64,000 bases of DNA from Nocardioides palaemonis. GTDB taxonomy: Bacteria > Actinomycetota > Actinomycetes > Propionibacteriales > Nocardioidaceae. The translations under genes were made by a program, and so were the position numbers. The notes under the pieces were generated by a model. That model made no database searches. It had not been told where the DNA came from and saw nothing but the letters and a program-made list of their open reading frames with translations. This document shows positions 1 to 64,000 of the stretch, piece after piece (the stretch's first letter is position 1; the number at the start of each line of letters is the position of its first letter). The DNA lies in assembly GCF_018275325.1 (NCBI RefSeq), contig NZ_JAGVQR010000001.1, positions 2,046,001-2,110,000 on the forward strand, written 5' to 3'.

Positions 1-1169
<1,169 letters not shown>

Positions 1170-1204
1170 GGGTGGGGTGGTCCTCTCGGGCGTCGATCAC
1201 GACC

Positions 1205-1210
1205 AGCCTA
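1205..1210 (-). promoter_or_regulatory. -10 box of metH
   Basis: TAGGCT on the minus strand lies 35 bases before the metH start, leaving room for a short leader with the GAGAGGA ribosome-binding site. No clear -35 is seen. Confidence 0.45.
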
Positions 1211-1303
1211 GGAACGGTGTCCGACAGACGGACCGGTTTCCCACATGGTGGCACCGCGCGCGACGGCCAGCGAAATCTCCACGGCTCGCTGGGGGAAGCG
1301 CCC

Positions 1304-1309
1304 TAGGCT
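1304..1309 (+). promoter_or_regulatory. Leaderless-type -10 box of the PAC2 gene
   Basis: TAGGCT ends 6 bases before the GTG start. Transcription would begin at or next to the start codon, so the mRNA is probably leaderless. Confidence 0.55.
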
Positions 1310-1315
1310 GGGCAG

Positions 1316-2161
1316 GTGATCGAGTTCGACGACGTGCAGGACCTCGACTCCCCCGTGGTGATCGCCGCCTTCGAGGGGTGGAACGACGCGGCGGACGCCG
1401 CCTCCGGGCTCGTCGACCACCTGATGGAGCAGTGGCAGGCCGAGGTCATCGGTGCCGTCGACCCGGAGGAGTTCTACGACTTCCAGGTCAACCGCCCGGT
1501 CATCGGCACCGACCAGCACGGGCACCGCCGGCTGACCTGGCCGACCACCCGGATCGCGGTGGCCCGCCCGGCCGACCTCGGGCGCGACGTGATCCTCGTG
1601 CGCGGCATCGAGCCGAACATGCGCTGGCGCCAGTTCTGCGCCGAGCTGCTCGCCGCCTGCGACGACCTCGGCGCGGAGCTCGTGGTGACGCTCGGGGCCC
1701 TGCTGGCCGACAGCCCGCACACCCGCCCGATCCCGGTCTCCGGCACCGCCAGCGAGCCCGAGCTGGTCGACCGCCTCGACGTCGAGCAGTCCAGCTATGA
1801 GGGCCCCACCGGGATCGTCGGCGTCTTCAACGACGCCTGCACCCAGCTCGACATCCCGTCGGTCTCCTACTGGGCGGCCGTCCCCCACTACGTCGCGCAG
1901 CCGCCGTGCCCCAAGGCGACCCTCGCGCTGCTCCACCGGCTCGAGGAGCTGCTGCAGGCGCCGATGCCGCTCGGCGACCTCCCCGACGACGCCAAGGCGT
2001 GGGAGCGCGGCGTCGACGAGCTCGCCGCGGAGGACGAGGACGTCGCCGACTACGTCCGGGCGCTGGAGGAGACCCGCGACACCGCCGACCTCCCCGAGGC
2101 CAGCGGCGAGGCGATCGCGCGGGAGTTCGAGCGCTACCTCAAGCGCCGCGACACCGACTGA
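1316..2161 (+). CDS. PAC2 family protein
   Basis: A 281-residue protein of the PAC2 (proteasome assembly chaperone 2-like) family, found in most actinobacteria that carry a 20S proteasome; its biochemical role is not established. Visible family features are the N-terminal strand-loop with FEGWNDAADAAS near residues 20-31, the RGIEPNMRW segment near 97-105, and a charged helical C-terminus. The GTG start is fixed by the -10 box 6 bases upstream. The gene sits next to the mshC block, and a second PAC2 paralogue is at 47904-48866. It stands alone as a transcription unit and is followed by a hairpin. Confidence 0.85.
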   Translation: MIEFDDVQDLDSPVVIAAFEGWNDAADAASGLVDHLMEQWQAEVIGAVDPEEFYDFQVNRPVIGTDQHGHRRLTWPTTRIAVARPADLGRDVILVRGIEPNMRWRQFCAELLAACDDLGAELVVTLGALLADSPHTRPIPVSGTASEPELVDRLDVEQSSYEGPTGIVGVFNDACTQLDIPSVSYWAAVPHYVAQPPCPKATLALLHRLEELLQAPMPLGDLPDDAKAWERGVDELAAEDEDVADYVRALEETRDTADLPEASGEAIAREFERYLKRRDTD

Positions 2162-2182
2162 GCAGCGGCGTCTACCGCTGCT
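2161..2182 (+). terminator. Stem-loop at the end of the PAC2 gene
   Basis: AGCAGCGG and CCGCTGCT form a perfect 8-bp stem with a 6-base loop starting at the last base of the stop codon. There is no T-run, so termination is inferred from position. Confidence 0.45.
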
Positions 2183-2215
2183 CGAGCGGACGTATGGCCG
2201 CCTGACGCACGCCAT

Positions 2216-2295
2216 GGCGGTCGACAAGCGTCCACGGCGGTCGACAAGCGTCCACGGCGGTCGACAAGCGTCCACGGCGGTCGACAAGCGTCCAC
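2216..2295. repeat. 20-bp tandem repeat, four identical copies
   Basis: The unit GGCGGTCGACAAGCGTCCAC is repeated four times without a mismatch at 2216, 2236, 2256 and 2276. The units are contiguous, without spacers, so this is not a CRISPR array. Related CTCGAGCGGAC sequences flank the array on both sides, near 2181 and 2304. The perfect identity suggests recent expansion. Confidence 0.95.
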
Positions 2296-2303
2296 GGGTC
2301 TAC

Positions 2304-2327
2304 TCGAGCGGACCTACGTCCGCTCGA
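2304..2327. terminator. 10-bp perfect stem-loop after the tandem repeat
   Basis: TCGAGCGGAC and GTCCGCTCGA form a perfect 10-bp stem around a CTAC loop. Its position between convergent genes fits a bidirectional terminator, but no T-run follows. Confidence 0.45.
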
Positions 2328-2381
2328 CAGCCCGTGCCGCGGTGATGGCCCCGTCCAGCAGCCGGAGCGAGACCACATCCG

Positions 2382-2520
2382 CGCACGTGCGGCGGTTCGC
2401 GCCCTCGCCGATGTCAGCGCGGGGCCACCTCCACCGCACGTGCGGTTGTCCGTGCGGACGCGCGGCTCCTTCATGACGTCATGACAATCCGCGGTTCGAA
2501 CCGCGAGAGCTCATGACGTC
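2382..2520. repeat. Cluster of perfect palindromes
   Basis: The stretch holds CGCACGTGCG (2382), CCGCACGTGCGG (2434), TCATGACGTCATGA (2471) and CGCGGTTCGAACCGCG (2490), then a partial repeat TCATGACGTC (2511). None overlaps a gene. Operators, repeat debris and structural elements are all possible. Confidence 0.6.
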
Positions 2521-2616
2521 CTGGCATCGACCGATCCGGTCGTGGGACGTCAAGGGCATCCTGGAGCGAACGCCCTGCGTCCGCCCGGCGGCACCGCCCG
2601 TGCGGGACGGCGTACG

Positions 2617-3855
2617 TCAGAGCGCGAGGCCCAGCGCGGCGTCGAGCAGCCGGTGGACCGTCGCGGCGGCGTCGCGGTCGGAGGTGTCGGCCAGGCCCGT
2701 GGTGCCGACGGTCGCGTCCACCCACTCCTGCACGGCGGCGACGGCGGTGGGGGCGTCGAGGTCGTCGGCCAGCGCGGCGAGCACCCGCTCGACCACCGGC
2801 GCCGACGGGGCGCCGGCGCCGAGGGACAGCGCACGCCGCCACGTGGCGAGGGTGTCGACCGCGTCCCAGAGCTGGTCGTCGGTCCACTCCCAGTCGCTGC
2901 GGTAGTGGTGGCGCAGCAGGACGAGGCGGATCGCCATCGGGTCGACGTCGCTCATCCGCAGCGCGGAGACGAAGACGAGGTTGCCGCGCGACTTCGACAT
3001 CTTCTCGCCGTCGTAGGCGACCATCCCGGCGTGGGCGTACGCGCGCGCGAACCGCTCCCCCGGGTGCGCGACCTGGGCGTGCCCGGCCGACATCTCGTGG
3101 TGCGGGAACACCAGGTCGCTGCCGCCGCCCTGGACGTCGAACGAGGTGCCGAGGTGGTCGAGCGCGATCGCGGAGCACTCGATGTGCCAGCCGGGACGAC
3201 CGGGGCCCCACGGGCTGTCCCACGCGGGCTCGCCCGGGCGCTCGGCGCGCCACAGCAGGCAGTCGAGCGGGTCCTTCTTGCCGGCGCGGTCGGGGTCACC
3301 ACCGCGGTCGGGGAAGATCTGCAGCATCGTGTCGCGGTCCCAGCCGGAGACGTCACCGAAGGCGTCGTCGGAGGTGACGGAGAAGTAGAGGTCGTCCTCG
3401 ACGCGGTAGACCGAGCCGGTCTCCTCGAGCCGCTGGATGAGCGCGATGACCTGCGGGATCGACTCGACGGCGCCGGTGTAGTGGTGCGGGGCGAGGACGC
3501 GCAGCGCCTCCATGTCGTCGCGGAACAGCTGGGTCTCGCGCTCGGCCAGCTCGACCCAGTCGACCTTGACCTTGGCGGCGCGCTCGAGCAGCGGGTCGTC
3601 GACGTCGGTGACGTTCTGCACGTAGGTGACCTCGTGCCCGGCGTTGCGCCACGCCCGGTGGAGCAGGTCGAAGCCGACGTAGGTCGCGGCGTGGCCCATG
3701 TGGGTGGCGTCGTAGGGCGTGATGCCGCAGACGTACATCCGCGCCGGGCCCTCGGGCCGGGTCTCGACGAGCGTGCCGCCAGCCGTGTCGTGCACCCGGA
3801 CGGCCGGGCCGGTCACGGGGAGCTCGGGAACCTCGGGGGACGTCCAGGCGCGCAT
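2617..3855 (-). CDS. mshC: L-cysteine:1D-myo-inosityl 2-amino-2-deoxy-alpha-D-glucopyranoside ligase (MshC)
   Basis: MshC joins cysteine to GlcN-Ins with ATP in the third stage of mycothiol synthesis, the thiol buffer of actinobacteria. The 412-residue protein is a class I cysteinyl-tRNA-synthetase paralogue lacking the anticodon-binding domain. It has the HIGH-like THMGH (residues 51-55), KMSKS (285-289), and candidate zinc ligands C43, C227 and the HHEM histidine near 253. The [11 protein letters not shown] and [12 protein letters not shown] signatures separate MshC/CysS from other synthetases, and the length is typical of MshC. The ATG at 3855 lies 7 bases after a TAGTCT box, so it probably has its own leaderless promoter although it follows the SCO1664-family gene closely. 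Confidence 0.95.
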
Positions 3856-3862
3856 GGCAGGA

Positions 3863-3868
3863 AGACTA
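3863..3868 (-). promoter_or_regulatory. Leaderless-type -10 box of mshC
   Basis: TAGTCT on the minus strand ends 7 bases before the mshC ATG, within the short gap after the SCO1664-family gene. Confidence 0.5.
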
Positions 3869-3906
3869 TCGACCGGCCGTGCGCCACCGGGAGAAGGGGC
3901 GCGGCG

Positions 3907-4689
3907 TCAGAACGGCGGCCAGGGGATGACCGGGTACGACGAGGAGGCGGGCGCCGGGAACTCGCCGCGCGCGAGCAGCCGCTCGACCCGACGACGCGTC
4001 ACGGCGACCTCCGGACCGGTCAGCAACCCGGCCAGCGCCTGGCCGAGGTCGCCGTCGAGCGCGGCGGCGAGGCGGCGCAGGCCGTCGAGCTCCTCCTCGA
4101 CCAGGGCCTCCCCGACCCACCCCCACAGGACGGTGCGGAGCTTGGTCTCGACGTGGAAGGTCAGCCCGTGGTCGACGCCGTGGCGGTGACCGTCGGGCAT
4201 CGGCAGGACGTGGCCGCCCTTGCGGTCGGCGTTGTTGACGACCACGTCGAACACCGCCATCCGGCGCAGCGCCGGGGAGTCCTCGTGCACCAGCGAGACG
4301 CCCCGGTCGTGGGCGTCGAGGCCGTCGAAGACGTGCCGGAACCCGTCGGGCACGGTGCCCTCGGCGACGATGTCGACCGGCGCCTGGTCGGGGTCCTCGT
4401 CCCGCCAGAGCTGGACCATCCCGATGCCGTGGGGGCCCTCGCGCAGGACGGTCGGCGGGACGACGTCCCAGCCCAGCGCCTCCGACACGGCGTGGGCCGC
4501 GACCTCGCGGGCGGCGAGGGTGCCGTCGGGGAAGTCCCACAGCGGCCGCTCGCCCGCCACCGGCTTGTAGACGACCCGTACGCCGTCGACCTCGCCGACG
4601 AACGTCGCGTTCGACGCCGGCAGGACCCGGCCGTGCAGGGTGATCTCGCCCTCGGGGACCTGCGCGTCGACGGGTCGGTCAGGGCTCAC
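3907..4689 (-). CDS. SCO1664 family protein, kinase-like fold (PI3/PI4-kinase related)
   Basis: This actinobacterial family is encoded beside mshC and has no proven function. The sequence has kinase-like landmarks: VVYKP (candidate ATP-binding lysine, about residue 42), FDVVVNNADRKGGH (a catalytic-loop-like Asn/Asp segment, about 148-161) and DHGLTF (a DFG-like metal site, about 173). The protein or small-molecule substrate is unknown. The GTG at 4689 overlaps the DUF3090 stop by only 11 bases and is preferred; a GTG at 4710 would add seven residues. It is the last gene of the MSMEG_4193-DUF3090-SCO1664 operon, so translational coupling is likely. The kinase function is inference from motifs. 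Confidence 0.82.
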   Translation of the reverse strand: MSPDRPVDAQVPEGEITLHGRVLPASNATFVGEVDGVRVVYKPVAGERPLWDFPDGTLAAREVAAHAVSEALGWDVVPPTVLREGPHGIGMVQLWRDEDPDQAPVDIVAEGTVPDGFRHVFDGLDAHDRGVSLVHEDSPALRRMAVFDVVVNNADRKGGHVLPMPDGHRHGVDHGLTFHVETKLRTVLWGWVGEALVEEELDGLRRLAAALDGDLGQALAGLLTGPEVAVTRRRVERLLARGEFPAPASSSYPVIPWPPF

Positions 4690-5272
4690 GGCGGCGGAAG
4701 CCGTTCGCACGCACGCAGAGGTGCCCGTCGGGGTCGACGGGCTCCCCGCAGAACGGGCAGTCCGGGCGTCCGGCGCCGATCACGGTGCGCGAGCGCTCCA
4801 CGAACGACCGCGCAGCCGCCGCGGTGATGCGGACCAGGAAGATCTCCTCGGGCTCTGGCTCGAGGAGGTCCTCGAGGTCCTCCTGGAGCTGCTCGGGCGA
4901 CACGACTGCCGCCTCGGAGAAGGGGAAGACCTCGATGACGACCCGCTCGTCGTCGGAGTCCCACGACAGCGTCATGGTGCCGGCGCGGAACTCCTCCTCG
5001 ATCGGCTGTTCGAGCGGCTGGTTGTCGACCAGGTCGCGCGGCGCGATCGCCGGGATCAGCACCTCGTCGCCGGCGGCGCCCATCAGCTCGTCGAGGAGCT
5101 CGTCGACGCGCTCGGCCAGCGCCGAGACCTGCTGCTTCTCCAGCGACACGCTCACCAGGCGCGCACCCTGGCGGGCCTGGAGGAAGAAGGTGCGCTGGCC
5201 GGGTTCCCCGACGGTCCCGGCGACGAAGCGCTCGGGCGGGTCGAAACGGTGGACGACGGGCATGTCACTCAC
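4679..5272 (-). CDS. DUF3090 family protein
   Basis: A conserved actinobacterial protein of unknown function, about 197 residues. It starts MPVVHRFDPPERFVAGTVG after three residues and has an acidic mid-region (EPEPEEIFLVRITAAAARSF). The C-terminus carries a compact CPFCGEPVDPDGHLC segment, a likely zinc knuckle. I chose the GTG at 5272 because GAGAGG lies 7 bases upstream; the internal ATG at 5263 is too far from it. It follows the histidine phosphatase gene by one base and overlaps the kinase-like gene, so the three are probably made together. Confidence 0.85.
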   Translation of the reverse strand: MSDMPVVHRFDPPERFVAGTVGEPGQRTFFLQARQGARLVSVSLEKQQVSALAERVDELLDELMGAAGDEVLIPAIAPRDLVDNQPLEQPIEEEFRAGTMTLSWDSDDERVVIEVFPFSEAAVVSPEQLQEDLEDLLEPEPEEIFLVRITAAAARSFVERSRTVIGAGRPDCPFCGEPVDPDGHLCVRANGFRRREP

Positions 5273-5273
5273 C

Positions 5274-6002
5274 CTAGGACCTCTCCGTCTGCGCACCAGG
5301 TCCGGCTCCGCCGCCGACGGCCGCGTCGCCGCTGCGGGCTCGCGCGCCGCGGCGGGCCTTCTTCGGCGGGGTCAGCCACGACAGGTCACCACCGTGGGTG
5401 TTGGTGCCGAGCACGAAGGGCCGCGACTCGGTGTAGCGGATGACCGAGACCGACGCCGGGTCGACGTGGATGCGCTGGAAGAGGTCGAGGTGGGTGCCGA
5501 GGGCGTCGGCGAGGACCGACTTGATCACGTCGCCGTGGCTGACCGCGAGCCACACGGCGTCCGGTCCGTGCTCGGCGGTCACCCGCGCGTCGTGCCGGCG
5601 CACCGCCGCCACCGCCCGGTCCTGCATGGCGCGCATCGACTCCCCGCCGGGGAAGGTCGCGGCGGACGGCTGGGCCTGCACCACCTTCCACAGCTTCTCC
5701 TTCGCGAGCTCCTTGAGCTCCCTGCCCTGCCAGTCGCCGTAGTCGCACTCGGACAGCTGCTTGTCGGTGCTGGGACGCAGCGGCTCTGCCTGGCGCCGGA
5801 GGACCTCGCGGGCGGTCTCGCGGCAGCGCTCGAGCGGACTCGTCACCGCCGCGGAGAGGCGTACGCCGGCGAGCCGGTCGCCGACCGCGGCGGCCTGCGC
5901 CACCCCGGTGTCGTCGAGGTGCACTCCGGGGAGCCGACCCGCGAGCACGCCGGTGGCGTTGGCGGTCGACCGACCGTGGCGGACGAGGATCACGGTTGCC
6001 AT
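5274..6002 (-). CDS. Histidine phosphatase family protein, MSMEG_4193 type
   Basis: A 242-residue member of the phosphoglycerate-mutase/histidine phosphatase superfamily. The phosphohistidine motif VRHGRS is at residues 7-12, a conserved SPLERCRET arginine patch near 55-63, and the second active-site histidine is in VSHGDV. The substrate is unknown; the MSMEG_4193 subfamily is defined by its place in the mshC neighbourhood. The ATG at 6002 is 6 bases after TAGGGT, so it should head a leaderless three-gene operon with DUF3090 and the SCO1664-family gene. The last 35 residues are Ala/Arg/Gly-rich and look disordered. Confidence 0.85.
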   Translation of the reverse strand: MATVILVRHGRSTANATGVLAGRLPGVHLDDTGVAQAAAVGDRLAGVRLSAAVTSPLERCRETAREVLRRQAEPLRPSTDKQLSECDYGDWQGRELKELAKEKLWKVVQAQPSAATFPGGESMRAMQDRAVAAVRRHDARVTAEHGPDAVWLAVSHGDVIKSVLADALGTHLDLFQRIHVDPASVSVIRYTESRPFVLGTNTHGGDLSWLTPPKKARRGARARSGDAAVGGGAGPGAQTERS

Positions 6003-6008
6003 GTCCCG

Positions 6009-6014
6009 ACCCTA
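6009..6014 (-). promoter_or_regulatory. Leaderless-type -10 box of the MSMEG_4193-family operon
   Basis: TAGGGT on the minus strand ends 6 bases before the ATG. It is back-to-back with the corA promoter. Confidence 0.55.
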
Positions 6015-6048
6015 GTGGTGGCTGCCGAAGCGGCGCGCTCCCAGCGAC

Positions 6049-6054
6049 TAGCCT
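6049..6054 (+). promoter_or_regulatory. Leaderless-type -10 box of corA
   Basis: TAGCCT ends 6 bases before the GTG start of corA. Confidence 0.55.
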
Positions 6055-6060
6055 GACGAG

Positions 6061-7041
6061 GTGATCGTCGACAACGCCCTCTACCACCGCGGCCAGCGGG
6101 TCCCGCTGGGCGCGGAGGGGCACGAGAGCCTGGGCCACGCGCGGGTGCCGTGCGACCCGGGCGACTTCCAGTGGATCGGCGTGCACGACCCCACCGCCGA
6201 CGAGCTCGACCAGATCGCCCGCACCTTCGACCTGCACCCGCTCGCGGTGGAGGACGCCGGCGACTCCCACCAGCGCCCCAAGCTCGAGCGCTACGGCGAC
6301 ACGCTGTTCCTGGTCCTCAAGACGCTCTGGTACGTCGACGAGGAGGACGCGGTCGAGACCGGCGAGATCAACATGTTCGTCGGCCCCGACTTCGTGGTGA
6401 CCGTCCGCCACGGCCAGGGCATCGACCTGTCCTCCGCGCGCCGCGACCTCGAGCGGCGCGCCCAGGTCCTCGAGCACGGCCCGATGGCGGTGCTCTACGC
6501 GATCTGCGACCGCGTGGTCGACGAGTACGAGCGCGTCGGCGCCGCCCTCGAGATCGACGTCGACGAGGTCGAGGCGTCCGTCTTCTCCCCCGCCCGCACC
6601 GACGACTCGACCCGGATCTACGTGCTCAAGCGCGAGATCGCGGAGGTCCGACGTGCCGTCCTGCCGCTGCGCGAGCCGATGCGGAAGTTCGCGATGGGCG
6701 TCGACGAGCGGATCACCCCCGAGACCGCGACCTACTTCCGCGACGTCGCCGACCACCTCCAGCGTGTCGCCGAGGTCGTCGACAACCTCGACATGCTGCT
6801 GTCGACCGCCTTCGAGGCACACCTCGCCCGGATCTCGGTCCAGCAGAACGAGGACATGCGCAAGATCTCGGCCGGCGCCGCGCTCGTCGTGGTGCCGACC
6901 CTCGTGGCTGGCGTCTACGGCATGAACTTCGACCACATGCCCGAGCTGCACTGGCGCTACGGCTACCCCTACGCACTGCTCGTCATGGCGTCGATGGTCG
7001 CGGCGCTCTGGGCGTTCTTCAAGAAGTCCGGCTGGCTGTGA
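6061..7041 (+). CDS. corA: CorA family magnesium/cobalt transporter
   Basis: CorA is a homopentameric channel for Mg2+ (and Co2+) uptake in the cytoplasmic membrane. The 326-residue protein has the long cytosolic N-terminal domain, a stalk helix rich in Glu/Arg, and two C-terminal membrane segments. The YGMNF selectivity motif is at 286-290, followed by the periplasmic loop FDHMPELHW and the basic tail KKSGWL. The GTG start is set by the -10 box 6 bases upstream. The stop codon overlaps the start of the MFS gene (GTGA), so the two are translationally coupled. Confidence 0.93.
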   Translation: MIVDNALYHRGQRVPLGAEGHESLGHARVPCDPGDFQWIGVHDPTADELDQIARTFDLHPLAVEDAGDSHQRPKLERYGDTLFLVLKTLWYVDEEDAVETGEINMFVGPDFVVTVRHGQGIDLSSARRDLERRAQVLEHGPMAVLYAICDRVVDEYERVGAALEIDVDEVEASVFSPARTDDSTRIYVLKREIAEVRRAVLPLREPMRKFAMGVDERITPETATYFRDVADHLQRVAEVVDNLDMLLSTAFEAHLARISVQQNEDMRKISAGAALVVVPTLVAGVYGMNFDHMPELHWRYGYPYALLVMASMVAALWAFFKKSGWL

Positions 7042-8270
7042 GCCGCACCCCGCCGTCCGCGTGGCGGGTGGTGTGGTGGTTCGGGTTCGTCAGCCTCGCG
7101 GCCGACATGGTCTACGAGGGTGCCCGGTCGGTCTACGGCCCGCTGCTCGCCGCGCTCGGGGCGTCCGCGGTGGCGGTCGGGCTGGTCACCGGGGCCGGCG
7201 AGGCCGCGGCACTGGTCGCGCGCCTGGCGTTCGGGTCGCTCGCGGACCGCACCGGCCGCTACTGGAGCCTGACCATCGCGGGCTACGGCCTGACTGCCGT
7301 GTGCGTGCCGCTCCTGGCGCTCGCACCGCGGCTGGGGGCCGCCGGGCTCGCGTTCGCCTCGACGATGATCCTGCTCGAGCGGCTCGGCAAGGCGGTCCGC
7401 TCGCCCTCGAAGTCCGCGCTGCTGGCCCATGCCGCGTCCGCCGTCGGACGCGGACGGGGCTTCGGCGTCCACAAGGCGCTCGACCAGGTCGGAGCGTTCG
7501 CCGGTCCGCTCACGGTCGCAGCCGTCGTGTCGGTCGGGTCGCTGTGGTGGGGCGTCGGGGTGCTCGCGGTGCCGGGGGCACTGGCGATGCTCCTGCTGCT
7601 CGCGCTGCGCCGCCAGGTGCCGGACCCGGCCGTCTACGACGACGCGCCCGCTGCTGAGCACGTCGCCCCCGACCCGCCCCGCGGGTGGTGGGCGTCGGCC
7701 GTCGGCGCCGGGCTGCCGCGCGAGTTCTTCCGCTACGCCGTCGCCGCGTCCCTCACCACGGGCGCGCTCGTGACCTTCGGGATCATCGGCTACCACCTCG
7801 TCACCGCGGACCTGCTCCCGGTCGCCTCGGTGCCCCTCGTCTACGCCGCCGCCATGGCCGTCGAGGCCGTGGCGGCGCTGGGCGTCGGAGCCGTCTACGA
7901 CCGCACCGGACCGCAGGTCCTGCTGGTCGTGCCGGTCCTCGTCGCCCTCGTCCCGGCGCTGGCGCTGGGGTCTGCGCTCGTTGCCGTGCTGCTCGGCGTC
8001 CTCGCGTGGGGCTTCGCCCAGGGCGTGCAGGACTCGACGGTCAAGGCGGTCGTCGCCGAGCTGGTCGAGGCACCGCGGCGCGCCACCGCGTACGGCGTGT
8101 TCGCCGGCGTGCAGGGTCTCTTCGCCGTCGTGGGTGGCGTGGGCGCGGGGTGGCTCTACGAGCGCTCGCTGCCGGCCCTGGTGGTGGTCGTCGTCCTCAC
8201 CCAGGCGCTGGCGCTGGTGCTGCTGCTGGGCACCGTCAGGCGCTCAGCACGCCCGCGCCCAGCAGGATGA
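7038..8270 (+). CDS. MFS transporter
   Basis: A 410-residue major facilitator superfamily protein with about twelve hydrophobic segments. The MFS loop between helices 2 and 3 is present as FGSLADRTGRYW near residues 64-75, and the second half has the matching GAVYDRTGPQ. The substrate is not evident. The GTG start overlaps the corA stop. The 3' end overlaps the convergent uppP gene by 35 bases, so the two transcripts are complementary there. The VYDD...AEHVAPDPP stretch around residues 199-214 is the central cytoplasmic loop. Confidence 0.87.
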   Translation: MSRTPPSAWRVVWWFGFVSLAADMVYEGARSVYGPLLAALGASAVAVGLVTGAGEAAALVARLAFGSLADRTGRYWSLTIAGYGLTAVCVPLLALAPRLGAAGLAFASTMILLERLGKAVRSPSKSALLAHAASAVGRGRGFGVHKALDQVGAFAGPLTVAAVVSVGSLWWGVGVLAVPGALAMLLLLALRRQVPDPAVYDDAPAAEHVAPDPPRGWWASAVGAGLPREFFRYAVAASLTTGALVTFGIIGYHLVTADLLPVASVPLVYAAAMAVEAVAALGVGAVYDRTGPQVLLVVPVLVALVPALALGSALVAVLLGVLAWGFAQGVQDSTVKAVVAELVEAPRRATAYGVFAGVQGLFAVVGGVGAGWLYERSLPALVVVVVLTQALALVLLLGTVRRSARPRPAG

Positions 8271-9060
8271 GGGTCGCCGCGCCGAGGGCGATCCGGTAGA
8301 GCACGAACGGGGTGTAGGAGCGGGTGCTGACGTAGCGCAGCAGCCATGCGATGGCGGCGTACCCGACCACGAACGAGACCACCGTCGCGGTGATCGTCGG
8401 TCCCCAGCCGAAGTCGTTGTGCCCGTGCGGGATCTCCTTGAGCTCGAAGAGCCCGGCTCCCACGACGGCCGGGATCGCGAGCAGGAAGGCGAAGCGGGTG
8501 GCGGCCTCCCGCTCGAGGCCGAGGAAGCGCCCGGCCGAGATCGTGGCGCCCGAGCGCGAGACGCCCGGGATGAGCGCCAGCGCCTGCGCGGCCCCCATCA
8601 GGACGGCGTCCTTGAGCGTGATCTTGCCGAGCGAGCGGTCGGTGCGCCCGACGCGGTCGGCGATACCGAGCACGACGCCCAGGACGATGAGGGTGGTGCC
8701 GATGATCCAGAGGTTGCGGAAGTCGCGCTCGATGACGTCCTTGAGCAGCACGCCGAGCACCACGATCGGCAGCGAGCCGACGATGATGTACCAGCCCATC
8801 CGCGCGTCGAGGCCGCCGCGGTACTCGGGCTGGAACAGCGAGCGGACCCACGCGCTGCCGATGCGCCAGATGTCCTTGCGGAAGTAGATGAGCACCGCGA
8901 GCTCGGTGCCGATCTGGATCACCGCGGTGAAGGCGGCGCCCGGGTCGCCCCAGCCGAAGAGCTCGGGGAAGATCCGCAGGTGCGCGCTGCTCGAGATCGG
9001 CAGGAACTCGGTGAGCCCCTGGATGATGCCGAGCACGACCGCTTTGAGGAGATCCGTCAC
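8236..9060 (-). CDS. uppP: Undecaprenyl-diphosphatase (UppP/BacA)
   Basis: This membrane enzyme removes a phosphate from undecaprenyl diphosphate, recycling the lipid carrier for peptidoglycan; excess enzyme gives bacitracin resistance. The 274-residue protein carries both family motifs: GLTEFLPISSSAHL near residues 15-28 and PGVSRSGATI near 164-173. The length and roughly eight membrane segments are typical. The GTG at 9060 is 8 bases after TAGGCT, suggesting a leaderless message. Its 3' end overlaps the MFS gene. Confidence 0.95.
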   Translation of the reverse strand: MTDLLKAVVLGIIQGLTEFLPISSSAHLRIFPELFGWGDPGAAFTAVIQIGTELAVLIYFRKDIWRIGSAWVRSLFQPEYRGGLDARMGWYIIVGSLPIVVLGVLLKDVIERDFRNLWIIGTTLIVLGVVLGIADRVGRTDRSLGKITLKDAVLMGAAQALALIPGVSRSGATISAGRFLGLEREAATRFAFLLAIPAVVGAGLFELKEIPHGHNDFGWGPTITATVVSFVVGYAAIAWLLRYVSTRSYTPFVLYRIALGAATLILLGAGVLSA

Positions 9061-9068
9061 AGCGGGTC

Positions 9069-9074
9069 AGCCTA
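9069..9074 (-). promoter_or_regulatory. Leaderless-type -10 box of uppP
   Basis: TAGGCT on the minus strand ends 8 bases before the GTG of uppP. It is divergent from the aldo/keto reductase promoter. Confidence 0.5.
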
Positions 9075-9111
9075 CGGGCGCGTCCGTGCCGCGCCACGCA
9101 CGACCCGTGGC

Positions 9112-9117
9112 TACCCT
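9112..9117 (+). promoter_or_regulatory. Leaderless-type -10 box of the aldo/keto reductase gene
   Basis: TACCCT ends 7 bases before the ATG at 9125. Confidence 0.5.
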
Positions 9118-9124
9118 CACCTCC

Positions 9125-10072
9125 ATGCAGCAGCGTTCGCTCGGCGCCACCGGCCTCAAGGTCTCCCGGCTCGGACTCGGCACGATGACCTGGGGTCGTG
9201 ACACCGACGAGCACGAGGCGCGCGACCAGCTCGTGGCCTTCGTCGAGGCCGGCGGCACGCTGCTCGACACCGCCGCGGGCTACGGCGACGGCGCGAGCGA
9301 GGAGCTGATCGGCAGCCTCCTCGGCGACGTGGTCGCCCGCGACGAGGTGGTGCTGGCCACCAAGGCCGGCATCTCCCGCCGCACCGGCGAGCGGGTCACC
9401 AACACCTCGCGCGGCCACCTCCTGCCGGCCCTCGACGCGTCGCTGAAGCGGCTCGGGGTCGACCACGTCGACCTGTGGCAGGTGCACGTGTGGACCGACG
9501 AGACGCCGCTGGAGGAGACGCTGTCCGCGCTCGACCACGCGGTCACGTCCGGACGCGCGTCCTACGTCGGGGTCTCCAACTACACCGGCTGGCAGACCGC
9601 CCAGGCGGCGACGTGGCAGCGCGCCGTCCCGGGGCGTACGACGCTCGCCTCCACCCAGGTCGAGTACTCCCTGCTCAACCGGACGATCGAGCACGAGGTG
9701 CTGCCCGCCGCCCAGGCGCTCGGCCTCGGCGTGCTGCCGTGGTCGCCGCTCGGGCGCGGGGTGCTCACCGGCAAGTACCGCACCGGCACGCCGTCGGACT
9801 CACGGGCCGCCACAGAGCACTTCGGACGCTTCGTCGGGACCTACCTCGACGAGCGCGGTCGCGGCATCGTCGAGGCCGTCGCGCGCGCGGCCGACGGGCT
9901 CGGCTGGTCGCCGCTGGAGGTCTCGCTGGTGTGGGTGCGCGACCGCGCCGGGGTGACCGCCCCGATCGTGGGCGCCCGCACCGCGGCCCAGCTCGACGGC
10001 GCCCTCGGCGTCGAGGACCTGACCCTTCCCCCCGAGATCGTCGCCGCCCTCGACGACGTCTCGGCCGACTGA
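9125..10072 (+). CDS. Aldo/keto reductase
   Basis: A 315-residue NADP(H)-dependent oxidoreductase with the (beta/alpha)8 fold. The catalytic tetrad is visible: D49 (LLDTAAGYG), Y53, K80 (LATKAG) and H121 (WQVHVW). The C-terminal APIVGARTAAQLDGAL segment is the cofactor-phosphate site. It resembles the YajO/YhdN group of stress-associated reductases; the natural substrate is not evident. The ATG at 9125 is supported by the -10 box 7 bases upstream and the standard N-terminus MQQRSLGATGLKVS. A small DUF5703 gene follows after 22 bases and may be co-transcribed. Confidence 0.92.
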   Translation: MQQRSLGATGLKVSRLGLGTMTWGRDTDEHEARDQLVAFVEAGGTLLDTAAGYGDGASEELIGSLLGDVVARDEVVLATKAGISRRTGERVTNTSRGHLLPALDASLKRLGVDHVDLWQVHVWTDETPLEETLSALDHAVTSGRASYVGVSNYTGWQTAQAATWQRAVPGRTTLASTQVEYSLLNRTIEHEVLPAAQALGLGVLPWSPLGRGVLTGKYRTGTPSDSRAATEHFGRFVGTYLDERGRGIVEAVARAADGLGWSPLEVSLVWVRDRAGVTAPIVGARTAAQLDGALGVEDLTLPPEIVAALDDVSAD

Positions 10073-10094
10073 CCACCGACGAGAGGAGACCGCC

Positions 10095-10322
10095 ATGGCC
10101 AGGGTGCACCGCCGTCCTCCGGGGCGCGGCATCGAGTGGGAGTTCGAGACGCTCGTGCTGCCGAAGGACTTCTCGCGCAACGTGGTCACCCGACTGCTCG
10201 TCGAGCGCGCCGAGCACGGCGGCTGGGAGCTCGACCGGCTCCGCATCGGCAACGACGGCAAGCGCCGCGTCGTCCTGCGCCGCAAGATCATCCGGCAGCG
10301 GCTGACCCTCTTCGCCGGCTGA
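10095..10322 (+). CDS. DUF5703 family small protein
   Basis: A 75-residue basic protein of unknown function (DUF5703 type). It contains WEFETLVLPKDFSRNVVTRL and then GGWELDRLRI, a small alpha/beta pattern conserved in actinobacteria. It has a strong ribosome-binding site, GAGAGGAG, 6 bases before the ATG, unlike the leaderless neighbours, which fits translation from the aldo/keto reductase transcript. Confidence 0.75.
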   Translation: MARVHRRPPGRGIEWEFETLVLPKDFSRNVVTRLLVERAEHGGWELDRLRIGNDGKRRVVLRRKIIRQRLTLFAG

Positions 10323-10435
10323 CGTCCGACGGGCGCCGGTCCCACCATGGGGTGAGGACCCCATGGCGCCCCGCGCCCGCCCGTGGTCTGCTCGGGAGGA
10401 GGGGTCGCTCGGGCCCCGCCGAGGGGATGAGGCAG

Positions 10436-10816
10436 ATGAGCAGGTTCTCCCGTACGACCCGTCGACCGGCCATCGGGATCGTTGAGCTGGCCGTCGACCC
10501 GGCCGACGTCGACCGCGAGACCTACCCGGTGCGGATGCGTCTGACCCGCGCCCTGACCGCCTACGAGGTCGACGCGCTGGCCGCCAGCCAGCCGGACGTG
10601 CGCAGCGAGGGCGACGCGGTCGTCCTCCCCCGCGCCCGGCTCGACGACGTCGCCCGCGAGGTCGACGCGTGGACCGCGCGTCTCGAGCAGGCGCAGGCCC
10701 GCGCCGACGAGCTCGAGGGCGAGTCGTGGGTCGCCGACGACCGGCGTATCGCCGAGCAGCAGCGGCACGGCTCGCACCTGCTCAGCCAGCAGGTCGACGA
10801 CCGCGGCCTGCACTGA
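10436..10816 (+). CDS. Hypothetical protein
   Basis: A 126-residue protein that I do not recognise. It opens with a basic segment (MSRFSRTTRRPAIG), then GIVELAVDPADVDRETYPVR and a mixed strand/helix core. A helical, charged stretch (RLEQAQARADELEGESWVADDR) could be a short coiled coil. The ATG at 10436 has AGG five bases upstream; an in-frame ATG at 10427 would add three residues. It has no membrane segment. It converges with the DUF427 gene, 24 bases apart. Confidence 0.65.
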   Translation: MSRFSRTTRRPAIGIVELAVDPADVDRETYPVRMRLTRALTAYEVDALAASQPDVRSEGDAVVLPRARLDDVAREVDAWTARLEQAQARADELEGESWVADDRRIAEQQRHGSHLLSQQVDDRGLH

Positions 10817-10840
10817 GCGGGCGGCACCGACCGGCTGGGG

Positions 10841-11314
10841 TCACCAGCCCGAGGTGCCCGGCGCTCCCTTGAACGGCCCGGTCACCCGGGACGTGATCCA
10901 GCCGCCGTAGAAGCTGCCGGGCTGGGGCTGCACGACCTCGCCGTCGACGGTGCACCGGTCGACCCGACCGGGGTAGAGCGCGACGTGGTCGACGAGCGCC
11001 TCGAAGCCCTTCGACGGCGTCGGGTACGTCCAGGCGATCGCCGGCAGCACCTCGTCGCCGACGACGAGGTCGAGGTAGGACGCCTGGCCCTTCCACTCGC
11101 ACCACGACGCGCCGTCGCCGGGACGCAGCACGCCGTCGGCGAAGGCGCTGCGCGGGAGGTAGTAGGTCGGCGGGTGGCTGGTCTCCAGCACCCGCAGGCT
11201 CGCCGTGGTGTCTGCCACGACGACCCCGCCGTGGGTCACCACCACGTGCTCGTCGCTCGGCTCGACCCGCGGCGGGCGCGGGTAGTCCCACACGGACTCG
11301 GTCGGCTCGGTCAT
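10841..11314 (-). CDS. DUF427 domain-containing protein
   Basis: A 157-residue single-domain DUF427 protein of unknown function. Family features are the RVLETSHPPTYYLPRSAF segment (about 42-59), the CEWKGQASYLDL core (about 72-83) and AIAWTYPTPSKGFEALVDHVALYPGRVD near 91-118. It is predicted to be cytosolic. The ATG at 11314 lies 6 bases after TAGAGT. It stands alone in its transcription unit. Confidence 0.88.
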   Translation of the reverse strand: MTEPTESVWDYPRPPRVEPSDEHVVVTHGGVVVADTTASLRVLETSHPPTYYLPRSAFADGVLRPGDGASWCEWKGQASYLDLVVGDEVLPAIAWTYPTPSKGFEALVDHVALYPGRVDRCTVDGEVVQPQPGSFYGGWITSRVTGPFKGAPGTSGW

Positions 11315-11320
11315 GGCGCC

Positions 11321-11326
11321 ACTCTA
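11321..11326 (-). promoter_or_regulatory. Leaderless-type -10 box of the DUF427 gene
   Basis: TAGAGT on the minus strand ends 6 bases before the ATG at 11314. Confidence 0.5.
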
Positions 11327-11406
11327 GGAACCGCCGCCAATCCGGCGCCCGTCCTCCACACCCCCCGGACTACCGGGGTGGGTCAGGCGGGTCTGTGGAC
11401 GGACGC

Positions 11407-11805
11407 TCAGCCCGGCTCGTGTCCCGGCGGGTACGCGCGCCACTCGCCGCGGCTGCCCGGGTGGTCCCGCAGGTGCTCCTGCACCCGACGCAGGTCCGCC
11501 TCCTCCTGCAGTCGCGTCGGGCTCTCGGGCGTCTGGCTGGGCTCGAGCTCGTAGGTGTAGTAGACGAGGTAGGGCGCATCCGCCGCCTCGGCCTCGGCGA
11601 GCGCGCGGCGCAGGTGCTCGGCCGCGCCGTCGAAGGAGCCGTGGATGGGCCCGACGAGACTGCTCCAGTCGTCCTCCGTCATGACGATCTCGACGCGACG
11701 CCGGCCGGTCCGGAGACGAATGCGTCCAGGGGTCGAGGCGTCGACCTCACCCATCCTCGCCAGCAGGTCCAGGAGCCGCTCCCAGAGGCGCGCGTAGGGC
11801 TGCAT
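11407..11805 (-). CDS. Hypothetical protein coupled to rpe
   Basis: A 132-residue protein without a family I can name. It begins [21 protein letters not shown] and contains a strand-rich segment (GRIRLRTGRRRVEIVMTEDDW), an acidic/Ala helix (EHLRRALAEAEAADAPYLVYYTYELEP) and a charged C-terminal half with a likely helix (RLQEEADLRRVQEHLRDH). Its ATG overlaps the rpe stop as TGATG, so translation is coupled to rpe. An internal ATG at residue 18 would also give a plausible protein. Confidence 0.7.
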   Translation of the reverse strand: MQPYARLWERLLDLLARMGEVDASTPGRIRLRTGRRRVEIVMTEDDWSSLVGPIHGSFDGAAEHLRRALAEAEAADAPYLVYYTYELEPSQTPESPTRLQEEADLRRVQEHLRDHPGSRGEWRAYPPGHEPG

Positions 11806-12467
11806 CAGCCCGACACCGAGGCCGCCGTCGTCCGCAGCGCCTCGACCATCGCGTCCGGGTCGTCGGCGGAGTAGACGGCCGACCCGGCGACGAAGACGTC
11901 GGCGCCGGCCTCCGCGCAGCGCTCGATCGTCTCGAGCGAGACGCCGCCGTCGACCTGCAGCCAGGTCTCGACGCCGTGCTTGTCCATCAGGGCGCGGGCG
12001 GTGCGGATCTTCGGCAGGCACAGGTCGAGGAACTTCTGGCCGCCGAAGCCCGGCTCCACGGTCATGATCAGCACCATGTCGAGCTCGGGCAGCAGCGCCT
12101 CGTAGGGCTCGATCGGGGTGGCCGGCTTGAGGGCCATCGACGCTCGGGCCCCCTGCGCCCGGATCTCGCGGGCGAGCCGCACCGGGGCCTTGGCGGCCTC
12201 GACGTGGAACGTCACCGAGCCGCAGCCCGCCTCGGCGTACGCGGGCGCCCACCGGTCGGCGTCCTCGATCATCAGGTGCGCGTCGAGCGGCTGCGCGGCG
12301 TGCCTGCTGAGCGCCTCGACGACCGGCAGCCCGAGCGTCAGGTTGGGGACGAAGTGGTTGTCCATCACGTCGACGTGCACCCAGTCGGCGCTCGGGATGC
12401 GCGCCACCTCGTCGGCGAGGCGGGACAGGTCGGCGTTGAGGATGCTCGGAGTGATCTGGATGCCCAC
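11805..12467 (-). CDS. rpe: Ribulose-phosphate 3-epimerase
   Basis: Rpe interconverts ribulose 5-phosphate and xylulose 5-phosphate in the pentose phosphate pathway. The 220-residue TIM barrel has its metal/catalytic residues in [12 protein letters not shown] (H31, D33, D35), DAHLMI (H64) and the C-terminal QVDGGVS aspartate. The phosphate-binding AGSAVY loop follows. The GTG at 12467 gives the usual family length and N-terminus ([13 protein letters not shown]) and lies 7 bases after TAGGAT, so it is preferred over a longer start at 12512. It heads a two-gene unit. Confidence 0.94.
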
Positions 12468-12474
12468 GACGACG

Positions 12475-12480
12475 ATCCTA
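12475..12480 (-). promoter_or_regulatory. Leaderless-type -10 box of rpe
   Basis: TAGGAT on the minus strand ends 7 bases before the GTG at 12467. It overlaps the stop codon of the diacylglycerol-kinase-like gene and decides the rpe start. Confidence 0.55.
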
Positions 12481-13413
12481 GGGACTCGTCGTCCCGTCCA
12501 TCCGCGCGGCACCGCTCCCCCGCGGCACGACGACGTGCAGCGCGTTGCGGTCGACCTCGAACGTGGCGGGCGTGGTCGCGGCGATCTCGCCGTCGAGGTT
12601 GACCTCGAGCGGCTCGTCGGTGACCAGCCGGACCCGGCGCCCCGTCACGTGGTGCACCCGCTCGTGCTCGACGAGGTGGCCGGTGCGGAGCAGGCGCGCC
12701 ACCGAGACGTGGTCGCGCAGGCGGCCCCGCTCCACGGCGTAGACGTCGAGGAGGTGGTCGTCGATCGACGCGGTCGGCGAGACGGTCAGCCCGCCTCCGT
12801 AGTGGCGCCCGTTGCCCACCGCGACGTGGAGCAGGTCGTCGAGCTCGAGGGTGGCGCCGTCGGCGAGCTCGAGGCGGGCTGCGAACGGGCGGTGCGAGCG
12901 ATAGGCGGCGAGCGTGGCGACGGGGTACGCGAAGCGCCCCAGCCGGCGCTTGAGACCCGGGGTGAGCCGGCGGGTGACCGCGACCGACAGCCCGAGCGAC
13001 GCCACGTTGAGGTACGCGCGACCGTCCACCCGACCGAGGTCGACGTCGACCACGTGGCCGTCCGTCAGGGTGCGGACCGCGGCTGGGACGGCGGTCGGGA
13101 TGCCGAGCGTGCGGGCGAAGTCGTTGGCCGTGCCCAGCGGGAGCACGCCGAGGGCGGTGCCGGTGTGGGCGACCCGGGCCGCCGCGCAGCCGATGGTGCC
13201 GTCGCCGCCGCCGACGACGAGCAGGTCGGGGCCGTCGGCGAGCGCCGCGTCGAGCGCTGCGGCGAGGCCGCCACCTCCCTCGGCCGCGTGCACGACGACG
13301 TCTCCGGCGCGGCCGCGCAGCGCCTGCTCCACCAGCGGCAGCGCCCGGGCTCCCGAGCGGGCGGCCGTGTTGACGACGACCGCGACCCGGTCGGTGGACG
13401 GCTGGGTGTGCAT
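12478..13413 (-). CDS. Diacylglycerol/lipid kinase family protein
   Basis: A 311-residue soluble lipid kinase of the DgkB/YegS type, which phosphorylates diacylglycerol or a related lipid with ATP. The nucleotide-binding GGGDGT motif is at 68-73, with [16 protein letters not shown] following and [20 protein letters not shown] in the C-terminal domain. The C-terminal V(L)NLDGE element is also present. The ATG at 13413 lies 7 bases after TAGGTT. The true lipid substrate cannot be read from sequence. Confidence 0.88.
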
Positions 13414-13420
13414 GCCGTCG

Positions 13421-13426
13421 AACCTA
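13421..13426 (-). promoter_or_regulatory. Leaderless-type -10 box of the lipid kinase gene
   Basis: TAGGTT on the minus strand ends 7 bases before the ATG at 13413. Confidence 0.5.
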
Positions 13427-13492
13427 GGCAGCGTGCGTGAGAGGACCGTGAGGACGACCTGTGCGCCGCCTGAGACGCGGGTGTCGGCTGCC

Positions 13493-14449
13493 TCACTCCT
13501 CGGCGAGGTCGGGCGTCTCTCGCCCCTCGGCCTCGTCGCGGTCGGCCCACTCGAGCAGCGGGGCGATGTCGAAGGGGTGGGCGTCGATGTCGCCGTGCAG
13601 GTCACCGATCTCGGCGAAGCGCCCCGGCACGGTGTCGATCGTGAAGTCGTCGGGCGCGCAGTCGTCGACCTCGTCCCACCGCACCGGCGCCGACACCCGC
13701 GCGTTGGCGACACCGCGCACGGAGTAGGCCGCGGCGATGGTGTGGTCGCGGGCGTTCTGGTTGTAGTCGACGAAGAGCTGGGAGGGGTCGCGGTCCTTGC
13801 GCCACCACGCGGTGGTGACGTCTCCCCCGGCCCGGCGCTCGACCTCCCGGGCGAAGGCGAGCGCGCCGCGGCGTACGTCCTGGAAGCCGTGGTCGGGCGG
13901 GATCCGGACGTAGACGTGGAGCCCGGACCCGCCGCTGGTCTTGGGGAACCCCGTCGCCCCGAGCTCGTCGAGCACCTCGTGGACGACGTGGGCGACCCGC
14001 TGGACCGTCGCCCAGTCGCAGTCCGGCCCGGGGTCGAGGTCGATGCGCCACTCGTCGGGCTTCTCGGTGTCGTCGCGGCGGCTGTTCCACGGGTGGAACT
14101 CGACCGTCGACATCTGGACCGCCCACACCACGCTGGCGAGCTCGGTCACGCAGAGCTCGTCGGCGGTGCGCTTCCAGCGCGGGAAGAACAGCTGCACGGT
14201 CTCGACCCACTCCGGCGCTCCGGCGGGCAGGCGCTTCTGGTGCACCTTGTCGCCGGCGAGACCCTTCGGGAACCGGTGCAGCATGCAGGGTCGTTCGCGC
14301 AGCGCGTTGACGATCCCGTCGCCGACGCTGAGGTAGTACTCGACCAGGTCGAGCTTGGTCGCCCCGGTCTCCGGGAAGTAGACCCGGTCGGGGTTGGTGA
14401 CCTTGACGACCCGGTCGTCGACCTCGACCTCGATGAACGGAGACGCCAC
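13493..14449 (-). CDS. Stand-alone LigD-type primase-polymerase domain protein
   Basis: A 318-residue archaeo-eukaryotic primase-like polymerase, the PolDom module of LigD used in non-homologous end joining for gap filling and ribonucleotide addition. Metal-binding acidic residues D137 and D139 sit in RIDLDPGP, the SGGSGLHVYVRI loop is at 172-183, and a third acidic residue is in QLFVDYNQN near 228. These positions match M. tuberculosis LigD PolDom well. No ligase or nuclease domain is fused and no ku gene is in the window, so it resembles the separate PolD1/PolD2 proteins of mycobacteria. The GTG at 14449 is 6 bases after TAGGGT. Confidence 0.92.
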   Translation of the reverse strand: MASPFIEVEVDDRVVKVTNPDRVYFPETGATKLDLVEYYLSVGDGIVNALRERPCMLHRFPKGLAGDKVHQKRLPAGAPEWVETVQLFFPRWKRTADELCVTELASVVWAVQMSTVEFHPWNSRRDDTEKPDEWRIDLDPGPDCDWATVQRVAHVVHEVLDELGATGFPKTSGGSGLHVYVRIPPDHGFQDVRRGALAFAREVERRAGGDVTTAWWRKDRDPSQLFVDYNQNARDHTIAAAYSVRGVANARVSAPVRWDEVDDCAPDDFTIDTVPGRFAEIGDLHGDIDAHPFDIAPLLEWADRDEAEGRETPDLAEE

Positions 14450-14455
14450 GGGCCG

Positions 14456-14461
14456 ACCCTA
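14456..14461 (-). promoter_or_regulatory. Leaderless-type -10 box of the LigD-polymerase gene
   Basis: TAGGGT on the minus strand ends 6 bases before the GTG at 14449. Confidence 0.5.
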
Positions 14462-14471
14462 GCGCCGACGG

Positions 14472-15452
14472 CTACTGCGTCGACTGCGTCTGGGACTCGG
14501 GCGTGGCGGAGCCGCGCACGGCCGGTGCGTCGACCGTGACCGGGTCGGACCAGCCCTCGTCGGCGTACTGGCTCTGCGGGCGGTGCCAGCGGTACTGCGT
14601 CGTCTCGGTGACCTGCACGGTCGCTCGGGCGACGCCGTCGGGGTCGGCGAGCACGGGGCCGCCCTCGGCGCGCCACGCGCCGCCCGCGGTGCGCGACTCC
14701 AGCACCAGCGGGTCGCCGGTGAGTCGCCCGGACGGATCGGTCACGCGGCCGGAGACGACCACCGCGTCCTGCGAGCGGTCGACGGCGGCGGTCGTGGCGA
14801 GGGCGACGCCCTCGAAGTCGATGGCGGCTCCCCCGGTGCTGATCGCGTCGAGGTTGAAGGCGTGCCCGTCGCAGCCGAAGCCGGTCACCACGAACCCGGG
14901 ACCGTCGCCGTGCTCGGCGGCGAACGCGGCCGGCGTCGCCGACCCGGCACGGGAGATGGTGGCACGCGTGCCGAGGTCGACCAGGGACCAGTCGAAGGTC
15001 AGGTCGTGGGCGGCGATGCGGGTCCACGACCCGGGGGCGACGCTGAGGCCGGAGCGGCCGACCCACGCCGTGCCGGGCGGGTTGGCGGCGGTCACGGTGA
15101 CGAGGTGCGCCACCCCGGTGGTCCCACCGGTCGCGGCGACCTCCAGCGACGCGTCGACAGCCGCGATCGAGTCGATGCGCGCGTAGGGGCCGGACGCCGT
15201 GCCCCCGCCCCGGGGCACCAGCCCCAGCGAGCGTCGTCCGACGGGAGCGTCGTAGGGACCGAGGTTGATCCGCGGCACCGGTGCGGTGCCCGCGCCGAAC
15301 ACGTCGTCGCACGAGAGGTAGGTGAGGAACAGCCCGTCGTCACCGGTGGAGGGACCGCTGACCGTCCGCGGCGCGGCCTGCGCCGGCCCGGCGACGGCGA
15401 CCGCCGCCAGGCTCGCCGCGGCGAGCATCGTCCCTGTCCTGCGCACCCGCAT
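14472..15452 (-). CDS. Secreted hypothetical protein
   Basis: A 326-residue protein with a clear Sec signal peptide (MRVRR, then a hydrophobic Ala/Leu/Val core, cleavage likely after AQA near residue 28). The mature part is rich in Gly/Ser/Thr/Val and probably all-beta. Two cysteines in LSCDDVFG and FGCDGH could form a disulfide. The C-terminal third resembles an Ig-like extracellular module. No enzyme motif is seen. The ATG at 15452 has AGGAAAG at SD distance, so this message is not leaderless. Confidence 0.75.
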   Translation of the reverse strand: MRVRRTGTMLAAASLAAVAVAGPAQAAPRTVSGPSTGDDGLFLTYLSCDDVFGAGTAPVPRINLGPYDAPVGRRSLGLVPRGGGTASGPYARIDSIAAVDASLEVAATGGTTGVAHLVTVTAANPPGTAWVGRSGLSVAPGSWTRIAAHDLTFDWSLVDLGTRATISRAGSATPAAFAAEHGDGPGFVVTGFGCDGHAFNLDAISTGGAAIDFEGVALATTAAVDRSQDAVVVSGRVTDPSGRLTGDPLVLESRTAGGAWRAEGGPVLADPDGVARATVQVTETTQYRWHRPQSQYADEGWSDPVTVDAPAVRGSATPESQTQSTQ

Positions 15453-15595
15453 ACGTCTTTCCTGCTCCCCGTGACCTGCGGCACCCCTCCGATGCCGCGA
15501 GCGTGCACCCATCATGCTTGCCCACACCAAGGATGGGAACCCGCGACGCGCAGCGGAAACCCCCAAATGTGGGGTGGGTGCCGGAACCGGGTGGC

Positions 15596-15601
15596 TAGGT
15601 T
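15596..15601 (+). promoter_or_regulatory. Leaderless-type -10 box of the AAA ATPase gene
   Basis: TAGGTT ends 7 bases before the ATG at 15609. Confidence 0.5.
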
Positions 15602-15608
15602 CGGTCCC

Positions 15609-16361
15609 ATGCCGCTGAGGAGCACGCCCGTGCCGCGTCACCCGGTACGCCGGGTGGAGGCGCGCGCCGGCCACGGGCTCGCGCCGGACGCCTATCCCGC
15701 CTCGATCCCCGCGGTGCGCCAGGTCCTCGCCGACGGGCTCGACCTCGGTCCGGGCGTGACCCTCCTCGTCGGGGAGAACGGGTCCCGCAAGTCGACGCTG
15801 GTGGAGGCCGTCGCGACCGCGTTCGGCCTGTCGCCCGAGGGCGGCACCACCGGCAGCAGGCACTCGACCCGGCCCACCGAGTCGGCCCTCGGCGACGCAC
15901 TGCACCTCGTGCGCGGCGTGGGCTCGAGCAAGCGGGGCTTCTTCCTGCGTGCCGAGACGATGCACGGGTGGTACTCCTACCTCGAGGAGCACCCGTCGAC
16001 GAGCAAGGACCCGGAGCCGGAGCCGCGCTTCCACGAGATGAGCCACGGCGAGTCGTTCCTGAAGGTGCTCGAGTGGCGCTTCTCGGGCTCCGGGCTGTTC
16101 TGCCTCGACGAGCCGGAGGCGGCGCTGTCGTTCTCCTCCACGCTGGCTCTGGTGGCGGTGCTCCAGCGGGTCGCAGCGCAGCGCGGGCAGGTGCTGTGCG
16201 CGACCCACTCCCCCGTGCTCGCGGCGCTGCCGGGCGCACGGATCCTCGAGGCCGGCCCGTGGGGCCTGCGCGACACCACGTGGGAGGACCTGGAGCTGGT
16301 CGACCACTGGCGCCGCTACCTCGCGGACCCGACGGCCTACCTGCGCCACCTGTCGGACTGA
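15609..16361 (+). CDS. ABC-type AAA family ATPase with altered Walker A
   Basis: A 250-residue single-domain ATPase of the SMC/RecF/ABC type found as an orphan in many actinobacteria; its role is unknown. The P-loop reads GENGSRKST at 55-63, where the near-invariant Gly before Lys is Arg60. Other parts look intact: signature-like MSHGES (144-149), Walker B with catalytic Glu in GLFCLDEPEAAL (163-173) and an H-loop in CATHSP near 200. It has no membrane segment or DNA-binding domain. The ATG is supported by the -10 box. Confidence 0.85.
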   Translation: MPLRSTPVPRHPVRRVEARAGHGLAPDAYPASIPAVRQVLADGLDLGPGVTLLVGENGSRKSTLVEAVATAFGLSPEGGTTGSRHSTRPTESALGDALHLVRGVGSSKRGFFLRAETMHGWYSYLEEHPSTSKDPEPEPRFHEMSHGESFLKVLEWRFSGSGLFCLDEPEAALSFSSTLALVAVLQRVAAQRGQVLCATHSPVLAALPGARILEAGPWGLRDTTWEDLELVDHWRRYLADPTAYLRHLSD

Positions 16362-16387
16362 TCCGGTCGCCGATCCGCCGGGCGGGA

Positions 16388-17704
16388 TCAGGAGCGACGG
16401 CGCAGGGTGGCGGCGTACATCGCGTCGGTGCCCTCGCGGTGCGGCCAGAGCTGGAAGTCGTCGACCCGGTCGGTGTCGTCGCGGCGGCCCAGGACCGCGT
16501 CGACGACGTGGGTCGTCTCGGCCAGGACCGGCGAGCAGGTCGCGTAGACGACGACCCCGCCCGGGCGCACCGACTCCAGCGCGACGTCGAGCAGGACCTG
16601 CTGGAGGCCGACGAGCACGTCGACGTCGGCCGGCGAGCGGCGCCACCGCGACTCCGGTCGGCGCCGCAGCGCCCCGAGCCCCGAGCACGGCGCGTCGACC
16701 AGCACCCGGTCGAAGGTGCCCGGGGTCCAGGCGGGTCGGGTCCCGTCGCCGGCGAGCACGTCGACGGAGCCTGCGGGCAGGGCAGCCATCGCCGACGCGA
16801 CCAGCGCCGCACGGTGCGGCTGCCGCTCGTGGGCGACGAGGCGCGCGCCCCGCTGGGCGGCGAGGGCGGCCAGCAGCGCGGCCTTGCCGCCGGGCCCGGC
16901 GCACAGGTCGAGCCACCGCTCGTCGCGGCCGTCGAGGTCGGCGTCGGCGAGCGCGAGCGCGACGAGCTGCGAGCCCTCGTCCTGCACGCCGGCGCGGCCC
17001 TCGGCGACCGCCGGGATGGCCGCGGGGTCGCCGCCCGCCAGCACGGCACCGTGGGGCGAGAGCCTGGTACGCGTCGCGCCGGCCGCCTCGAGCTCGCTGA
17101 CGTCGGCGAGACCGGGCCGGGCGACGAGCGTGACGCGCGGCGCAGCGTTGTCGGCGGCGAGCAGGTCGTCGAGTTCGTCGTCCGAGCCGAGCGCCTCGGC
17201 GAGCAGGTCCACGACCCAGCGCGGGTGCGACTGCGCCACAGCCAGGTGGCCGTGGAGGTCGAGGTCGCGGTCCGGGGCGACCTCGGCCACCCACTCCTCC
17301 CGCGAGCGCCGGCTGATGGTGCGGAGCACCGCGTTGACCAGGCCCGCCGGTCCCTGTCCGACGGTGGCCCGGACGAGGTCGACGCTCGTCGAGATCGCCG
17401 CGTGGTCCGGCACGCGCATGGACAGCAGCTGGTGCACGCCCAGGCGCAGCACGTCGCGCACCTCGGCCTGGAGCCGTGGCTTCGTCAGGCACGCGTCGAT
17501 GACCGGGTCGTAGAGGCCGTGCATCCGGATCGCGCCGGACGCGAGCTCGGTCGCCAGCGCCGCGTCGCGGCCCTCGAGGCCGTGCTTGCGCAGGACCTGC
17601 GGCAGCTCGAGGTTGGCGTAGGCCCGCTCGGCGCGGACCGCGGTGAGCACGTCGAGCGCGGCCCGGCGGGGCCGGTCGACCGGCCGCCTGCGTCGCTCAG
17701 CCAC
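16388..17704 (-). CDS. rsmB: 16S rRNA (cytosine(967)-C5)-methyltransferase RsmB family
   Basis: RsmB uses SAM to methylate a cytosine of 16S rRNA. The 438-residue protein joins an N-terminal NusB-like RNA-binding domain (about 10-140) to a NOP2/Sun methyltransferase domain. SAM site CAGPGGKAA, the DAPCSGLGALRRRPE motif and the YATCSP motif, holding the release and catalytic cysteines, are all present. The GTG start overlaps the mmcQ-like stop by 8 bases (GTGGCTGA), showing coupling at the end of the def-fmt-mmcQ-rsmB operon. The order matches Streptomyces. Confidence 0.93.
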   Translation of the reverse strand: MAERRRRPVDRPRRAALDVLTAVRAERAYANLELPQVLRKHGLEGRDAALATELASGAIRMHGLYDPVIDACLTKPRLQAEVRDVLRLGVHQLLSMRVPDHAAISTSVDLVRATVGQGPAGLVNAVLRTISRRSREEWVAEVAPDRDLDLHGHLAVAQSHPRWVVDLLAEALGSDDELDDLLAADNAAPRVTLVARPGLADVSELEAAGATRTRLSPHGAVLAGGDPAAIPAVAEGRAGVQDEGSQLVALALADADLDGRDERWLDLCAGPGGKAALLAALAAQRGARLVAHERQPHRAALVASAMAALPAGSVDVLAGDGTRPAWTPGTFDRVLVDAPCSGLGALRRRPESRWRRSPADVDVLVGLQQVLLDVALESVRPGGVVVYATCSPVLAETTHVVDAVLGRRDDTDRVDDFQLWPHREGTDAMYAATLRRRS

Positions 17705-18122
17705 CGAGGTGCTCCTTCACCAGCCGCTTCGGCGCGCGGTGGGCCCACGCCTCGGTGATCACCTCGACCAGCTCGGTCCGGCTGATCTCGCCGAGCCGGG
17801 ACTGCTGGACGAGGACGGCGTTGTAGCCGCGGAAGTGGTCGATGGTGAAGAACGGTGTCGCGTCGTCCTCCACCAGCGCCAGCTTGTCGGCCTCGGTGGG
17901 GGTGACGATGACGACCAGGTCGTCGTACATCTCGCCGGTGTCGGGGTCGACCGCGGTGTGGTGCGGGTGGCGGTAGAGCACGAAGCCCTTGCCCTTGTCC
18001 CCGCGCGGGACCTTCCACGTGGGCACGTCGCCCCACGACGTCCCCAGCTCGGTCTCCGGGAGCGCGGCGCAGATGTCGTCGACGTCCTCGGGCACGGCGG
18101 GCCGGTCGTCCGGGGCCGTCAC
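17697..18122 (-). CDS. MmcQ/YjbR family protein
   Basis: A 141-residue cytosolic protein of the MmcQ/YjbR family, which has a CyaY-like fold and is often annotated as DNA-binding, with no firm function. Visible features are PETELGTSWGDVPTWKV, then GKGFVLYR, DDLVVIVTPTEADKLALV, and FFTIDHFRGYNAVLVQ, typical of the family. The GTG at 18122 follows the fmt stop by 4 bases, and the 3' end overlaps rsmB, so it is embedded in the fmt operon. Confidence 0.85.
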   Translation of the reverse strand: MTAPDDRPAVPEDVDDICAALPETELGTSWGDVPTWKVPRGDKGKGFVLYRHPHHTAVDPDTGEMYDDLVVIVTPTEADKLALVEDDATPFFTIDHFRGYNAVLVQQSRLGEISRTELVEVITEAWAHRAPKRLVKEHLGG

Positions 18123-18126
18123 GCCG

Positions 18127-19059
18127 TCACGCCCCGTCGCCGAGGCGTGCGCCGGACTCCAGCCGCACGCCGCGGGCCCAGTCGGCGGCGCGCATCTGCT
18201 TCTTGCCGAACGCCTTGACGTCGCCGAGCTCGACCGGCGCGGTCGCGGTGCCGACGAACACGGCGTTCTTGGTGACGTCCAGGACCCCCGGGCCGAGGGG
18301 CTCGCGGTCGGTGGGACGCACCGGACCGAGCTTGATCCGTTCGCCCTCGAACGTGCTCCACGCCCCCGGCGCCGGCGTGCAGGCGCGCACCTGCCGGTCG
18401 ATCGCGACCGCCGGGTGGGACCAGTCGACGCGCGCGTCGTCGACGAGGATCTTCGGGGCGAAGGAGACGCCCTCCTCCTGCTGCTCGCGGGCCTGGAGCG
18501 TGCCGTCCTCGATGCCGTCGAGGGTCTGCACCAGCAGCCCGGCGCCGCCCTCGGCCAGGCGGGCGAGCAGGTCGCCGGCGGTGTCGTCGGCACGCACCCG
18601 CTCGGTCATCACCCCGAAGACCGGGCCGGCGTCGAGCGCCTTGACGATCCGGAAGGTGGTGGCGCCGGTCACCTCGTCGCCGGCCCACAGCGCGTGCTGC
18701 ACGGGCGCGGCTCCCCGCCACGACGGCAGCACCGAGAAGTGCAGGTTGATCCAGCCGTGCGGCACGAGGTCGAGGGCCGACTGCGGCAGCAGCGCACCGT
18801 AGGCGACCACCGGGCAGGCATCGGGGCGCAGCGCGGCCAGCTCGGCCTGGAAGTCCGGGTCGCGGGGGTGCTCCGGCTTGAGCACCGGTACGCCGAGCTC
18901 CTCCGCACGCTGCGCGACCGGGCTGGCGACGAGCCTGCGTCCGCGACCGCTGGGCGCGTCGGGCCGGGAGACGACGCCGACCAGCTCGTGGCGGCTGCCT
19001 GCGATCGCGTCGAGGGCGGGCACGGCGACCTCGGGGGTGCCGGCGAAGACGACGCGCAT
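18127..19059 (-). CDS. fmt: Methionyl-tRNA formyltransferase
   Basis: Fmt formylates initiator Met-tRNA using 10-formyltetrahydrofolate. The 310-residue protein has the N-terminal [12 protein letters not shown], the catalytic [17 protein letters not shown] segment near 104-120 (Asn/His/Asp triad region) and a C-terminal OB-like tRNA-binding domain. It follows def by 13 bases, pairing formylation with deformylation in one operon. ATG start at 19059. Confidence 0.96.
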
Positions 19060-19072
19060 CAGCGGTGCCCCC

Positions 19073-19618
19073 TCATCGGCCGAACCCGTGCGTCGCGTGG
19101 GGGCTGACCTTGACCGTGGGCTTCTCCAGGCCGAACCACTCGGACTCGCGGATCTCCTTCATGGCCGCCTTGCGGGCCGCGGTGTCGAGCTTGTCGATGA
19201 AGAGGATCCCGTCGAGGTGGTCGGTCTCGTGCTGCATGGCCCGGGCGAGCAGGTCGGAGGCCTCGATGCGCTGCGGCTCGCCGTGCATGTCGAAGCCGGT
19301 GGCGATCACCGAGAGCGCGCGGAGGCAGTCGTAGGTGAGCTCGGGCAGCGAGAGGCACCCCTCGGCGCCGTCCTGGGTCTCGTCGGAGAGCTCCAGCGAC
19401 GGGTTGACGAGGTGGCCGACCTCCCCGTGGACGTTCCAGGTGAAGACGCGCAGCCCGACGCCGATCTGCGGGGCGGCGAGCCCGGCGCCGGGAGCGGCGA
19501 GCATGGTGTCCGTCAGGTCGGTCACGAGCTGGCGGACCTCCTTGTCGAAGTCGTCGACCTCGACCGCGCGCTGGCGCAGGACGGGATCGCCGAAGAGACG
19601 GATGGGCTGGACGGCCAC
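19073..19618 (-). CDS. def: Peptide deformylase
   Basis: Def removes the formyl group from nascent proteins and is a metalloprotease. All three motifs are present in the 181-residue protein: [10 protein letters not shown] (44-53), EGCLSLP (86-92, Cys ligand C88) and QHETDHLDG (129-137, with H130, E131 and H134). The GTG start has AGGAGCTCC just upstream, so unlike many neighbours it is SD-led; the -10 box is 44 bases away. It heads the def-fmt-mmcQ-rsmB unit. Confidence 0.96.
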
Positions 19619-19662
19619 GGAGCTCCTAGTGATGGCATGGATGGGCGGTGCACGAACGCCCC

Positions 19663-19668
19663 AGTCTA
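19663..19668 (-). promoter_or_regulatory. -10 box of the def-fmt operon
   Basis: TAGACT on the minus strand lies in the 90-bp gap between priA and def, leaving a leader of about 40 bases that contains the AGGAGC ribosome-binding site. Confidence 0.45.
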
Positions 19669-19708
19669 GGGACGCGTGGACCGCGCGCCCCAGACGGGCG
19701 GCGCCCCG

Positions 19709-21715
19709 CTAGATGGTGAGGGGGTCCACCTGGACCCGCACCGGGTCGAGCTTGCGGGCCGACCGGAGCCGCTGCAGGTCGCCGAGCGCGCCGGACAGGG
19801 CCGGACCGTGCGCCCACGGCACCCGCAGCACGACGCGGTGCTCGTCGGCCACCGGTACCGGCCCGAGGACCTCGGCACCGTCGGGGAGGTCGAGCAGGTG
19901 CAGCGCGTCGTCGAGCGCACCGAGGTCGCCGGCGAGGGTCGCGATGCGGGCCGCCGGCGGCAGGTGCGCCGCGGCGCGCTCCTCCGCCTCGCGCCGGGCG
20001 AACCCGGCCGGGTCCCAGCGGACCAGCGCCTGCAGGATCGGGTGGGCCGGGTCGCCCACCGCGACGACGTGGCCGCCCGCGCGCACGAGCGCGGCCGCGT
20101 TGAGCCAGCGGCGCAGCGCCTCCTCGGTGGCGCGCAGGTCGTCGCGGGCCAGCGTCAGCCACGTGTCGAGGACGACGACGGCGGCATAGCCCTTCGCGGC
20201 GACCGGTTCGGCGCCGACGGTCGCCACGACGACGTCGGCACGCTCCCCCACCGACGCGAGCACCCGGTCGCCGCTCGAGCTGCGGACCGTCGTGCCGGGG
20301 AACATCCGGCCGAGCTCCTCGGCGGTGCGTGCCTCGCCCCGCACCGGCGCCCGCAGCCCGCGCCCGCCGCAGGTAGGACAGGCCCACGCCGGCTCGGTGT
20401 GGCCGCACCAGCGGCACTGCGGTGGGTCGACGGGACCGGGGACGCTCAGCGGACCGGTGCAGACCGAGCAGCGGGCCGGGGTGCGGCACGTGTCGCAGGC
20501 GAGGGCGGCGGCGTAGCCGGCGCGCGGGGTCTGCACCAGGACCGGCCCGGACTCCAGTCCGCGGCGGATCGCCTCGTAGGCCGGCCTCGGGATGCGGGTG
20601 CCGACGGCGCGGTCCTCGGCGGGGACGGCCTCGACGCGGACCCGGGCGCGGAGGACGGACCGCGGGGTGGCCAGCTCGCGGGCCCACCCGGAGGCGAGCA
20701 GGTGCTGGGCCTCCGGGGTGCGGGCGACCGCCCCCAGCAGCGCCGCGGTGCCCTGCTGCTCGGCCCGCGTCAGGAGCACCTCGCGGGTGTGGGGGTAGGG
20801 GGCGCGGGGCTCGGCGTGCAGGTCGTCCCCGTCGTCCCAGACCACGACCAGGCCGAGGTCGTGCACCGGCGCGAAGGCCGCCGAGCGGGTGCCGACGACG
20901 ACCCTGCGGGCGCCCCGCGCCACCGCGAGGAAGTCGCGGTAGCGGGCGGCGGGGCCTCCGTCCGCGGTCAGGCAGACGTGGTGGCCCTCCCCCAGTCGTG
21001 CCGTCAGCGCGGCGTCGACCCGATCGACGTCACGCCGGTCCGGGACGCAGACCAGCGCGCCGCGGCCAGAGGCGTACGCCGTGGCGACGGCGTCGGCGAC
21101 CATGGCCGGCCAGTCGTCGGCTGGTGCCGCCGACCACACCGCGCGAGGCGCCTCGGCCGCGGCGAGGCGGCGCAGGAACGCATCGGCGTGCGCGACGTCG
21201 CCCCACGTCGTGGTCGGCCCGCCGGTGAAGGGAGGCGCCGGGACGGAGGTGTCCTTCTCGGCGCGGGCGTGCCGCGGCGGCACGGCGAGCCGGAGGACGT
21301 CGGAGCGGGCGCCGGCGTAGCGCCGGGCCAGCGTCTCGGTCAGCCGCACCACCTCCGGCAGCAGCACCGGCTCCGGGCTGACCACACGGCGCAGCGGCTG
21401 GAGCCGCCCGGTGTGGTCGGTCGTCGAGGCCCGCTCGACGACGAACCCGTCGACGTCCTGGCCGGCGAAGCGGACCTTCACCCGCGCGCCGGGCGCGGCC
21501 GTGTCGGCCATCGTCTGCGGGACGGCGTAGTCGAAGGGACGGTCGAGGTGGGCCAGGGCGATGTCGACGAGCACCCGCGCGACCGGGTCGGTGGTGGCAG
21601 GCTCCCAGTCGGCGGCCTTGCGGCGCCGCGTCGCGGCCGCCTTGGCGCGGGCGTCGTCCACGGCAGCACGAAGCCCCGGGAGCATGTCTGCTTCCGGGGC
21701 CTCGTGCGACGTCAT
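19709..21715 (-). CDS. priA: PriA-like primosomal protein, helicase motifs degenerate
   Basis: PriA restarts stalled replication forks. This 668-residue protein keeps the N-terminal DNA-binding domain (RPFDYAVP, GARVKVRFAGQDVDGFVV) and the zinc-binding cysteine array (CDTCRTPARCSVC, CRWCGH, CPTCGG). The ATPase core is degenerate: WSAAPADDW replaces the GSGKT Walker A and WDDGDDLH replaces the DEEH box. Loss of these motifs is typical of actinobacterial PriA, so it probably acts as a loader or structural protein. The ATG at 21715 gives the usual MTSHEAPEAD...LPGL N-terminus; a GTG at 21739 is possible. It follows metK. Confidence 0.92.
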   Translation of the reverse strand: MTSHEAPEADMLPGLRAAVDDARAKAAATRRRKAADWEPATTDPVARVLVDIALAHLDRPFDYAVPQTMADTAAPGARVKVRFAGQDVDGFVVERASTTDHTGRLQPLRRVVSPEPVLLPEVVRLTETLARRYAGARSDVLRLAVPPRHARAEKDTSVPAPPFTGGPTTTWGDVAHADAFLRRLAAAEAPRAVWSAAPADDWPAMVADAVATAYASGRGALVCVPDRRDVDRVDAALTARLGEGHHVCLTADGGPAARYRDFLAVARGARRVVVGTRSAAFAPVHDLGLVVVWDDGDDLHAEPRAPYPHTREVLLTRAEQQGTAALLGAVARTPEAQHLLASGWARELATPRSVLRARVRVEAVPAEDRAVGTRIPRPAYEAIRRGLESGPVLVQTPRAGYAAALACDTCRTPARCSVCTGPLSVPGPVDPPQCRWCGHTEPAWACPTCGGRGLRAPVRGEARTAEELGRMFPGTTVRSSSGDRVLASVGERADVVVATVGAEPVAAKGYAAVVVLDTWLTLARDDLRATEEALRRWLNAAALVRAGGHVVAVGDPAHPILQALVRWDPAGFARREAEERAAAHLPPAARIATLAGDLGALDDALHLLDLPDGAEVLGPVPVADEHRVVLRVPWAHGPALSGALGDLQRLRSARKLDPVRVQVDPLTI

Positions 21716-21751
21716 GGCCGCGATTGTGTCAGCGTCCACCGACGCCGGATG

Positions 21752-22954
21752 TCATACCCCAGCGGCAGCCTTGAGCTTGTCGGCCCGGTCCGTGCCCTCC
21801 CAGGTGAAGTCCACGAGCTCGCGGCCGAAGTGGCCGTAGGCGGAGGTCTGGGCGTAGATCGGGCGGAGCAGGTCGAGGTCGCGGATGATCGCGGCGGGGC
21901 GCAGGTCGAAGACCTCGAGCACCGCCTCCTGGATCCGCTCGTCGGGCACCACGCCGGTCCCGAACGTCTCGATGAAGACGCCGACCGGGGCTGCCTTGCC
22001 GATGGCGTAGGCGACCTGCGCCTCGCAGCGACGCGCGAGCCCGGCCGCGACCACGTTCTTCGCCACCCAGCGCATCGCGTAGGCCGCGGACCGGTCCACC
22101 TTCGACGGGTCCTTGCCCGAGAAGGCACCGCCGCCGTGGCGGGCCATGCCGCCGTAGGTGTCGACGATGATCTTGCGGCCGGTGAGGCCGGCGTCACCCA
22201 TCGGGCCGCCGATGACGAACGTGCCGGTGGGGTTCACCAGCATCCGGTAGCCCTCGGAGGGGATGTCGAACGTCGCGAGGACCGGGTCGATCACGTGCTG
22301 CTTGATGTCGGCCTCGAGCGTGGCGTGGTCGATGCCCGGGTCGTGCTGGGTCGACAGCACGACGGTGTCGATGCGCAGCGGCCGGTCGTCCTCGTCGTAC
22401 TCGATGGTGACCTGGGTCTTGCCGTCGGGACGGAGGTAGTCGAGCGTGCCGCTCTTGCGCACCTCGGTGAGCCGCTGGGCGAGGCGCTGGGCGATGGTGA
22501 TCGGCAGCGGCATGAGCTCGGGGGTGTCGTCGCAGGCGTAGCCGAACATCAGGCCCTGGTCACCCGCACCCCGCTTGTCGAGCTCGTCCTCGCTGGAGCC
22601 CACGCGCGACTCGTGGCCGGCGTCGACGCCGGCGGCGATGTCGGTGGACTGCGCACCGATGGCGACCTGCACGCCGCACGTGGTGCCGTCGAAGCCCTTG
22701 TCGGAGGAGTCGTAGCCGATGTCGAGGATCGCCTTGCGCACGATGTCGGCCACCGGGGCGTACGCCGTCGTGCGGACCTCGCCGGCCACGACCACGAGGC
22801 CGGTGGTCAGCAGCGTCTCCACGGCCACGCGCAGGTTCGCGCGGTCGGGGTCCTCGGCCATGAGGTGGTCGAGGACGGAGTCGCTGATACGGTCAGCGAT
22901 CTTGTCGGGGTGCCCCTCGGTCACCGACTCGGAGGTGAACAGGCGTCCAGCCAC
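21752..22954 (-). CDS. metK: S-adenosylmethionine synthase
   Basis: MetK makes SAM from methionine and ATP. The 400-residue protein carries [14 protein letters not shown] near the N-terminus (His15/Asp17 type catalytic residues), [10 protein letters not shown] in the central loop and the signature [19 protein letters not shown] near 254-272. Length and all three domains are standard. It begins with GTG. The 72-base gap to coaBC probably carries its promoter; I see no SAM riboswitch there. Confidence 0.97.
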
Positions 22955-23026
22955 GTTGGATCTCGATTCTCGTGTCGATCAGTTGACTTCAAATCTACCC
23001 GGCGCCCGGCATCCGGGACGGCCGTC

Positions 23027-24262
23027 TCAGTCGACGACTCGCCGTACAACCTCGTCCCAGATGACGTGCGCGAGCGCCGTCTTGCTCCCCCGCGGCACCT
23101 CGACGGCAGCACCGTCGGCGGCGAGGATCACGGCCTCGTTGTCGGCGCTGCCGAAGACCGCACCGCCGCTGACGTCGTTGACGACCAGCAGGTCGCAGCC
23201 CTTGCGCGCCAGTTTGGCGCGACCGAGCTCGAGGACCGTGCCGGTGTCGTCGCCGGTCTCGGCGGCGAAGCCCACGATGACCGCTCCCGGACGGGCGCGG
23301 TCGTGGGAGATCTCGGCGAGCACGTCGGGGTTCTGGGCCAGCTCGATCGCCGGCGCCGAACCGTCGGGAGCCTTCTTGATCTTGGCCTCGCTCACCGCCG
23401 TCGGCCGGAAGTCGGCCGGCGCCGCGGCCATCACGACCGCGTCGGCGGTGGCGGTGGCGGCGAGGACGGCGTCGCGCAGCTCTGCCGTCGTCTCGACGCG
23501 CACCACGCTCACGCCCGCAGGGTCGGGGAGCGTCACGTTGGCGCTCACCAGGGTGACGTGCGCGCCCCGCGCCGCGGCGGCACGCGCCAGCGCGTGGCCC
23601 TGGAGGCCGGACGAGCGGTTGCCGAGGAAGCGCACGGGATCGAGGTACTCCCGGGTGCCGCCGGCCGAGACCACGACCTTGCGGCCGGACAGGTCCTGGG
23701 GTGCGGCGTGCCCGCGCTCGAGGACGGCGCTCGCGAGCTCGAAGATCTCGGCCGGGTCGGGCAGGCGGCCCTTGCCGGTGTCGGCTCCGGTCAGCCGGCC
23801 CTCGGCGGGCTCCACGACCACCACGCCGCGCGCGCGCAGGGTGGTGACGTTGGCCTGGGTCGCCGGGTGCTCCCACATCTCGGTGTGCATCGCCGGCGCG
23901 AGGACCACCGGGCACCGTGCGGTGAGCAGCGTGTTGGTGAGGAGGTCGTCGGCCAGGCCGTGGGCCGCACGGGCGAGCAGGTCGGCCGTCGCCGGGGCCA
24001 CGACCACCAGGTCGGCCTCCTGGCCGATCCGCACGTGCGGGACCTGGTGGACGTCGTCCCACACGTCGGTGGAGACCGGCTTGCCGGACAATGCCGCCCA
24101 CGTGGGGGCGCCGACGAACTCCAGCGCGGCGGCCGTGGGCACGACGGTGACGTCGTGCCCCGACTCGGTGAACCGGCGCAGCAGCTCGCAGGCCTTGTAG
24201 GCCGCGATGCCGCCGGCGACCCCGAGGACCACCTTCGGCGCGGGACGCGCCTCGCGGCTCAT
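23027..24262 (-). CDS. coaBC: Bifunctional phosphopantothenoylcysteine decarboxylase/phosphopantothenate-cysteine ligase
   Basis: CoaBC carries out two successive steps of coenzyme A synthesis. Residues 1-185 form the FMN-dependent decarboxylase (CoaC), with GVAGGIAAYKACEL, the active-site TESGHDVT region, the PAMHTEMWEHP loop and the conserved RLTGADTGKGRLPDP segment. Residues about 190-411 form the CTP-dependent ligase (CoaB), with KVVVSAGGTREYLDPVRFLGNRSSG and a lysine-rich KIKKAP loop. It follows rpoZ by 13 bases in the mihF-gmk-rpoZ-coaBC operon. Confidence 0.96.
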   Translation of the reverse strand: MSREARPAPKVVLGVAGGIAAYKACELLRRFTESGHDVTVVPTAAALEFVGAPTWAALSGKPVSTDVWDDVHQVPHVRIGQEADLVVVAPATADLLARAAHGLADDLLTNTLLTARCPVVLAPAMHTEMWEHPATQANVTTLRARGVVVVEPAEGRLTGADTGKGRLPDPAEIFELASAVLERGHAAPQDLSGRKVVVSAGGTREYLDPVRFLGNRSSGLQGHALARAAAARGAHVTLVSANVTLPDPAGVSVVRVETTAELRDAVLAATATADAVVMAAAPADFRPTAVSEAKIKKAPDGSAPAIELAQNPDVLAEISHDRARPGAVIVGFAAETGDDTGTVLELGRAKLARKGCDLLVVNDVSGGAVFGSADNEAVILAADGAAVEVPRGSKTALAHVIWDEVVRRVVD

Positions 24263-24275
24263 CGCGGTGCCCGCG

Positions 24276-24590
24276 TCACTCCGTGGCGTCGCCGGCGGCG
24301 GCAGCCTCGGCAGCAGCAGCCTCGGCGGCGGGGTCGATGTCCTCGCAGGTCAGGAGGTCGTCGTTGATCTCGCGCAGGGCGATCGAGAGCGGCTTCTCCT
24401 GCACGTGGGTGTCGACGAGCGGGCCGACGTACTCCAGCAGGCCCTCGCCGAGCTGGGAGTAGTACGCGTTGATCTGGCGGGCACGCTGGGCGCTGTAGAG
24501 CACCAGCTTGTACTTGCTGTCGGTCTTGGTGAGCAGGTCGTCGATCGAGGGGTTGGTCACGCCCTCGGCGGCGATGGTGGGAGAAGCCAC
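24276..24590 (-). CDS. rpoZ: DNA-directed RNA polymerase omega subunit
   Basis: Omega helps fold and stabilise the beta' subunit of RNA polymerase. The 104-residue protein has [28 protein letters not shown] with the core-contact Lys/Tyr/Arg residues, then [10 protein letters not shown]. The tail is a low-complexity Ala/Glu run, longer than in E. coli but usual in actinobacteria. It lies between gmk and coaBC, the conserved place. Confidence 0.95.
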
Positions 24591-24618
24591 GGTGTGGGTG
24601 CCTCGCTAGTCGTGTTCG

Positions 24619-25218
24619 TCAGGATGTCGGTGAAGCCGGTCCGACCATCAAGGCTACCAACTCGTCCGCAGCAGCGTGAACTTCGTGGTTGACGATGGTG
24701 ACGTCGAACTCCGGCTCGGCGGCGAGCTCCTCGCGCGCGGTCTCCAGCCGGCGCTCGCGCTCGGCCTCGGTCTCGGTCCCGCGGCCGACCAGCCGGCGCA
24801 CCAGCTCCTCCCACGACGGCGGCTTGAGGAACACGAAGAGCGCCTCGGGCATCGTCTCGCGCACCTGGCGGGCGCCCTGGAGGTCGATCTCGAGCATCGC
24901 GGGGTGGCCCGAGGCGAGCGCGAGGTCGACCGGTCCGCGGGGCGTGCCGTAGCGGGCCGCCTTGTGGACGACGGCCCACTCGAGCAGGTCGCCCTTGTCG
25001 ACCATGGCGTCGAACTCCTCGTCGGAGACGAACCAGTAGTGGACGCCGTTCTCCTCGCCGGGGCGCGGGGCCCGGGTGGTGGCCGAGACGGAGATCCAGA
25101 CCTCGGGGTGCGTCTCGCGCACGGCGGCGGCGACGGTGCCCTTGCCGACGGCCGTGGGTCCGGCGAGCACGATCAGCCGCGAGCGACCCGGGGCACTGTC
25201 TGCTGCCGGTCCGGTCAC
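24619..25218 (-). CDS. gmk: Guanylate kinase
   Basis: Gmk phosphorylates GMP to GDP. The 199-residue protein has the P-loop GPTAVGKGT (20-28), the GMP-binding [22 protein letters not shown] block and [10 protein letters not shown]. The GTG start overlaps the mihF stop (GTGA), so its translation is coupled to the nucleoid protein gene, as in Streptomyces and mycobacteria. Confidence 0.96.
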
Positions 25219-25538
25219 GACGCGTCGGGGCCGAACTCGCGCTCGAGGGCGGCGATCTGCTTCACGCCGAGCCCCCGCACGCGCCGGCTCTCGGCGATGT
25301 TGAGCCGCTCCATCACCTGGCGCGCGCGCACGCGGCCCAGGCCGGGGACCGACTGGAGCAGCTCGACCACCCGCATCTTGCCGATGACCTCGTTGGTCTG
25401 GCCCTCCTGGAGGACGTCGAGGATCGAGCCCCCGGAGTTCTTCAGGCGGTTCTTGACCTCGGCGCGCTCACGGCGCGAGGCCGCAGCCTTGTCGAGGGCT
25501 GCCTGGCGCTGCTCGGGCGTCAGAGGGGGCAAGGCCAC
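25215..25538 (-). CDS. mihF: Integration host factor, actinobacterial type
   Basis: A 107-residue basic nucleoid-associated protein of the mIHF/sIHF family, unrelated to proteobacterial IHF. The N-terminal half is a long charged helix ([25 protein letters not shown]). The C-terminal half is a helix-two-turns-helix DNA-binding domain ([18 protein letters not shown]...[10 protein letters not shown]). The GTG start has AAGGAC at SD distance. It leads the mihF-gmk-rpoZ-coaBC operon from its own promoter. Confidence 0.95.
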
Positions 25539-25579
25539 GAAAGCTGTCCTTCGTCGGGTGTGGTCGGCGGGTGCGGGTC

Positions 25580-25609
25580 AATCTAGTCAGGTCCGACGGA
25601 GGCAGGCAA
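25580..25609 (-). promoter_or_regulatory. Sigma-70-type promoter of the mihF operon
   Basis: On the minus strand TTGCCT (25604-25609) and TAGATT (25580-25585) are separated by 18 bases, a good housekeeping promoter pair. The transcript would start about 35 bases before the mihF GTG. Confidence 0.65.
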
Positions 25610-25665
25610 TCGAGCGCCCGGCCGCCCGGCGCAGAGGTGATGTTCACCATGTCCGGGCCGACTCG

Positions 25666-26115
25666 TCAGCGCGCGAGCGGGGTCCCGCAGACGTCGAGGG
25701 CGTGCTGCTCCACCGCGACCATGGCGGTGACCGTCCGCTCGGAGCCGACCTCCCGGGCCGCTGCCTCGATGTCGCGCCGGGCGGAGGGGTCGAGCCCGGC
25801 AGGCGGGTCCTCGGCGGAGTACGACGAGGGGTCGACGTCGTGGGCGTCGAGGACGTCCTGCAGGTCGTGCAGCGGGGTCACGACGGCGTCCCAGTCGTCG
25901 GCGACGTCGCGCGGCGCCTGCTCGGCGAGGTCGTCGTAGGCGTCGAGCGCGTCGAAGAGGGCGCCGGTGTCGTCGGAGGCAGCCACCTCGGTGAGGTCGG
26001 CCTGGTGGTCGCGGACCGCCTCGCAGTAGTCGGCCTGCGGGTCGTCCGAGCAGGCGACGGTCGCCAGCGGGAGCGCCAGGGTGACGGCGCCGAGGAGGAG
26101 ACGGGCCCGGGTCAC
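25666..26115 (-). CDS. Hypothetical lipoprotein at the end of the pyr operon
   Basis: A 149-residue protein with a lipoprotein signal peptide: MTRAR, a hydrophobic core and lipobox LATVAC with the acylated cysteine at about residue 22. The mature part is acidic, helical and rich in Asp/Ala, with further cysteines in ADYCEAV and LDVCGTP that could pair. No known domain is recognised. The GTG start overlaps the pyrF stop (GTGA), so it is translated with the pyrimidine operon although nothing links it to pyrimidines. Confidence 0.8.
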   Translation of the reverse strand: MTRARLLLGAVTLALPLATVACSDDPQADYCEAVRDHQADLTEVAASDDTGALFDALDAYDDLAEQAPRDVADDWDAVVTPLHDLQDVLDAHDVDPSSYSAEDPPAGLDPSARRDIEAAAREVGSERTVTAMVAVEQHALDVCGTPLAR

Positions 26116-26936
26116 GCCCCCAACCCTCGCACGGCGTCGTTGCCGCGGAGCGCGGCGTCGCGCAGGGCGGCCACGTCCGGTCCGGCGCGGAGCACCTCAC
26201 GGCTCGAGCTCGGCAGCGCCCACCGCGCGGCACGACCGAAGATCCGCTCCAGGTCCGCGACGGTGCCGCCCTGGGCGCCGTAGCCGGGGACCAGGAGCGG
26301 TCCGTTGACGTCGAGGTCCTCCCCCGTCTCCCCGATCGTCGCGCCGACGACCGCCCCGAACGACCCCACCGGCTCGGCGCCGGCGTTGAGCTCGCGCAGG
26401 CGCGCCAGCACGGTCCCGGCCACCGTCCCCTCCGACGTCCGTGCGTGCTGGACCTCCGGACCCTCCTTGTTGGAGGTCAGCGCGAGGACGAACAGCCCGG
26501 CGCCGTGGCGCCGGCACGACTCCACCATCGGGTCGAGCGAGCCGAAGCCGAGGTAGGGGCTCGCGGTGATCGCGTCGCACGCGAGCGGCGACGTCGGGTC
26601 GAGGTACGCGTCGGCGTAGGCCTGGCTGGTCGAGCCGATGTCGCCTCGTTTGACGTCGAGCAGCACGAGCGCGCCGGCGGCGCGGGACTCCGCGACCACC
26701 CGCTCCAGCACCGCGACCCCGCGGCTGCCGAACCGCTCGTAGAACGCGCTCTGAGGCTTGACCACCCCGACGACGGGGGCGACCGCCTCGACGACGGTCA
26801 GCGCGAACCGCTCTAGCGAGGCGACGTCGTCGCCGAGGCCCCACTCGTGGAGGAGCGCGGCGTGCGGGTCGATGCCGACGCAGAACCGGCCGCGGTCCTC
26901 GATCGCCTGGGCCAGCCGGGTGCCGAACGGGGTCAT
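26112..26936 (-). CDS. pyrF: Orotidine 5'-phosphate decarboxylase
   Basis: PyrF makes UMP from OMP, the last step of de novo synthesis. The 274-residue protein is of the longer type 2 family common in actinobacteria. The catalytic Lys/Asp array is in LLDVKRGDIGST (K96, D99), and the phosphate-binding C-terminus includes LLVPGYGAQGG. The ATG at 26936 overlaps the stop of the PyrD-like gene (ATGA). Order and overlap place it in the carA-carB-pyrD operon. Confidence 0.95.
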   Translation of the reverse strand: MTPFGTRLAQAIEDRGRFCVGIDPHAALLHEWGLGDDVASLERFALTVVEAVAPVVGVVKPQSAFYERFGSRGVAVLERVVAESRAAGALVLLDVKRGDIGSTSQAYADAYLDPTSPLACDAITASPYLGFGSLDPMVESCRRHGAGLFVLALTSNKEGPEVQHARTSEGTVAGTVLARLRELNAGAEPVGSFGAVVGATIGETGEDLDVNGPLLVPGYGAQGGTVADLERIFGRAARWALPSSSREVLRAGPDVAALRDAALRGNDAVRGLGA

Positions 26937-27787
26937 GCGTCCTCCTGCGGGTCGGAGTGGGAGACGTGCTGCGCGGCGAGGTCGGCGCGCAGCCGGGTGA
27001 CGGTGGTGGGGTCGTGGACGAGGGCGGAGCCGACCTGCACCGCGACGGCGCCGGCCTCGAGGTAGATGCGGGCGGAGGCGACGTCGTGGACGCCGCCGCA
27101 CGCGACGACCGGGACCGCGGGCAGGGCCCGCGCGACGGCGAGCACGCAGCGCAGCGCGACCGGAGCGGCCGCCGGTCCGCCCAGACCCGCCGACCGGCCG
27201 TCGGGGAAGGCGGCCGGCACGGCGTTGCCGACGACCACCGCGGTGGCACCCGCCTCGTGGCAGGCGCGGGCGCCCTCGACCACCCGCGAGGCGTCGGGGC
27301 GGAGCTTGGCGAGGACCGGGCGGTCGGCAGGGAACTCGCGCCGCACGGCCGCGACGACGCTGGCGGCGTGGAACGGCTCGCGGGTCTCGAACACACCGGC
27401 CGCGACGTCGTCCGGTGAGCCGAGGTGGACCTCGAGGCCGGCCACGCCCGGTGCCCGCGACAGCCGGCGCGCGAGGTCGGCGTACTCCCCCATCGTGGAG
27501 CCCGCGACGGACACGACGACCTCGACCCCGGCGCGCACGAGCCACGGCAGCTCGGTGGCGAGGAAGTGCTCGAGGCCGGGGTTGGGCAGCCGCACGTCGT
27601 GGAGCAGGCCGCCGGGCACCTCCGCCACGCGCGGGTCCGTGCTCGCCGGGCGCGGGTCGAGGGTGAGCGACCGTGTCACGAACACCAGGCCTGCGAGGCC
27701 GTCGGGACCGGCGTACGCCGCGAGCTCGCGGCCGGTGCCGCCGCAGCCGGCCGCGACCATGACCGGCCCCGGGACGACGGCGCTCAC
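26933..27787 (-). CDS. PyrD class 1B-like flavoprotein, orotate site degenerate
   Basis: A 284-residue FMN-binding TIM barrel of the dihydroorotate dehydrogenase class 1 family. FMN landmarks remain: GLGGPAAAPVAL (201-212), CGGVHD (230-235) and QVGSAL (251-256). The substrate site is eroded: the usual Lys of the TKS loop is R39, the Asn of the NxxGL loop is H63, and the NxSCPN loop reads HLGSPD (121-126), so the catalytic Cys is S124 and both Asn are lost. K161 and N188 remain. The GTG overlaps the PyrK-like stop. It is probably an electron-transfer partner complex acting on another substrate; annotation pipelines would call it dihydroorotate dehydrogenase. Family placement is good, function unknown. 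Confidence 0.8.
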   Translation of the reverse strand: MSAVVPGPVMVAAGCGGTGRELAAYAGPDGLAGLVFVTRSLTLDPRPASTDPRVAEVPGGLLHDVRLPNPGLEHFLATELPWLVRAGVEVVVSVAGSTMGEYADLARRLSRAPGVAGLEVHLGSPDDVAAGVFETREPFHAASVVAAVRREFPADRPVLAKLRPDASRVVEGARACHEAGATAVVVGNAVPAAFPDGRSAGLGGPAAAPVALRCVLAVARALPAVPVVACGGVHDVASARIYLEAGAVAVQVGSALVHDPTTVTRLRADLAAQHVSHSDPQEDA

Positions 27788-28605
27788 AGGACGTCCCAGC
27801 GGACCCGGTCGCCGCGGACGACCGGCCCTTCGGTGCAGGCGCGGACGACGCGGTCGACGGAGTCCTCGCCGACCACCGGCAGCGGGCAGCCGTGGCACAG
27901 CCCGGTGCCGCAGGGCGTCGGCACCTCGACCGCGACCTGGCTCCACGCGCCGTGGCGCTCGGCGGCCGCGGCGACGGCGCGCAGCACCGGGGCCGGACCG
28001 GCGGCGTAGACGACGTCGACGTCCCGGGCGACGAGCTCGTCGGCGTGGTCGGCCGCGGTGCCGCGACGACCGACCGACCCGTCGGCGGTCAGCACCGTGA
28101 CCGAGCGCGCGGAGCGGCGGGCCTCGAGCGCGGAGAGGAGGCGGGACTCGTCGGGCGCGGAGACGACCAGCGCGACGGCGCAGCCGCGCTCGCGGAGCCG
28201 CTCGGCGAGGGGGAACATCGGCGCGGCTGCGTAGCCGTCGCCGACGAGGAGGCACGCGACCGGGTCCTTGGGCAGGGCGAACGGCCGTCCCAGCGGGCCG
28301 GTGAGGGTGACCGGCGTCCCGACCGGCTGGGAGGCCAGCCACGTCGTGCCGGGGCCCGTCGGCTCGACGACGACGTCGAGGGTGGGGCCGTAGGCGCTGG
28401 ACGCGCGCACGCGGTGCACCCAGAGCGCGCGGCGCGCGGTGTGGCCGGGGACGCTGACCGCGACGAAGGTGCCCGCGCGGAAGCGTTCGGGGACCCCGGG
28501 GGCGGTGAGGGTGAGGTGGCGGTAGGCGCCGGCGCGCCTGGTGGCGACCATCTCGCCCACGACGTGGACGGGCTCGTGCGGCCCGACCGCCACCCGCTCA
28601 GCCAC
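27784..28605 (-). CDS. PyrK-like FAD/[2Fe-2S] electron transfer subunit
   Basis: A 273-residue protein of the PyrK family, which passes electrons between an FMN dehydrogenase subunit and NAD through FAD and a [2Fe-2S] cluster. The FAD-binding barrel spans about 12-110, the NAD-binding loop is [10 protein letters not shown] (121-130), and four cluster cysteines are present: C232, C237, C240 and C257. Thus the redox chain looks intact. It overlaps pyrD by 8 bases upstream and the PyrD-like gene by 4 downstream. As the adjacent class 2 PyrD uses quinone, it does not need this subunit; the partner is the PyrD-like protein. Confidence 0.85.
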
Positions 28606-29702
28606 CCGCGACCAGCCCCCGCACGATCCGCCGTGGCCACAGCGGCCCCTCGTAGACGAAGGCGGTGTAGCCCTGGAGCAGGTCGGCGCCGGCGGCCAGG
28701 CGCCGCCGGGCGTCGTCGACGGTCGTGATCCCGCCGACGCCCACCAGCGTGAGGCCGGGGCCGACGCGGTCGCGGAGCATCCGCACGACGTCCTCCGACC
28801 GGGACGTCAGCGGCCGGCCGCTGAGGCCCCCGGCGCCGATCCGCTCGACGTCGGCGGCCGCCGTGGCGAGGCCCTCGCGGCTGATGGTCGTGTTGGTGGC
28901 GATGATCCCGTCGAGGCCGGCGGCGGTGGCGAGGTCCGCGACCGCGAGCACGTCGTCGTCGCTGAGGTCGGGCGCGATCTTCACCAGCAGCGGGACCCGG
29001 TGGTCGGGGCGCACCTCGTCGGCCCGGCGGCGTACGGCCGCGAGGATCGGCTCGAGCTTCTCGACCGCCTGCAGGTCGCGCAGGCCCGGGGTGTTGGGCG
29101 ACGACACGTTGACCACGAGGTAGTCCGCGTGCGGAGCGAGCAGGCCGGCCGACTTCTCGTAGTCGCGGGCGGCCTCGGCCTCCGGGACGACCTTGGACTT
29201 GCCGATGTTGACGCCCAGAACGGGCGGACCGAGGAACGAGGTCCGGCCGTGATGCGAAGCGGCCTCAGCCACCGGGGGGTTACGTGATCTCCAGGCAGCA
29301 AGCCGGCGCGCCACCACCTCGGCGCCGTCGTTGTTGAAGCCCATCCGGTTGACGATCGCGTGGTCGTCGGTCAGCCGGAACAACCGCGGTTGCGGGTTGC
29401 CGGGCTGGGCCTCGCCCGTGACGGTGCCGACCTCGACGTGGCCGAAGCCGAGCGCGGCGAGCCCGTCGATGCCGACGGCGTTCTTGTCGAAGCCGGCGGC
29501 GAGGCCGAGCGGGTGCGGGAAGGTCAGGCCGAGTGCCTCCACCGGCGCCGACGGCAGCCGCACCGCGCGGCCGGTCAGCGGTGCCGCTGCCCGGATCGCG
29601 CGGAACGCCGCGTGGTGGATCCGCTCGGGGTCGACCCGTGCGAGCCCCTGCCGGAACAGGACGTCGTAGGGACGTGGTCTCGAGGCTCGCTGCGCTCGCA
29701 CC

Positions 29703-29710
<8 letters not shown>
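28598..29710 (-). CDS. pyrD: Dihydroorotate dehydrogenase, class 2 (quinone-dependent)
   Basis: Membrane-associated PyrD oxidises dihydroorotate to orotate with quinone as acceptor. The 370-residue protein has the class 2 N-terminal extension, [21 protein letters not shown], the catalytic serine loop [24 protein letters not shown] and [12 protein letters not shown]. Two oddities are seen. The start codons lie within a palindromic repeat, so the first residues ([12 protein letters not shown]) are repeat-encoded and no ordinary MYxxLFR start exists. A run of about 17-19 extra residues ([15 protein letters not shown]) sits before GVNIGKSK. It overlaps carB by 8 bases. Catalytic residues are intact. 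Confidence 0.93.
29675..29710. repeat. Palindromic REP-like element across the carB-pyrD junction
   Basis: The stretch begins GTGGTCTCGAGG and ends CCTCAACCAC, giving an imperfect stem around a GC-rich core CTCGCTGCGCTCGC. It looks like the short palindrome commonly dispersed in Nocardioides-type genomes; that resemblance is from memory. It supplies the pyrD start codon and overlaps the carB stop region. Confidence 0.65.
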
Positions 29711-33046
<3,336 letters not shown>

Positions 33047-33047
<1 letters not shown>

Positions 33048-34174
33048 CAGAGGGTGCCTCCCATCAGGTCGCAGAACCGGTCGAACAGGTACGCCGCGTC
33101 GTGCGGGCCGGCGGCGGCCTCCGGGTGGTACTGGACGGAGAAGCTCTTCAGCGCTCCGTCGGGCCCCCGCAGCTCGAGGCCCTCGACGACGTCGTCGTTG
33201 AGGCAGACGTGGCTGACCGACACCTCACCGAACTCCGTGGTGGTCGAGCCCTCGAGCGGGGCGTCGACCGCGAAGCCGTGGTTGTGCGCGGTGACCTCGA
33301 CCTTGCCGGTCGTGCGGTCCATGACGGGCTGGTTGATGCCGCGGTGGCCGTACTTCAGCTTGTAGGTGCCGAAGCCGAGCGCGCGGCCGAAGAGCTGGTT
33401 GCCGAAGCAGATGCCGAAGTAGGGGATGCCGGCGCGCAGCGCGTCCTGCAGGAGCGCGACCTGGCCGGTGGTCGCCGCCGGGTCGCCGGGGCCGTTGGAG
33501 AAGAACAGCCCGTCGGCGCCGGTCGCCTGCACGTCAGCGAGCGTCGCGGTGGCGGGCAGCACGTGGACCTCGATCCCGCGCTCGCTCATCATCCGCGGCG
33601 TGTTGGCCTTGATGCCGAGGTCGACCGCCGCGACGGTGAAGCGCTTCTCGTCGACGGCAGGGACGACGTACGCCTCGCTCGTGCTCACCGCCTCGCTCAG
33701 GTTGGCGCCGGCCATCTCGCCGGACTCGAGCACCCGGGCGAGCAGGCGCTCGGGGTCGGTCTCGGTGGTGGAGATGCCGACCCGCATCGCGCCGCGCTCG
33801 CGCAGGTGGCGCGTGAGCGCGCGGGTGTCGACGCCGCTGATGCCGACGACGCCCTGCTCGCGCAGCGAGTCGTCGAGGGTGCGGGTGCTGCGCCAGCTGC
33901 TCGGCACGCGGGCGGGGTCGCGGACGACGTAGCCGGCGACCCAGATCCGGGAGGACTCGGGGTCCTCGTCGTTCATGCCGGTGTTGCCGACGTGCGGGGC
34001 CGTCATCACGACGACCTGGCGGTGGTAGCTGGGGTCGGTCAGCGTCTCCTGGTAGCCGGACATGCCGGTGGAGAAGACCGCCTCGCCGAAGGTCTCGCCC
34101 TCGGCACCGAAGGACTCACCGCGAAAGATGCGCCCGTCCTCGAGGACCAAGAGCGCTGGGGCAGGCAGAGCCAT
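33047..34174 (-). CDS. carA: Carbamoyl-phosphate synthase small subunit
   Basis: CarA is the glutaminase subunit that feeds ammonia to CarB. The 375-residue protein has the N-terminal [19 protein letters not shown] and a class I glutamine amidotransferase domain with the nucleophile in [16 protein letters not shown] and the His/Glu pair in [13 protein letters not shown]. The ATG at 34174 has a perfect AAGGAGGT six bases upstream; the PyrR-binding stem-loop overlaps that site. It is the first gene of the long pyrimidine operon. Confidence 0.97.
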
Positions 34175-34180
34175 GCCGTA

Positions 34181-34220
34181 CCTCCTTCTCCGCCTCACGG
34201 GACGGATCGTTAAAGGATGT
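34181..34220 (-). promoter_or_regulatory. PyrR-binding leader of carA
   Basis: On the minus strand the leader carries CATCCTTTAACGA, then CCGTCCCGTGAGGCGG, then GAGAAGGAGG. The loop fits the known PyrR RNA consensus UCCNGNGAGG. It ends at the carA ribosome-binding site, so repression should be translational, as shown for mycobacterial PyrR. It matches the pyrR leader at 39 of 40 positions. Confidence 0.85.
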
Positions 34221-34234
34221 TCGAGCCGTCCGCG

Positions 34235-34240
34235 ACACTA
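34235..34240 (-). promoter_or_regulatory. -10 box of the carA operon
   Basis: TAGTGT on the minus strand lies upstream of the PyrR leader. The pyrR gene has TAGGGT in the matching place. Confidence 0.4.
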
Positions 34241-34262
34241 CCAGCGCGAGGCCGTCACGGCC

Positions 34263-35903
34263 TCATCGCGTCCACGCCGCGAGTCCCAGCTCCGGGCCCT
34301 CCCAGCGGCGTCGCAGCCAGCGGTCGTGCGAGGCGAGCACGACGCCGCCCGGAGCCGTCGCGAGGGCGTCCTCGAGCTCGCCGGCGAGCGCCAGCGAGAC
34401 GTGGTTGGTCGGCTCGTCGAGCAGCAGCAGGTCGGGCGCGGCGGCGATCGCGACCGCGAGCAGCAGCCGCCGCCGCTGGCCCACCGACAGGCTCCGCACG
34501 GGCGTGCGGTGGTCCCGCGGGTGCAGCAGGCCGAGGTCGCGCAGCGCGGGTGCGCCCGGCAGCGCACGGACCGCGTCGTCGTACGTCGCCGCCGCCGACC
34601 GCGTCGGATCGGCCACGTCCGGGTCCTGGGTCAGCTCGCGGACGGTGCGGGCGGTGACCTCGAGGGTTCCCGCGGTCGGTGCCAGGCGGCCGGACAGCAC
34701 GCCCAGGAGTGTCGACTTGCCGGCCCCGTTCGCGCCTTTGACGAGCAGGTGCTCCCCCGCCGCGAGGTCGAGCCGCGGCAGTCGCAGCCGCCCGTCGACC
34801 ACGACGTCACGGGCCTGCACGAGCCGGCCGGTGGCCGCGGACGTCAGGTCGCCGCGGAACCGCAGCGGCGCGGCGGGCTTGCGGACCTGCTCCCGCTCGG
34901 CCACCTCGAGGCGGCGCTGCGCGTCCTTCTTGCGCCGCGAGAGGGTCTGCTCGACCCGCGCGCCCTTGAAGCCGTAGATGTACTTGTCGCCGTCGGTCGG
35001 CCCCCGGTCGTGGGCGATCGTGCCGGTCCCGATCCGCGTCGCGGCGCGGAGCCGGGCGATCTCCTCCTGCTGCGCGGCATAGGTCTCCTCCCACCGGCGG
35101 CGGGCGTCGGCGCGCGCCGCCTCGTAGGCGCTCCAGCCCCCGCCGAAGCGCCGGCCCCCGCTCCCGTCGGTGCCGAGCTCGCCGGCGTCGAGGTCCACGA
35201 GGTCCGTGCACACGTCGTCGAGGAGCACGCGGTCGTGGCTCGCCAGCAGCACCACGCCCGGCAGGTCGAGGAGGAACTGGGTGAGGACCTCGATCGCGTC
35301 GTCGTCGAGGTGGTTGGTGGGCTCGTCGAGGAGCAGGCAGGTGGGGCGGGTGGTCATGATCGTCGCGAGGGCCAGACGGGTGCGCTGGCCGCCCGACAGC
35401 GTGCCGACCGGTCGGTCGGCGTCGATCCCGTCGAGCCCGAGGCGGGCCGCCGCCACCGTGGCGCGACGGTCGGCGTCCCAGGCGTCGTGCGCGACCGCGA
35501 GCTCCAGCGCACGCTCGTACGCCGCGGCGCCGTCGTCGGTGTCGAGGTGGGCGGCGAGCCGCTCGACGTCCGCGACCGCGGTGCGCAGCGGCGCCAGCGT
35601 CAGGGCCAGCACCTCGGCCACGGTGTCCGTGTCGCGGAATGGCGGCTCCTGGCCGAGCAGCACCAGGTCGTCGGGAGCGTCGATGCTGCCCGCGAGCCGC
35701 GCCCGGTCGGGAAGCCGGCCGGCGACGGCGCGCAGCAGGGTCGACTTGCCGGCGCCGTTCTCGCCGACGAGCCCGATCCGGCGCCCCGGCTGGGCGAGCA
35801 GGTCGATCCCGCTCAGCACGGTGCGGTCCGGGAAGCTCACCGAGAGCCCGGTGACGACGAGGGGTGCGACGCCCGGGACGGGGCGGGTGGAGGCGGATGA
35901 CAT
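34263..35903 (-). CDS. ABC-F family ATPase (ribosome-associated, possible antibiotic resistance)
   Basis: ABC-F proteins bind the ribosomal E-site and rescue stalled or antibiotic-blocked ribosomes; they have two ATPase domains and no membrane segments. The 546-residue protein shows GENGAGKST (47-55), LSGGQRTRLAL and DEPTNHLDDDAIEVL in the first domain, and GANGAGKST, LSVGQRRR and DEPTNHVSLAL in the second. The interdomain linker (RRRWEETYAAQQEEIARLRAATRIG...SRRKKDAQRRLEVAE) is charged and helical, as in resistance types. The ATG at 35903 has AAGGA upstream. The 5' region holds a leader ORF and competing hairpins, suggesting induction by ribosome inhibitors. The drug range cannot be read from sequence. 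Confidence 0.9.
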   Translation of the reverse strand: MSSASTRPVPGVAPLVVTGLSVSFPDRTVLSGIDLLAQPGRRIGLVGENGAGKSTLLRAVAGRLPDRARLAGSIDAPDDLVLLGQEPPFRDTDTVAEVLALTLAPLRTAVADVERLAAHLDTDDGAAAYERALELAVAHDAWDADRRATVAAARLGLDGIDADRPVGTLSGGQRTRLALATIMTTRPTCLLLDEPTNHLDDDAIEVLTQFLLDLPGVVLLASHDRVLLDDVCTDLVDLDAGELGTDGSGGRRFGGGWSAYEAARADARRRWEETYAAQQEEIARLRAATRIGTGTIAHDRGPTDGDKYIYGFKGARVEQTLSRRKKDAQRRLEVAEREQVRKPAAPLRFRGDLTSAATGRLVQARDVVVDGRLRLPRLDLAAGEHLLVKGANGAGKSTLLGVLSGRLAPTAGTLEVTARTVRELTQDPDVADPTRSAAATYDDAVRALPGAPALRDLGLLHPRDHRTPVRSLSVGQRRRLLLAVAIAAAPDLLLLDEPTNHVSLALAGELEDALATAPGGVVLASHDRWLRRRWEGPELGLAAWTR

Positions 35904-35906
35904 GCG

Positions 35907-35977
35907 GAGTCCTTGCGGGTCAGCGGGTGGACTCGCCGGGCACGGGCGCACGGGGTGCGCCGCCGCGGTCGCGAGTC
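35907..35977 (-). promoter_or_regulatory. Candidate attenuator or SD-sequestering leader of the ABC-F gene
   Basis: On the minus strand GACTCGC (35971-35977) can pair with GCGAGTC (35930-35936) around an inner hairpin GGCGCAC/GTGCGCC (35945-35961). Alternatively GAGTCC (35929-35934) can pair with GGACTC (35907-35912), which overlaps the ABC-F ribosome-binding site AAGGA. The two pairings exclude each other. Confidence 0.6.
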
Positions 35978-35980
35978 GGG

Positions 35981-35998
35981 TCAGTCCTGGATCCACAT
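35981..35998 (-). CDS. Leader peptide MWIQD upstream of the ABC-F gene
   Basis: A six-codon ORF (ATG TGG ATC CAG GAC TGA) begins about 10 bases after the -10 box and stops 3 bases before the first attenuator arm. Tiny ORFs of this kind precede many inducible ABC-F and erm genes, where ribosome stalling switches folding. It is too short for homology; the claim rests on position and the competing stem-loops. Confidence 0.55.
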   Translation of the reverse strand: MWIQD

Positions 35999-36007
35999 GG
36001 TGGGTCG

Positions 36008-36046
36008 AGCCTAGCCGCGGCGGTGCTGCCCGCCAACCGGTTTTGC
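36008..36046 (-). promoter_or_regulatory. Promoter of the ABC-F gene, WhiB7-like layout
   Basis: On the minus strand TTGGCG (36031-36036) and TAGGCT (36008-36013) are spaced by exactly 17 bases. An AAAA stretch lies four bases upstream of the -35, resembling WhiB7-dependent promoters with an AT-rich patch next to GGTTG. WhiB7 control is inference. Confidence 0.55.
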
Positions 36047-36092
36047 CCACGCGCAGGTTTGCGTCGCCCGCGCGGCGGGCAGCACCCGTCGC

Positions 36093-36737
36093 ATGACCCC
36101 CTCCACGACCGTCCTGTCCCGCGTCGCTCTCGCTGCGGCCGCCCTCGTCTGCCCCGCCGCTCTGGTGGCGGCACCCGCCCACGCCGAGGTGGTCATCGAC
36201 TGCGCCGGTGGCGCCGTGACCGTCGACCAGAGCGTGGAGACGGTGACCCTGACCGGCACCTGCACCGACGTCGTGGTCTCGGGCAGCAACACGGTGGTGA
36301 CGATGCCGGGCGCCACCAGCCTGTCGGTGACCGGGGCCAACACCGACGTCACGTCGTCCGGGCCGGTGGGCGACCTCGAGGTGTCGGCCGGCAACAGCTC
36401 GGTCACCGCGCCCGCCGCCGGCACCGTGACCCTCGGCGAGGGCAACGACTCGGCACGGATCGCGGGCACCGTGGGCCGGGTGCGCCTGCTGGCCGGCAAC
36501 ACCCGCCTCGTCGCGGGCCGTACCGGCGCCGTGCTCGTGCGCACGTCCAACGCCACCCTCCGCGCCGACCGCGCCAGCAAGGTCGTCGTGCGCGGCGCCA
36601 ACAACACCGTGCGGGTCGGTCGCCTCCCGACGCTGAAGGTCGTCGGGGCCAACAACCGGGTCACGGTGGCGAAGGGGCGTACGGCCGTGACCGTGCGCGG
36701 CGCCAACAACGTGGTGCGGGTGCACCGGAAGGCCTGA
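36093..36737 (+). CDS. DUF3060 family secreted protein
   Basis: A 214-residue protein with a Sec signal peptide (hydrophobic ALAAAALVCPAALVAAPAHA, cleavage near residue 31). The mature part is a series of short beta repeats carrying GANNTV/GANNRV/GSNTVV motifs, typical of DUF3060 proteins and suggestive of a small beta-helix. One cysteine pair (DCAGG, GTCTDV) may form a disulfide. The function is unknown; export to the cell surface or medium is expected. Confidence 0.85.
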   Translation: MTPSTTVLSRVALAAAALVCPAALVAAPAHAEVVIDCAGGAVTVDQSVETVTLTGTCTDVVVSGSNTVVTMPGATSLSVTGANTDVTSSGPVGDLEVSAGNSSVTAPAAGTVTLGEGNDSARIAGTVGRVRLLAGNTRLVAGRTGAVLVRTSNATLRADRASKVVVRGANNTVRVGRLPTLKVVGANNRVTVAKGRTAVTVRGANNVVRVHRKA

Positions 36738-36800
36738 GCCCGGGGGCCGAAGGTCCCGTGGATGCTGCCCGCCGACCGCCCCGGCTGGCACGCTGGACGC

Positions 36801-38036
36801 ATGCGCGTCGTCGACCTCGGCCAAGCCGTCCGCGCAGTGCGGGAGCACTGCGGATACCTGACCTCGCCCCGCGTGGTGACGAGCGGCAACTTCGCGTCGC
36901 CGGTGACGGTGCTCGGCCCGCTGCTGGCCGAGCTGCCCGCGGCCCGGTTGCACGCGCTCAACGCCCAGGCCTCCCTGCCGCTGCACGACGGGATCGTCCC
37001 GGAGACGACGTTCGTGGGCCCCGGCTACCGGCGCCACCCGCGTCTGTCCTACGTCCCGTGCCGGCTCTCGATGGTGCCCCGCTTGTTCCACGGACCTCTG
37101 GCGCCCGACGTCGTGGTCGTGCACACGACGCTGCCGCGTGACGGCAAGGTCTCGCTCGGCCTCGAGGTCAACGTGCTGCCCGCCGCGGTGGAGGCGGCCC
37201 GCGCCCGCGGCGCGCTGGTCGTGGCGCAGCTCAACCCGCGGATGCCGTGGACCTTCGGCGACGCCGAGCTGGCGCTGGACGCGTTCGACCTAGGCGTGGA
37301 GGTCGACGAGCCCATGGCCGCGCACGTCGCGGCCGCCCCCGGCGACGACGCCCGCCTGATCGGGTCGCTGGTCGCGGCCGAGATCGGCGACGGCGCGACG
37401 CTCCAGGCCGGGATCGGCGAGGTGCCGGACGCGACCATCGCCGGCGTCCTCGAGCGGCGCGGCCTGCGCGTGTGGACCGAGATGTTCAGCGACGGCGTGC
37501 TGACCCTGGAGAAGGCGGGCGCCCTCGACCGGGGCACGCCGGTGCGGACCTCGTTCGTCTTCGGCAGCCACGAGCTCTACGACTGGGTCGACGACAACCC
37601 GCGGGTGCGGATGCTGCGCACCGAGACGACGAACGCGCCGGCCGAGATCGCGCAGCAGCCGGCGATGACCTCCATCAACACCGCCCTCCAGGTCGACCTG
37701 TTCGACCAGGCCAACGCGTCGCGGATCGGCGCCCGGATCCACAGCGGGTTCGGCGGCCAGACCGACTTCACGGTCGGGGCGAGCCACTCCCCCGGCGGCC
37801 GCGCGTTCATGGCGCTGCGCAGCTGGCACCCGAAGGCCGACGTGTCGACGATCGTCCCGCTGGTGGACGAGCCGGTGACGTCCTTCCAGCACAGCGCGGT
37901 CGTGACCGAGCAGGGCGTGGCGTGGATGTGGGGGCGCGACGAGCGCGAGCAGGCGCGGAACCTGATCGAGCAGGCGGCCCACCCGGCCGTCCGCGAGGAT
38001 CTCTGGGAGGAGGCGCGGGCGCTCGGGCTGGCCTGA
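36801..38036 (+). CDS. Acetyl-CoA hydrolase/transferase family protein
   Basis: A 411-residue class I CoA-transferase of the acetyl-CoA hydrolase / 4-hydroxybutyrate CoA-transferase family. It has the N-terminal domain with ALNAQASLPL, a glycine-rich LQAGIGEVPDATI, the likely catalytic glutamate in RVWTEMFSDGVLTL near residue 227, and the C-terminal HSGFGGQTDFTVGA and FMALRS segments. It moves or removes CoA on a short-chain acyl group; which acyl is unknown. The ATG at 36801 gives the natural N-terminus MRVVDLGQAVRAV. It is a single gene in an accessory stretch. Confidence 0.88.
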   Translation: MRVVDLGQAVRAVREHCGYLTSPRVVTSGNFASPVTVLGPLLAELPAARLHALNAQASLPLHDGIVPETTFVGPGYRRHPRLSYVPCRLSMVPRLFHGPLAPDVVVVHTTLPRDGKVSLGLEVNVLPAAVEAARARGALVVAQLNPRMPWTFGDAELALDAFDLGVEVDEPMAAHVAAAPGDDARLIGSLVAAEIGDGATLQAGIGEVPDATIAGVLERRGLRVWTEMFSDGVLTLEKAGALDRGTPVRTSFVFGSHELYDWVDDNPRVRMLRTETTNAPAEIAQQPAMTSINTALQVDLFDQANASRIGARIHSGFGGQTDFTVGASHSPGGRAFMALRSWHPKADVSTIVPLVDEPVTSFQHSAVVTEQGVAWMWGRDEREQARNLIEQAAHPAVREDLWEEARALGLA

Positions 38037-38045
38037 GCGGGCCCG

Positions 38046-39006
38046 TCAGAGCCAGGGCTGGGCCGAGACCTGCGCCACCGTGCCGTCGGCCTCGCGCCAC
38101 ACCACGACCGCCAGCGCGCCGTCGGGGTCGTCCGAGAGGATCCGGCCGAGGTCGGCGCACGGCACCACGGGAGCGGCCACGTCACCGGGCAGCGCCAGCA
38201 CGCCCGTGCACACGGCAGGCGCGGCGTCGACACGCTGCGGCGGCCCGGACGCGACGGCGCGGCCGCCCCGGACCAGGGCGGCACGCACCGTCAGCGTCGT
38301 CCCCCGCACCTCCTCGGCGACGACGAGGTCCCAGGTCGCCTCGGCGGGGATCCGGGCTCCGTCCTCCCGGAACCTCGCCCCGTGCAACACCTGCGCCGTC
38401 TCGGCGTGGCCGGTGAGGTCGCGCGCGAGCACCTGCTCGTCCTCGAGGAACCACACCTGCGGGTCGAAGGTCGACCCGTCGGTGCACGAGGCGTGCCACC
38501 GGTCCCACGCGGCGTCGTGTCCGCCCAGGAGCCGGGTGCCCGATGCCGTCAGCCGGTCCGACGGCGGACCACCACGTCGGTCGCGCGACCGACCGGGCAC
38601 TGCGCCGTCTCGGTGCCGTCGTACCAGCCGGCGTGCCGACCGGGTGCGTAGTCGCCGGCGCCCCGGGGGCCGGGCAGGTCCGGGCCCCAGGCGATCCGGA
38701 TGCCCGCACAGCTGCGTACCGCCCGGCCCGGCGGCAGCAGGCACAGCGAGGTCTCCGCGACGCCCGCCACGGGGTGGGCCGAGCGCAGAACGTGCCACCC
38801 GTCCGGGACGGGGACCACGAGGTCCGGGCCCGCGCCCACGACGCGGTGCGGCTTGGTTGCATCCGTCGGGCTCGCGGCGGTCGGGCTCGCAGCGGTCGAG
38901 GTCGCTGGTGCGGGGGACGGGGACCTCGCCGCCTCCCGGCGGCGCAGGCCGGGAGGGCCAGCAGGACGGTCACGGCCAGCAGCCGCAGCGGCGTACGTCG
39001 GATCAC
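38046..39006 (-). pseudogene. Frameshifted lipoprotein gene
   Basis: Three pieces in three frames read as one protein. The GTG at 39006 opens a lipoprotein signal peptide with lipobox LPAC. A one-base shift near 38935, in a GGG run, leads into a Ser/Pro/Thr/Ala linker and the segment DLVVPVPDGWHVLRSAHPVAG...ATDVVVRR. A second shift of the same direction near 38550-38590 leads into SDRLTASGTRLLGGHD...WREADGTVAQVSAQPWL and the stop at 38046. The full product would be about 318 residues with several cysteines. No family is recognised. Either the gene is decayed or the assembly lost one base twice. Confidence 0.6.
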
Positions 39007-39070
39007 CCCGGTGGGACGCGCCTGCGCCGCGTCGGGTTGTCGTCGCGGTGCATGTCGCGCTGGGTGTCGG

Positions 39071-39481
39071 TCAAGCGACGAACACGCAGAAGACGTGACC
39101 GGCCGGGCTGGCGTAGGCCCGGAGCGGCTCGTCGGGGTCGTCGGTGCGGTCGAACCGCAGCTCGCCGCCCAGCGCGAGCACCCGGTCGTGCGCGGCGTCG
39201 AGGGCCGCCCTCGTCGCGACGGTCGTGTCGAGGTGCGAGACCGACGGGTGGCCGGGCTCGGGCCAGCGGCTCGGCTCGAGCGCGTCGACCCCCTGGATGG
39301 CCAGGATGCGGGTGCCGTCCGGCCGGGTCAGCACCAGCCAGTCGGCGTCATCCGGACCGTCGGACGGCACCTCGTCGCCGGCGCGGTAGGCCAGGTCGAG
39401 CAGGCGCCGCCAGAACTCCGCCTCCCCGCGGACGTCGACGGCGTCGAGGACGGTGTGCAGCAGCTGCGGGGCGTCGCTCAT
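39071..39481 (-). CDS. VOC family (glyoxalase-like) protein
   Basis: A 136-residue single VOC-domain protein. It shows the paired beta-alpha-beta units: LHTVLDAVDVRGEAEFWRRLLDL, then SVSHLDTTVATRAALDAAHDRVLALGG, and the closing PAGHVFCVFVA. Such proteins bind a metal or a hydrophobic ligand; the substrate is unknown. The ATG at 39481 lies 6 bases after TAGGGT. It is divergent from another VOC gene at 39516, 34 bases apart. Confidence 0.85.
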   Translation of the reverse strand: MSDAPQLLHTVLDAVDVRGEAEFWRRLLDLAYRAGDEVPSDGPDDADWLVLTRPDGTRILAIQGVDALEPSRWPEPGHPSVSHLDTTVATRAALDAAHDRVLALGGELRFDRTDDPDEPLRAYASPAGHVFCVFVA

Positions 39482-39487
39482 CACCCG

Positions 39488-39493
39488 ACCCTA
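39488..39493 (-). promoter_or_regulatory. Leaderless-type -10 box of the minus-strand VOC gene
   Basis: TAGGGT on the minus strand ends 6 bases before the ATG at 39481, which favours that ATG over the GTG at 39484. Confidence 0.5.
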
Positions 39494-39515
39494 CGAGGGT
39501 GTCAGGATCGGGGCC

Positions 39516-40232
39516 ATGGTCCCGTGGATCCAGATGTTCCTCGACACCCCCGCCGTGCACCTCGACGAGGCGGTGACCTTCTGGTCCGCGGTGACGGGCT
39601 GGCGGCCCTCCGAGCGGCGCGGGGAGGACGGGCAGTTCCTGACGCTCCTGCCCGGTTCCGGGCCGGGCTGGGTCAAGCTCCAGGCGGTCGACGGCGCGGG
39701 AGGGGTGCACCTCGACCTCGACTCCGACGACCGACCGGGCGCGACCGAGGCCGCGCGCGCCCTCGGCGCGACCCACGCGTGGACCTACCACGACGTCGAG
39801 GTGATGCGCTCCCCCGGCGGTCTCACGTTCTGCCAGACCCTCGTCCACGGCCCCACCATCCTCGAGCGGGACGGTCGCACGATCCTGGACCAGGTCTGCA
39901 TCGACGTGCCGCCCGCCCACTGGACCGCCGAGGTCGACTTCTGGTCCGGCCTCAGCGGTCGTACGCCGGAGGTCGGCGCGCTCCCCGAGTTCGTCCGGCT
40001 CGTCGAGGCCGGCAAGCCCCGGATCCTGCTCCAGCGCACCGCTGACGCCGACGGGCCGGTGCGCGCGCACCCCGACCTCGCGACGGCCGACCGCGCGTCC
40101 GACACGGTCCGGCACCGCGAGCTCGGCGCGGTCGTCCGCGCCGAGCACGACTTCTGGACCGTCCTCGAGGCCCCCGGCGGTCAGGTCTACTGCCTCACCG
40201 ACCGGGATCCGGGGACCGGCGGCCGCGCCTGA
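39516..40232 (+). CDS. Tandem VOC family protein
   Basis: A 238-residue protein with two VOC-type halves, each starting with a short strand and FWS (LDEAVTFWSAVTG and TAEVDFWSGLSG). Each half ends with a segment of the SPGGLTFC or APGGQVYC type. Duplicated VOC modules usually bind one ligand per pseudo-dimer. The ATG at 39516 is the first good start; CAGGAT lies 7 bases upstream as a weak -10. The substrate is unknown. Confidence 0.85.
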   Translation: MVPWIQMFLDTPAVHLDEAVTFWSAVTGWRPSERRGEDGQFLTLLPGSGPGWVKLQAVDGAGGVHLDLDSDDRPGATEAARALGATHAWTYHDVEVMRSPGGLTFCQTLVHGPTILERDGRTILDQVCIDVPPAHWTAEVDFWSGLSGRTPEVGALPEFVRLVEAGKPRILLQRTADADGPVRAHPDLATADRASDTVRHRELGAVVRAEHDFWTVLEAPGGQVYCLTDRDPGTGGRA

Positions 40233-40250
40233 GCCGAGCGACCCTCGACC

Positions 40251-40519
40251 TTGAGTCTCTGAGCGACTCACGTGTCCAGGGTCGCCCCGACACGCCCGGC
40301 CCGCAGGTTGAGTCTCTGAGCGACTCAGGTGCCCAGGGTCGCCCCGACACGCCCGGCCTGCAGGTTGAGTCTCTGAGCGACTCAGGTGCCCAGGGTCGCC
40401 CCGACACGCCCGGTGTGCAGGTTGAGTCTCTGAGCGACTCAGGTGCCCAGAGTCGCCCCGACACGCCCGGCGTGCGCCGTGAGTCTCCGGGAGACTCAGG
40501 TGCGCAGGGTCGCTCAGGC
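40251..40519. repeat. 57-bp tandem repeat with GAGTC palindromes
   Basis: Four near-identical 57-bp units begin at 40251, 40308, 40365 and 40422, followed by a shortened fifth from 40479. Each opens with TTGAGTCTCTGAGCGACTCA, a palindrome-like core; the fifth has a perfect TGAGTCTCC-G-GGAGACTCA. Units differ at only a few positions. Related palindromes recur at 63827-63923. The array fills the gap between convergent genes and reaches the pyrC stop. Confidence 0.95.
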
Positions 40520-41796
40520 GAGCGCGCCGTCGCGCACCGTCACCCGGCCGCCGTAGACGGTGTGGACGACGTGCGAGGTCAGCGTCTGACCGTGCCACGG
40601 GTTGTTGCGCGACAGCGACGCCGAGGCGTCACGGTCCACCGTCACGGAGGCGTCGGGGTCGACCAGCACGACGTGCGCGGGTGATCCCGGCTCGAGCGCG
40701 CGGCCCTGGTCGGCGAGGCCGGCGATCCGGGCCGGCGCCACCGACATGACCCGCGCGAGGTCGGCCCACGACAGGTCCGGCATCGCGGTCCGGACGACTC
40801 CGAGGGCCGTCTCGAGGCCGAGCATGCCGAAGGCGGCGTCGACGAACGCGTGCTCCTTGTCGTGCCGGGCGTGCGGCGCGTGGTCGGTGGCGACCGCGTC
40901 GATGGTGCCGTCGGCGAGCGCGGCACGCAGCGCGTCGACGTCCTCCTGCGGACGCAGCGGCGGGTTGACCTTGTAGGTCGGGTCGTAGCCGGTGAGGAGG
41001 TCGGTCGTCAGGAGCAGGTGGTGCGGCGTCACCTCGGCCGTGACCGACCAGTGCCCGTCACGTTCGGACTGGGCCTTCGCCCAGCGCAGCACCTCCACCG
41101 ACCCCGCGGTCGAGACGTGGGCGACATGGACGCGGGAGCCGGTGTGCCGCGCGAGCATCACGTCGCGGGCGACGATGACCTCCTCAGCGATCCCGGGCCA
41201 ACCGGGGAGGCCGAGCCGGCCGGAGACCTCGCCCTCGTGGCAGCAGGCGGTCGGGCCGGCGAGGGCCGGGTCCTGGGAGTGCTGGGACACGACGCCGCCG
41301 AACGCCTTGACGTACTCCAGCGCGCGGCGCATCACCCGGGCGTCGTGGACGCACTTGCCGTCGTCGGAGAAGACCGTGACGCCTGCGCGCGAGCGGTGCA
41401 TCAGGCCGAGCTCGGCGAGCTCCTCACCGGCCAGCCCGCGGGTGACCGCACCGACCGGCTGCACGTGCACCAGCCCGGCCTCGCGCCCGAGCTCCCAGAC
41501 GCGGGTGGCGGCCTCGGCGGTGTCGGTCACGGGCGAGGTGTTGGCCATCGCCAGCACCGCCGTGTAGCCGCCGAGCGCGGCGGCGCGGGAACCGGAGAGC
41601 ACCGTCTCGGCGTCCTCCCGGCCGGGCTCACGCAGGTGGGTGTGCAGGTCGACGAGGCCCGGCAGCGCGACCAGGCCGTCGGCGTCGATCGTCTCCGCGC
41701 CCGCGGGCGGGGCGTCGACGAGCATGCCGGCGTCGTCGACGTAGAGGTCGACGGTCTTCTCCCCGAGCAGCGAGGCTCCGGTGATCACGAGCGACA

Positions 41797-41797
<1 letters not shown>
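40514..41797 (-). CDS. pyrC: Dihydroorotase
   Basis: PyrC closes carbamoyl aspartate to dihydroorotate. The 427-residue amidohydrolase has the metal motif GLVDLHTHLREPG (H52, H54), further ligands in the VSQHSQDP and HVAHVST segments, and the catalytic aspartate in ATDHAPH. The segment FSDDGKCV is typical of class I dihydroorotases. The ATG overlaps the pyrB stop (TGATG). It is the last gene of the pyrR-pyrB-pyrC unit; repeats follow at once. Confidence 0.95.
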
Positions 41798-43385
<1,588 letters not shown>

Positions 43386-44666
43386 TCATCGCTCGAGGAT
43401 CGCCACCACGCCCTGGCCGCCGGCGGCACAGATCGAGATCAGCGCGCGGCCCGAGCCGCGCTGCGCGAGCAGCTTGGCGGCCACCGGCAGGATCCGGCCC
43501 CCGGTCGCGGCGAACGGGTGCGCCGCGGCCAGCGAGGAGCCGTTGACGTTGAGCTTGTCCCGGTCGATGGCACCGAGCGGCCCGTCGAGGCCCAGGCGCT
43601 GCTGGCAGAAGACCGGGTCCTCCCACGCGGCGAGGGTGGCGAGAACCTGGGACGCGAACGCCTCGTGGATCTCGTAGTAGTCGAAGTCCTGGAGGGTCAG
43701 GCCGTTGCGCGCGAGCATGCGCGGGACGGCGTAGGCCGGGGCCATCAGCAGGCCCTCGTGGCCGTTGACGTAGTCGACGGCGGCGGTCTCGGCGTCGACG
43801 AGGTGCGCCAGCACCGGCAGGCCGCGCTCCTCGGCCCACTCGTCGGAGGCCAGCAGGGCGACGGACGCGCCGTCCGAGAGCGGGGTGCTGTTGCCGGCCG
43901 TCATGGTGGCGGCCGACCCCCTGCCGAAGACCGGCTTGAGGGTCGCGAGCTTCTCGACCGTCGAGTCGGGGCGGAGGTGGTTGTCCCGCTCGACGCCCCG
44001 GAACGCGGTCACGAGGTCGTCGTGGAAGCCCTCGTCCCACGACCGCGCGAGGTTGTGGTGGGAGCGTGCCGCCAGCTCGTCCTGGGCCTCGCGGGTGATC
44101 CGCCACTCCAGCGCGGTCAGGGCAGCGTGCTCACCCATCGACAGGCGCGTGCGCGGCTCGCCGTTCTGGGGGATGTCGAGACCGATGTCGCCGGGCCGGA
44201 TCGCACCGAGCGCCTTGAGCCGGCTCGCGGTGTCCTTCGCCGCGTTGACCTTCATCAGCTTGCGCCGCAGCCGGTCGCTGATCGCGACGGGGGCGTCGGA
44301 GGTGGTGTCCGTGCCGCCGGCGACCCCGGCGTCGATGACACCGAGCGCGATCTTGTTCGCCACCTGGATCGCCGCCTGGAGACCCGTCCCGCACGCCTGC
44401 TGGATGTCGGTCGCGGGCGTCTCCGGCGCCAGCCGCGAGCCCAGCACCGATTCGCGGGTGAGATTGAAGTCGCGCGAGTGCTTGAGCACCGCCCCGGCCA
44501 CGACCTCGCCGAGCCGCTCGCCGCGGAGGTCGAACCGCTCGACCAGCCCGTCGATCGCGGCGGTGAGCATCTCCTGGTTGGACACGCCCGCGTAGACGGT
44601 GTTGGAGCGGGCGAACGGGATCCGGTTGCCGCCGACGACGGCGACGGGGCGGGTGGTGGGCTGCAT
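43386..44666 (-). CDS. Acetyl-CoA acetyltransferase, FadA2/FadI type
   Basis: A 426-residue thiolase that cleaves 3-oxoacyl-CoA. The nucleophile is C92 in QQACGTGLQ, with the histidine loop NGSSLAAAHPFAATGGR and the second cysteine in SICAAGGQG. EIHEAFASQVL is the usual thiolase helix. The length and ISDRLRRKLMKVNAAKDT loop match the FadI/FadA2 group. The ATG at 44666 has AGGA upstream. It is divergent from fabG4-htdX, the same arrangement as fadA2-fabG4-htdX in M. tuberculosis. Confidence 0.93.
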   Translation of the reverse strand: MQPTTRPVAVVGGNRIPFARSNTVYAGVSNQEMLTAAIDGLVERFDLRGERLGEVVAGAVLKHSRDFNLTRESVLGSRLAPETPATDIQQACGTGLQAAIQVANKIALGVIDAGVAGGTDTTSDAPVAISDRLRRKLMKVNAAKDTASRLKALGAIRPGDIGLDIPQNGEPRTRLSMGEHAALTALEWRITREAQDELAARSHHNLARSWDEGFHDDLVTAFRGVERDNHLRPDSTVEKLATLKPVFGRGSAATMTAGNSTPLSDGASVALLASDEWAEERGLPVLAHLVDAETAAVDYVNGHEGLLMAPAYAVPRMLARNGLTLQDFDYYEIHEAFASQVLATLAAWEDPVFCQQRLGLDGPLGAIDRDKLNVNGSSLAAAHPFAATGGRILPVAAKLLAQRGSGRALISICAAGGQGVVAILER

Positions 44667-44806
44667 GTTCCTATCCTTGCCCGTGGGCACCGGTCCGCCA
44701 ACGACGTGAGGGACACGTCACGAAAAGTGGACTCCGAGTCGAACACTGAGTTACACACGACTCGTCCCACCCCGGCAGAGCCGTCACGCAGAGGAGAGCA
44801 CGTCAG

Positions 44807-46141
44807 ATGAGCGACCGCTACCAGGGCTTCGCGTCCTCCCCCATCGGCCGACTCGTGGTCAGGAACCTGGGCCTGCCGAACCCGACGGCGCTCGAGCGCT
44901 GGCACGACGGCGCCCCCCTGGTCGACGGCCTCGTCGTCGTCGGGGGTGACGGCCGGCTCGCCGGGGCGCTGCCGACGGTCCTCGACGACCTCGGCGTGGC
45001 CTCGACCACCACGCTCGACGACGGCGTACGCGCCAAGGGCCTCGTCCTCGACGCGACCGGCATCACCGACACGCCCGGCCTGGCAGCGCTGCGGGAGTTC
45101 TTCACCGCGCTCCTGCGCCGCCTCGAGACCTGCCCCCGCATCGTCGTGCTCGGCACCCCGCCCGAGCAGTGCACCGGCTCCGAGCGCGTCGCGCAGCGCG
45201 CGCTCGAGGGCTTCACCCGCTCCCTCGGCAAGGAGGTGGGCCGCGGCGGCACCGTCCAGCTGGTCTACGTCGCGCCCGCCGCGGACGGCGCGATCGCCTC
45301 CACGCTCGCCTTCCTCCTCTCCCCCAAGTCGGCCTACGTGTCCGGACAGGTCGTCCGGATCGGCGCCCACGGCTCGACCGCCCCGGGCGAGGTCAGCGAC
45401 TGGTCGCGCCCGCTCGAGGGGCGGGTCGCGCTCGTCACCGGCGCCAGCCGAGGCATCGGCGAGGAGATCGCCCGCGTCCTGCACCGCGACGGCGCGACGG
45501 TCGTCGGCGTCGACGTGCCGCAGGCGGCCAGCGAGCTGCAGACCCTCATGACCGAGCTCGACGGCGACCACCTCGTCCTCGACATCACCGCCCCCGATGC
45601 TCCGCAGCGCATCGCCCACCACCTGCGCGAGCACCACGGTGGCGTCGACGTCGTGGTGCACAACGCCGGCATCACCCGCGACAAGAAGCTCGCCAACATG
45701 GACGACGCCCGCTGGGACAGCGTGATCGCCGTCAACCTCACCGCCCCGGAGCTGATCAGCCGCGAGCTCCTCGACGCCGGCGTGGTCAACGAGGGCGGGC
45801 GGATCATCGGCGTCGCCTCCATCGCCGGGATCGCCGGCAACGTCGGCCAGACCAACTACGCGACGTCGAAGGCGGGCGTCATCGGGCTCGTCGAGAGCCT
45901 GCGCGACGAGCTGGGCGACGGCATCACCGTCAACGCCGTCGCGCCGGGGTTCATCGTCACCCAGATGACCGCCGCGGTCCCGTTCGCGACCCGCGAGGTC
46001 GGCCAGCGGCTCAACGCGATGGCCCAGGGCGGCCTGCCGGTCGACGTCGCGGAGACCATCGCGTGGTTCGCCAGCCCGGGGTCCGGAGCCGTCAACGGCA
46101 ACGTGGTCCGGGTCTGCGGACAGATGATGCTGGGCGCCTGA
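44807..46141 (+). CDS. fabG4: 3-oxoacyl-ACP/CoA reductase, FabG4 type
   Basis: A 444-residue two-domain short-chain dehydrogenase. The N-terminal flavodoxin-like domain (about 1-200) lacks catalytic residues, as in mycobacterial FabG4 (Rv0242c). The C-terminal domain has the NAD site TGASRGIGEEIA, NAG in VHNAGITRDK, the catalytic Ser/Tyr/Lys set (VASIAG and NYATSKAG) and VAPGFIVT. It reduces 3-oxoacyl thioesters with NADH. Its stop overlaps the start of the hydratase gene (TGATG). It starts with ATG preceded by GAGGAG at SD distance. Confidence 0.93.
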   Translation: MSDRYQGFASSPIGRLVVRNLGLPNPTALERWHDGAPLVDGLVVVGGDGRLAGALPTVLDDLGVASTTTLDDGVRAKGLVLDATGITDTPGLAALREFFTALLRRLETCPRIVVLGTPPEQCTGSERVAQRALEGFTRSLGKEVGRGGTVQLVYVAPAADGAIASTLAFLLSPKSAYVSGQVVRIGAHGSTAPGEVSDWSRPLEGRVALVTGASRGIGEEIARVLHRDGATVVGVDVPQAASELQTLMTELDGDHLVLDITAPDAPQRIAHHLREHHGGVDVVVHNAGITRDKKLANMDDARWDSVIAVNLTAPELISRELLDAGVVNEGGRIIGVASIAGIAGNVGQTNYATSKAGVIGLVESLRDELGDGITVNAVAPGFIVTQMTAAVPFATREVGQRLNAMAQGGLPVDVAETIAWFASPGSGAVNGNVVRVCGQMMLGA

Positions 46142-47022
46142 TGGCCACCCCGCGCACCCTCACCGGACCGTCCGGCGGCGTCGCGACCCTGGTCCGCGCC
46201 GCGCTGCCGGCCGTCCCGGGGTTGAACCTGCTGCCGGGGGTCCGCAAGGCGCCCGCCAAGGGCTTCGGCGGCCTGACCTGGCGGCGGCCGGGCGTCGTCG
46301 TCGACCGCGACCACGTCGAGGCGTACGCCGCGGTGTGCGGCTTCCCGCGCCGCGAGGCGGTGCCGGTGACCTACCCCCACCTGCTCGCGTTCCCGCTGCA
46401 CATGGCGATCATGTCCGACCCGGCGTTCCCCTACGCCGCGCTCGGCATGGTGCACGTCGAGAACGTGATCACCGCCCACCGCGACGTCGCCGCCGGCGAG
46501 CGGCTCGACGTCCGCGCCTCCGTGGGACCGGCCCGCCCGCACACGCGCGGCGTGCTCCTCGACTTCGACACCGTCGTGACCGCGGGCGGCGACCCGGTGT
46601 GGGAGTCCCGGTCGACCTACCTGCGCCGCGGCCGCACCGTCGAGGGCGAACCCGCTCCGGGGCTGGAGGTCCCGGACGCCCCGGTCGGGGTGCTCGAGTG
46701 GCGCCTGCCCGCCGACCTGGGTCGGTCGTACGCCGCGGTGTCCGGCGACCACAACCCGATCCACCTCCACCCCCTCACCGCGCGGGCACTGGGCTTCCCG
46801 CGCCAGATCGCGCACGGGATGTGGACGCTGGCGAGGTCGGTGGCCGCGATCGAGAACCGCCTGCCGGCGGCGGTCACCGTCGAGGCGGCGTTCCGCAAGC
46901 CGGTCTTCCTGCCGGGCACCGTCGCCCATGCCGCCCGGCGCGACGGCGACGCGATGACGTTCTCGCTCACCCGTCCCGCCGACGGTGCCCCACACCTCGT
47001 CGGGAGGGCGACACCGGCCTGA
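46141..47022 (+). CDS. htdX: MaoC family (R)-3-hydroxyacyl dehydratase, HtdX type
   Basis: A 293-residue double-hotdog hydratase. The catalytic hydratase-2 motif is SGDHNPIHLHPLTARALGF, with the Asp and His near residues 203-208, followed by IAHGMW. The N-terminal half has a hotdog fold without the motif. It dehydrates 3-hydroxyacyl thioesters, the step after FabG4. Coupled translation with fabG4 supports a shared pathway. The mycobacterial counterpart is HtdX (Rv0241c). Confidence 0.9.
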   Translation: MATPRTLTGPSGGVATLVRAALPAVPGLNLLPGVRKAPAKGFGGLTWRRPGVVVDRDHVEAYAAVCGFPRREAVPVTYPHLLAFPLHMAIMSDPAFPYAALGMVHVENVITAHRDVAAGERLDVRASVGPARPHTRGVLLDFDTVVTAGGDPVWESRSTYLRRGRTVEGEPAPGLEVPDAPVGVLEWRLPADLGRSYAAVSGDHNPIHLHPLTARALGFPRQIAHGMWTLARSVAAIENRLPAAVTVEAAFRKPVFLPGTVAHAARRDGDAMTFSLTRPADGAPHLVGRATPA

Positions 47023-47037
47023 GCGGCCGACGGCTCG

Positions 47038-47904
47038 CTACGCGCGGGCGTCGCGCATCCGGATCAGGCCCTCCTGAGCGACGGTGGCGACCAGCTCGCC
47101 GGACTGCGAGAAGACCCGCGCGAGCGCGAGGCCGCGCGCACCGCCGGCGAACGGCGAGAACTGGTCGTAGAGCCACCACTCGTCGGCTCGGAACGGCTTG
47201 TGGAACCAGATCGTGTGGTCGAGCGACGCCGGCTGCAGCCGCGGCGAGGCGATGTGGACCCCGTGCGGCACCAGCGCGGCGCCGAGGAGGGTGAGGTCGC
47301 TGGCGTAGGTGAACGCCGCCACCTGGACCGTGGGGTCGTCGGACAGCCGGTCGTCGACCCGGATCCAGAGCCGCGCCTGTGCCGGGTGCTCCGGGTCGTC
47401 GGGCAGCCCGCGGCCGGTGATCCCGACGTGGCGGACGTCGAGCGCCGACCACTCGCGCTCCCAGTGCTCGGCCGCCTCCGCCCCGCGCTCGCGGGCGATC
47501 TCGACGAGCGGCAGGCCCTGCTCGGGCGGCGCGACCTCCGGCATCCGGTCCTGGTGCTCGAGGCCCGGCTCGGGGATCTGGAAGTTCGCCGTCATGTAGT
47601 AGATCGGGCGCCCGTGCTGGCGGGCCGACACCCGCCGCGTCGCGAACGAGCGTCCGTCGCGGATCCGCTCGACGTCGTAGACGATCGGCACAGCCGGGTC
47701 CCCGGGGCGCAGGAAGTAGGAGTGCAGCGAGTGCTGGACGAAGTCGCCCTCGACGCTGCGGGTCGCGGCCACGACGGCCTGGGCGGCCACCTGCCCGCCG
47801 AAGACGCGCTGGCGCTCGGTGCGGGCCTGGCCGCCCCGGAACAGGTCGACCTCGAGCTGCTCGAGCTCGAGCAGGCTCGCGAGCTCGGCGGCGCTGCCGG
47901 CCAT
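47038..47904 (-). CDS. tesB: Acyl-CoA thioesterase II
   Basis: TesB hydrolyses acyl-CoA to free acid and CoA. The 288-residue protein has two hotdog domains: the first with QRVFGGQVAAQAVVAA and HSLHSYFLRPGD, the second with RLSDDPTVQVAAFTYASDLTLL, SLDHTIWFHKPFRADEWWLYD and the GLALARVFSQSGELVATVAQEG core. All typical residues (Asp, Thr and Gln of the catalytic set) appear present. The ATG overlaps the stop of the upstream PAC2 gene (TGATG). Confidence 0.95.
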   Translation of the reverse strand: MAGSAAELASLLELEQLEVDLFRGGQARTERQRVFGGQVAAQAVVAATRSVEGDFVQHSLHSYFLRPGDPAVPIVYDVERIRDGRSFATRRVSARQHGRPIYYMTANFQIPEPGLEHQDRMPEVAPPEQGLPLVEIARERGAEAAEHWEREWSALDVRHVGITGRGLPDDPEHPAQARLWIRVDDRLSDDPTVQVAAFTYASDLTLLGAALVPHGVHIASPRLQPASLDHTIWFHKPFRADEWWLYDQFSPFAGGARGLALARVFSQSGELVATVAQEGLIRMRDARA

Positions 47905-48866
47905 CAGCGGTCCTCCCAGCCGGTGGCGTCGTCGTCGGCCTCGCCCTTGCCGGGCTCGTCGAGCTCGGCGAGGAACGCCTCGAACGCGCTGCCGATCTCC
48001 TCGCCGGTGGGCAGCGGGCCGTCGCCGGCCAGCAGGGACGAGCCGGAGGCCTCGGCCTCGCGGAAGGAGTCGTACTGCTGCTCCAGCCCGCGCACCACCT
48101 CGCCGACCTCGTCGTGCGAGGCGAGGTAGCGGTCGACCTCGGTCTCGGTGATCTCGGCGGCCTCGCGGACGTCGGCGAGGTCGATGGTGAGCCGCCCGCC
48201 GATCTCGAGGTGCTCGAGGAGCACCAGGGCGGCCTGGGGGTACTCCATCTGCGCGAGGTAGTGCGGGATGTGCGCGACGTAGCCGAGCGCGTCGAGGCCC
48301 CACTCGCCCAGCCGGAGCTCGAGCAGCGCCTGCGCGCTCGCCGGGACCCGCAGCTCGCCCTGCCACGGGCTCTCGCCCGGCACCAGGTCCGGACGGTTGG
48401 CGTGCGGGGTGATCGCGATCGGGCGGGTGTGCGGCACGGCCATCGGCACCGCGCCGAGGCTCACCGTGCGCGCGACACCGAAGTGCTCGACGACCTCGCG
48501 CACCGCGCGGGCGAACGCCTCCCACCGGATGTCCGGCTCCGGGCCGGTCAGCAGCAGGAACGGGGTGCCACCGGTGTCGCGCAGCGCGCGGACGACCAGG
48601 CGCGGCGCCTCGTAGTCGGCGTAGTGGTCGCGCACGAACGACATCGGCGGGCGGCGGGCGCGGTAGTCGTGGAGGGCGTCGACGTCGAAGGTGGCGACCA
48701 CCTTGCCGGCGCCCTGCCCGCGACCGAGCCCCGCGAGGTGGGAGGCGGCGAGCTCGGCGGACTTCCCGGCGTCGAGGAAGCCGGTCAGCACGCAGACCAG
48801 GGTGAGGTCGCCGGCCTCGGCCAGCACCTCCGCGTCGTCCACGATGTGCACGAGTCGTTCGACCAT
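47904..48866 (-). CDS. PAC2 family protein (second paralogue)
   Basis: A 320-residue PAC2-family protein, longer than the one at 1316-2161. It shows LTLVCVLTGFLDAGKSAELAASHL, a segment RRPPMSFVRDHYADYE and FLLLTGPEPDIRWEAFARAV, then a charged helical tail with DELGKG-type acidic stretches. Its role is unknown. The ATG at 48866 lies 6 bases after TAGGCT, and it is translated with tesB. It should not be confused with an unrelated paralogue role: only the fold family is clear. Confidence 0.82.
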   Translation of the reverse strand: MVERLVHIVDDAEVLAEAGDLTLVCVLTGFLDAGKSAELAASHLAGLGRGQGAGKVVATFDVDALHDYRARRPPMSFVRDHYADYEAPRLVVRALRDTGGTPFLLLTGPEPDIRWEAFARAVREVVEHFGVARTVSLGAVPMAVPHTRPIAITPHANRPDLVPGESPWQGELRVPASAQALLELRLGEWGLDALGYVAHIPHYLAQMEYPQAALVLLEHLEIGGRLTIDLADVREAAEITETEVDRYLASHDEVGEVVRGLEQQYDSFREAEASGSSLLAGDGPLPTGEEIGSAFEAFLAELDEPGKGEADDDATGWEDR

Positions 48867-48872
48867 GGGGGA

Positions 48873-48878
48873 AGCCTA
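48873..48878 (-). promoter_or_regulatory. Leaderless-type -10 box of the PAC2-tesB unit
   Basis: TAGGCT on the minus strand ends 6 bases before the ATG at 48866. Confidence 0.5.
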
Positions 48879-48929
48879 GTGAGTCGGACGCCGTGACCCG
48901 ACACACACCCGCGTGTCTGGGCAGGCATT

Positions 48930-48945
48930 GTTACCGAGGGGTAAC
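48930..48945. promoter_or_regulatory. Palindromic operator upstream of fadA-fadB
   Basis: GTTACC-GAGG-GGTAAC is a perfect 6-bp inverted repeat 40 bases before the fadA start. Its form fits a TetR-family acyl-CoA-responsive regulator. The regulator is not in the window. Confidence 0.5.
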
Positions 48946-48985
48946 GTGATCCCACCCTGTCCGTACCTTCACCCAGGAGCAGCCA

Positions 48986-50185
48986 GTGCCCCGTCCCCAG
49001 CGTGAGGTCGTCTTCGTCGACGGCGTGCGCACCCCGTTCGGCAAGGCCAAGGGCCAGTACGCCGAGACGCGCGCCGACGACCTCGTCATCAAGTGCATCC
49101 GCGAGCTGATGCGCCGCAACCCGTCCCTGCCGCCCGAGCGGGTCGACGAGGTGGCGCTCGCCGCCACGACCCAGATCGGCGACCAGGGCCTCACCATCGG
49201 CCGTACGGCCGCGCTGCTCTCCGGCCTGCCGCAGAGCGTCCCGGGCTACTCGATCGACCGCATGTGCGCGGGCGCGATGACCGCGGTCACCAACACGGCG
49301 TCCGGCATCGCCTTCGGCGCCTACGACGTCGCGATCGCCGGCGGGGTCGAGCACATGGGCCGCCACCCGATGGGCGAGGGCGTCGACCCGAACCCGCGGA
49401 TCCTGTCCGAGCGGATCGTCAACCCCGACGCGCTCGTCATGGGCAAGACCGCGGAGAACCTGCACGACCGCTTCCCCACGATCACCAAGCAGCGCGTCGA
49501 CGCGTACGCCGTGCGCAGCCAGCAGAAGACCAAGGCCGCCTACGACGCCGGCAAGATCCAGCCCGACCTGGTGCCCGTCGCGACCCGCTCGGCCGACGCC
49601 GGCTGGGGCCTCGCCACGCTCGACGAGCCGATGCGCCCCGAGACGACGCTGGAGTCGCTCGCCTCGCTGAAGACGCCGTTCCGCTCGCACGGCAAGGTGA
49701 CCGCCGGCAACGCCGCGGGCATCAACGACGGCGCGACTGCCGCGCTGCTGGCCGACGAGGAGACCGCGCGCGAGCTCGGCCTCCCGGTCAAGATGCGCCT
49801 GGTGACCTACGCCTTCGTGGGCGTCGAGCCCGAGGTGATGGGCGCCGGCCCGATCCCGGCGACCGAGAAGGCCCTCAAGCTCGCTGGCCTCACCATCGAC
49901 GACATCGACGCGTTCGAGGTCAACGAGGCCTTCGCCGTGCAGGTGCTCGCCTTCCTCGAGCACTACGGGATCGCCGACGACGACGCCCGCGTGAACCCCT
50001 ACGGCGGCGCGATCGCCATGGGCCACCCCCTCGCGTCCTCCGGCGTGCGGCTGATGAACCAGCTCGCGCGGCAGTTCGAGGAGCGCCCCGAGGTCCGCTA
50101 CGGCCTCACCACCATGTGCATCGGCATCGGCATGGGCGGCACCGTGATCTGGGAGAACCCCCACTGGAACGGAGACACCAAGTGA
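48986..50185 (+). CDS. fadA: Acetyl-CoA C-acyltransferase (beta-oxidation thiolase)
   Basis: FadA is the thiolase of the fatty acid beta-oxidation complex. The 399-residue protein has the nucleophile C94 in DRMCAGAMTAV, the helix FEVNEAFAVQVL, the histidine loop NPYGGAIAMGHPLASSG and the second cysteine in TTMCIGIGMGG. It begins with GTG after AGGAGCAGCC. The stop overlaps the fadB start (GTGA), so the two subunits are made together. Confidence 0.95.
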   Translation: MPRPQREVVFVDGVRTPFGKAKGQYAETRADDLVIKCIRELMRRNPSLPPERVDEVALAATTQIGDQGLTIGRTAALLSGLPQSVPGYSIDRMCAGAMTAVTNTASGIAFGAYDVAIAGGVEHMGRHPMGEGVDPNPRILSERIVNPDALVMGKTAENLHDRFPTITKQRVDAYAVRSQQKTKAAYDAGKIQPDLVPVATRSADAGWGLATLDEPMRPETTLESLASLKTPFRSHGKVTAGNAAGINDGATAALLADEETARELGLPVKMRLVTYAFVGVEPEVMGAGPIPATEKALKLAGLTIDDIDAFEVNEAFAVQVLAFLEHYGIADDDARVNPYGGAIAMGHPLASSGVRLMNQLARQFEERPEVRYGLTTMCIGIGMGGTVIWENPHWNGDTK

Positions 50186-52257
50186 GCACCGACATCTTCG
50201 AGCGCGCGCAGGCGATCGTCTCCGACGCCGAGCGCGTCACGCAGGCCCACCTCCGCAAGGTCACGCTGCCCGGCGTGACGTTCGGCCTGATCACCCTCGA
50301 CAACGGCGAGGACCACACCAAGCCCAACACGTTCGGTCCGGGCTCGCTGCTGGCCCTGAACACCGCAATCGACGCGGCGCTCGCCGACGACTCGATCGAC
50401 GCGATCGCCGTCACCGGCAAGCCGTTCATCCTGGCTGCGGGCGCCGACCTCACGTCGATCCAGGGCGGCGGCCCCGACGCCGTGCGCACGGTGGCCGAGC
50501 TCGGCCACGCGGTCTTCCGCAAGCTCCAGGACGGCGGCAAGACGTCGTTCGGCTTCGTCAACGGCCTCGCCCTCGGCGGCGGCCTCGAGGTCGCGCTGCA
50601 CTGCCACTACCGCACGATCATGGACTCCGCGCCGGCCGTCGGCCTGCCCGAGGTCATGCTCGGCCTGGTCCCCGGCTGGGGCGGGGCCTACCTCGTGCCC
50701 AACCTCGTGGGCGCCGACCAGGCCGTGACGCTGATCCTCGAGAACCCGCTCAACCAGGGCAAGACCCTCACCGGCCAGAAGGCCTTCGAGATGGGCCTGG
50801 CCGACGCGGTGTTCAACGGCGCCGACTACCTCGAGCAGTCGCTGCTGTGGGCGGCCTCGGTCGTGCGCGGCGAGACCACCGTCGAGCGGCCCGAGGTCGA
50901 CCGGGGCGAGGCGTGGGACGCCGCGATCGAGCGCGCGAAGGGCATCGTCGCCAGCAAGACCGGCGGCGCCTCACCTGCGGCCGCGAAGGCCGTCGAGCTG
51001 ATCGCCGCCGCCCGTGACACCGACCGCGACGCCGGCTTCGCCGCCGAGGACGACGCCCTCGAGGCCATGTCGCAGACCGCCGAGCTGCTCGCGTCGCTCT
51101 ACGCCTTCGACCTGGTGCAGAAGCGTGCCAAGCGCCCCGCCGGTGCGCCCGACACGTCGTTGGCCCGCCCGGTGACCAAGGTCGGCATCGTGGGCGCGGG
51201 CCTGATGGCCAGCCAGCTCGCGCTGCTGTTCGTACGCCGCCTCGAGGTGCCGGTCGTGCTGACCGACCTCGACCAGGAGCGTGCCGACAAGGGCGTGGCC
51301 TACGTGCACGCCGAGATCGACAAGCTGCTCGCCAAGGGCCGGATCAACCAGGACAAGGCCAACCGCCACAAGGCGCTCGTCTCGGGCGAGACCGACAAGC
51401 AGGTCGCGTTCGGCGACGCCGACTTCGTCATCGAGGCCGTCTTCGAGGAGATGTCGGTCAAGAAGACCGTCTTCGCCGACGTCGAGAAGGTCGTGAGCGC
51501 CGAGTGCGTGCTCGCGACCAACACGTCGTCGCTGTCGATCACCGAGATGGCGTCCGACCTCGAGCACCCCGAGCGCGTCGTCGGCTTCCACTTCTTCAAC
51601 CCGGTCGCGGTCATGCCGCTGCTCGAGATCGTCAAGGGCGACGCCACCGACGACGCGACGCTGGCCACGGCGTTCGCCACCGGCAAGGCGCTGAAGAAGA
51701 CGACCATCCTGGTCAAGGACAGCCCGTCCTTCATCGTCAACCGGCTGCTCGGCCGGTTCATGAGCGAGGTCGGCCGGATCGTCGACGAGGGCACGCCCCT
51801 GCAGGTCGCCGACGGCGCGTTCGCCGGCGTCGCCCCGATGCCGCCGTTCTTCCTGCTCTCCCTGGTGGGCCCGGCGATCGCGCTGCACAACAACGAGACG
51901 CTGAAGGGCGCGTTCCCCGACCGCTTCTACGTCTCCCCCGCCCTCGAGCGGGTGGTCGCGGCGAAGAAGTCGTCGTACTACCTGCCCGACTTCTCCATCG
52001 ACCCCGAGGTCGAGGCGCTGCTGGAGAAGCCGGAGCAGCCGGTCGTGCTGACGGCCGAGGAGGTCCGCGCGAAGACCCTCGCCGGTCTCGCCGAGGAGGC
52101 GCGCCTGATGCTCGACGAGGGCGTCGTGTCGGCGCCGCAGGACATCGACCTGGCGATGATCACCGGCGCCGGCTTCTCTTTCTGGAACGGCGGGCTGACC
52201 TTCATGCTCGACGTCGCCGGCATCTCCGAGAAGGCGACCGGCCAGCGGTTCCACTGA
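50182..52257 (+). CDS. fadB: Fatty oxidation complex alpha subunit (enoyl-CoA hydratase/3-hydroxyacyl-CoA dehydrogenase)
   Basis: A 691-residue fusion of enoyl-CoA hydratase (about 20-230) and 3-hydroxyacyl-CoA dehydrogenase (about 330-690). The hydratase has both catalytic glutamates, in NGLALGGGLEVALH and GLPEVMLGLVPGWGG. The dehydrogenase has the NAD loop KVGIVGAGLMASQLAL, NTSSLSITEMA and the catalytic HFFNPVAVMPLLEIV. With FadA it forms the beta-oxidation complex. Its GTG overlaps the fadA stop. A 21-bp inverted repeat follows the gene. Confidence 0.96.
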   Translation: MSTDIFERAQAIVSDAERVTQAHLRKVTLPGVTFGLITLDNGEDHTKPNTFGPGSLLALNTAIDAALADDSIDAIAVTGKPFILAAGADLTSIQGGGPDAVRTVAELGHAVFRKLQDGGKTSFGFVNGLALGGGLEVALHCHYRTIMDSAPAVGLPEVMLGLVPGWGGAYLVPNLVGADQAVTLILENPLNQGKTLTGQKAFEMGLADAVFNGADYLEQSLLWAASVVRGETTVERPEVDRGEAWDAAIERAKGIVASKTGGASPAAAKAVELIAAARDTDRDAGFAAEDDALEAMSQTAELLASLYAFDLVQKRAKRPAGAPDTSLARPVTKVGIVGAGLMASQLALLFVRRLEVPVVLTDLDQERADKGVAYVHAEIDKLLAKGRINQDKANRHKALVSGETDKQVAFGDADFVIEAVFEEMSVKKTVFADVEKVVSAECVLATNTSSLSITEMASDLEHPERVVGFHFFNPVAVMPLLEIVKGDATDDATLATAFATGKALKKTTILVKDSPSFIVNRLLGRFMSEVGRIVDEGTPLQVADGAFAGVAPMPPFFLLSLVGPAIALHNNETLKGAFPDRFYVSPALERVVAAKKSSYYLPDFSIDPEVEALLEKPEQPVVLTAEEVRAKTLAGLAEEARLMLDEGVVSAPQDIDLAMITGAGFSFWNGGLTFMLDVAGISEKATGQRFH

Positions 52258-52284
52258 CCGAGCGCTGACCCATTCGGCGCGACC

Positions 52285-52344
52285 GAGGGGCGGTGCGCCA
52301 GCCACATTCCGTACGCGGGAAAGGTGGCTGGCGCACCGCCCCTC
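52285..52344. repeat. 21-bp perfect inverted repeat after fadB
   Basis: Arms at 52285-52305 and 52324-52344 are perfectly complementary over 21 bp, around an 18-base loop with TTCC and GGAA. It may terminate fadAB. A copy of the same layout follows the beta-propeller gene at 54101. Confidence 0.85.
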
Positions 52345-52374
52345 CGCGTGTCGGCCCTCGACACGCCCGAGAGC

Positions 52375-52420
52375 GGTGACGGAGCCACACTCGCCGACCG
52401 CAGAATGTGGCTGGGCCACC
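52375..52420. repeat. Degenerate copy of the hairpin repeat
   Basis: GGTGACGGAGCCACA (52375) pairs imperfectly with TGTGGCTGGGCCACC (52406). Arm and loop composition resemble the perfect copy at 52285, suggesting a decayed family member just before the sigma factor gene. Confidence 0.55.
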
Positions 52421-52490
52421 GCCCGACGAACCGGATCGCGTGGTCAGGTCGTCGGTAGGGGTGACCCACTCCCACCCACGAGGAGCACCC

Positions 52491-53027
52491 ATGACCCGAC
52501 GCGACCCGGCGGACTTCGCCGAGTTCGTGGCTGCGCGGTCCACGGCGCTGCACCGCACGGCGTACCTGATGGTCGGCGACCGCGGCCTGGCCCAGGACCT
52601 GCTGCAGGAGGCGCTGACCAGGACCTACGTCGCGTGGCCGCGGCTGCGGGACCCCGGAGCGGCCGAGGCCTACACGCGCAAGGCGATCACCACGACCGCT
52701 ATCACGTGGTACCGCCGCCGCAGCTGGGGCGAGCGTCCCACCGACACCGTGCCCGAGCGAAGGTCGAGCGCCGACCACGCCGATGACGTGTCGACCCGCG
52801 ACCTGCTGTGGTCGGCGCTGCAGGCGCTGCCGCCACGGCAGCGCGCCGTGATCGTGCTGCGCTACTACGAGGACCTCTCCGAGGCCCGCACCGCCGAGGT
52901 CCTCGGCTGTGCGCCCGGGACCGTCAAGAGCCAGGCCTCGGCCGCGCTCCGCAAGCTCCGTGACCACCTGGGCGAGCGCGCCGACGGCGACCTGCTCCCC
53001 CTGCACCTGCTGGAGGTGACCCGATGA
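52491..53027 (+). CDS. SigE-family RNA polymerase sigma factor (ECF type)
   Basis: A 178-residue sigma-70 family protein of the actinobacterial SigE group (ECF). Region 2 spans about 10-75 (AYLMVGDRGLAQDLLQEALTRTYVAW) and region 4 about 105-160 (ALQALPPRQRAVIVLRYYEDLSEARTAEVLGCAPGTVKSQASAALRKLR). Region 3 is absent, as in ECF factors. The ATG at 52491 has GAGGAG upstream. The next gene overlaps by ATGA and encodes a single-span membrane protein, probably its partner. Confidence 0.9.
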   Translation: MTRRDPADFAEFVAARSTALHRTAYLMVGDRGLAQDLLQEALTRTYVAWPRLRDPGAAEAYTRKAITTTAITWYRRRSWGERPTDTVPERRSSADHADDVSTRDLLWSALQALPPRQRAVIVLRYYEDLSEARTAEVLGCAPGTVKSQASAALRKLRDHLGERADGDLLPLHLLEVTR

Positions 53028-54100
53028 CCGGGATGCTGCAGGACCTGCTCCACGAGCGCGCCGACGAGGCCGGCGCACCGCACGTCGACCTGGCGTCGAT
53101 CACCCGCGACGGCGAGCGGCGCGTACGCCACCGGCGCACCGCCGTCCTCGGCGGGCTCACCGCCGCGGCCGTCTCCGTCGTCGCCGGCGTCGCTCTCCTC
53201 GGCGGCGGCCCCAGCCCCTCACCCGACTCTGGTCGGGATCGGCTCGCCGACGGCACCGACTCCACCCCCGTCGCGCTGTCCTGGGTCGAGGGGACGACGC
53301 TGCACCGTGCCGGCCAGCCCGACGTCGACCTCGGCGTCGAGGTCCGCGCCTGGGTGTGGGCGGGTGACGACGTCGTCTTCACCGACCCCGATCTCCGGGT
53401 CCGGGTCTGGAGCGGTGACGCGCTCGACGTGGTGGGCGAGGTCGCGAAGCCGCCGAGCGACGAGGCCGAGCTGGTCGCGGACGGCACGCGCGTGGCCTGG
53501 GCCGACCCGCAGGGCAGGCCCGTACGCCTCGACGTGTCCACCGGGGAGGTGGTGACCGGGCCGCGCCTGCCCGGACGTGACCTGCGGGTCACCGCGATCG
53601 ACGGCGCCGTGGTCTACGCCGCTGGGTCCGGCGGTGTGCACGTGTGGCAGCCGACCAGTCCCGACGGCTTCGAGACGCTCGTGGACGACGCCCGTGGCAC
53701 CGTCATCGACGCCGAGGGCGGCACCCTGGTCCGGGAGACCGGGGACCGGGAGGCGCGGGTGACCGGGCCGGGTGGACGCGTCCTCACGCTGGCCACCGAC
53801 GGCTTCGCGAACCTGTCACCCGACGGCTCCCACGTCGCCTCGGAGAGTGACGACACGGGCGTGCTCCTCGACACCGACACCGGCGCACAGGTCACCCTGG
53901 ACACTGGCTTCGCGTGGGCGCTGCCCTACCAGTGGCTCGACGACGACACGGTCGTGGTCCTCGCCTTCTCCGGCCTCGACAGCAGCCAGGACGAGGTGCC
54001 GCACCTGCTGACGTGCGAGGTGCCGACGGGCGCCTGCGGCGACGCCGTCACGTTGCCGAGCACGTTCCAGCTGCCGATCGGGATCCACCTCGAGCCCTGA
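53024..54100 (+). CDS. Membrane-anchored beta-propeller-like protein (candidate sigma partner)
   Basis: A 358-residue protein with a cytosolic N-terminus of about 38 residues (LLHERADEAGAPHVDLASITRDGERR), one membrane segment (about 40-61) and a large extracytoplasmic domain with repeated strand-turn units (WVEGTTLHRAG, WAGDDVVFTDPD, SPDGSHVASESDDTG), consistent with a beta-propeller. Two cysteines near the C-terminus (LTCEVPTGACG) may pair. It overlaps the sigma gene by ATGA, a common layout for anti-sigma or sensor proteins, but I see no zinc-finger anti-sigma domain. Function is inferred from context. Confidence 0.8.
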   Translation: MTGMLQDLLHERADEAGAPHVDLASITRDGERRVRHRRTAVLGGLTAAAVSVVAGVALLGGGPSPSPDSGRDRLADGTDSTPVALSWVEGTTLHRAGQPDVDLGVEVRAWVWAGDDVVFTDPDLRVRVWSGDALDVVGEVAKPPSDEAELVADGTRVAWADPQGRPVRLDVSTGEVVTGPRLPGRDLRVTAIDGAVVYAAGSGGVHVWQPTSPDGFETLVDDARGTVIDAEGGTLVRETGDREARVTGPGGRVLTLATDGFANLSPDGSHVASESDDTGVLLDTDTGAQVTLDTGFAWALPYQWLDDDTVVVLAFSGLDSSQDEVPHLLTCEVPTGACGDAVTLPSTFQLPIGIHLEP

Positions 54101-54156
54101 CGAGCGGTGTCCCACCCACGTTCCCGCGCCCAGGAATGTGGGTGGGGCACCGCTCG
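54101..54156. repeat. 19-bp inverted repeat between convergent genes
   Basis: Arms at 54101-54119 and 54138-54156 pair with one G-T wobble, around an 18-base loop with TTCC and GGAA. It matches the layout and partial arm sequence of the hairpin at 52285. It can serve both transcripts as a terminator. Confidence 0.8.
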
Positions 54157-54180
54157 GGCCGGATGCGGAGCCGGCGTAGG

Positions 54181-55668
54181 TCAGTCGCGGGCGGAGTAGT
54201 CGCGCGCCGGCTCGCCGATGCCCTGGCCGACGCGGCTGTGCTTGTAGCCGTAGCCGAAGTAGATCGCGAAGCCGAGCGCCATCCAGACCAGGAACCGCAG
54301 CCAGGTCTCGGCGGTGAGGTTGAGCATCAGGAAGACGCAGATCGCAGCCGAGAGCCAGGGCAGGAACGGCGAGAACGGCACCCGGAAGGACCGCTCGAGG
54401 TCGGGACGGTTCTTGCGCAGGATCGGCACTGCGATCGACACGAGCGCGAACGCCGAGAGCGTGCCGATGTTGACCATCTCCTCGAGCTTGCCGATCGGCG
54501 TCAGCGAGGCGACCAGCGCGACCACGAAGCCGATGGCGAGCGTGATCCGCACCGGCGTGCCGGTCCGCGGGTTGACGTGGGCCAGCGCGGTCGGCATGAG
54601 TCCGTCGCGGCTCATCGCGAAGAAGACGCGCACGGCGCCGATCATCAGGGTCATCACGACGGTCGTGAGACCGGCGACGGCACCCGCTGAGATCAGGGTG
54701 GCGTAGCCGTCCTTGCCCTGGTCGATGAACGCCGTCGCGAGCGCGGCGTCGGGGTTGATGTCGTCGTACTTCACCATCCCGGTGATGACCAGCGCGACCG
54801 CCATGTAGAGCACGGTGCAGACGACGAGCGAGCCGATGATGCCGCGCGGCAGGTCCTTCTGCGGGTTGCGTGCCTCCTCGGCCGTGGTCGCGACGACGTC
54901 GAAGCCGATGTAGGCGAAGAAGACGAGGGACGCGGCGAACAGGATGCCGGCGACCCCGTAGACGCCCGGTGCGCCGAAGACGGTCTGGATCAGCGGCGTG
55001 TGCAGCCAGCCCTCGCCGGTGGTGCCCGGCGCGCTCGGCGGCACGAACGGCTTGTAGTTGTCGGTGTCGATGAACTGGATGCCCGCGATGATGACGAACA
55101 GCACGATGAAGAGCTTGAGCGCGACGAGGACGAGGTTGACCCGCAGCGACTCCTTGATGCCGAAGGCCACCAGAGCGGTGAGGACGGCGACGAGCAGGAA
55201 CGCCGGCGCGTCGAACGTGTCGCCGTAGCCGATGCTCGCGGGCCAGGTGAGGCCGATCTCGCCGAGGAAGGTCTCGAAGTAGGACGACCAGCCCTGCGCG
55301 ACGACCGACGCACCGAGCATCAGCTCGAGGATCAGGTCCCAGCCGATGATCCACGCGATCATCTCGCCGAGCGTGGCGTAGGAGAACGTGTACGCCGATC
55401 CCGAGACCGGGACGGTCGAGGCGAACTCGGCGTAGCAGAGGGCGGCGAGGCCGCAGCAGACCGCGGCGACCATGAAGGAGAAGACGACGCCGGGCCCGGC
55501 ATAGGCCTGCGCGACGCGGCCGGTGAGGGTGAAGATGCCGGCCCCGATGATCACGCCGATGCCGAACACCGTGAGGTCGAGGGCGGTCAGGCTCTTCTTG
55601 AGCTTGAACTCGGGGTCTTCCGTGTCCGCCATCGAGTGCTCGATGGACTTGGTGCGCCAGATGCTCAT
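54181..55668 (-). CDS. APC superfamily amino acid permease
   Basis: A 495-residue transporter with about twelve or more hydrophobic segments, of the cationic amino acid transporter type. The first helix contains the broken GVIIGAGIFTLTG motif that binds the amino acid, followed by YAEFASTVPVSGSAYTFSYATLGE. The GFDVVATTAEEARNPQKDLP loop is typical of CAT/YfnA-like permeases. The substrate amino acid is not readable. The ATG at 55668 (MSIWRTKS) lies 6 bases after TAGGTT. It is a single-gene unit converging on the beta-propeller gene. Confidence 0.93.
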   Translation of the reverse strand: MSIWRTKSIEHSMADTEDPEFKLKKSLTALDLTVFGIGVIIGAGIFTLTGRVAQAYAGPGVVFSFMVAAVCCGLAALCYAEFASTVPVSGSAYTFSYATLGEMIAWIIGWDLILELMLGASVVAQGWSSYFETFLGEIGLTWPASIGYGDTFDAPAFLLVAVLTALVAFGIKESLRVNLVLVALKLFIVLFVIIAGIQFIDTDNYKPFVPPSAPGTTGEGWLHTPLIQTVFGAPGVYGVAGILFAASLVFFAYIGFDVVATTAEEARNPQKDLPRGIIGSLVVCTVLYMAVALVITGMVKYDDINPDAALATAFIDQGKDGYATLISAGAVAGLTTVVMTLMIGAVRVFFAMSRDGLMPTALAHVNPRTGTPVRITLAIGFVVALVASLTPIGKLEEMVNIGTLSAFALVSIAVPILRKNRPDLERSFRVPFSPFLPWLSAAICVFLMLNLTAETWLRFLVWMALGFAIYFGYGYKHSRVGQGIGEPARDYSARD

Positions 55669-55674
55669 CTGAGC

Positions 55675-55680
55675 AACCTA
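55675..55680 (-). promoter_or_regulatory. Leaderless-type -10 box of the permease gene
   Basis: TAGGTT on the minus strand ends 6 bases before the ATG at 55668. Confidence 0.5.
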
Positions 55681-55746
55681 GGCCACACCGGCCCGCTACC
55701 GGCGGGTCACCGTGCAGCGGCGGACACGGCGCGTCGCGGGCCGTGC

Positions 55747-57651
55747 TCAGGCGGGGTGGTCCACCTCGACGAGCGCGGCGCCCTCGTCGAGCGCGGTGAC
55801 GTCCTCGACGATGCCCCGGGCGATGGTCTGGGCGTCGAGGCCGATGCGGGCCAGGATCACGTCGCGCTTGGCGTGGTCGAGGAACTCCTGCGGGATGCCG
55901 TGGAGCCGGAACGGCGTACGGACCCCGGCGTCGTTGAGCGTCTGCAGCAGCGTGGCGCCGCAGCCGCCGACGCGGCCGTTGTCCTCGACGCTGACCACGA
56001 GCCGGTGCTCGCGGGCCAGCTCGACGATCGCGGGGTCGACCGGCTTGACCCAGCGGGGGTCGACGACGGTGACGCCGATCCCCTGGGCCGTGAGCCGCTC
56101 GGCCACCTCGACCGCGGTGGTGCACATCGAGCCGACGGCGACGATCAGCACGTCCTGCTCGCCCTCGCGGACGAGGACGTCGGCACCGCCGGCGCGGTCG
56201 ATCGCCGGTACGTCGGCCGGCGGCGGGCCCTTCGGGAAGCGCACGACGGTGGGGGCGTCGTCGACCTCGACGGCCTCGTCGAGCAGCTCGTGGAGCCGCG
56301 TGACGTCGCGCGGGGCCGCGAGCCGCAGCCCGGGCACGACCTGCAGGATCGACATGTCCCACATGCCGTTGTGGCTCGCGCCGTCGTCGCCGGTGACGCC
56401 CGAGCGGTCGAGGACGAACGTGACGCCGCAGCGGTGCAGCGCGACGTCCATCAGGACCTGGTCGAAGGCCCGGTTGAGGAAGGTGGCGTAGACCGCGAAG
56501 ACCGGGTGGAGACCACCCATCGCGAGCCCCGCGGCCGACGTCGCGGCGTGCTGCTCGGCGATGCCGACGTCGAAGGTGCGCTCGGGGAACTTCTGCGCGA
56601 AGGTGTCGAGCCCGACCGGGTGCATCATCGCCGCGGTGATCGCGACGACGTCCTCGCGCCGCTCGCCGATCCCGACGATGGCCTCGGAGAAGTGGTCGGT
56701 CCAGATCTTGCCCTTGGGCTTCTCGGCGCCGGTCTGGACGTCGAAGGGACCGGGCGCGTGGAACTGGTCGGCCTCGTGGCGTAGCGCCGGGTCGTAGCCC
56801 TGGCCCTTGCGGGTGATCGCGTGCACGATCACCGGGCCGGCGAACCGCTTCGCGCTGGTCAGCGCCTGCTCCATCGCGGCGCGGTCGTGGCCGTCGACCG
56901 GGCCGACGTACTTCAGGCCGAGGTCCTCGAACAGGCCCTGCGGGGCGAGCGCGTCCTTCATGCCCTTCTTCACCGCGTGCAGTGCGTCGTAGGCCGCGTG
57001 GCCGACGCCCGGCACGGCGTTGAGCCGCTTCTTCACGAGGTCGAGGACCTGCTCGTAGCGCGGGTTGGTGCGCAGCGACGTCAGCGCCGTGGCGAGGCCG
57101 CCGATCGTCGGGGTGTAGGAGCGCTCGTTGTCGTTGACCACGATCACCAGCCGGCTGTTGCGGGCGATGGCGATGTTGTTGAGGGCCTCCCACGCCATCC
57201 CGCCGGTCAGCGCACCGTCGCCGATCACCGCGACGACGTGGCGGTCCTCGCCCTTGACTGCGTAGGCCTTGGCGAGGCCGTCGGCGTAGGACAGCGAGGT
57301 CGACGCGTGCGAGTTCTCCACGATGTCGTGCTCGGACTCGGCCTGGCTGGGGTAGCCGCTGATGCCGCCCTCCTTGCGGAGGGTGCCGAAGTCCGCGTGT
57401 CGCCCAGTGACGAGCTTGTGGACGTAGGACTGGTGGCCGGTGTCGAAGACGACGCGGTCACGCGGGGAGTCGAAGACGCGGTGGATCGCCAGCGTCAGCT
57501 CGACGACCCCGAGGTTGGGACCGAGGTGACCGGAGTTGGTGGCGACGGTGCGGATCATCACGTCACGGATCTCGGCGGCCAGCTCGTCGAGCTGCTCCGG
57601 CGAGAGTCCGCGGAGGTCCTGCGGAGACGCGATCGAGTCGAGGAGTCCCAT
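55747..57651 (-). CDS. dxs: 1-deoxy-D-xylulose-5-phosphate synthase
   Basis: Dxs condenses pyruvate and glyceraldehyde 3-phosphate with TPP in the first step of the MEP isoprenoid pathway. The 634-residue transketolase-like protein has the N-terminal [31 protein letters not shown], the TPP motif [15 protein letters not shown] and [15 protein letters not shown], then [15 protein letters not shown] and the [26 protein letters not shown] segment. The ATG lies 8 bases after TAGACT, a box that touches the 3' end of the SMP-30-like gene. No other isoprenoid genes are nearby. Confidence 0.97.
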
Positions 57652-57659
57652 GGGGGTTG

Positions 57660-57665
57660 AGTCTA
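57660..57665 (-). promoter_or_regulatory. Leaderless-type -10 box of dxs
   Basis: TAGACT on the minus strand ends 8 bases before the dxs ATG, just past the stop of the upstream gene. Confidence 0.5.
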
Positions 57666-57667
57666 TT

Positions 57668-58603
57668 TCATGCCAGGTCGACGACCGCCACCGACGGCTC
57701 GTGGAGGCTGCCGAGCCACACTCGCCCGTCGTGCTCCCGCACGCCGGTCACCATGTGGTAGCCCGGACCCGACGCCGGCGCGGCGAGGTCGAGGTCGTGG
57801 ACCAGCCGACCGTCGTCGGCGTAGGCCTGCACCCGGATGGACCGCTTCGGCTTCGGCTGGAGCGCCTCCGGGATCCGCGTCACGGCGCGGCGCAGCACCA
57901 TCGGGGCCGACCCGAGGCGCTCGACGAGCGGGTCGACGGGGCTGGCGATCGTGACCCAGACGAGCCCGTCGCTCCCCCGGCTGATGTTGTCGGGATAGCC
58001 CGGGAGCCCGGTCACCAGGTGGTCGCGCTCCCCCGCCCGCGGGCCGGTGAGCCAGAGGCGTACGACGGTGCGCCCGCGGGTCTCGGCGACGGCGACGTAG
58101 GACTCGTCGGCCGCCAGCGCGACGCCGTTGGCGAACGCGAGGCCGGTGAGCACGACCGTGACCGTCCCGTCCGGGTCGCGGCGCAGCAGGCGCCCGGTGC
58201 GGGTGTCCTGGACGAAGTCGTCCTTCCACTGCTCGACCCCGAAGTGGAGCGAGGAGTCGCTGAACCAGATCGTGCCGTCGGCGGCCACGGCGGCGTTGTT
58301 GCAGAACTGCATCGGCCGGCCGTCGACACGGTCGAGCAGCACCGTCACCTCGCCGCTGCCCGGGTCGAGCCGCAGCAGGCCCCGACGGGCGTCGCAGACC
58401 AGCAGGTCTCCGTCGGGCATCAGCTCGAGGCCGAGGGGGCGGCCGCCGGTGTCGGCGACCCGCCGGACGCTGCCCGTGGTCGCGTCGACGGCCCAGACCA
58501 CGCCGTCCTCGGTGCCGGTGAACACCGTGCCGTCGGCGGAGACGACGACGTCCTCCGCGCCCATCGACGGGACGGGGTGGACGGTGGGGGCGCCGTGGCT
58601 CAT
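57668..58603 (-). CDS. SMP-30/strictosidine synthase-like six-bladed beta-propeller protein
   Basis: A 311-residue soluble beta-propeller related to SMP-30/gluconolactonase and strictosidine synthase. The diagnostic segment [20 protein letters not shown] lies near 205-224, with repeats of the GxxLxxDxxxGxV type and the metal-site candidate [17 protein letters not shown] near residues 107-123. Plant-like alkaloid synthesis is not implied; bacterial members are usually lactonases or ester hydrolases. The ATG overlaps the Nudix stop (ATGA), so both come from one transcript. Confidence 0.88.
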
Positions 58604-59466
58604 GGCGCCATCGTGGCGTAGACGTCGCTGCGGAGGAAGGCCGGCAGGATCGCCTCGGCGCCCTTGGTGACCCGCAGGGACGGGACCGTGGCGGGGTCGA
58701 CGAACACGATCCGGCGGCCTTCGCGGCAGTCGATGTCGGCGTCGGTGAGGTCGCTCGCCGCGGCGTAGACCCACATCCGGTCCCACGTGCCGTAGGACGC
58801 GCGGTGGTCGTTGGCGAACGCGCCGACCGCGCGCAGGTCACCGGGGTCGAGGCGTACGCCCGTCTCCTCCTCGAGCTCGCGCAGCGCACCCTCGGCCGGG
58901 GTCTCGCCGGGCTCGAGGTGCCCGCCCGACAGCCCCCAGCAGTCGGGGTCGATCCGGGGGTGCTCGTCGCGCTCCTGCAGCAGGATCCAGCCGCGAGGGT
59001 CGACGAGGATCACCCCCGCGAAGCCGCGGGCGTCGTCCGGCGGGACCGGCGTGTGGTGGACGGCCCAGGCGCGGACGGCTGGCAGCGCGGTGGCAGCGGG
59101 ACCGGCCAGGGTCAGGTCGTCGAGCGTGGCCGGATCGACGAACACCATCTGGCGGCCCTCCCGGCAGTCGACGTCGTCGTTGCCGAGCTCAGTCGGTGCA
59201 GCGAAGCACCGGAAGCCGAGGACTCCACGCGGCCCTCCCTGCTCGAAGTGGCCCAGGTCGTGAAGCTGCGCGACGTCCACGACGACGCCCGTCTCCTCCG
59301 CGAGCTCGCGAACGGCGCCGGCCGCGGGTGTCTCTCCGTCCTCCAGGCCTCCTCCCGGGAACCCCCACGTGTCGGGCCACTCAGGTGCGTGGTCGTCGCG
59401 CTCCTGCATCAGCAGCCATCCGCGCGGGTCGACGAGGACGACGGAAGCGAAGTGGGTGCCGGTCAC
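58600..59466 (-). CDS. Tandem Nudix hydrolase
   Basis: A 288-residue protein with two complete Nudix domains. The first Nudix box, GGGLEDGETPAAGAVRELAEETG, spans about 38-60, and the second, GGHLEPGETPAEGALRELEEETG, about 178-200; both keep the REx2EE glutamates. Each domain starts with VxLVDPRGWxLxQERDxH, so it arose by duplication. Nudix enzymes cleave nucleoside diphosphates linked to another moiety; the substrate is unknown. The GTG lies 6 bases after TAGGGT. Confidence 0.9.
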   Translation of the reverse strand: MTGTHFASVVLVDPRGWLLMQERDDHAPEWPDTWGFPGGGLEDGETPAAGAVRELAEETGVVVDVAQLHDLGHFEQGGPRGVLGFRCFAAPTELGNDDVDCREGRQMVFVDPATLDDLTLAGPAATALPAVRAWAVHHTPVPPDDARGFAGVILVDPRGWILLQERDEHPRIDPDCWGLSGGHLEPGETPAEGALRELEEETGVRLDPGDLRAVGAFANDHRASYGTWDRMWVYAAASDLTDADIDCREGRRIVFVDPATVPSLRVTKGAEAILPAFLRSDVYATMAP

Positions 59467-59472
59467 GCCGCG

Positions 59473-59478
59473 ACCCTA
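59473..59478 (-). promoter_or_regulatory. Leaderless-type -10 box of the Nudix operon
   Basis: TAGGGT on the minus strand ends 6 bases before the GTG at 59466. Confidence 0.5.
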
Positions 59479-59486
59479 GCCAGCAC

Positions 59487-59903
59487 TCACATCCGCTCCC
59501 GGTAGCGCCGACCGCGCAGCGCGTCCTCGACCAACCCCACCTCGCGGCGTACGCCCATCAGCCGGGCGTCCTCGAGCTGGAACGTCTGGACCGCGGCGCG
59601 CACCACGGCCTCGGTCGCGACGTCGCGCAGGTCACCGCGGATGTCGCTCAGCCCGCGCCGGGTGGCGAGCTGCTGCGCCTCGACGTGCAGCACGGCGAAC
59701 CTGGCCAGCACCACGACGTGCCGACGCAGGCCCGGGAACCGGCGGTAGTCCGGCGGGCACAGGTCGAGCAGCCACGAGGCGGCGGTCGCCTCCCAGTCGG
59801 GTGCGCCCGGCGGACGCACCTCGCGCGGCCATCCCGGCGGTGCCACCCCGTCGTACCCGACGGCCGGCTCGGGCCGGCGCTTTGGCTTCGGGGCAGGGAA
59901 CAC
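59487..59903 (-). CDS. Hypothetical protein under a candidate SOS box
   Basis: A 138-residue basic protein. It has a Lys/Arg/Pro-rich N-terminus (FPAPKPKRRPEPAVGY), then PPGWPREVRPPGAPDWEATAASWLLDLCPPDYRRFPGLRRH, and a helical C-terminal half. Similar small proteins of unknown function occur in Streptomyces, from memory. No enzymatic motif or membrane segment is seen. The GTG at 59903 lies 6 bases after TAGACT, and a near-perfect LexA box begins right behind that -10, so damage-inducible expression is likely. Confidence 0.75.
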   Translation of the reverse strand: MFPAPKPKRRPEPAVGYDGVAPPGWPREVRPPGAPDWEATAASWLLDLCPPDYRRFPGLRRHVVVLARFAVLHVEAQQLATRRGLSDIRGDLRDVATEAVVRAAVQTFQLEDARLMGVRREVGLVEDALRGRRYRERM

Positions 59904-59909
59904 GAGCCG

Positions 59910-59931
59910 AGTCTATCGAACGCATGTTCGT
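59910..59931 (-). promoter_or_regulatory. -10 box overlapped by an SOS (LexA) box
   Basis: The -10 TAGACT is at 59910-59915. At 59916-59931 the plus strand reads TCGAACGCATGTTCGT, matching the actinobacterial LexA consensus TCGAACnnnnGTTCGA in all but the last base. The operator fills the spacer of the promoter, an ideal place for repression. Confidence 0.75.
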
Positions 59932-59936
59932 TTGCG

Positions 59937-60530
59937 TCAGCTCTCGCGCAGCGCGGCCTCGACCTCCGCCAGCTCCGGGTCGCGCAGGCCGACCAGGTCG
60001 AGCCGCCACCAGACGTCGGGGTAGACCAGCCGGCCGGTCATCCACGGCTCGTGCCCGTCGACGAGCAGCACCTGGCAGGCCGGCTCCGGGATGCGGAGCG
60101 AGGGTCGCTCGAGCCCGTGGGCCGACGCGGGCCGCCACCCGCGCGCGCCGTAGTAGCCGGGTGCGCCCTCGAGGAAGACGAGCGGAGCGCCGAGCCGCGC
60201 GGCGGCCTCGGGGACCGCGGCCAGCAGCGCGGTGCCGATCCCGCGGCCCTGACGGTCCGGCGCGACCGCGAGCGGGCTGAGCACCAGGACGTCGACGAGC
60301 CGCTCGCGCGCGTCGAGCCACGCGCGGGACAGCGCGACGCACCCGACGACCTCGCGGTCGTCGATGGCCACGAGCTCGACACCCATGTCCTCGACGCCCC
60401 GCAGTCGCGCCATCACGTCGTTGACCGCGGCGCCCTGGTCGCCGAACGCGCCCTCCACCACCGCCTCCACGGCCGGGGTGTCGCTGTCGCCGGCCTCGCG
60501 GACCTCCACCGTGCTCGCCACGCCCACCAC
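59937..60530 (-). CDS. GNAT family N-acetyltransferase
   Basis: A 197-residue acetyltransferase. The acetyl-CoA pyrophosphate loop is VAPDRQGRGIGTALL near residues 92-106, preceded by VDVLVLSPLA and followed by FLEGAPGYYGARGW, which matches the YhbS-like GNAT group. The acceptor is unknown. Its GTG directly follows the YjbQ stop codon, so it is the second gene of the yjbQ unit. A GTG run makes the exact start uncertain by a few codons. Confidence 0.88.
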   Translation of the reverse strand: MVGVASTVEVREAGDSDTPAVEAVVEGAFGDQGAAVNDVMARLRGVEDMGVELVAIDDREVVGCVALSRAWLDARERLVDVLVLSPLAVAPDRQGRGIGTALLAAVPEAAARLGAPLVFLEGAPGYYGARGWRPASAHGLERPSLRIPEPACQVLLVDGHEPWMTGRLVYPDVWWRLDLVGLRDPELAEVEAALRES

Positions 60531-60935
60531 TCAGCCCGCCACGAACGAGAAGCGCACGGTGCGCTCGTCGTTGTCGACGTTGAGGTCCACCAGGCAGATG
60601 CTCTGCCAGGTGCCGAGGGCGAGCCGCCCACCGAGGACCGGGACGGTCGCGTGGGGCGGGACGATCGCGGGCATCACGTGCGAGCGCCCGTGGCCCGGGG
60701 AGCCGTGCCGGTGGCGCCAGCGGTCGTCGGCCGGCAGCAGGTCGGCGAGGGCGGCGAGGAGGTCGTCGTCGGAGCCGGCGCCGGTCTCGATGATGGCGAT
60801 GCCGGCGGTGGCGTGCGGGACGAACACGTGCAGCAGGCCGTCACCCCGGTCCGCGGCGTACGCGGCGGCGTCGCGCGTGAGGTCGAGCACCGCCTCGTCG
60901 CCCCCGGTCCGGTAGGTCCTCGTCTCGGAGTGCAT
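60531..60935 (-). CDS. YjbQ family protein (secondary thiamine-phosphate synthase type)
   Basis: A 134-residue UPF0047/YjbQ protein. The family trio is visible: VFVPHATAGIAIIE near 42-55, HRHGSPGHGRSHV near 75-88 and LGTWQSICLVDLN. E. coli YjbQ has a weak thiamine-phosphate synthase activity, but its natural role is unsettled. The ATG at 60935 lies 6 bases after TAGCGT. A thiamine-binding DUF77 gene lies 1.6 kb away on the same strand. Confidence 0.9.
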   Translation of the reverse strand: MHSETRTYRTGGDEAVLDLTRDAAAYAADRGDGLLHVFVPHATAGIAIIETGAGSDDDLLAALADLLPADDRWRHRHGSPGHGRSHVMPAIVPPHATVPVLGGRLALGTWQSICLVDLNVDNDERTVRFSFVAG

Positions 60936-60941
60936 GCGGCC

Positions 60942-60947
60942 ACGCTA
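60942..60947 (-). promoter_or_regulatory. Leaderless-type -10 box of the yjbQ-GNAT unit
   Basis: TAGCGT on the minus strand ends 6 bases before the ATG at 60935, overlapping the stop codon of the SRPBCC gene. Confidence 0.5.
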
Positions 60948-61469
60948 GTCCTGCAGCCGCTCGCGCAGTCCGGCGCCCATCCCGGCGACGGTGAGCGCGT
61001 CGAACGCGCCTCCCACCACCTCCGCCAGCCGGCGACGGCGCACCGGTCCGAGCCGCAGCCGGAGGTGCAGCCTGCTTCCGTCCCCTGCCGGGCGGAGCAG
61101 CAGGCACCAGGTGAGGTCGGTGCGTCCACGCCGGGAGGTGTAGAGCAGCAGCCGGGGAGGCTCGATCGCCGCGAGCGTGAACGTCGCGTCCCTGCCGCCC
61201 CAGTCGGGGATCACGTCCCCCACCTCGTGGGCGAGCAGGGCGGGGTCGACGCGCCGCAGCGCGCGGCGCGAGGACGGTACGAACCGTTCCACGGCGCGCG
61301 GGAGGTACCACCCGGCGCGCCGCTTGCCGAGCTGCACCAGCCACGGCCACACCTCCTCGGGCGGCGCGGGCAGGTCGAGGCCGCGGTCCATCACGACGTC
61401 GGCGTCGACCAGGTCGTCGCCCGGGAGCGACGCAGCGGCTTCTGCCGTCGTTGCCCGCGCGAGATCCAT
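60945..61469 (-). CDS. SRPBCC family protein
   Basis: A 174-residue protein with the START/SRPBCC-like pattern: a strand then LPAPPEEVWPWLVQLGKRRAGWY near 34-56, a strand-rich middle (IPDWGGRDATFTLAAIEPPRLLLYTSRRG) and a C-terminal long helix (LAEVVGGAFDALTVAGMGAGL). Such domains hold a hydrophobic ligand. No ligand or partner is evident. The ATG at 61469 lies 7 bases after TAGACC. It is divergent from the lipoprotein gene. Confidence 0.8.
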   Translation of the reverse strand: MDLARATTAEAAASLPGDDLVDADVVMDRGLDLPAPPEEVWPWLVQLGKRRAGWYLPRAVERFVPSSRRALRRVDPALLAHEVGDVIPDWGGRDATFTLAAIEPPRLLLYTSRRGRTDLTWCLLLRPAGDGSRLHLRLRLGPVRRRRLAEVVGGAFDALTVAGMGAGLRERLQD

Positions 61470-61476
61470 GGCGTCA

Positions 61477-61482
61477 GGTCTA
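61477..61482 (-). promoter_or_regulatory. Leaderless-type -10 box of the SRPBCC gene
   Basis: TAGACC on the minus strand ends 7 bases before the ATG at 61469. The last base departs from the TANNNT pattern, so confidence is lower. Confidence 0.35.
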
Positions 61483-61505
61483 CACCTCCGGACCCCGAAC
61501 AGGTC

Positions 61506-61511
61506 TAGCCT
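61506..61511 (+). promoter_or_regulatory. Leaderless-type -10 box of the beta-propeller lipoprotein gene
   Basis: TAGCCT ends 7 bases before the ATG at 61519. Confidence 0.5.
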
Positions 61512-61518
61512 CCCGGTC

Positions 61519-62535
61519 ATGGCCTCTCCCGGACCCCGCCGCACGGCGGCAGCAGCCGTCGCGGTGGCCTGCCTCGCGGTCCTCGGCGGCTGTTCCGGCG
61601 GCGGGTCGGGACCGGCCGGCGACGGAGGCGCGGAGACCGACCGGACCCGGGCCCCGAGCAGCTCGCCTGCGACCGAGGCCGCCCCGTCGGTCGAGGTGGG
61701 CGCCGGCCCGGTCGGCGTGGCGGCCGGCGACGACGGCTCGGTCTGGGTGGTGGGCAGCGGCGCCGACCAGGTCGTACGGATCCCCCCGGGGTCGGACGAG
61801 CCCGACCTGGTCGTCGACGTGCCGGGCACGCCGCTGCGGGTGGCCGTCGACGACGCTGCTGCCTGGGTCACGTCGTTCCGCGGCGAGCGCCTCGTGCGCA
61901 TCGACACCGCCACCGGCCGCGTGACGGACCGGCTCCGCACCGGTGCCGGACCGGAGGGCGTCACCACCGGGTTCGGTGCGGTCTGGCTGGTCGAGCAGGA
62001 CGCGGGCCGGCTGGTGCGGGTCGACCCGCGTACGCGGCGGGTCACCGCCCGGGCCGACATCGGCGTGGGCTCGCGGCTGGTGGCCGCGGGCCGCGAGGCC
62101 CTCTGGGTCGCCGCGTTCGCCGACGACCGGGTGCTCCGGGTCGACCCGCGGACGCTCGAGGTGACGCGGGGCCCGAAGGTGTGCTCGGGGCCGCAGGGCA
62201 TGGCCGAGCTCGACGGACGGCTCTGGGTGGCGTGCACCTTCGACGACCGGGTGGTGGCGATCGACCCGGCGACCCTGCGCGCGACCGCGGAGATCGACGT
62301 CCCGGGCCTGCCCGACAGCGTCGTCGCGCACGACGGACGGCTGCTCGTGGTCGCGGAGGAGGGTCCCCGCCTGGTGGTGGTCGACCCGGGGTCGGCGAGC
62401 GTGGTCGATGAGGTGGTCCTCGGCGACGCCACGGCGCTCTACGACAGCGCCAACCTCGACGTGGCGGTCGCCGGCGACGAGGTGTGGGTGACCTCGTTCA
62501 CGTCCGACCTGGTCCACCACGTCCCGGTGCCGTGA
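61519..62535 (+). CDS. Lipoprotein with YncE-like beta-propeller
   Basis: A 338-residue lipoprotein. The signal peptide ends in lipobox VLGGC with the acylated cysteine near residue 25, followed by a Gly/Ser/Pro-rich linker to about 60. The mature domain has repeats of the AVWV/LVRVDPRTxRV/VxARxDxG type, a seven-bladed YncE/streptogramin-lyase-like propeller. It is expected on the outer face of the membrane. No catalytic residue is evident. The ATG is supported by the -10 box. Confidence 0.85.
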   Translation: MASPGPRRTAAAAVAVACLAVLGGCSGGGSGPAGDGGAETDRTRAPSSSPATEAAPSVEVGAGPVGVAAGDDGSVWVVGSGADQVVRIPPGSDEPDLVVDVPGTPLRVAVDDAAAWVTSFRGERLVRIDTATGRVTDRLRTGAGPEGVTTGFGAVWLVEQDAGRLVRVDPRTRRVTARADIGVGSRLVAAGREALWVAAFADDRVLRVDPRTLEVTRGPKVCSGPQGMAELDGRLWVACTFDDRVVAIDPATLRATAEIDVPGLPDSVVAHDGRLLVVAEEGPRLVVVDPGSASVVDEVVLGDATALYDSANLDVAVAGDEVWVTSFTSDLVHHVPVP

Positions 62536-62544
62536 GCGGCAGCG

Positions 62545-62844
62545 TCAGTCCCGCAGCGCCTGCTCGATCCGCTCCACCTTGGCGGTGAGCTGGCCGTCGT
62601 AGCCCGGGCGGATGTCGGCCTTGAGCACGAGGCCGACCCGCGGGGACACCTCGGCGACGACGTCGACGGCCCTCTTCACCACGGCCATCACCTCGTCCCA
62701 CTCCCCCTCGATGTTGGTGAACATCGCGTTGGTCTCGTGGGGCAGGCCCGACTCGCGGACCACGCGGACCGCGGCGGCCACCGCCTCGGTCACCGACCCG
62801 GTCGGGTCGCTGGACATGGGCGAGAGCGAGAAGGCCACGATCAT
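62545..62844 (-). CDS. Thiamine-binding protein (DUF77/MTH1187 family)
   Basis: A 99-residue protein of the DUF77 family with a ferredoxin-like fold that forms tetramers and binds thiamine or a similar ligand. It starts MIVAFSLSPMSSDPTGSVTEAV and contains HETNAMFTNIEGEWDEVM and VGLVLKADIRPG, the family motifs. The ATG at 62844 gives the usual length and follows TAGCGT by 7 bases; a longer upstream start would add unrelated residues. Confidence 0.88.
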   Translation of the reverse strand: MIVAFSLSPMSSDPTGSVTEAVAAAVRVVRESGLPHETNAMFTNIEGEWDEVMAVVKRAVDVVAEVSPRVGLVLKADIRPGYDGQLTAKVERIEQALRD

Positions 62845-62851
62845 GCGGCCC

Positions 62852-62857
62852 ACGCTA
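62852..62857 (-). promoter_or_regulatory. Leaderless-type -10 box of the thiamine-binding protein gene
   Basis: TAGCGT on the minus strand ends 7 bases before the ATG at 62844, deciding that start. Confidence 0.5.
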
Positions 62858-62973
62858 GGCCACGCCGTCGGCGCCCCCACCCGCGCGGGTGGGCGTGCCA
62901 TCCGGACCGCTGCCTACGGTCGAAGGATCCGTGAGCGGTCCCGCACAGGCGGGGCCCGGACGAAAGGAACACC

Positions 62974-63810
62974 GTGCCCGAAGTCACCGCACACTCCGGT
63001 CTCCTCAGCTCCACGAAGGTCCACGTCGAGGACTCGGGTGGCTCCGGCCGGCCCGTCGTGCTGATCCACGGCTGGCCCCTCTCCGGCGAGTCGTGGAGCG
63101 AGCAGGTCGGCCCGCTGACCGCGGCCGGCCACCGCGTCGTCGCCTACGACCGTCGCGGCTTCGGCCGCAGCGACAAGCCGTCGAAGGGATACGACTACGA
63201 CACCCTCGCCGACGACCTCGAGGGCGTCCTGTCCGAGCTCGACCTCTCCGACGTCACGCTGGTCGGCTTCTCGATGGGCGGTGGCGAGGTCGCGCGCTAC
63301 GTCGCTCGGCACGGCGAGGACCGGATCCACTCGGTCGTCTTCGCCGGTGCGGTCCCGCCGTACCTGATGCAGACCGACGACAACCCGGACGGCCCGCTCA
63401 CCGCGGACGCGGCCCAGCAGATGGAGGACGGCCTGAAGGCCGACCGCACCGCGTTCTTCGACGGGTTCACCCGCGACTTCTTCACCGCGAACGGCGAGCT
63501 GAAGGTCACTGAGGAGCAGCGCCAGCAGGCCATCGCGCTGGCCCACCAGAGCGACCAGACGGCCGCCCTCGGCTGCATGGAGGCGTTCGGCACCACCGAC
63601 TTCCGCGACGACCTCACCAAGATCACGGTCCCGACGCTCGTCATCCACGGCGACTCGGACGGCATCGTGCCGCTCGAGGGCTCCGGACAGCGGACCCACG
63701 AGGCGGTGGCGGGCTCCGAGCTCGTCGTCGTCGGGGGCGCCCCGCACGGCTTCAACGTCAGCCACGCCGACGAGTTCAACCGTGCCCTGGTCGACTTCCT
63801 CGCGCGCTGA
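62974..63810 (+). CDS. Alpha/beta hydrolase, non-heme chloroperoxidase-like
   Basis: A 278-residue alpha/beta hydrolase of the cofactor-free haloperoxidase/esterase group. The oxyanion HGW is at 32-34 (VLIHGWPLSGESW), the nucleophile elbow GFSMGGGEV contains S100, the acid is in IHGDSDGIVP and the histidine in GGAPHGFNVSH. YDRRGFGRSDKP is the usual loop. The natural substrate is unknown; peroxidase activity is often an in vitro trait. The GTG has AAAGGA upstream. A perfect 27-bp palindrome follows the stop. Confidence 0.92.
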   Translation: MPEVTAHSGLLSSTKVHVEDSGGSGRPVVLIHGWPLSGESWSEQVGPLTAAGHRVVAYDRRGFGRSDKPSKGYDYDTLADDLEGVLSELDLSDVTLVGFSMGGGEVARYVARHGEDRIHSVVFAGAVPPYLMQTDDNPDGPLTADAAQQMEDGLKADRTAFFDGFTRDFFTANGELKVTEEQRQQAIALAHQSDQTAALGCMEAFGTTDFRDDLTKITVPTLVIHGDSDGIVPLEGSGQRTHEAVAGSELVVVGGAPHGFNVSHADEFNRALVDFLAR

Positions 63811-63826
63811 GCCGTGCCCGCGCTGG

Positions 63827-63923
63827 CCCTTGAGTCTCCTGGAGACTCAAGGGCATGAACGGTTGAGTCTCCAGCAGACTCAAGGGGCGAGTGGCGGTTG
63901 AGTCTCTCGGGGACTCAGCCGCC
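63827..63923. repeat. Three GAGTC palindromes at the right end
   Basis: The first, at 63827-63853, has 13-bp perfect arms (CCCTTGAGTCTCC) and one central base. The second is TTGAGTCT/AGACTCAA at 63863-63883, and the third is a longer imperfect stem at 63893-63923. They share the TTGAGTCTC core with the 57-bp array at 40251, 23 kb away. Confidence 0.9.
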
Positions 63924-63946
63924 CAGGGCCCTGGAACCGAGGGCGA

Positions 63947-64000
63947 TCAGGCGTTCGTGCCCTCGCCGGGCAGCGCGCCCTGCGGGTCGGGCGTGCCGCC
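63947..64000 (-). CDS. C-terminal end of an unidentified protein (partial)
   Basis: A frame on the minus strand enters from the right edge and stops at 63947. Only the last 17 residues are visible (GGTPDPQGALPGEGTNA), a Gly/Pro-rich tail that does not identify a family. The claim that it is a gene rests on codon pattern and its place after a palindromic terminator-like repeat. Confidence 0.4.
   Translation of the reverse strand, partial: GGTPDPQGALPGEGTNA

What the first reader, a model, noticed from the sequence alone, without database searches (positions are those of the whole stretch)
35904..36046. MWIQD leader ORF and mutually exclusive stem-loops before an ABC-F gene
A promoter with a perfect 17-bp spacer and an AT-rich patch next to its -35 is followed after about ten bases by a five-residue ORF, MWIQD. 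Its stop lies 3 bases before GACTCGC, which can pair with GCGAGTC around an inner hairpin. The same central region can instead pair as GAGTCC with GGACTC over the ABC-F ribosome-binding site. This is the architecture of ribosome-mediated attenuation of resistance genes. The direction of the switch is not clear: a ribosome held on the leader would block the first arm and could favour the SD-covering pair, opposite to classic erm control.
Basis: partly seen in the sequence, partly recalled or inferred. Interest (0 to 1): 0.75.

Follow-up and report, generated by a model that had tools for sequence, protein, structure and literature searches.

The report
Mini reading frame masking resistance start
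Just ahead of a gene for a likely antibiotic-resistance protein, actinobacteria of about 25 genus-level groups carry a tiny reading frame of one to five codons, and the RNA of that frame is predicted to cover the gene's own start signal until a ribosome, probably one halted by an antibiotic, sits on it and uncovers it.

Summary
The observed parts are real: promoter-like sequence, MWIQD uORF, hairpin P1, ABC-F gene. They belong to a leader family that I assigned by eye in 102 of 145 records (80 distinct leaders, about 25 genus-level groups); Rfam has no match. The uORF lies so near the -10 box that the transcript should be nearly leaderless. It has 1, 3 or 5 codons. Its AUG keeps a fixed distance to P1 (25.4, sd 1.1 nt); its stop does not (sd 3.8). 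P1 covaries. Instead the uORF RNA itself pairs with the ABC-F start region (helix P0): z -10.7 over 65 leaders; one leader per genus, z -7.7, 0 of 100,000 swaps as good. So the switch would turn the classic way: a ribosome on the uORF unmasks the ABC-F start. The promoter has the WhiB7-type AT tract (65 of 77). In the window's own copy support is weaker: P0 lies over the two start codons, and computed unmasking is small (0.31 to 0.36). Nothing has been tested at the bench. New variant of ribosome-mediated attenuation.

The parts
36031..36044 (-). AT tract (AAAA) and -35-like TTGGCG: WhiB7/WblC-type promoter element
   Evidence: AT run of 3 or more at this place in 65 of 77 leaders against 55 of 1914 background windows and 10, 6 and 3 of 77 in neighbouring promoter windows; WblC motif described in PMC7157823, passages
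36008..36013 (-). -10 hexamer TAGGCT, 9 nt before the uORF start codon; predicted transcript start about 2-3 nt before the AUG
   Evidence: -10 end to AUG 6-10 nt in 77 of 80 distinct leaders, none found in 3
35981..35998 (-). near-leaderless uORF MWIQD*; also most of the 5' strand of helix P0 (35999-35989)
35930..35977 (-). hairpin P1: arms 35977-35971 and 35936-35930, inner pairs CG and GGC..GCC, inner hairpin 35961-35945
35901..35912 (-). 3' strand of helix P0: end of Shine-Dalgarno, spacer and start codon of ABC-F (GGA, bulged C, UCCGCAUG)
   Evidence: MFE; swap tests
35910..35914 (-). ABC-F Shine-Dalgarno AAGGA
   Evidence: by sequence
34263..35903 (-). ABC-F ATPase (546 aa); best NCBIfam model TlrC/CarA/OleB/SrmB-type ribosomal protection protein, below its cut-off

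Best explanation
This is predicted to be a translational attenuator in which the RNA of a near-leaderless, one- to five-codon uORF is itself the strand that masks the start region of the ABC-F gene, and a ribosome held on the uORF start codon, most likely by a drug at the peptidyl-transferase centre, would unmask it. Shown by comparison: the uORF is conserved in the window's clade, uORF RNA co-varies with the ABC-F start region across the family (P0), hairpin P1 co-varies, the AUG and not the stop keeps a fixed distance to P1, and no intrinsic terminator is seen. Inferred: transcription starts 0-3 nt before the AUG under a WhiB7-type promoter. As the leader RNA emerges, a 70S ribosome can load on the 5'-terminal AUG before the ABC-F start, 95 nt downstream in the window, is made. 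Without drug the few codons are read quickly, the uORF RNA becomes free, closes on the ABC-F start over P1 and keeps it off. With drug the ribosome stays on the AUG; its leading edge near +16 leaves P1 (from about +22) free to fold, P0 cannot form, and ABC-F is translated. Untested: which drugs induce, and whether ABC-F protects against them.
For: P0 swap test: 65 leaders, own pairs -14.19 against swapped -10.72 kcal/mol, z -10.7, 0 of 20000; without the ABC-F start codon z -7.8, 0 of 20000. One leader per genus-level group, n 25: z -7.7 (uORF +10..+20 x -12..+6), 0 of 100000; z -3.5, 34 of 100000, for the longer segments without either start codon; 200 redraws of representatives z -9.4 to -7.0. 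17 control segment pairs lie between z -1.7 and +2.9. Window's own clade: first uORF bases pair with the clade's 19 distinct start regions at -11.51 against -6.42 with 77 other start regions, p 1.9e-10, 0 of 200 leader shuffles as good. Jiangella L101 and L106 differ on both sides, leader U to C and ABC-F start codon AUG to GUG, pairing kept. P1: z -6.4; 33 double-changed cells against 10.2 by shuffling. Ruler: AUG to P1 core 25.35 sd 1.06, stop to core 10.83 sd 3.78, in the 69 of 80 leaders with a core. Masking the uORF to +17 raises computed openness of -12..+3 in 71 of 80 leaders; gain 0.155 against 0.042 with shuffled leaders, larger in 68 of 80. 29 of 29 top loci and 38 of 40 further fetched loci precede an ABC-F. 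No intrinsic terminator called in the window. Toeprint 16 nt from the A of AUG (PMC9226507, passage); [quoted passage not shown]
Against: No transcript start, ribosome profiling or induction data. In the window's clade the uORF hardly varies, so it cannot show covariation; P0 there rests partly on CAUG facing CAUG. Among 30 representatives the window's leader ranks its own start region 7th with start codons and 25th without. In the clade the +10..+20 register is not better than shuffled leaders (103 of 200), nor the longer segment without start codons (89 of 200). Own partner ranks first for only 4-5 of 30 leaders in the wide windows (3-5 over the four window choices); the signal is in the mean. 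Computed unmasking is small in the window (0.31 to 0.36) and positive in 12 of 19 clade members. A ribosome at the last codon also opens the start on average (0.41, AUG 0.44, free 0.28), so AUG stalling is singled out by the ruler, not by folding. With the leader masked the arm2:SD pair computes 1.9 kcal/mol better than P1 in the window. Swap tests do not fully remove relatedness. 11 of 80 leaders lack the P1 core by my pattern. Leaders were assigned by eye after an automatic motif search had mixed true and false ones. Of 17 other genomes with a distant ABC-F in the phylum sample (36-51% identity) only two (G304, G315) show the leader model at that gene.
Confidence: 0.66

Rival explanations
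1. One reading: P1 arm 2 alternates between arm 1 and the ABC-F ribosome-binding site, so a ribosome near the uORF stop would turn ABC-F off.
For: GAGUCC:GGACUC exists in the window; with the leader masked it is in the MFE.
Against: No co-evolution over 26 leaders (z -1.0); the stop codon does not keep its distance to P1.
Confidence: 0.09
2. Transcription attenuation: the leader decides between termination (intrinsic or Rho-dependent) and read-through, as for lmrC, are5sc, vmlR and cplR.
For: Transcription terminators figure in the ABC-F leaders of the papers seen.
Against: None called in the window; between uORF and ABC-F the richest 8-nt stretch has 4 T or fewer in 77 of 80 leaders and 5 T in 3; the conserved pairing is with the translation start region. 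Rho-dependent termination is not excluded.
Confidence: 0.1
3. P1 binds a ligand or protein (several of its unpaired core bases are conserved), and the uORF only adds to it.
For: Core bases conserved beyond pairing; the core does not pair with the start region (z +1.4, n 21).
Against: 11 of 80 leaders lack the core by my pattern yet have a uORF and a predicted P0; no Rfam match.
Confidence: 0.09
4. Only the WhiB7-type promoter matters; uORF and pairing are incidental.
For: AT tract in 65 of 77 leaders; ABC-F genes are WhiB7 targets in M. abscessus (PMC10727445, passages).
Against: P0 and P1 co-evolution and the fixed AUG-P1 distance.
Confidence: 0.05

Closest known systems
cplR leader, Clostridioides difficile (PMC10201436, passages)
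   Same: Three-codon uORF (MRI) before an ARE-ABCF, thought to be stalled by drugs that act just after initiation; translational attenuation alone can repress
   Different: Intrinsic terminator hairpin that also covers the SD; here no terminator seen, near-leaderless, and the uORF itself covers the start
vmlR leader, Bacillus subtilis (PMC9226507, passages)
   Same: Tripeptide uORF MIN whose translation is needed for induction; an SD-sequestering hairpin
   Different: uORF with its own SD, terminator and NusG pausing; the SD hairpin (SL-4) is separate from the uORF
are5sc, tiaA and lmrC leaders, Streptomyces (PMC12421871, PMC8546547, passages)
   Same: Actinobacterial ABC-F genes under uORF control; stalling at the start codon by lincosamide, streptogramin A and pleuromutilin drugs shown for are5sc and tiaA
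   Different: Long 5' UTRs (tiaA 194, are5sc 232 bp) with predicted terminator/antiterminator; ARE5 proteins
leaderless leu, trp and ilv leader peptides of Streptomyces lividans (PMC8079986, passages)
   Same: Leaderless leader-peptide frames used in attenuation
   Different: 12-18 residues, amino-acid sensing, several with a U-rich terminator
whiB7/wblC uORF (PMC10727445, PMC11550727, passages)
   Same: Antibiotic-responsive uORF in actinobacteria
   Different: Terminator-based control of a transcription factor; the present promoter resembles that factor's targets

Membership tests
Ribosome-mediated (translational) attenuators of ARE-ABCF genes | Short uORF upstream of an ABC-F gene, conserved in relatives | tested here: met
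   102 of 145 records, 80 distinct leaders; 29 of 29 and 38 of 40 model-found loci precede ABC-F
Ribosome-mediated (translational) attenuators of ARE-ABCF genes | RNA structure involving the uORF that masks the ABC-F SD/start | tested here: met
   co-evolution across the family; mixed for the window's own copy
Ribosome-mediated (translational) attenuators of ARE-ABCF genes | Induction by ribosome-stalling drugs through the uORF | not testable with these tools
   needs reporter or toeprint
Terminator/antiterminator attenuators (lmrC, vmlR type) | Intrinsic terminator in the leader | tested here: not met
   window; T content, 80 leaders
WhiB7/WblC regulon promoters | AT-rich tract near -35, 17-18 bp spacer, TANNNT | tested here: met
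   (AT tract, 65 of 77); spacer and hexamers of the window by sequence; description
WhiB7/WblC regulon promoters | WhiB7 in the genome and bound here | tested here: inconclusive
   a WhiB protein with an RGRPRK tail (AT-hook, recalled) is present, L202; NCBIfam gives it no name; binding not testable
TlrC/CarA/OleB/SrmB ABC-F resistance proteins (NF000171) | Score above NCBIfam cut-off | tested here: not met
   348.3 bits against 800
Rfam families | Match at the leader | tested here: not met
   window: none at gathering score; 12 relatives at E up to 1: four matches, none at the leader (tmRNA in L096 and three below gathering score)
Leaderless mRNA | Transcript start 0-3 nt before the start codon | tested here: inconclusive
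   -10 to AUG spacing 6-10 nt in 77 of 80; no transcript data

The most novel reading that the evidence does not exclude
A peptide-independent detector of ribosomes parked on an AUG: the message is only that a 70S ribosome sits on the first codon of the transcript. The coding part has become dispensable, down to start-stop frames (ATG TGA) in Jiangella and Cellulosimicrobium, while the AUG-to-hairpin ruler and the antisense match to the ABC-F start are kept; the uORF is at once sensor and anti-Shine-Dalgarno strand, layered under a WhiB7 promoter as a two-input gate.
Probability: 0.33. Interest if true: 0.8.

Novelty: new variant of a known kind. Interest (0 to 1): 0.6.

Why it matters
If true it would be the most compact antibiotic-responsive attenuator I can recall: no leader, one to five codons, no terminator, and sensor and masking strand in the same bases. 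It gives a simple rule (AUG-to-P1 ruler plus uORF:start complementarity) for finding inducible resistance genes in actinobacteria that annotation misses, and it predicts that drugs acting at the first peptide bond are the inducers, which toeprinting and a reporter can test. The start-stop forms would separate sensing of initiating ribosomes from sensing of nascent peptides.

Tried and rejected
Arm2:SD alternation as the conserved switch: not supported. P1 core as an anti-SD: z +1.4. Trp-sensing by MWIQD: rejected because relatives have MKN, MLILA, MKISR, MEL and M. Known RNA family: none at the leader. The same leader before other genes: in the own genome the next match is at E 0.002; of the 69 family loci read (29 top, 40 chosen from the rest) the two without ABC-F were weak matches (L177 E 1.5e-6, L179 E 8.6e-6); other weak matches were not fetched. 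In the phylum sample 18 of 396 genomes match at E <= 0.01, and of the 18 loci L112-L129 only L113 and L118 hold an ABC-F, so I take most of these weak matches for background. Start-stop against a GUG two bases on (VI* in Jiangella) cannot be decided by sequence. uORF lengths 1, 3, 5 only (80 leaders): L206 looks like 4 codons, so no rule is claimed. An automatic motif search marked 76 of 107 records, with false ones among them, and was replaced by assignment by eye. Structure prediction of the ABC-F was not run.

Full report
What is there. On the minus strand an AT tract, a -35-like TTGGCG, a 17-nt spacer and TAGGCT are followed after 9 nt by ATGTGGATCCAGGACTGA (MWIQD*), then by a GC-rich hairpin (P1) and, 95 nt after the uORF AUG, by the ATG of a 546-aa ABC-F protein. 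The best NCBIfam model for that protein is the TlrC/CarA/OleB/SrmB ribosomal-protection group, at 348 bits under a cut-off of 800, so it is of resistance type by resemblance only. I take the genus to be Nocardioides because the closest named loci (79-86% identity, L029-L045 among them) are Nocardioides; this is inference.

Is it more than chance. The window folded alone is not remarkable (z -1.77). Comparison is. From the window, 104 loci (L003-L106) and 40 loci I assigned leaders by eye in 102 of 145 records, 80 of them distinct over 30 nt. Of the 19 named loci whose ABC-F is 79% or more identical to the window's, 17 have the 18 uORF bases exactly and two differ by 1 and 2 bases. Among 19 MWIQD leaders the next 24 bases are 94% identical, while blocks between -60 and -4 are 54-63% identical (these 19 were picked for their uORF, so only the flanks are informative there). 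A covariance model of uORF plus P1 finds the window's leader at E 1.4e-15 and nothing else in that genome below 0.002. In 341 genomes of the family 105 match at E <= 0.001; 29 of 29 top loci and 38 of 40 others fetched lie just before an ABC-F gene. The 14 genus genomes with a strong ABC-F match (own included) all have a strong leader match; of the other 23 handles only G030 is listed there, with a weak match not before an ABC-F. Further away the leader thins out: of 17 other genomes with an ABC-F at E <= 1e-60 in the phylum sample two show the model at that gene (G304, G315).

The uORF is tiny, near-leaderless and measured from its AUG. Among 80 distinct leaders it has 3 codons in 38, 5 in 34 and 1 (ATG TGA) in 8; the peptides share little (MKN, MWI, MKS, MEL, MLILA, MKISR, MWIQD and others). 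The -10 hexamer ends 6-10 nt before the AUG in 77 of 80, and in 3 I found none. In Streptomyces WblC promoters most transcripts start 7 or 8 bp after the -10 (PMC7157823, passages), so the 5' UTR should be 0-3 nt; this is inferred. The distance from AUG to the P1 core is 25.35 nt, sd 1.06, whereas that from the stop to the core has sd 3.78 (69 of 80 leaders; 11 have no core by my pattern). A ribosome with the AUG in its P site reaches to about +16 (30S toeprint in PMC9226507, passage); in the window P1 begins at +22. The ruler therefore fits a ribosome waiting on the AUG better than one at the stop.

Which pairings are real. P1: over 40 leaders 95.2% of cells pair, 33 cells change on both sides against 10.2 by shuffling, and sliding the partner drops pairing to 45% or less; arm 1 fits its own arm 2 better than swapped ones (z -6.4, 26 of 30 representatives). 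A different helix, seen first in the minimum-energy fold of the window, does: the uORF RNA with the ABC-F start region (P0). Own pairs average -14.19 kcal/mol against -10.72 for swapped, z -10.7, 0 of 20000; without the ABC-F start codon z -7.8 (65 leaders). With one leader for each of 25 groups that I treat as genera (one, L071, is of unnamed genus and could coincide with another) z is -7.7, 0 of 100000; the longer segments without start codons give z -3.5, 34 of 100000; 200 redraws of representatives give -9.4 to -7.0. Seventeen control pairs of segments from the same loci give z -1.7 to +2.9. The signal lies in uORF bases +10 to +20 and ABC-F -12 to +6, strongest in three-codon uORFs (z -9.3), weaker in one-codon (z -3.0, n 7) and five-codon ones (z -4.4). 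It is a signal in the mean: the own partner ranks first for only 3-5 of 30 leaders. Examples: AAGAGCU and ACCACC with AGCUCUU and GGUGGU in L068; GACACCGA with UCGGUGUC in L161. In Jiangella the ABC-F start codon and the opposite leader base change together (AUG with U in L101, GUG with C in L106).

The window's own copy. Its clade has a nearly unchanging uORF, so covariation within it cannot be seen. There P0 uses the beginning of the uORF, CAUGUGGA with UCCGCAUG plus UCC with GGA. The first bases of this uORF pair with the clade's 19 distinct start regions at -11.51 on average and with 77 other start regions at -6.42 (p 1.9e-10), and none of 200 shuffled leaders does as well; but the +10..+20 register is not better than shuffles (103 of 200), nor is the longer segment with both start codons left out (89 of 200), and among 30 representatives the window's leader ranks its own start region 7th with start codons and 25th without. 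So part of the match in this clade is start codon with start codon.

What a ribosome would do. Masking the uORF to +17 raises the computed openness of ABC-F -12..+3 in 71 of 80 leaders, from 0.28 to 0.44 on average; masking for a ribosome at the last codon gives 0.41, so in the folding any ribosome on the uORF opens the start, and it is the ruler that points to the AUG. The gain from masking to +17 is 0.155 against 0.042 for shuffled leaders and larger in 68 of 80. In the window it is small (0.31 to 0.36), and in its clade it is positive in 12 of 19. With the leader masked, the window's arm2:SD state computes 1.9 kcal/mol better than the P1 state; since P1 is transcribed first I expect P1 to persist, but this is inference and the weakest point for the window itself. 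No intrinsic terminator is called in the window; between uORF and ABC-F the richest 8-nt stretch holds at most 4 T in 77 of 80 leaders and 5 T in 3. So control by translation is favoured; Rho is not excluded.

Promoter. Counting from the -10, an AT run of 3 or more lies at the WhiB7 position in 65 of 77 leaders, against 55 of 1914 background windows and 10, 6 and 3 of 77 in neighbouring promoter windows. The genome has four WhiB matches, one with a PRKRPRGRPRKSE tail that looks like the WhiB7 AT-hook (the identification is recalled, NCBIfam gives no name). ABC-F genes are among direct WhiB7 targets in Mycobacterium abscessus (PMC10727445, passages). So two inputs are likely: transcription by WhiB7 and translation by the leader.

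What is known. uORFs of about 3 codons before ABC-F genes are established, and stalling at the start codon by lincosamides, streptogramin A and pleuromutilins has been shown for two of them in Streptomyces (PMC12421871; also PMC10201436, PMC9226507, PMC8546547: passages only). In these cases the leader also holds a terminator, predicted or shown. Leaderless leader peptides are known for amino-acid genes of Streptomyces (PMC8079986, passages). I did not find the present leader in print: nine searches of an open-access library, listings and abstracts only apart from the papers named, so subscription papers are not covered. Hence: new variant of a known kind.

Open points. Several unpaired bases of the P1 core are conserved without an explanation; the window itself has A where most have C or T. 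The start-stop forms cannot be told from a GUG start two bases on by sequence alone. In three leaders outside the set (L203, L206, L218) the own pairing is stronger than the mean of 25 foreign partners in all six comparisons, but ranks first in one and 6th to 9th in the others.

Noticed in passing
L018, L020, L211, L212, L213, L216, L221, L225, upstream of ABC-F: A second kind of near-leaderless uORF (MGSL, MGTLLFFL, MGTLLILL, MHLYFL, MASYFYL, MQQLLFL, VIRFYYFYI) stands 110-245 nt before other actinobacterial ABC-F genes, most with a GGAGG-type Shine-Dalgarno; own leader:start pairing beats swaps (24 of 20000 as good, n 8).
   Followed up: partly
window 35965-35970 and homologous leaders: Unpaired P1 core bases (G-Y-C bulge, here G-A-C, and an A/C bulge) are conserved in most aligned leaders, which pairing alone does not explain.
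   Followed up: partly
L101, L102, L103, L105, L106 (Jiangella); L080, L081, L088, L089, L095 (Cellulosimicrobium): uORF reduced to ATG TGA; in Jiangella it looks like a one-base shortening of ATGTGGATCTGA, with a GTG ATC TGA frame two bases on.
   Followed up: partly
window 36093-36737 (+): A divergent gene for a DUF3060 protein starts 95 nt from the uORF start, so the two promoters share one short intergenic region.
   Followed up: no
window 29703-34198 (-): Downstream of ABC-F on the same strand lie two long genes that look like carbamoyl-phosphate synthase subunits (recognised by eye, no family search).
   Followed up: no
L202 (G000:C3:438364-438510): WhiB protein with a PRKRPRGRPRKSE tail, probably WhiB7, not named by NCBIfam.
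   Followed up: partly
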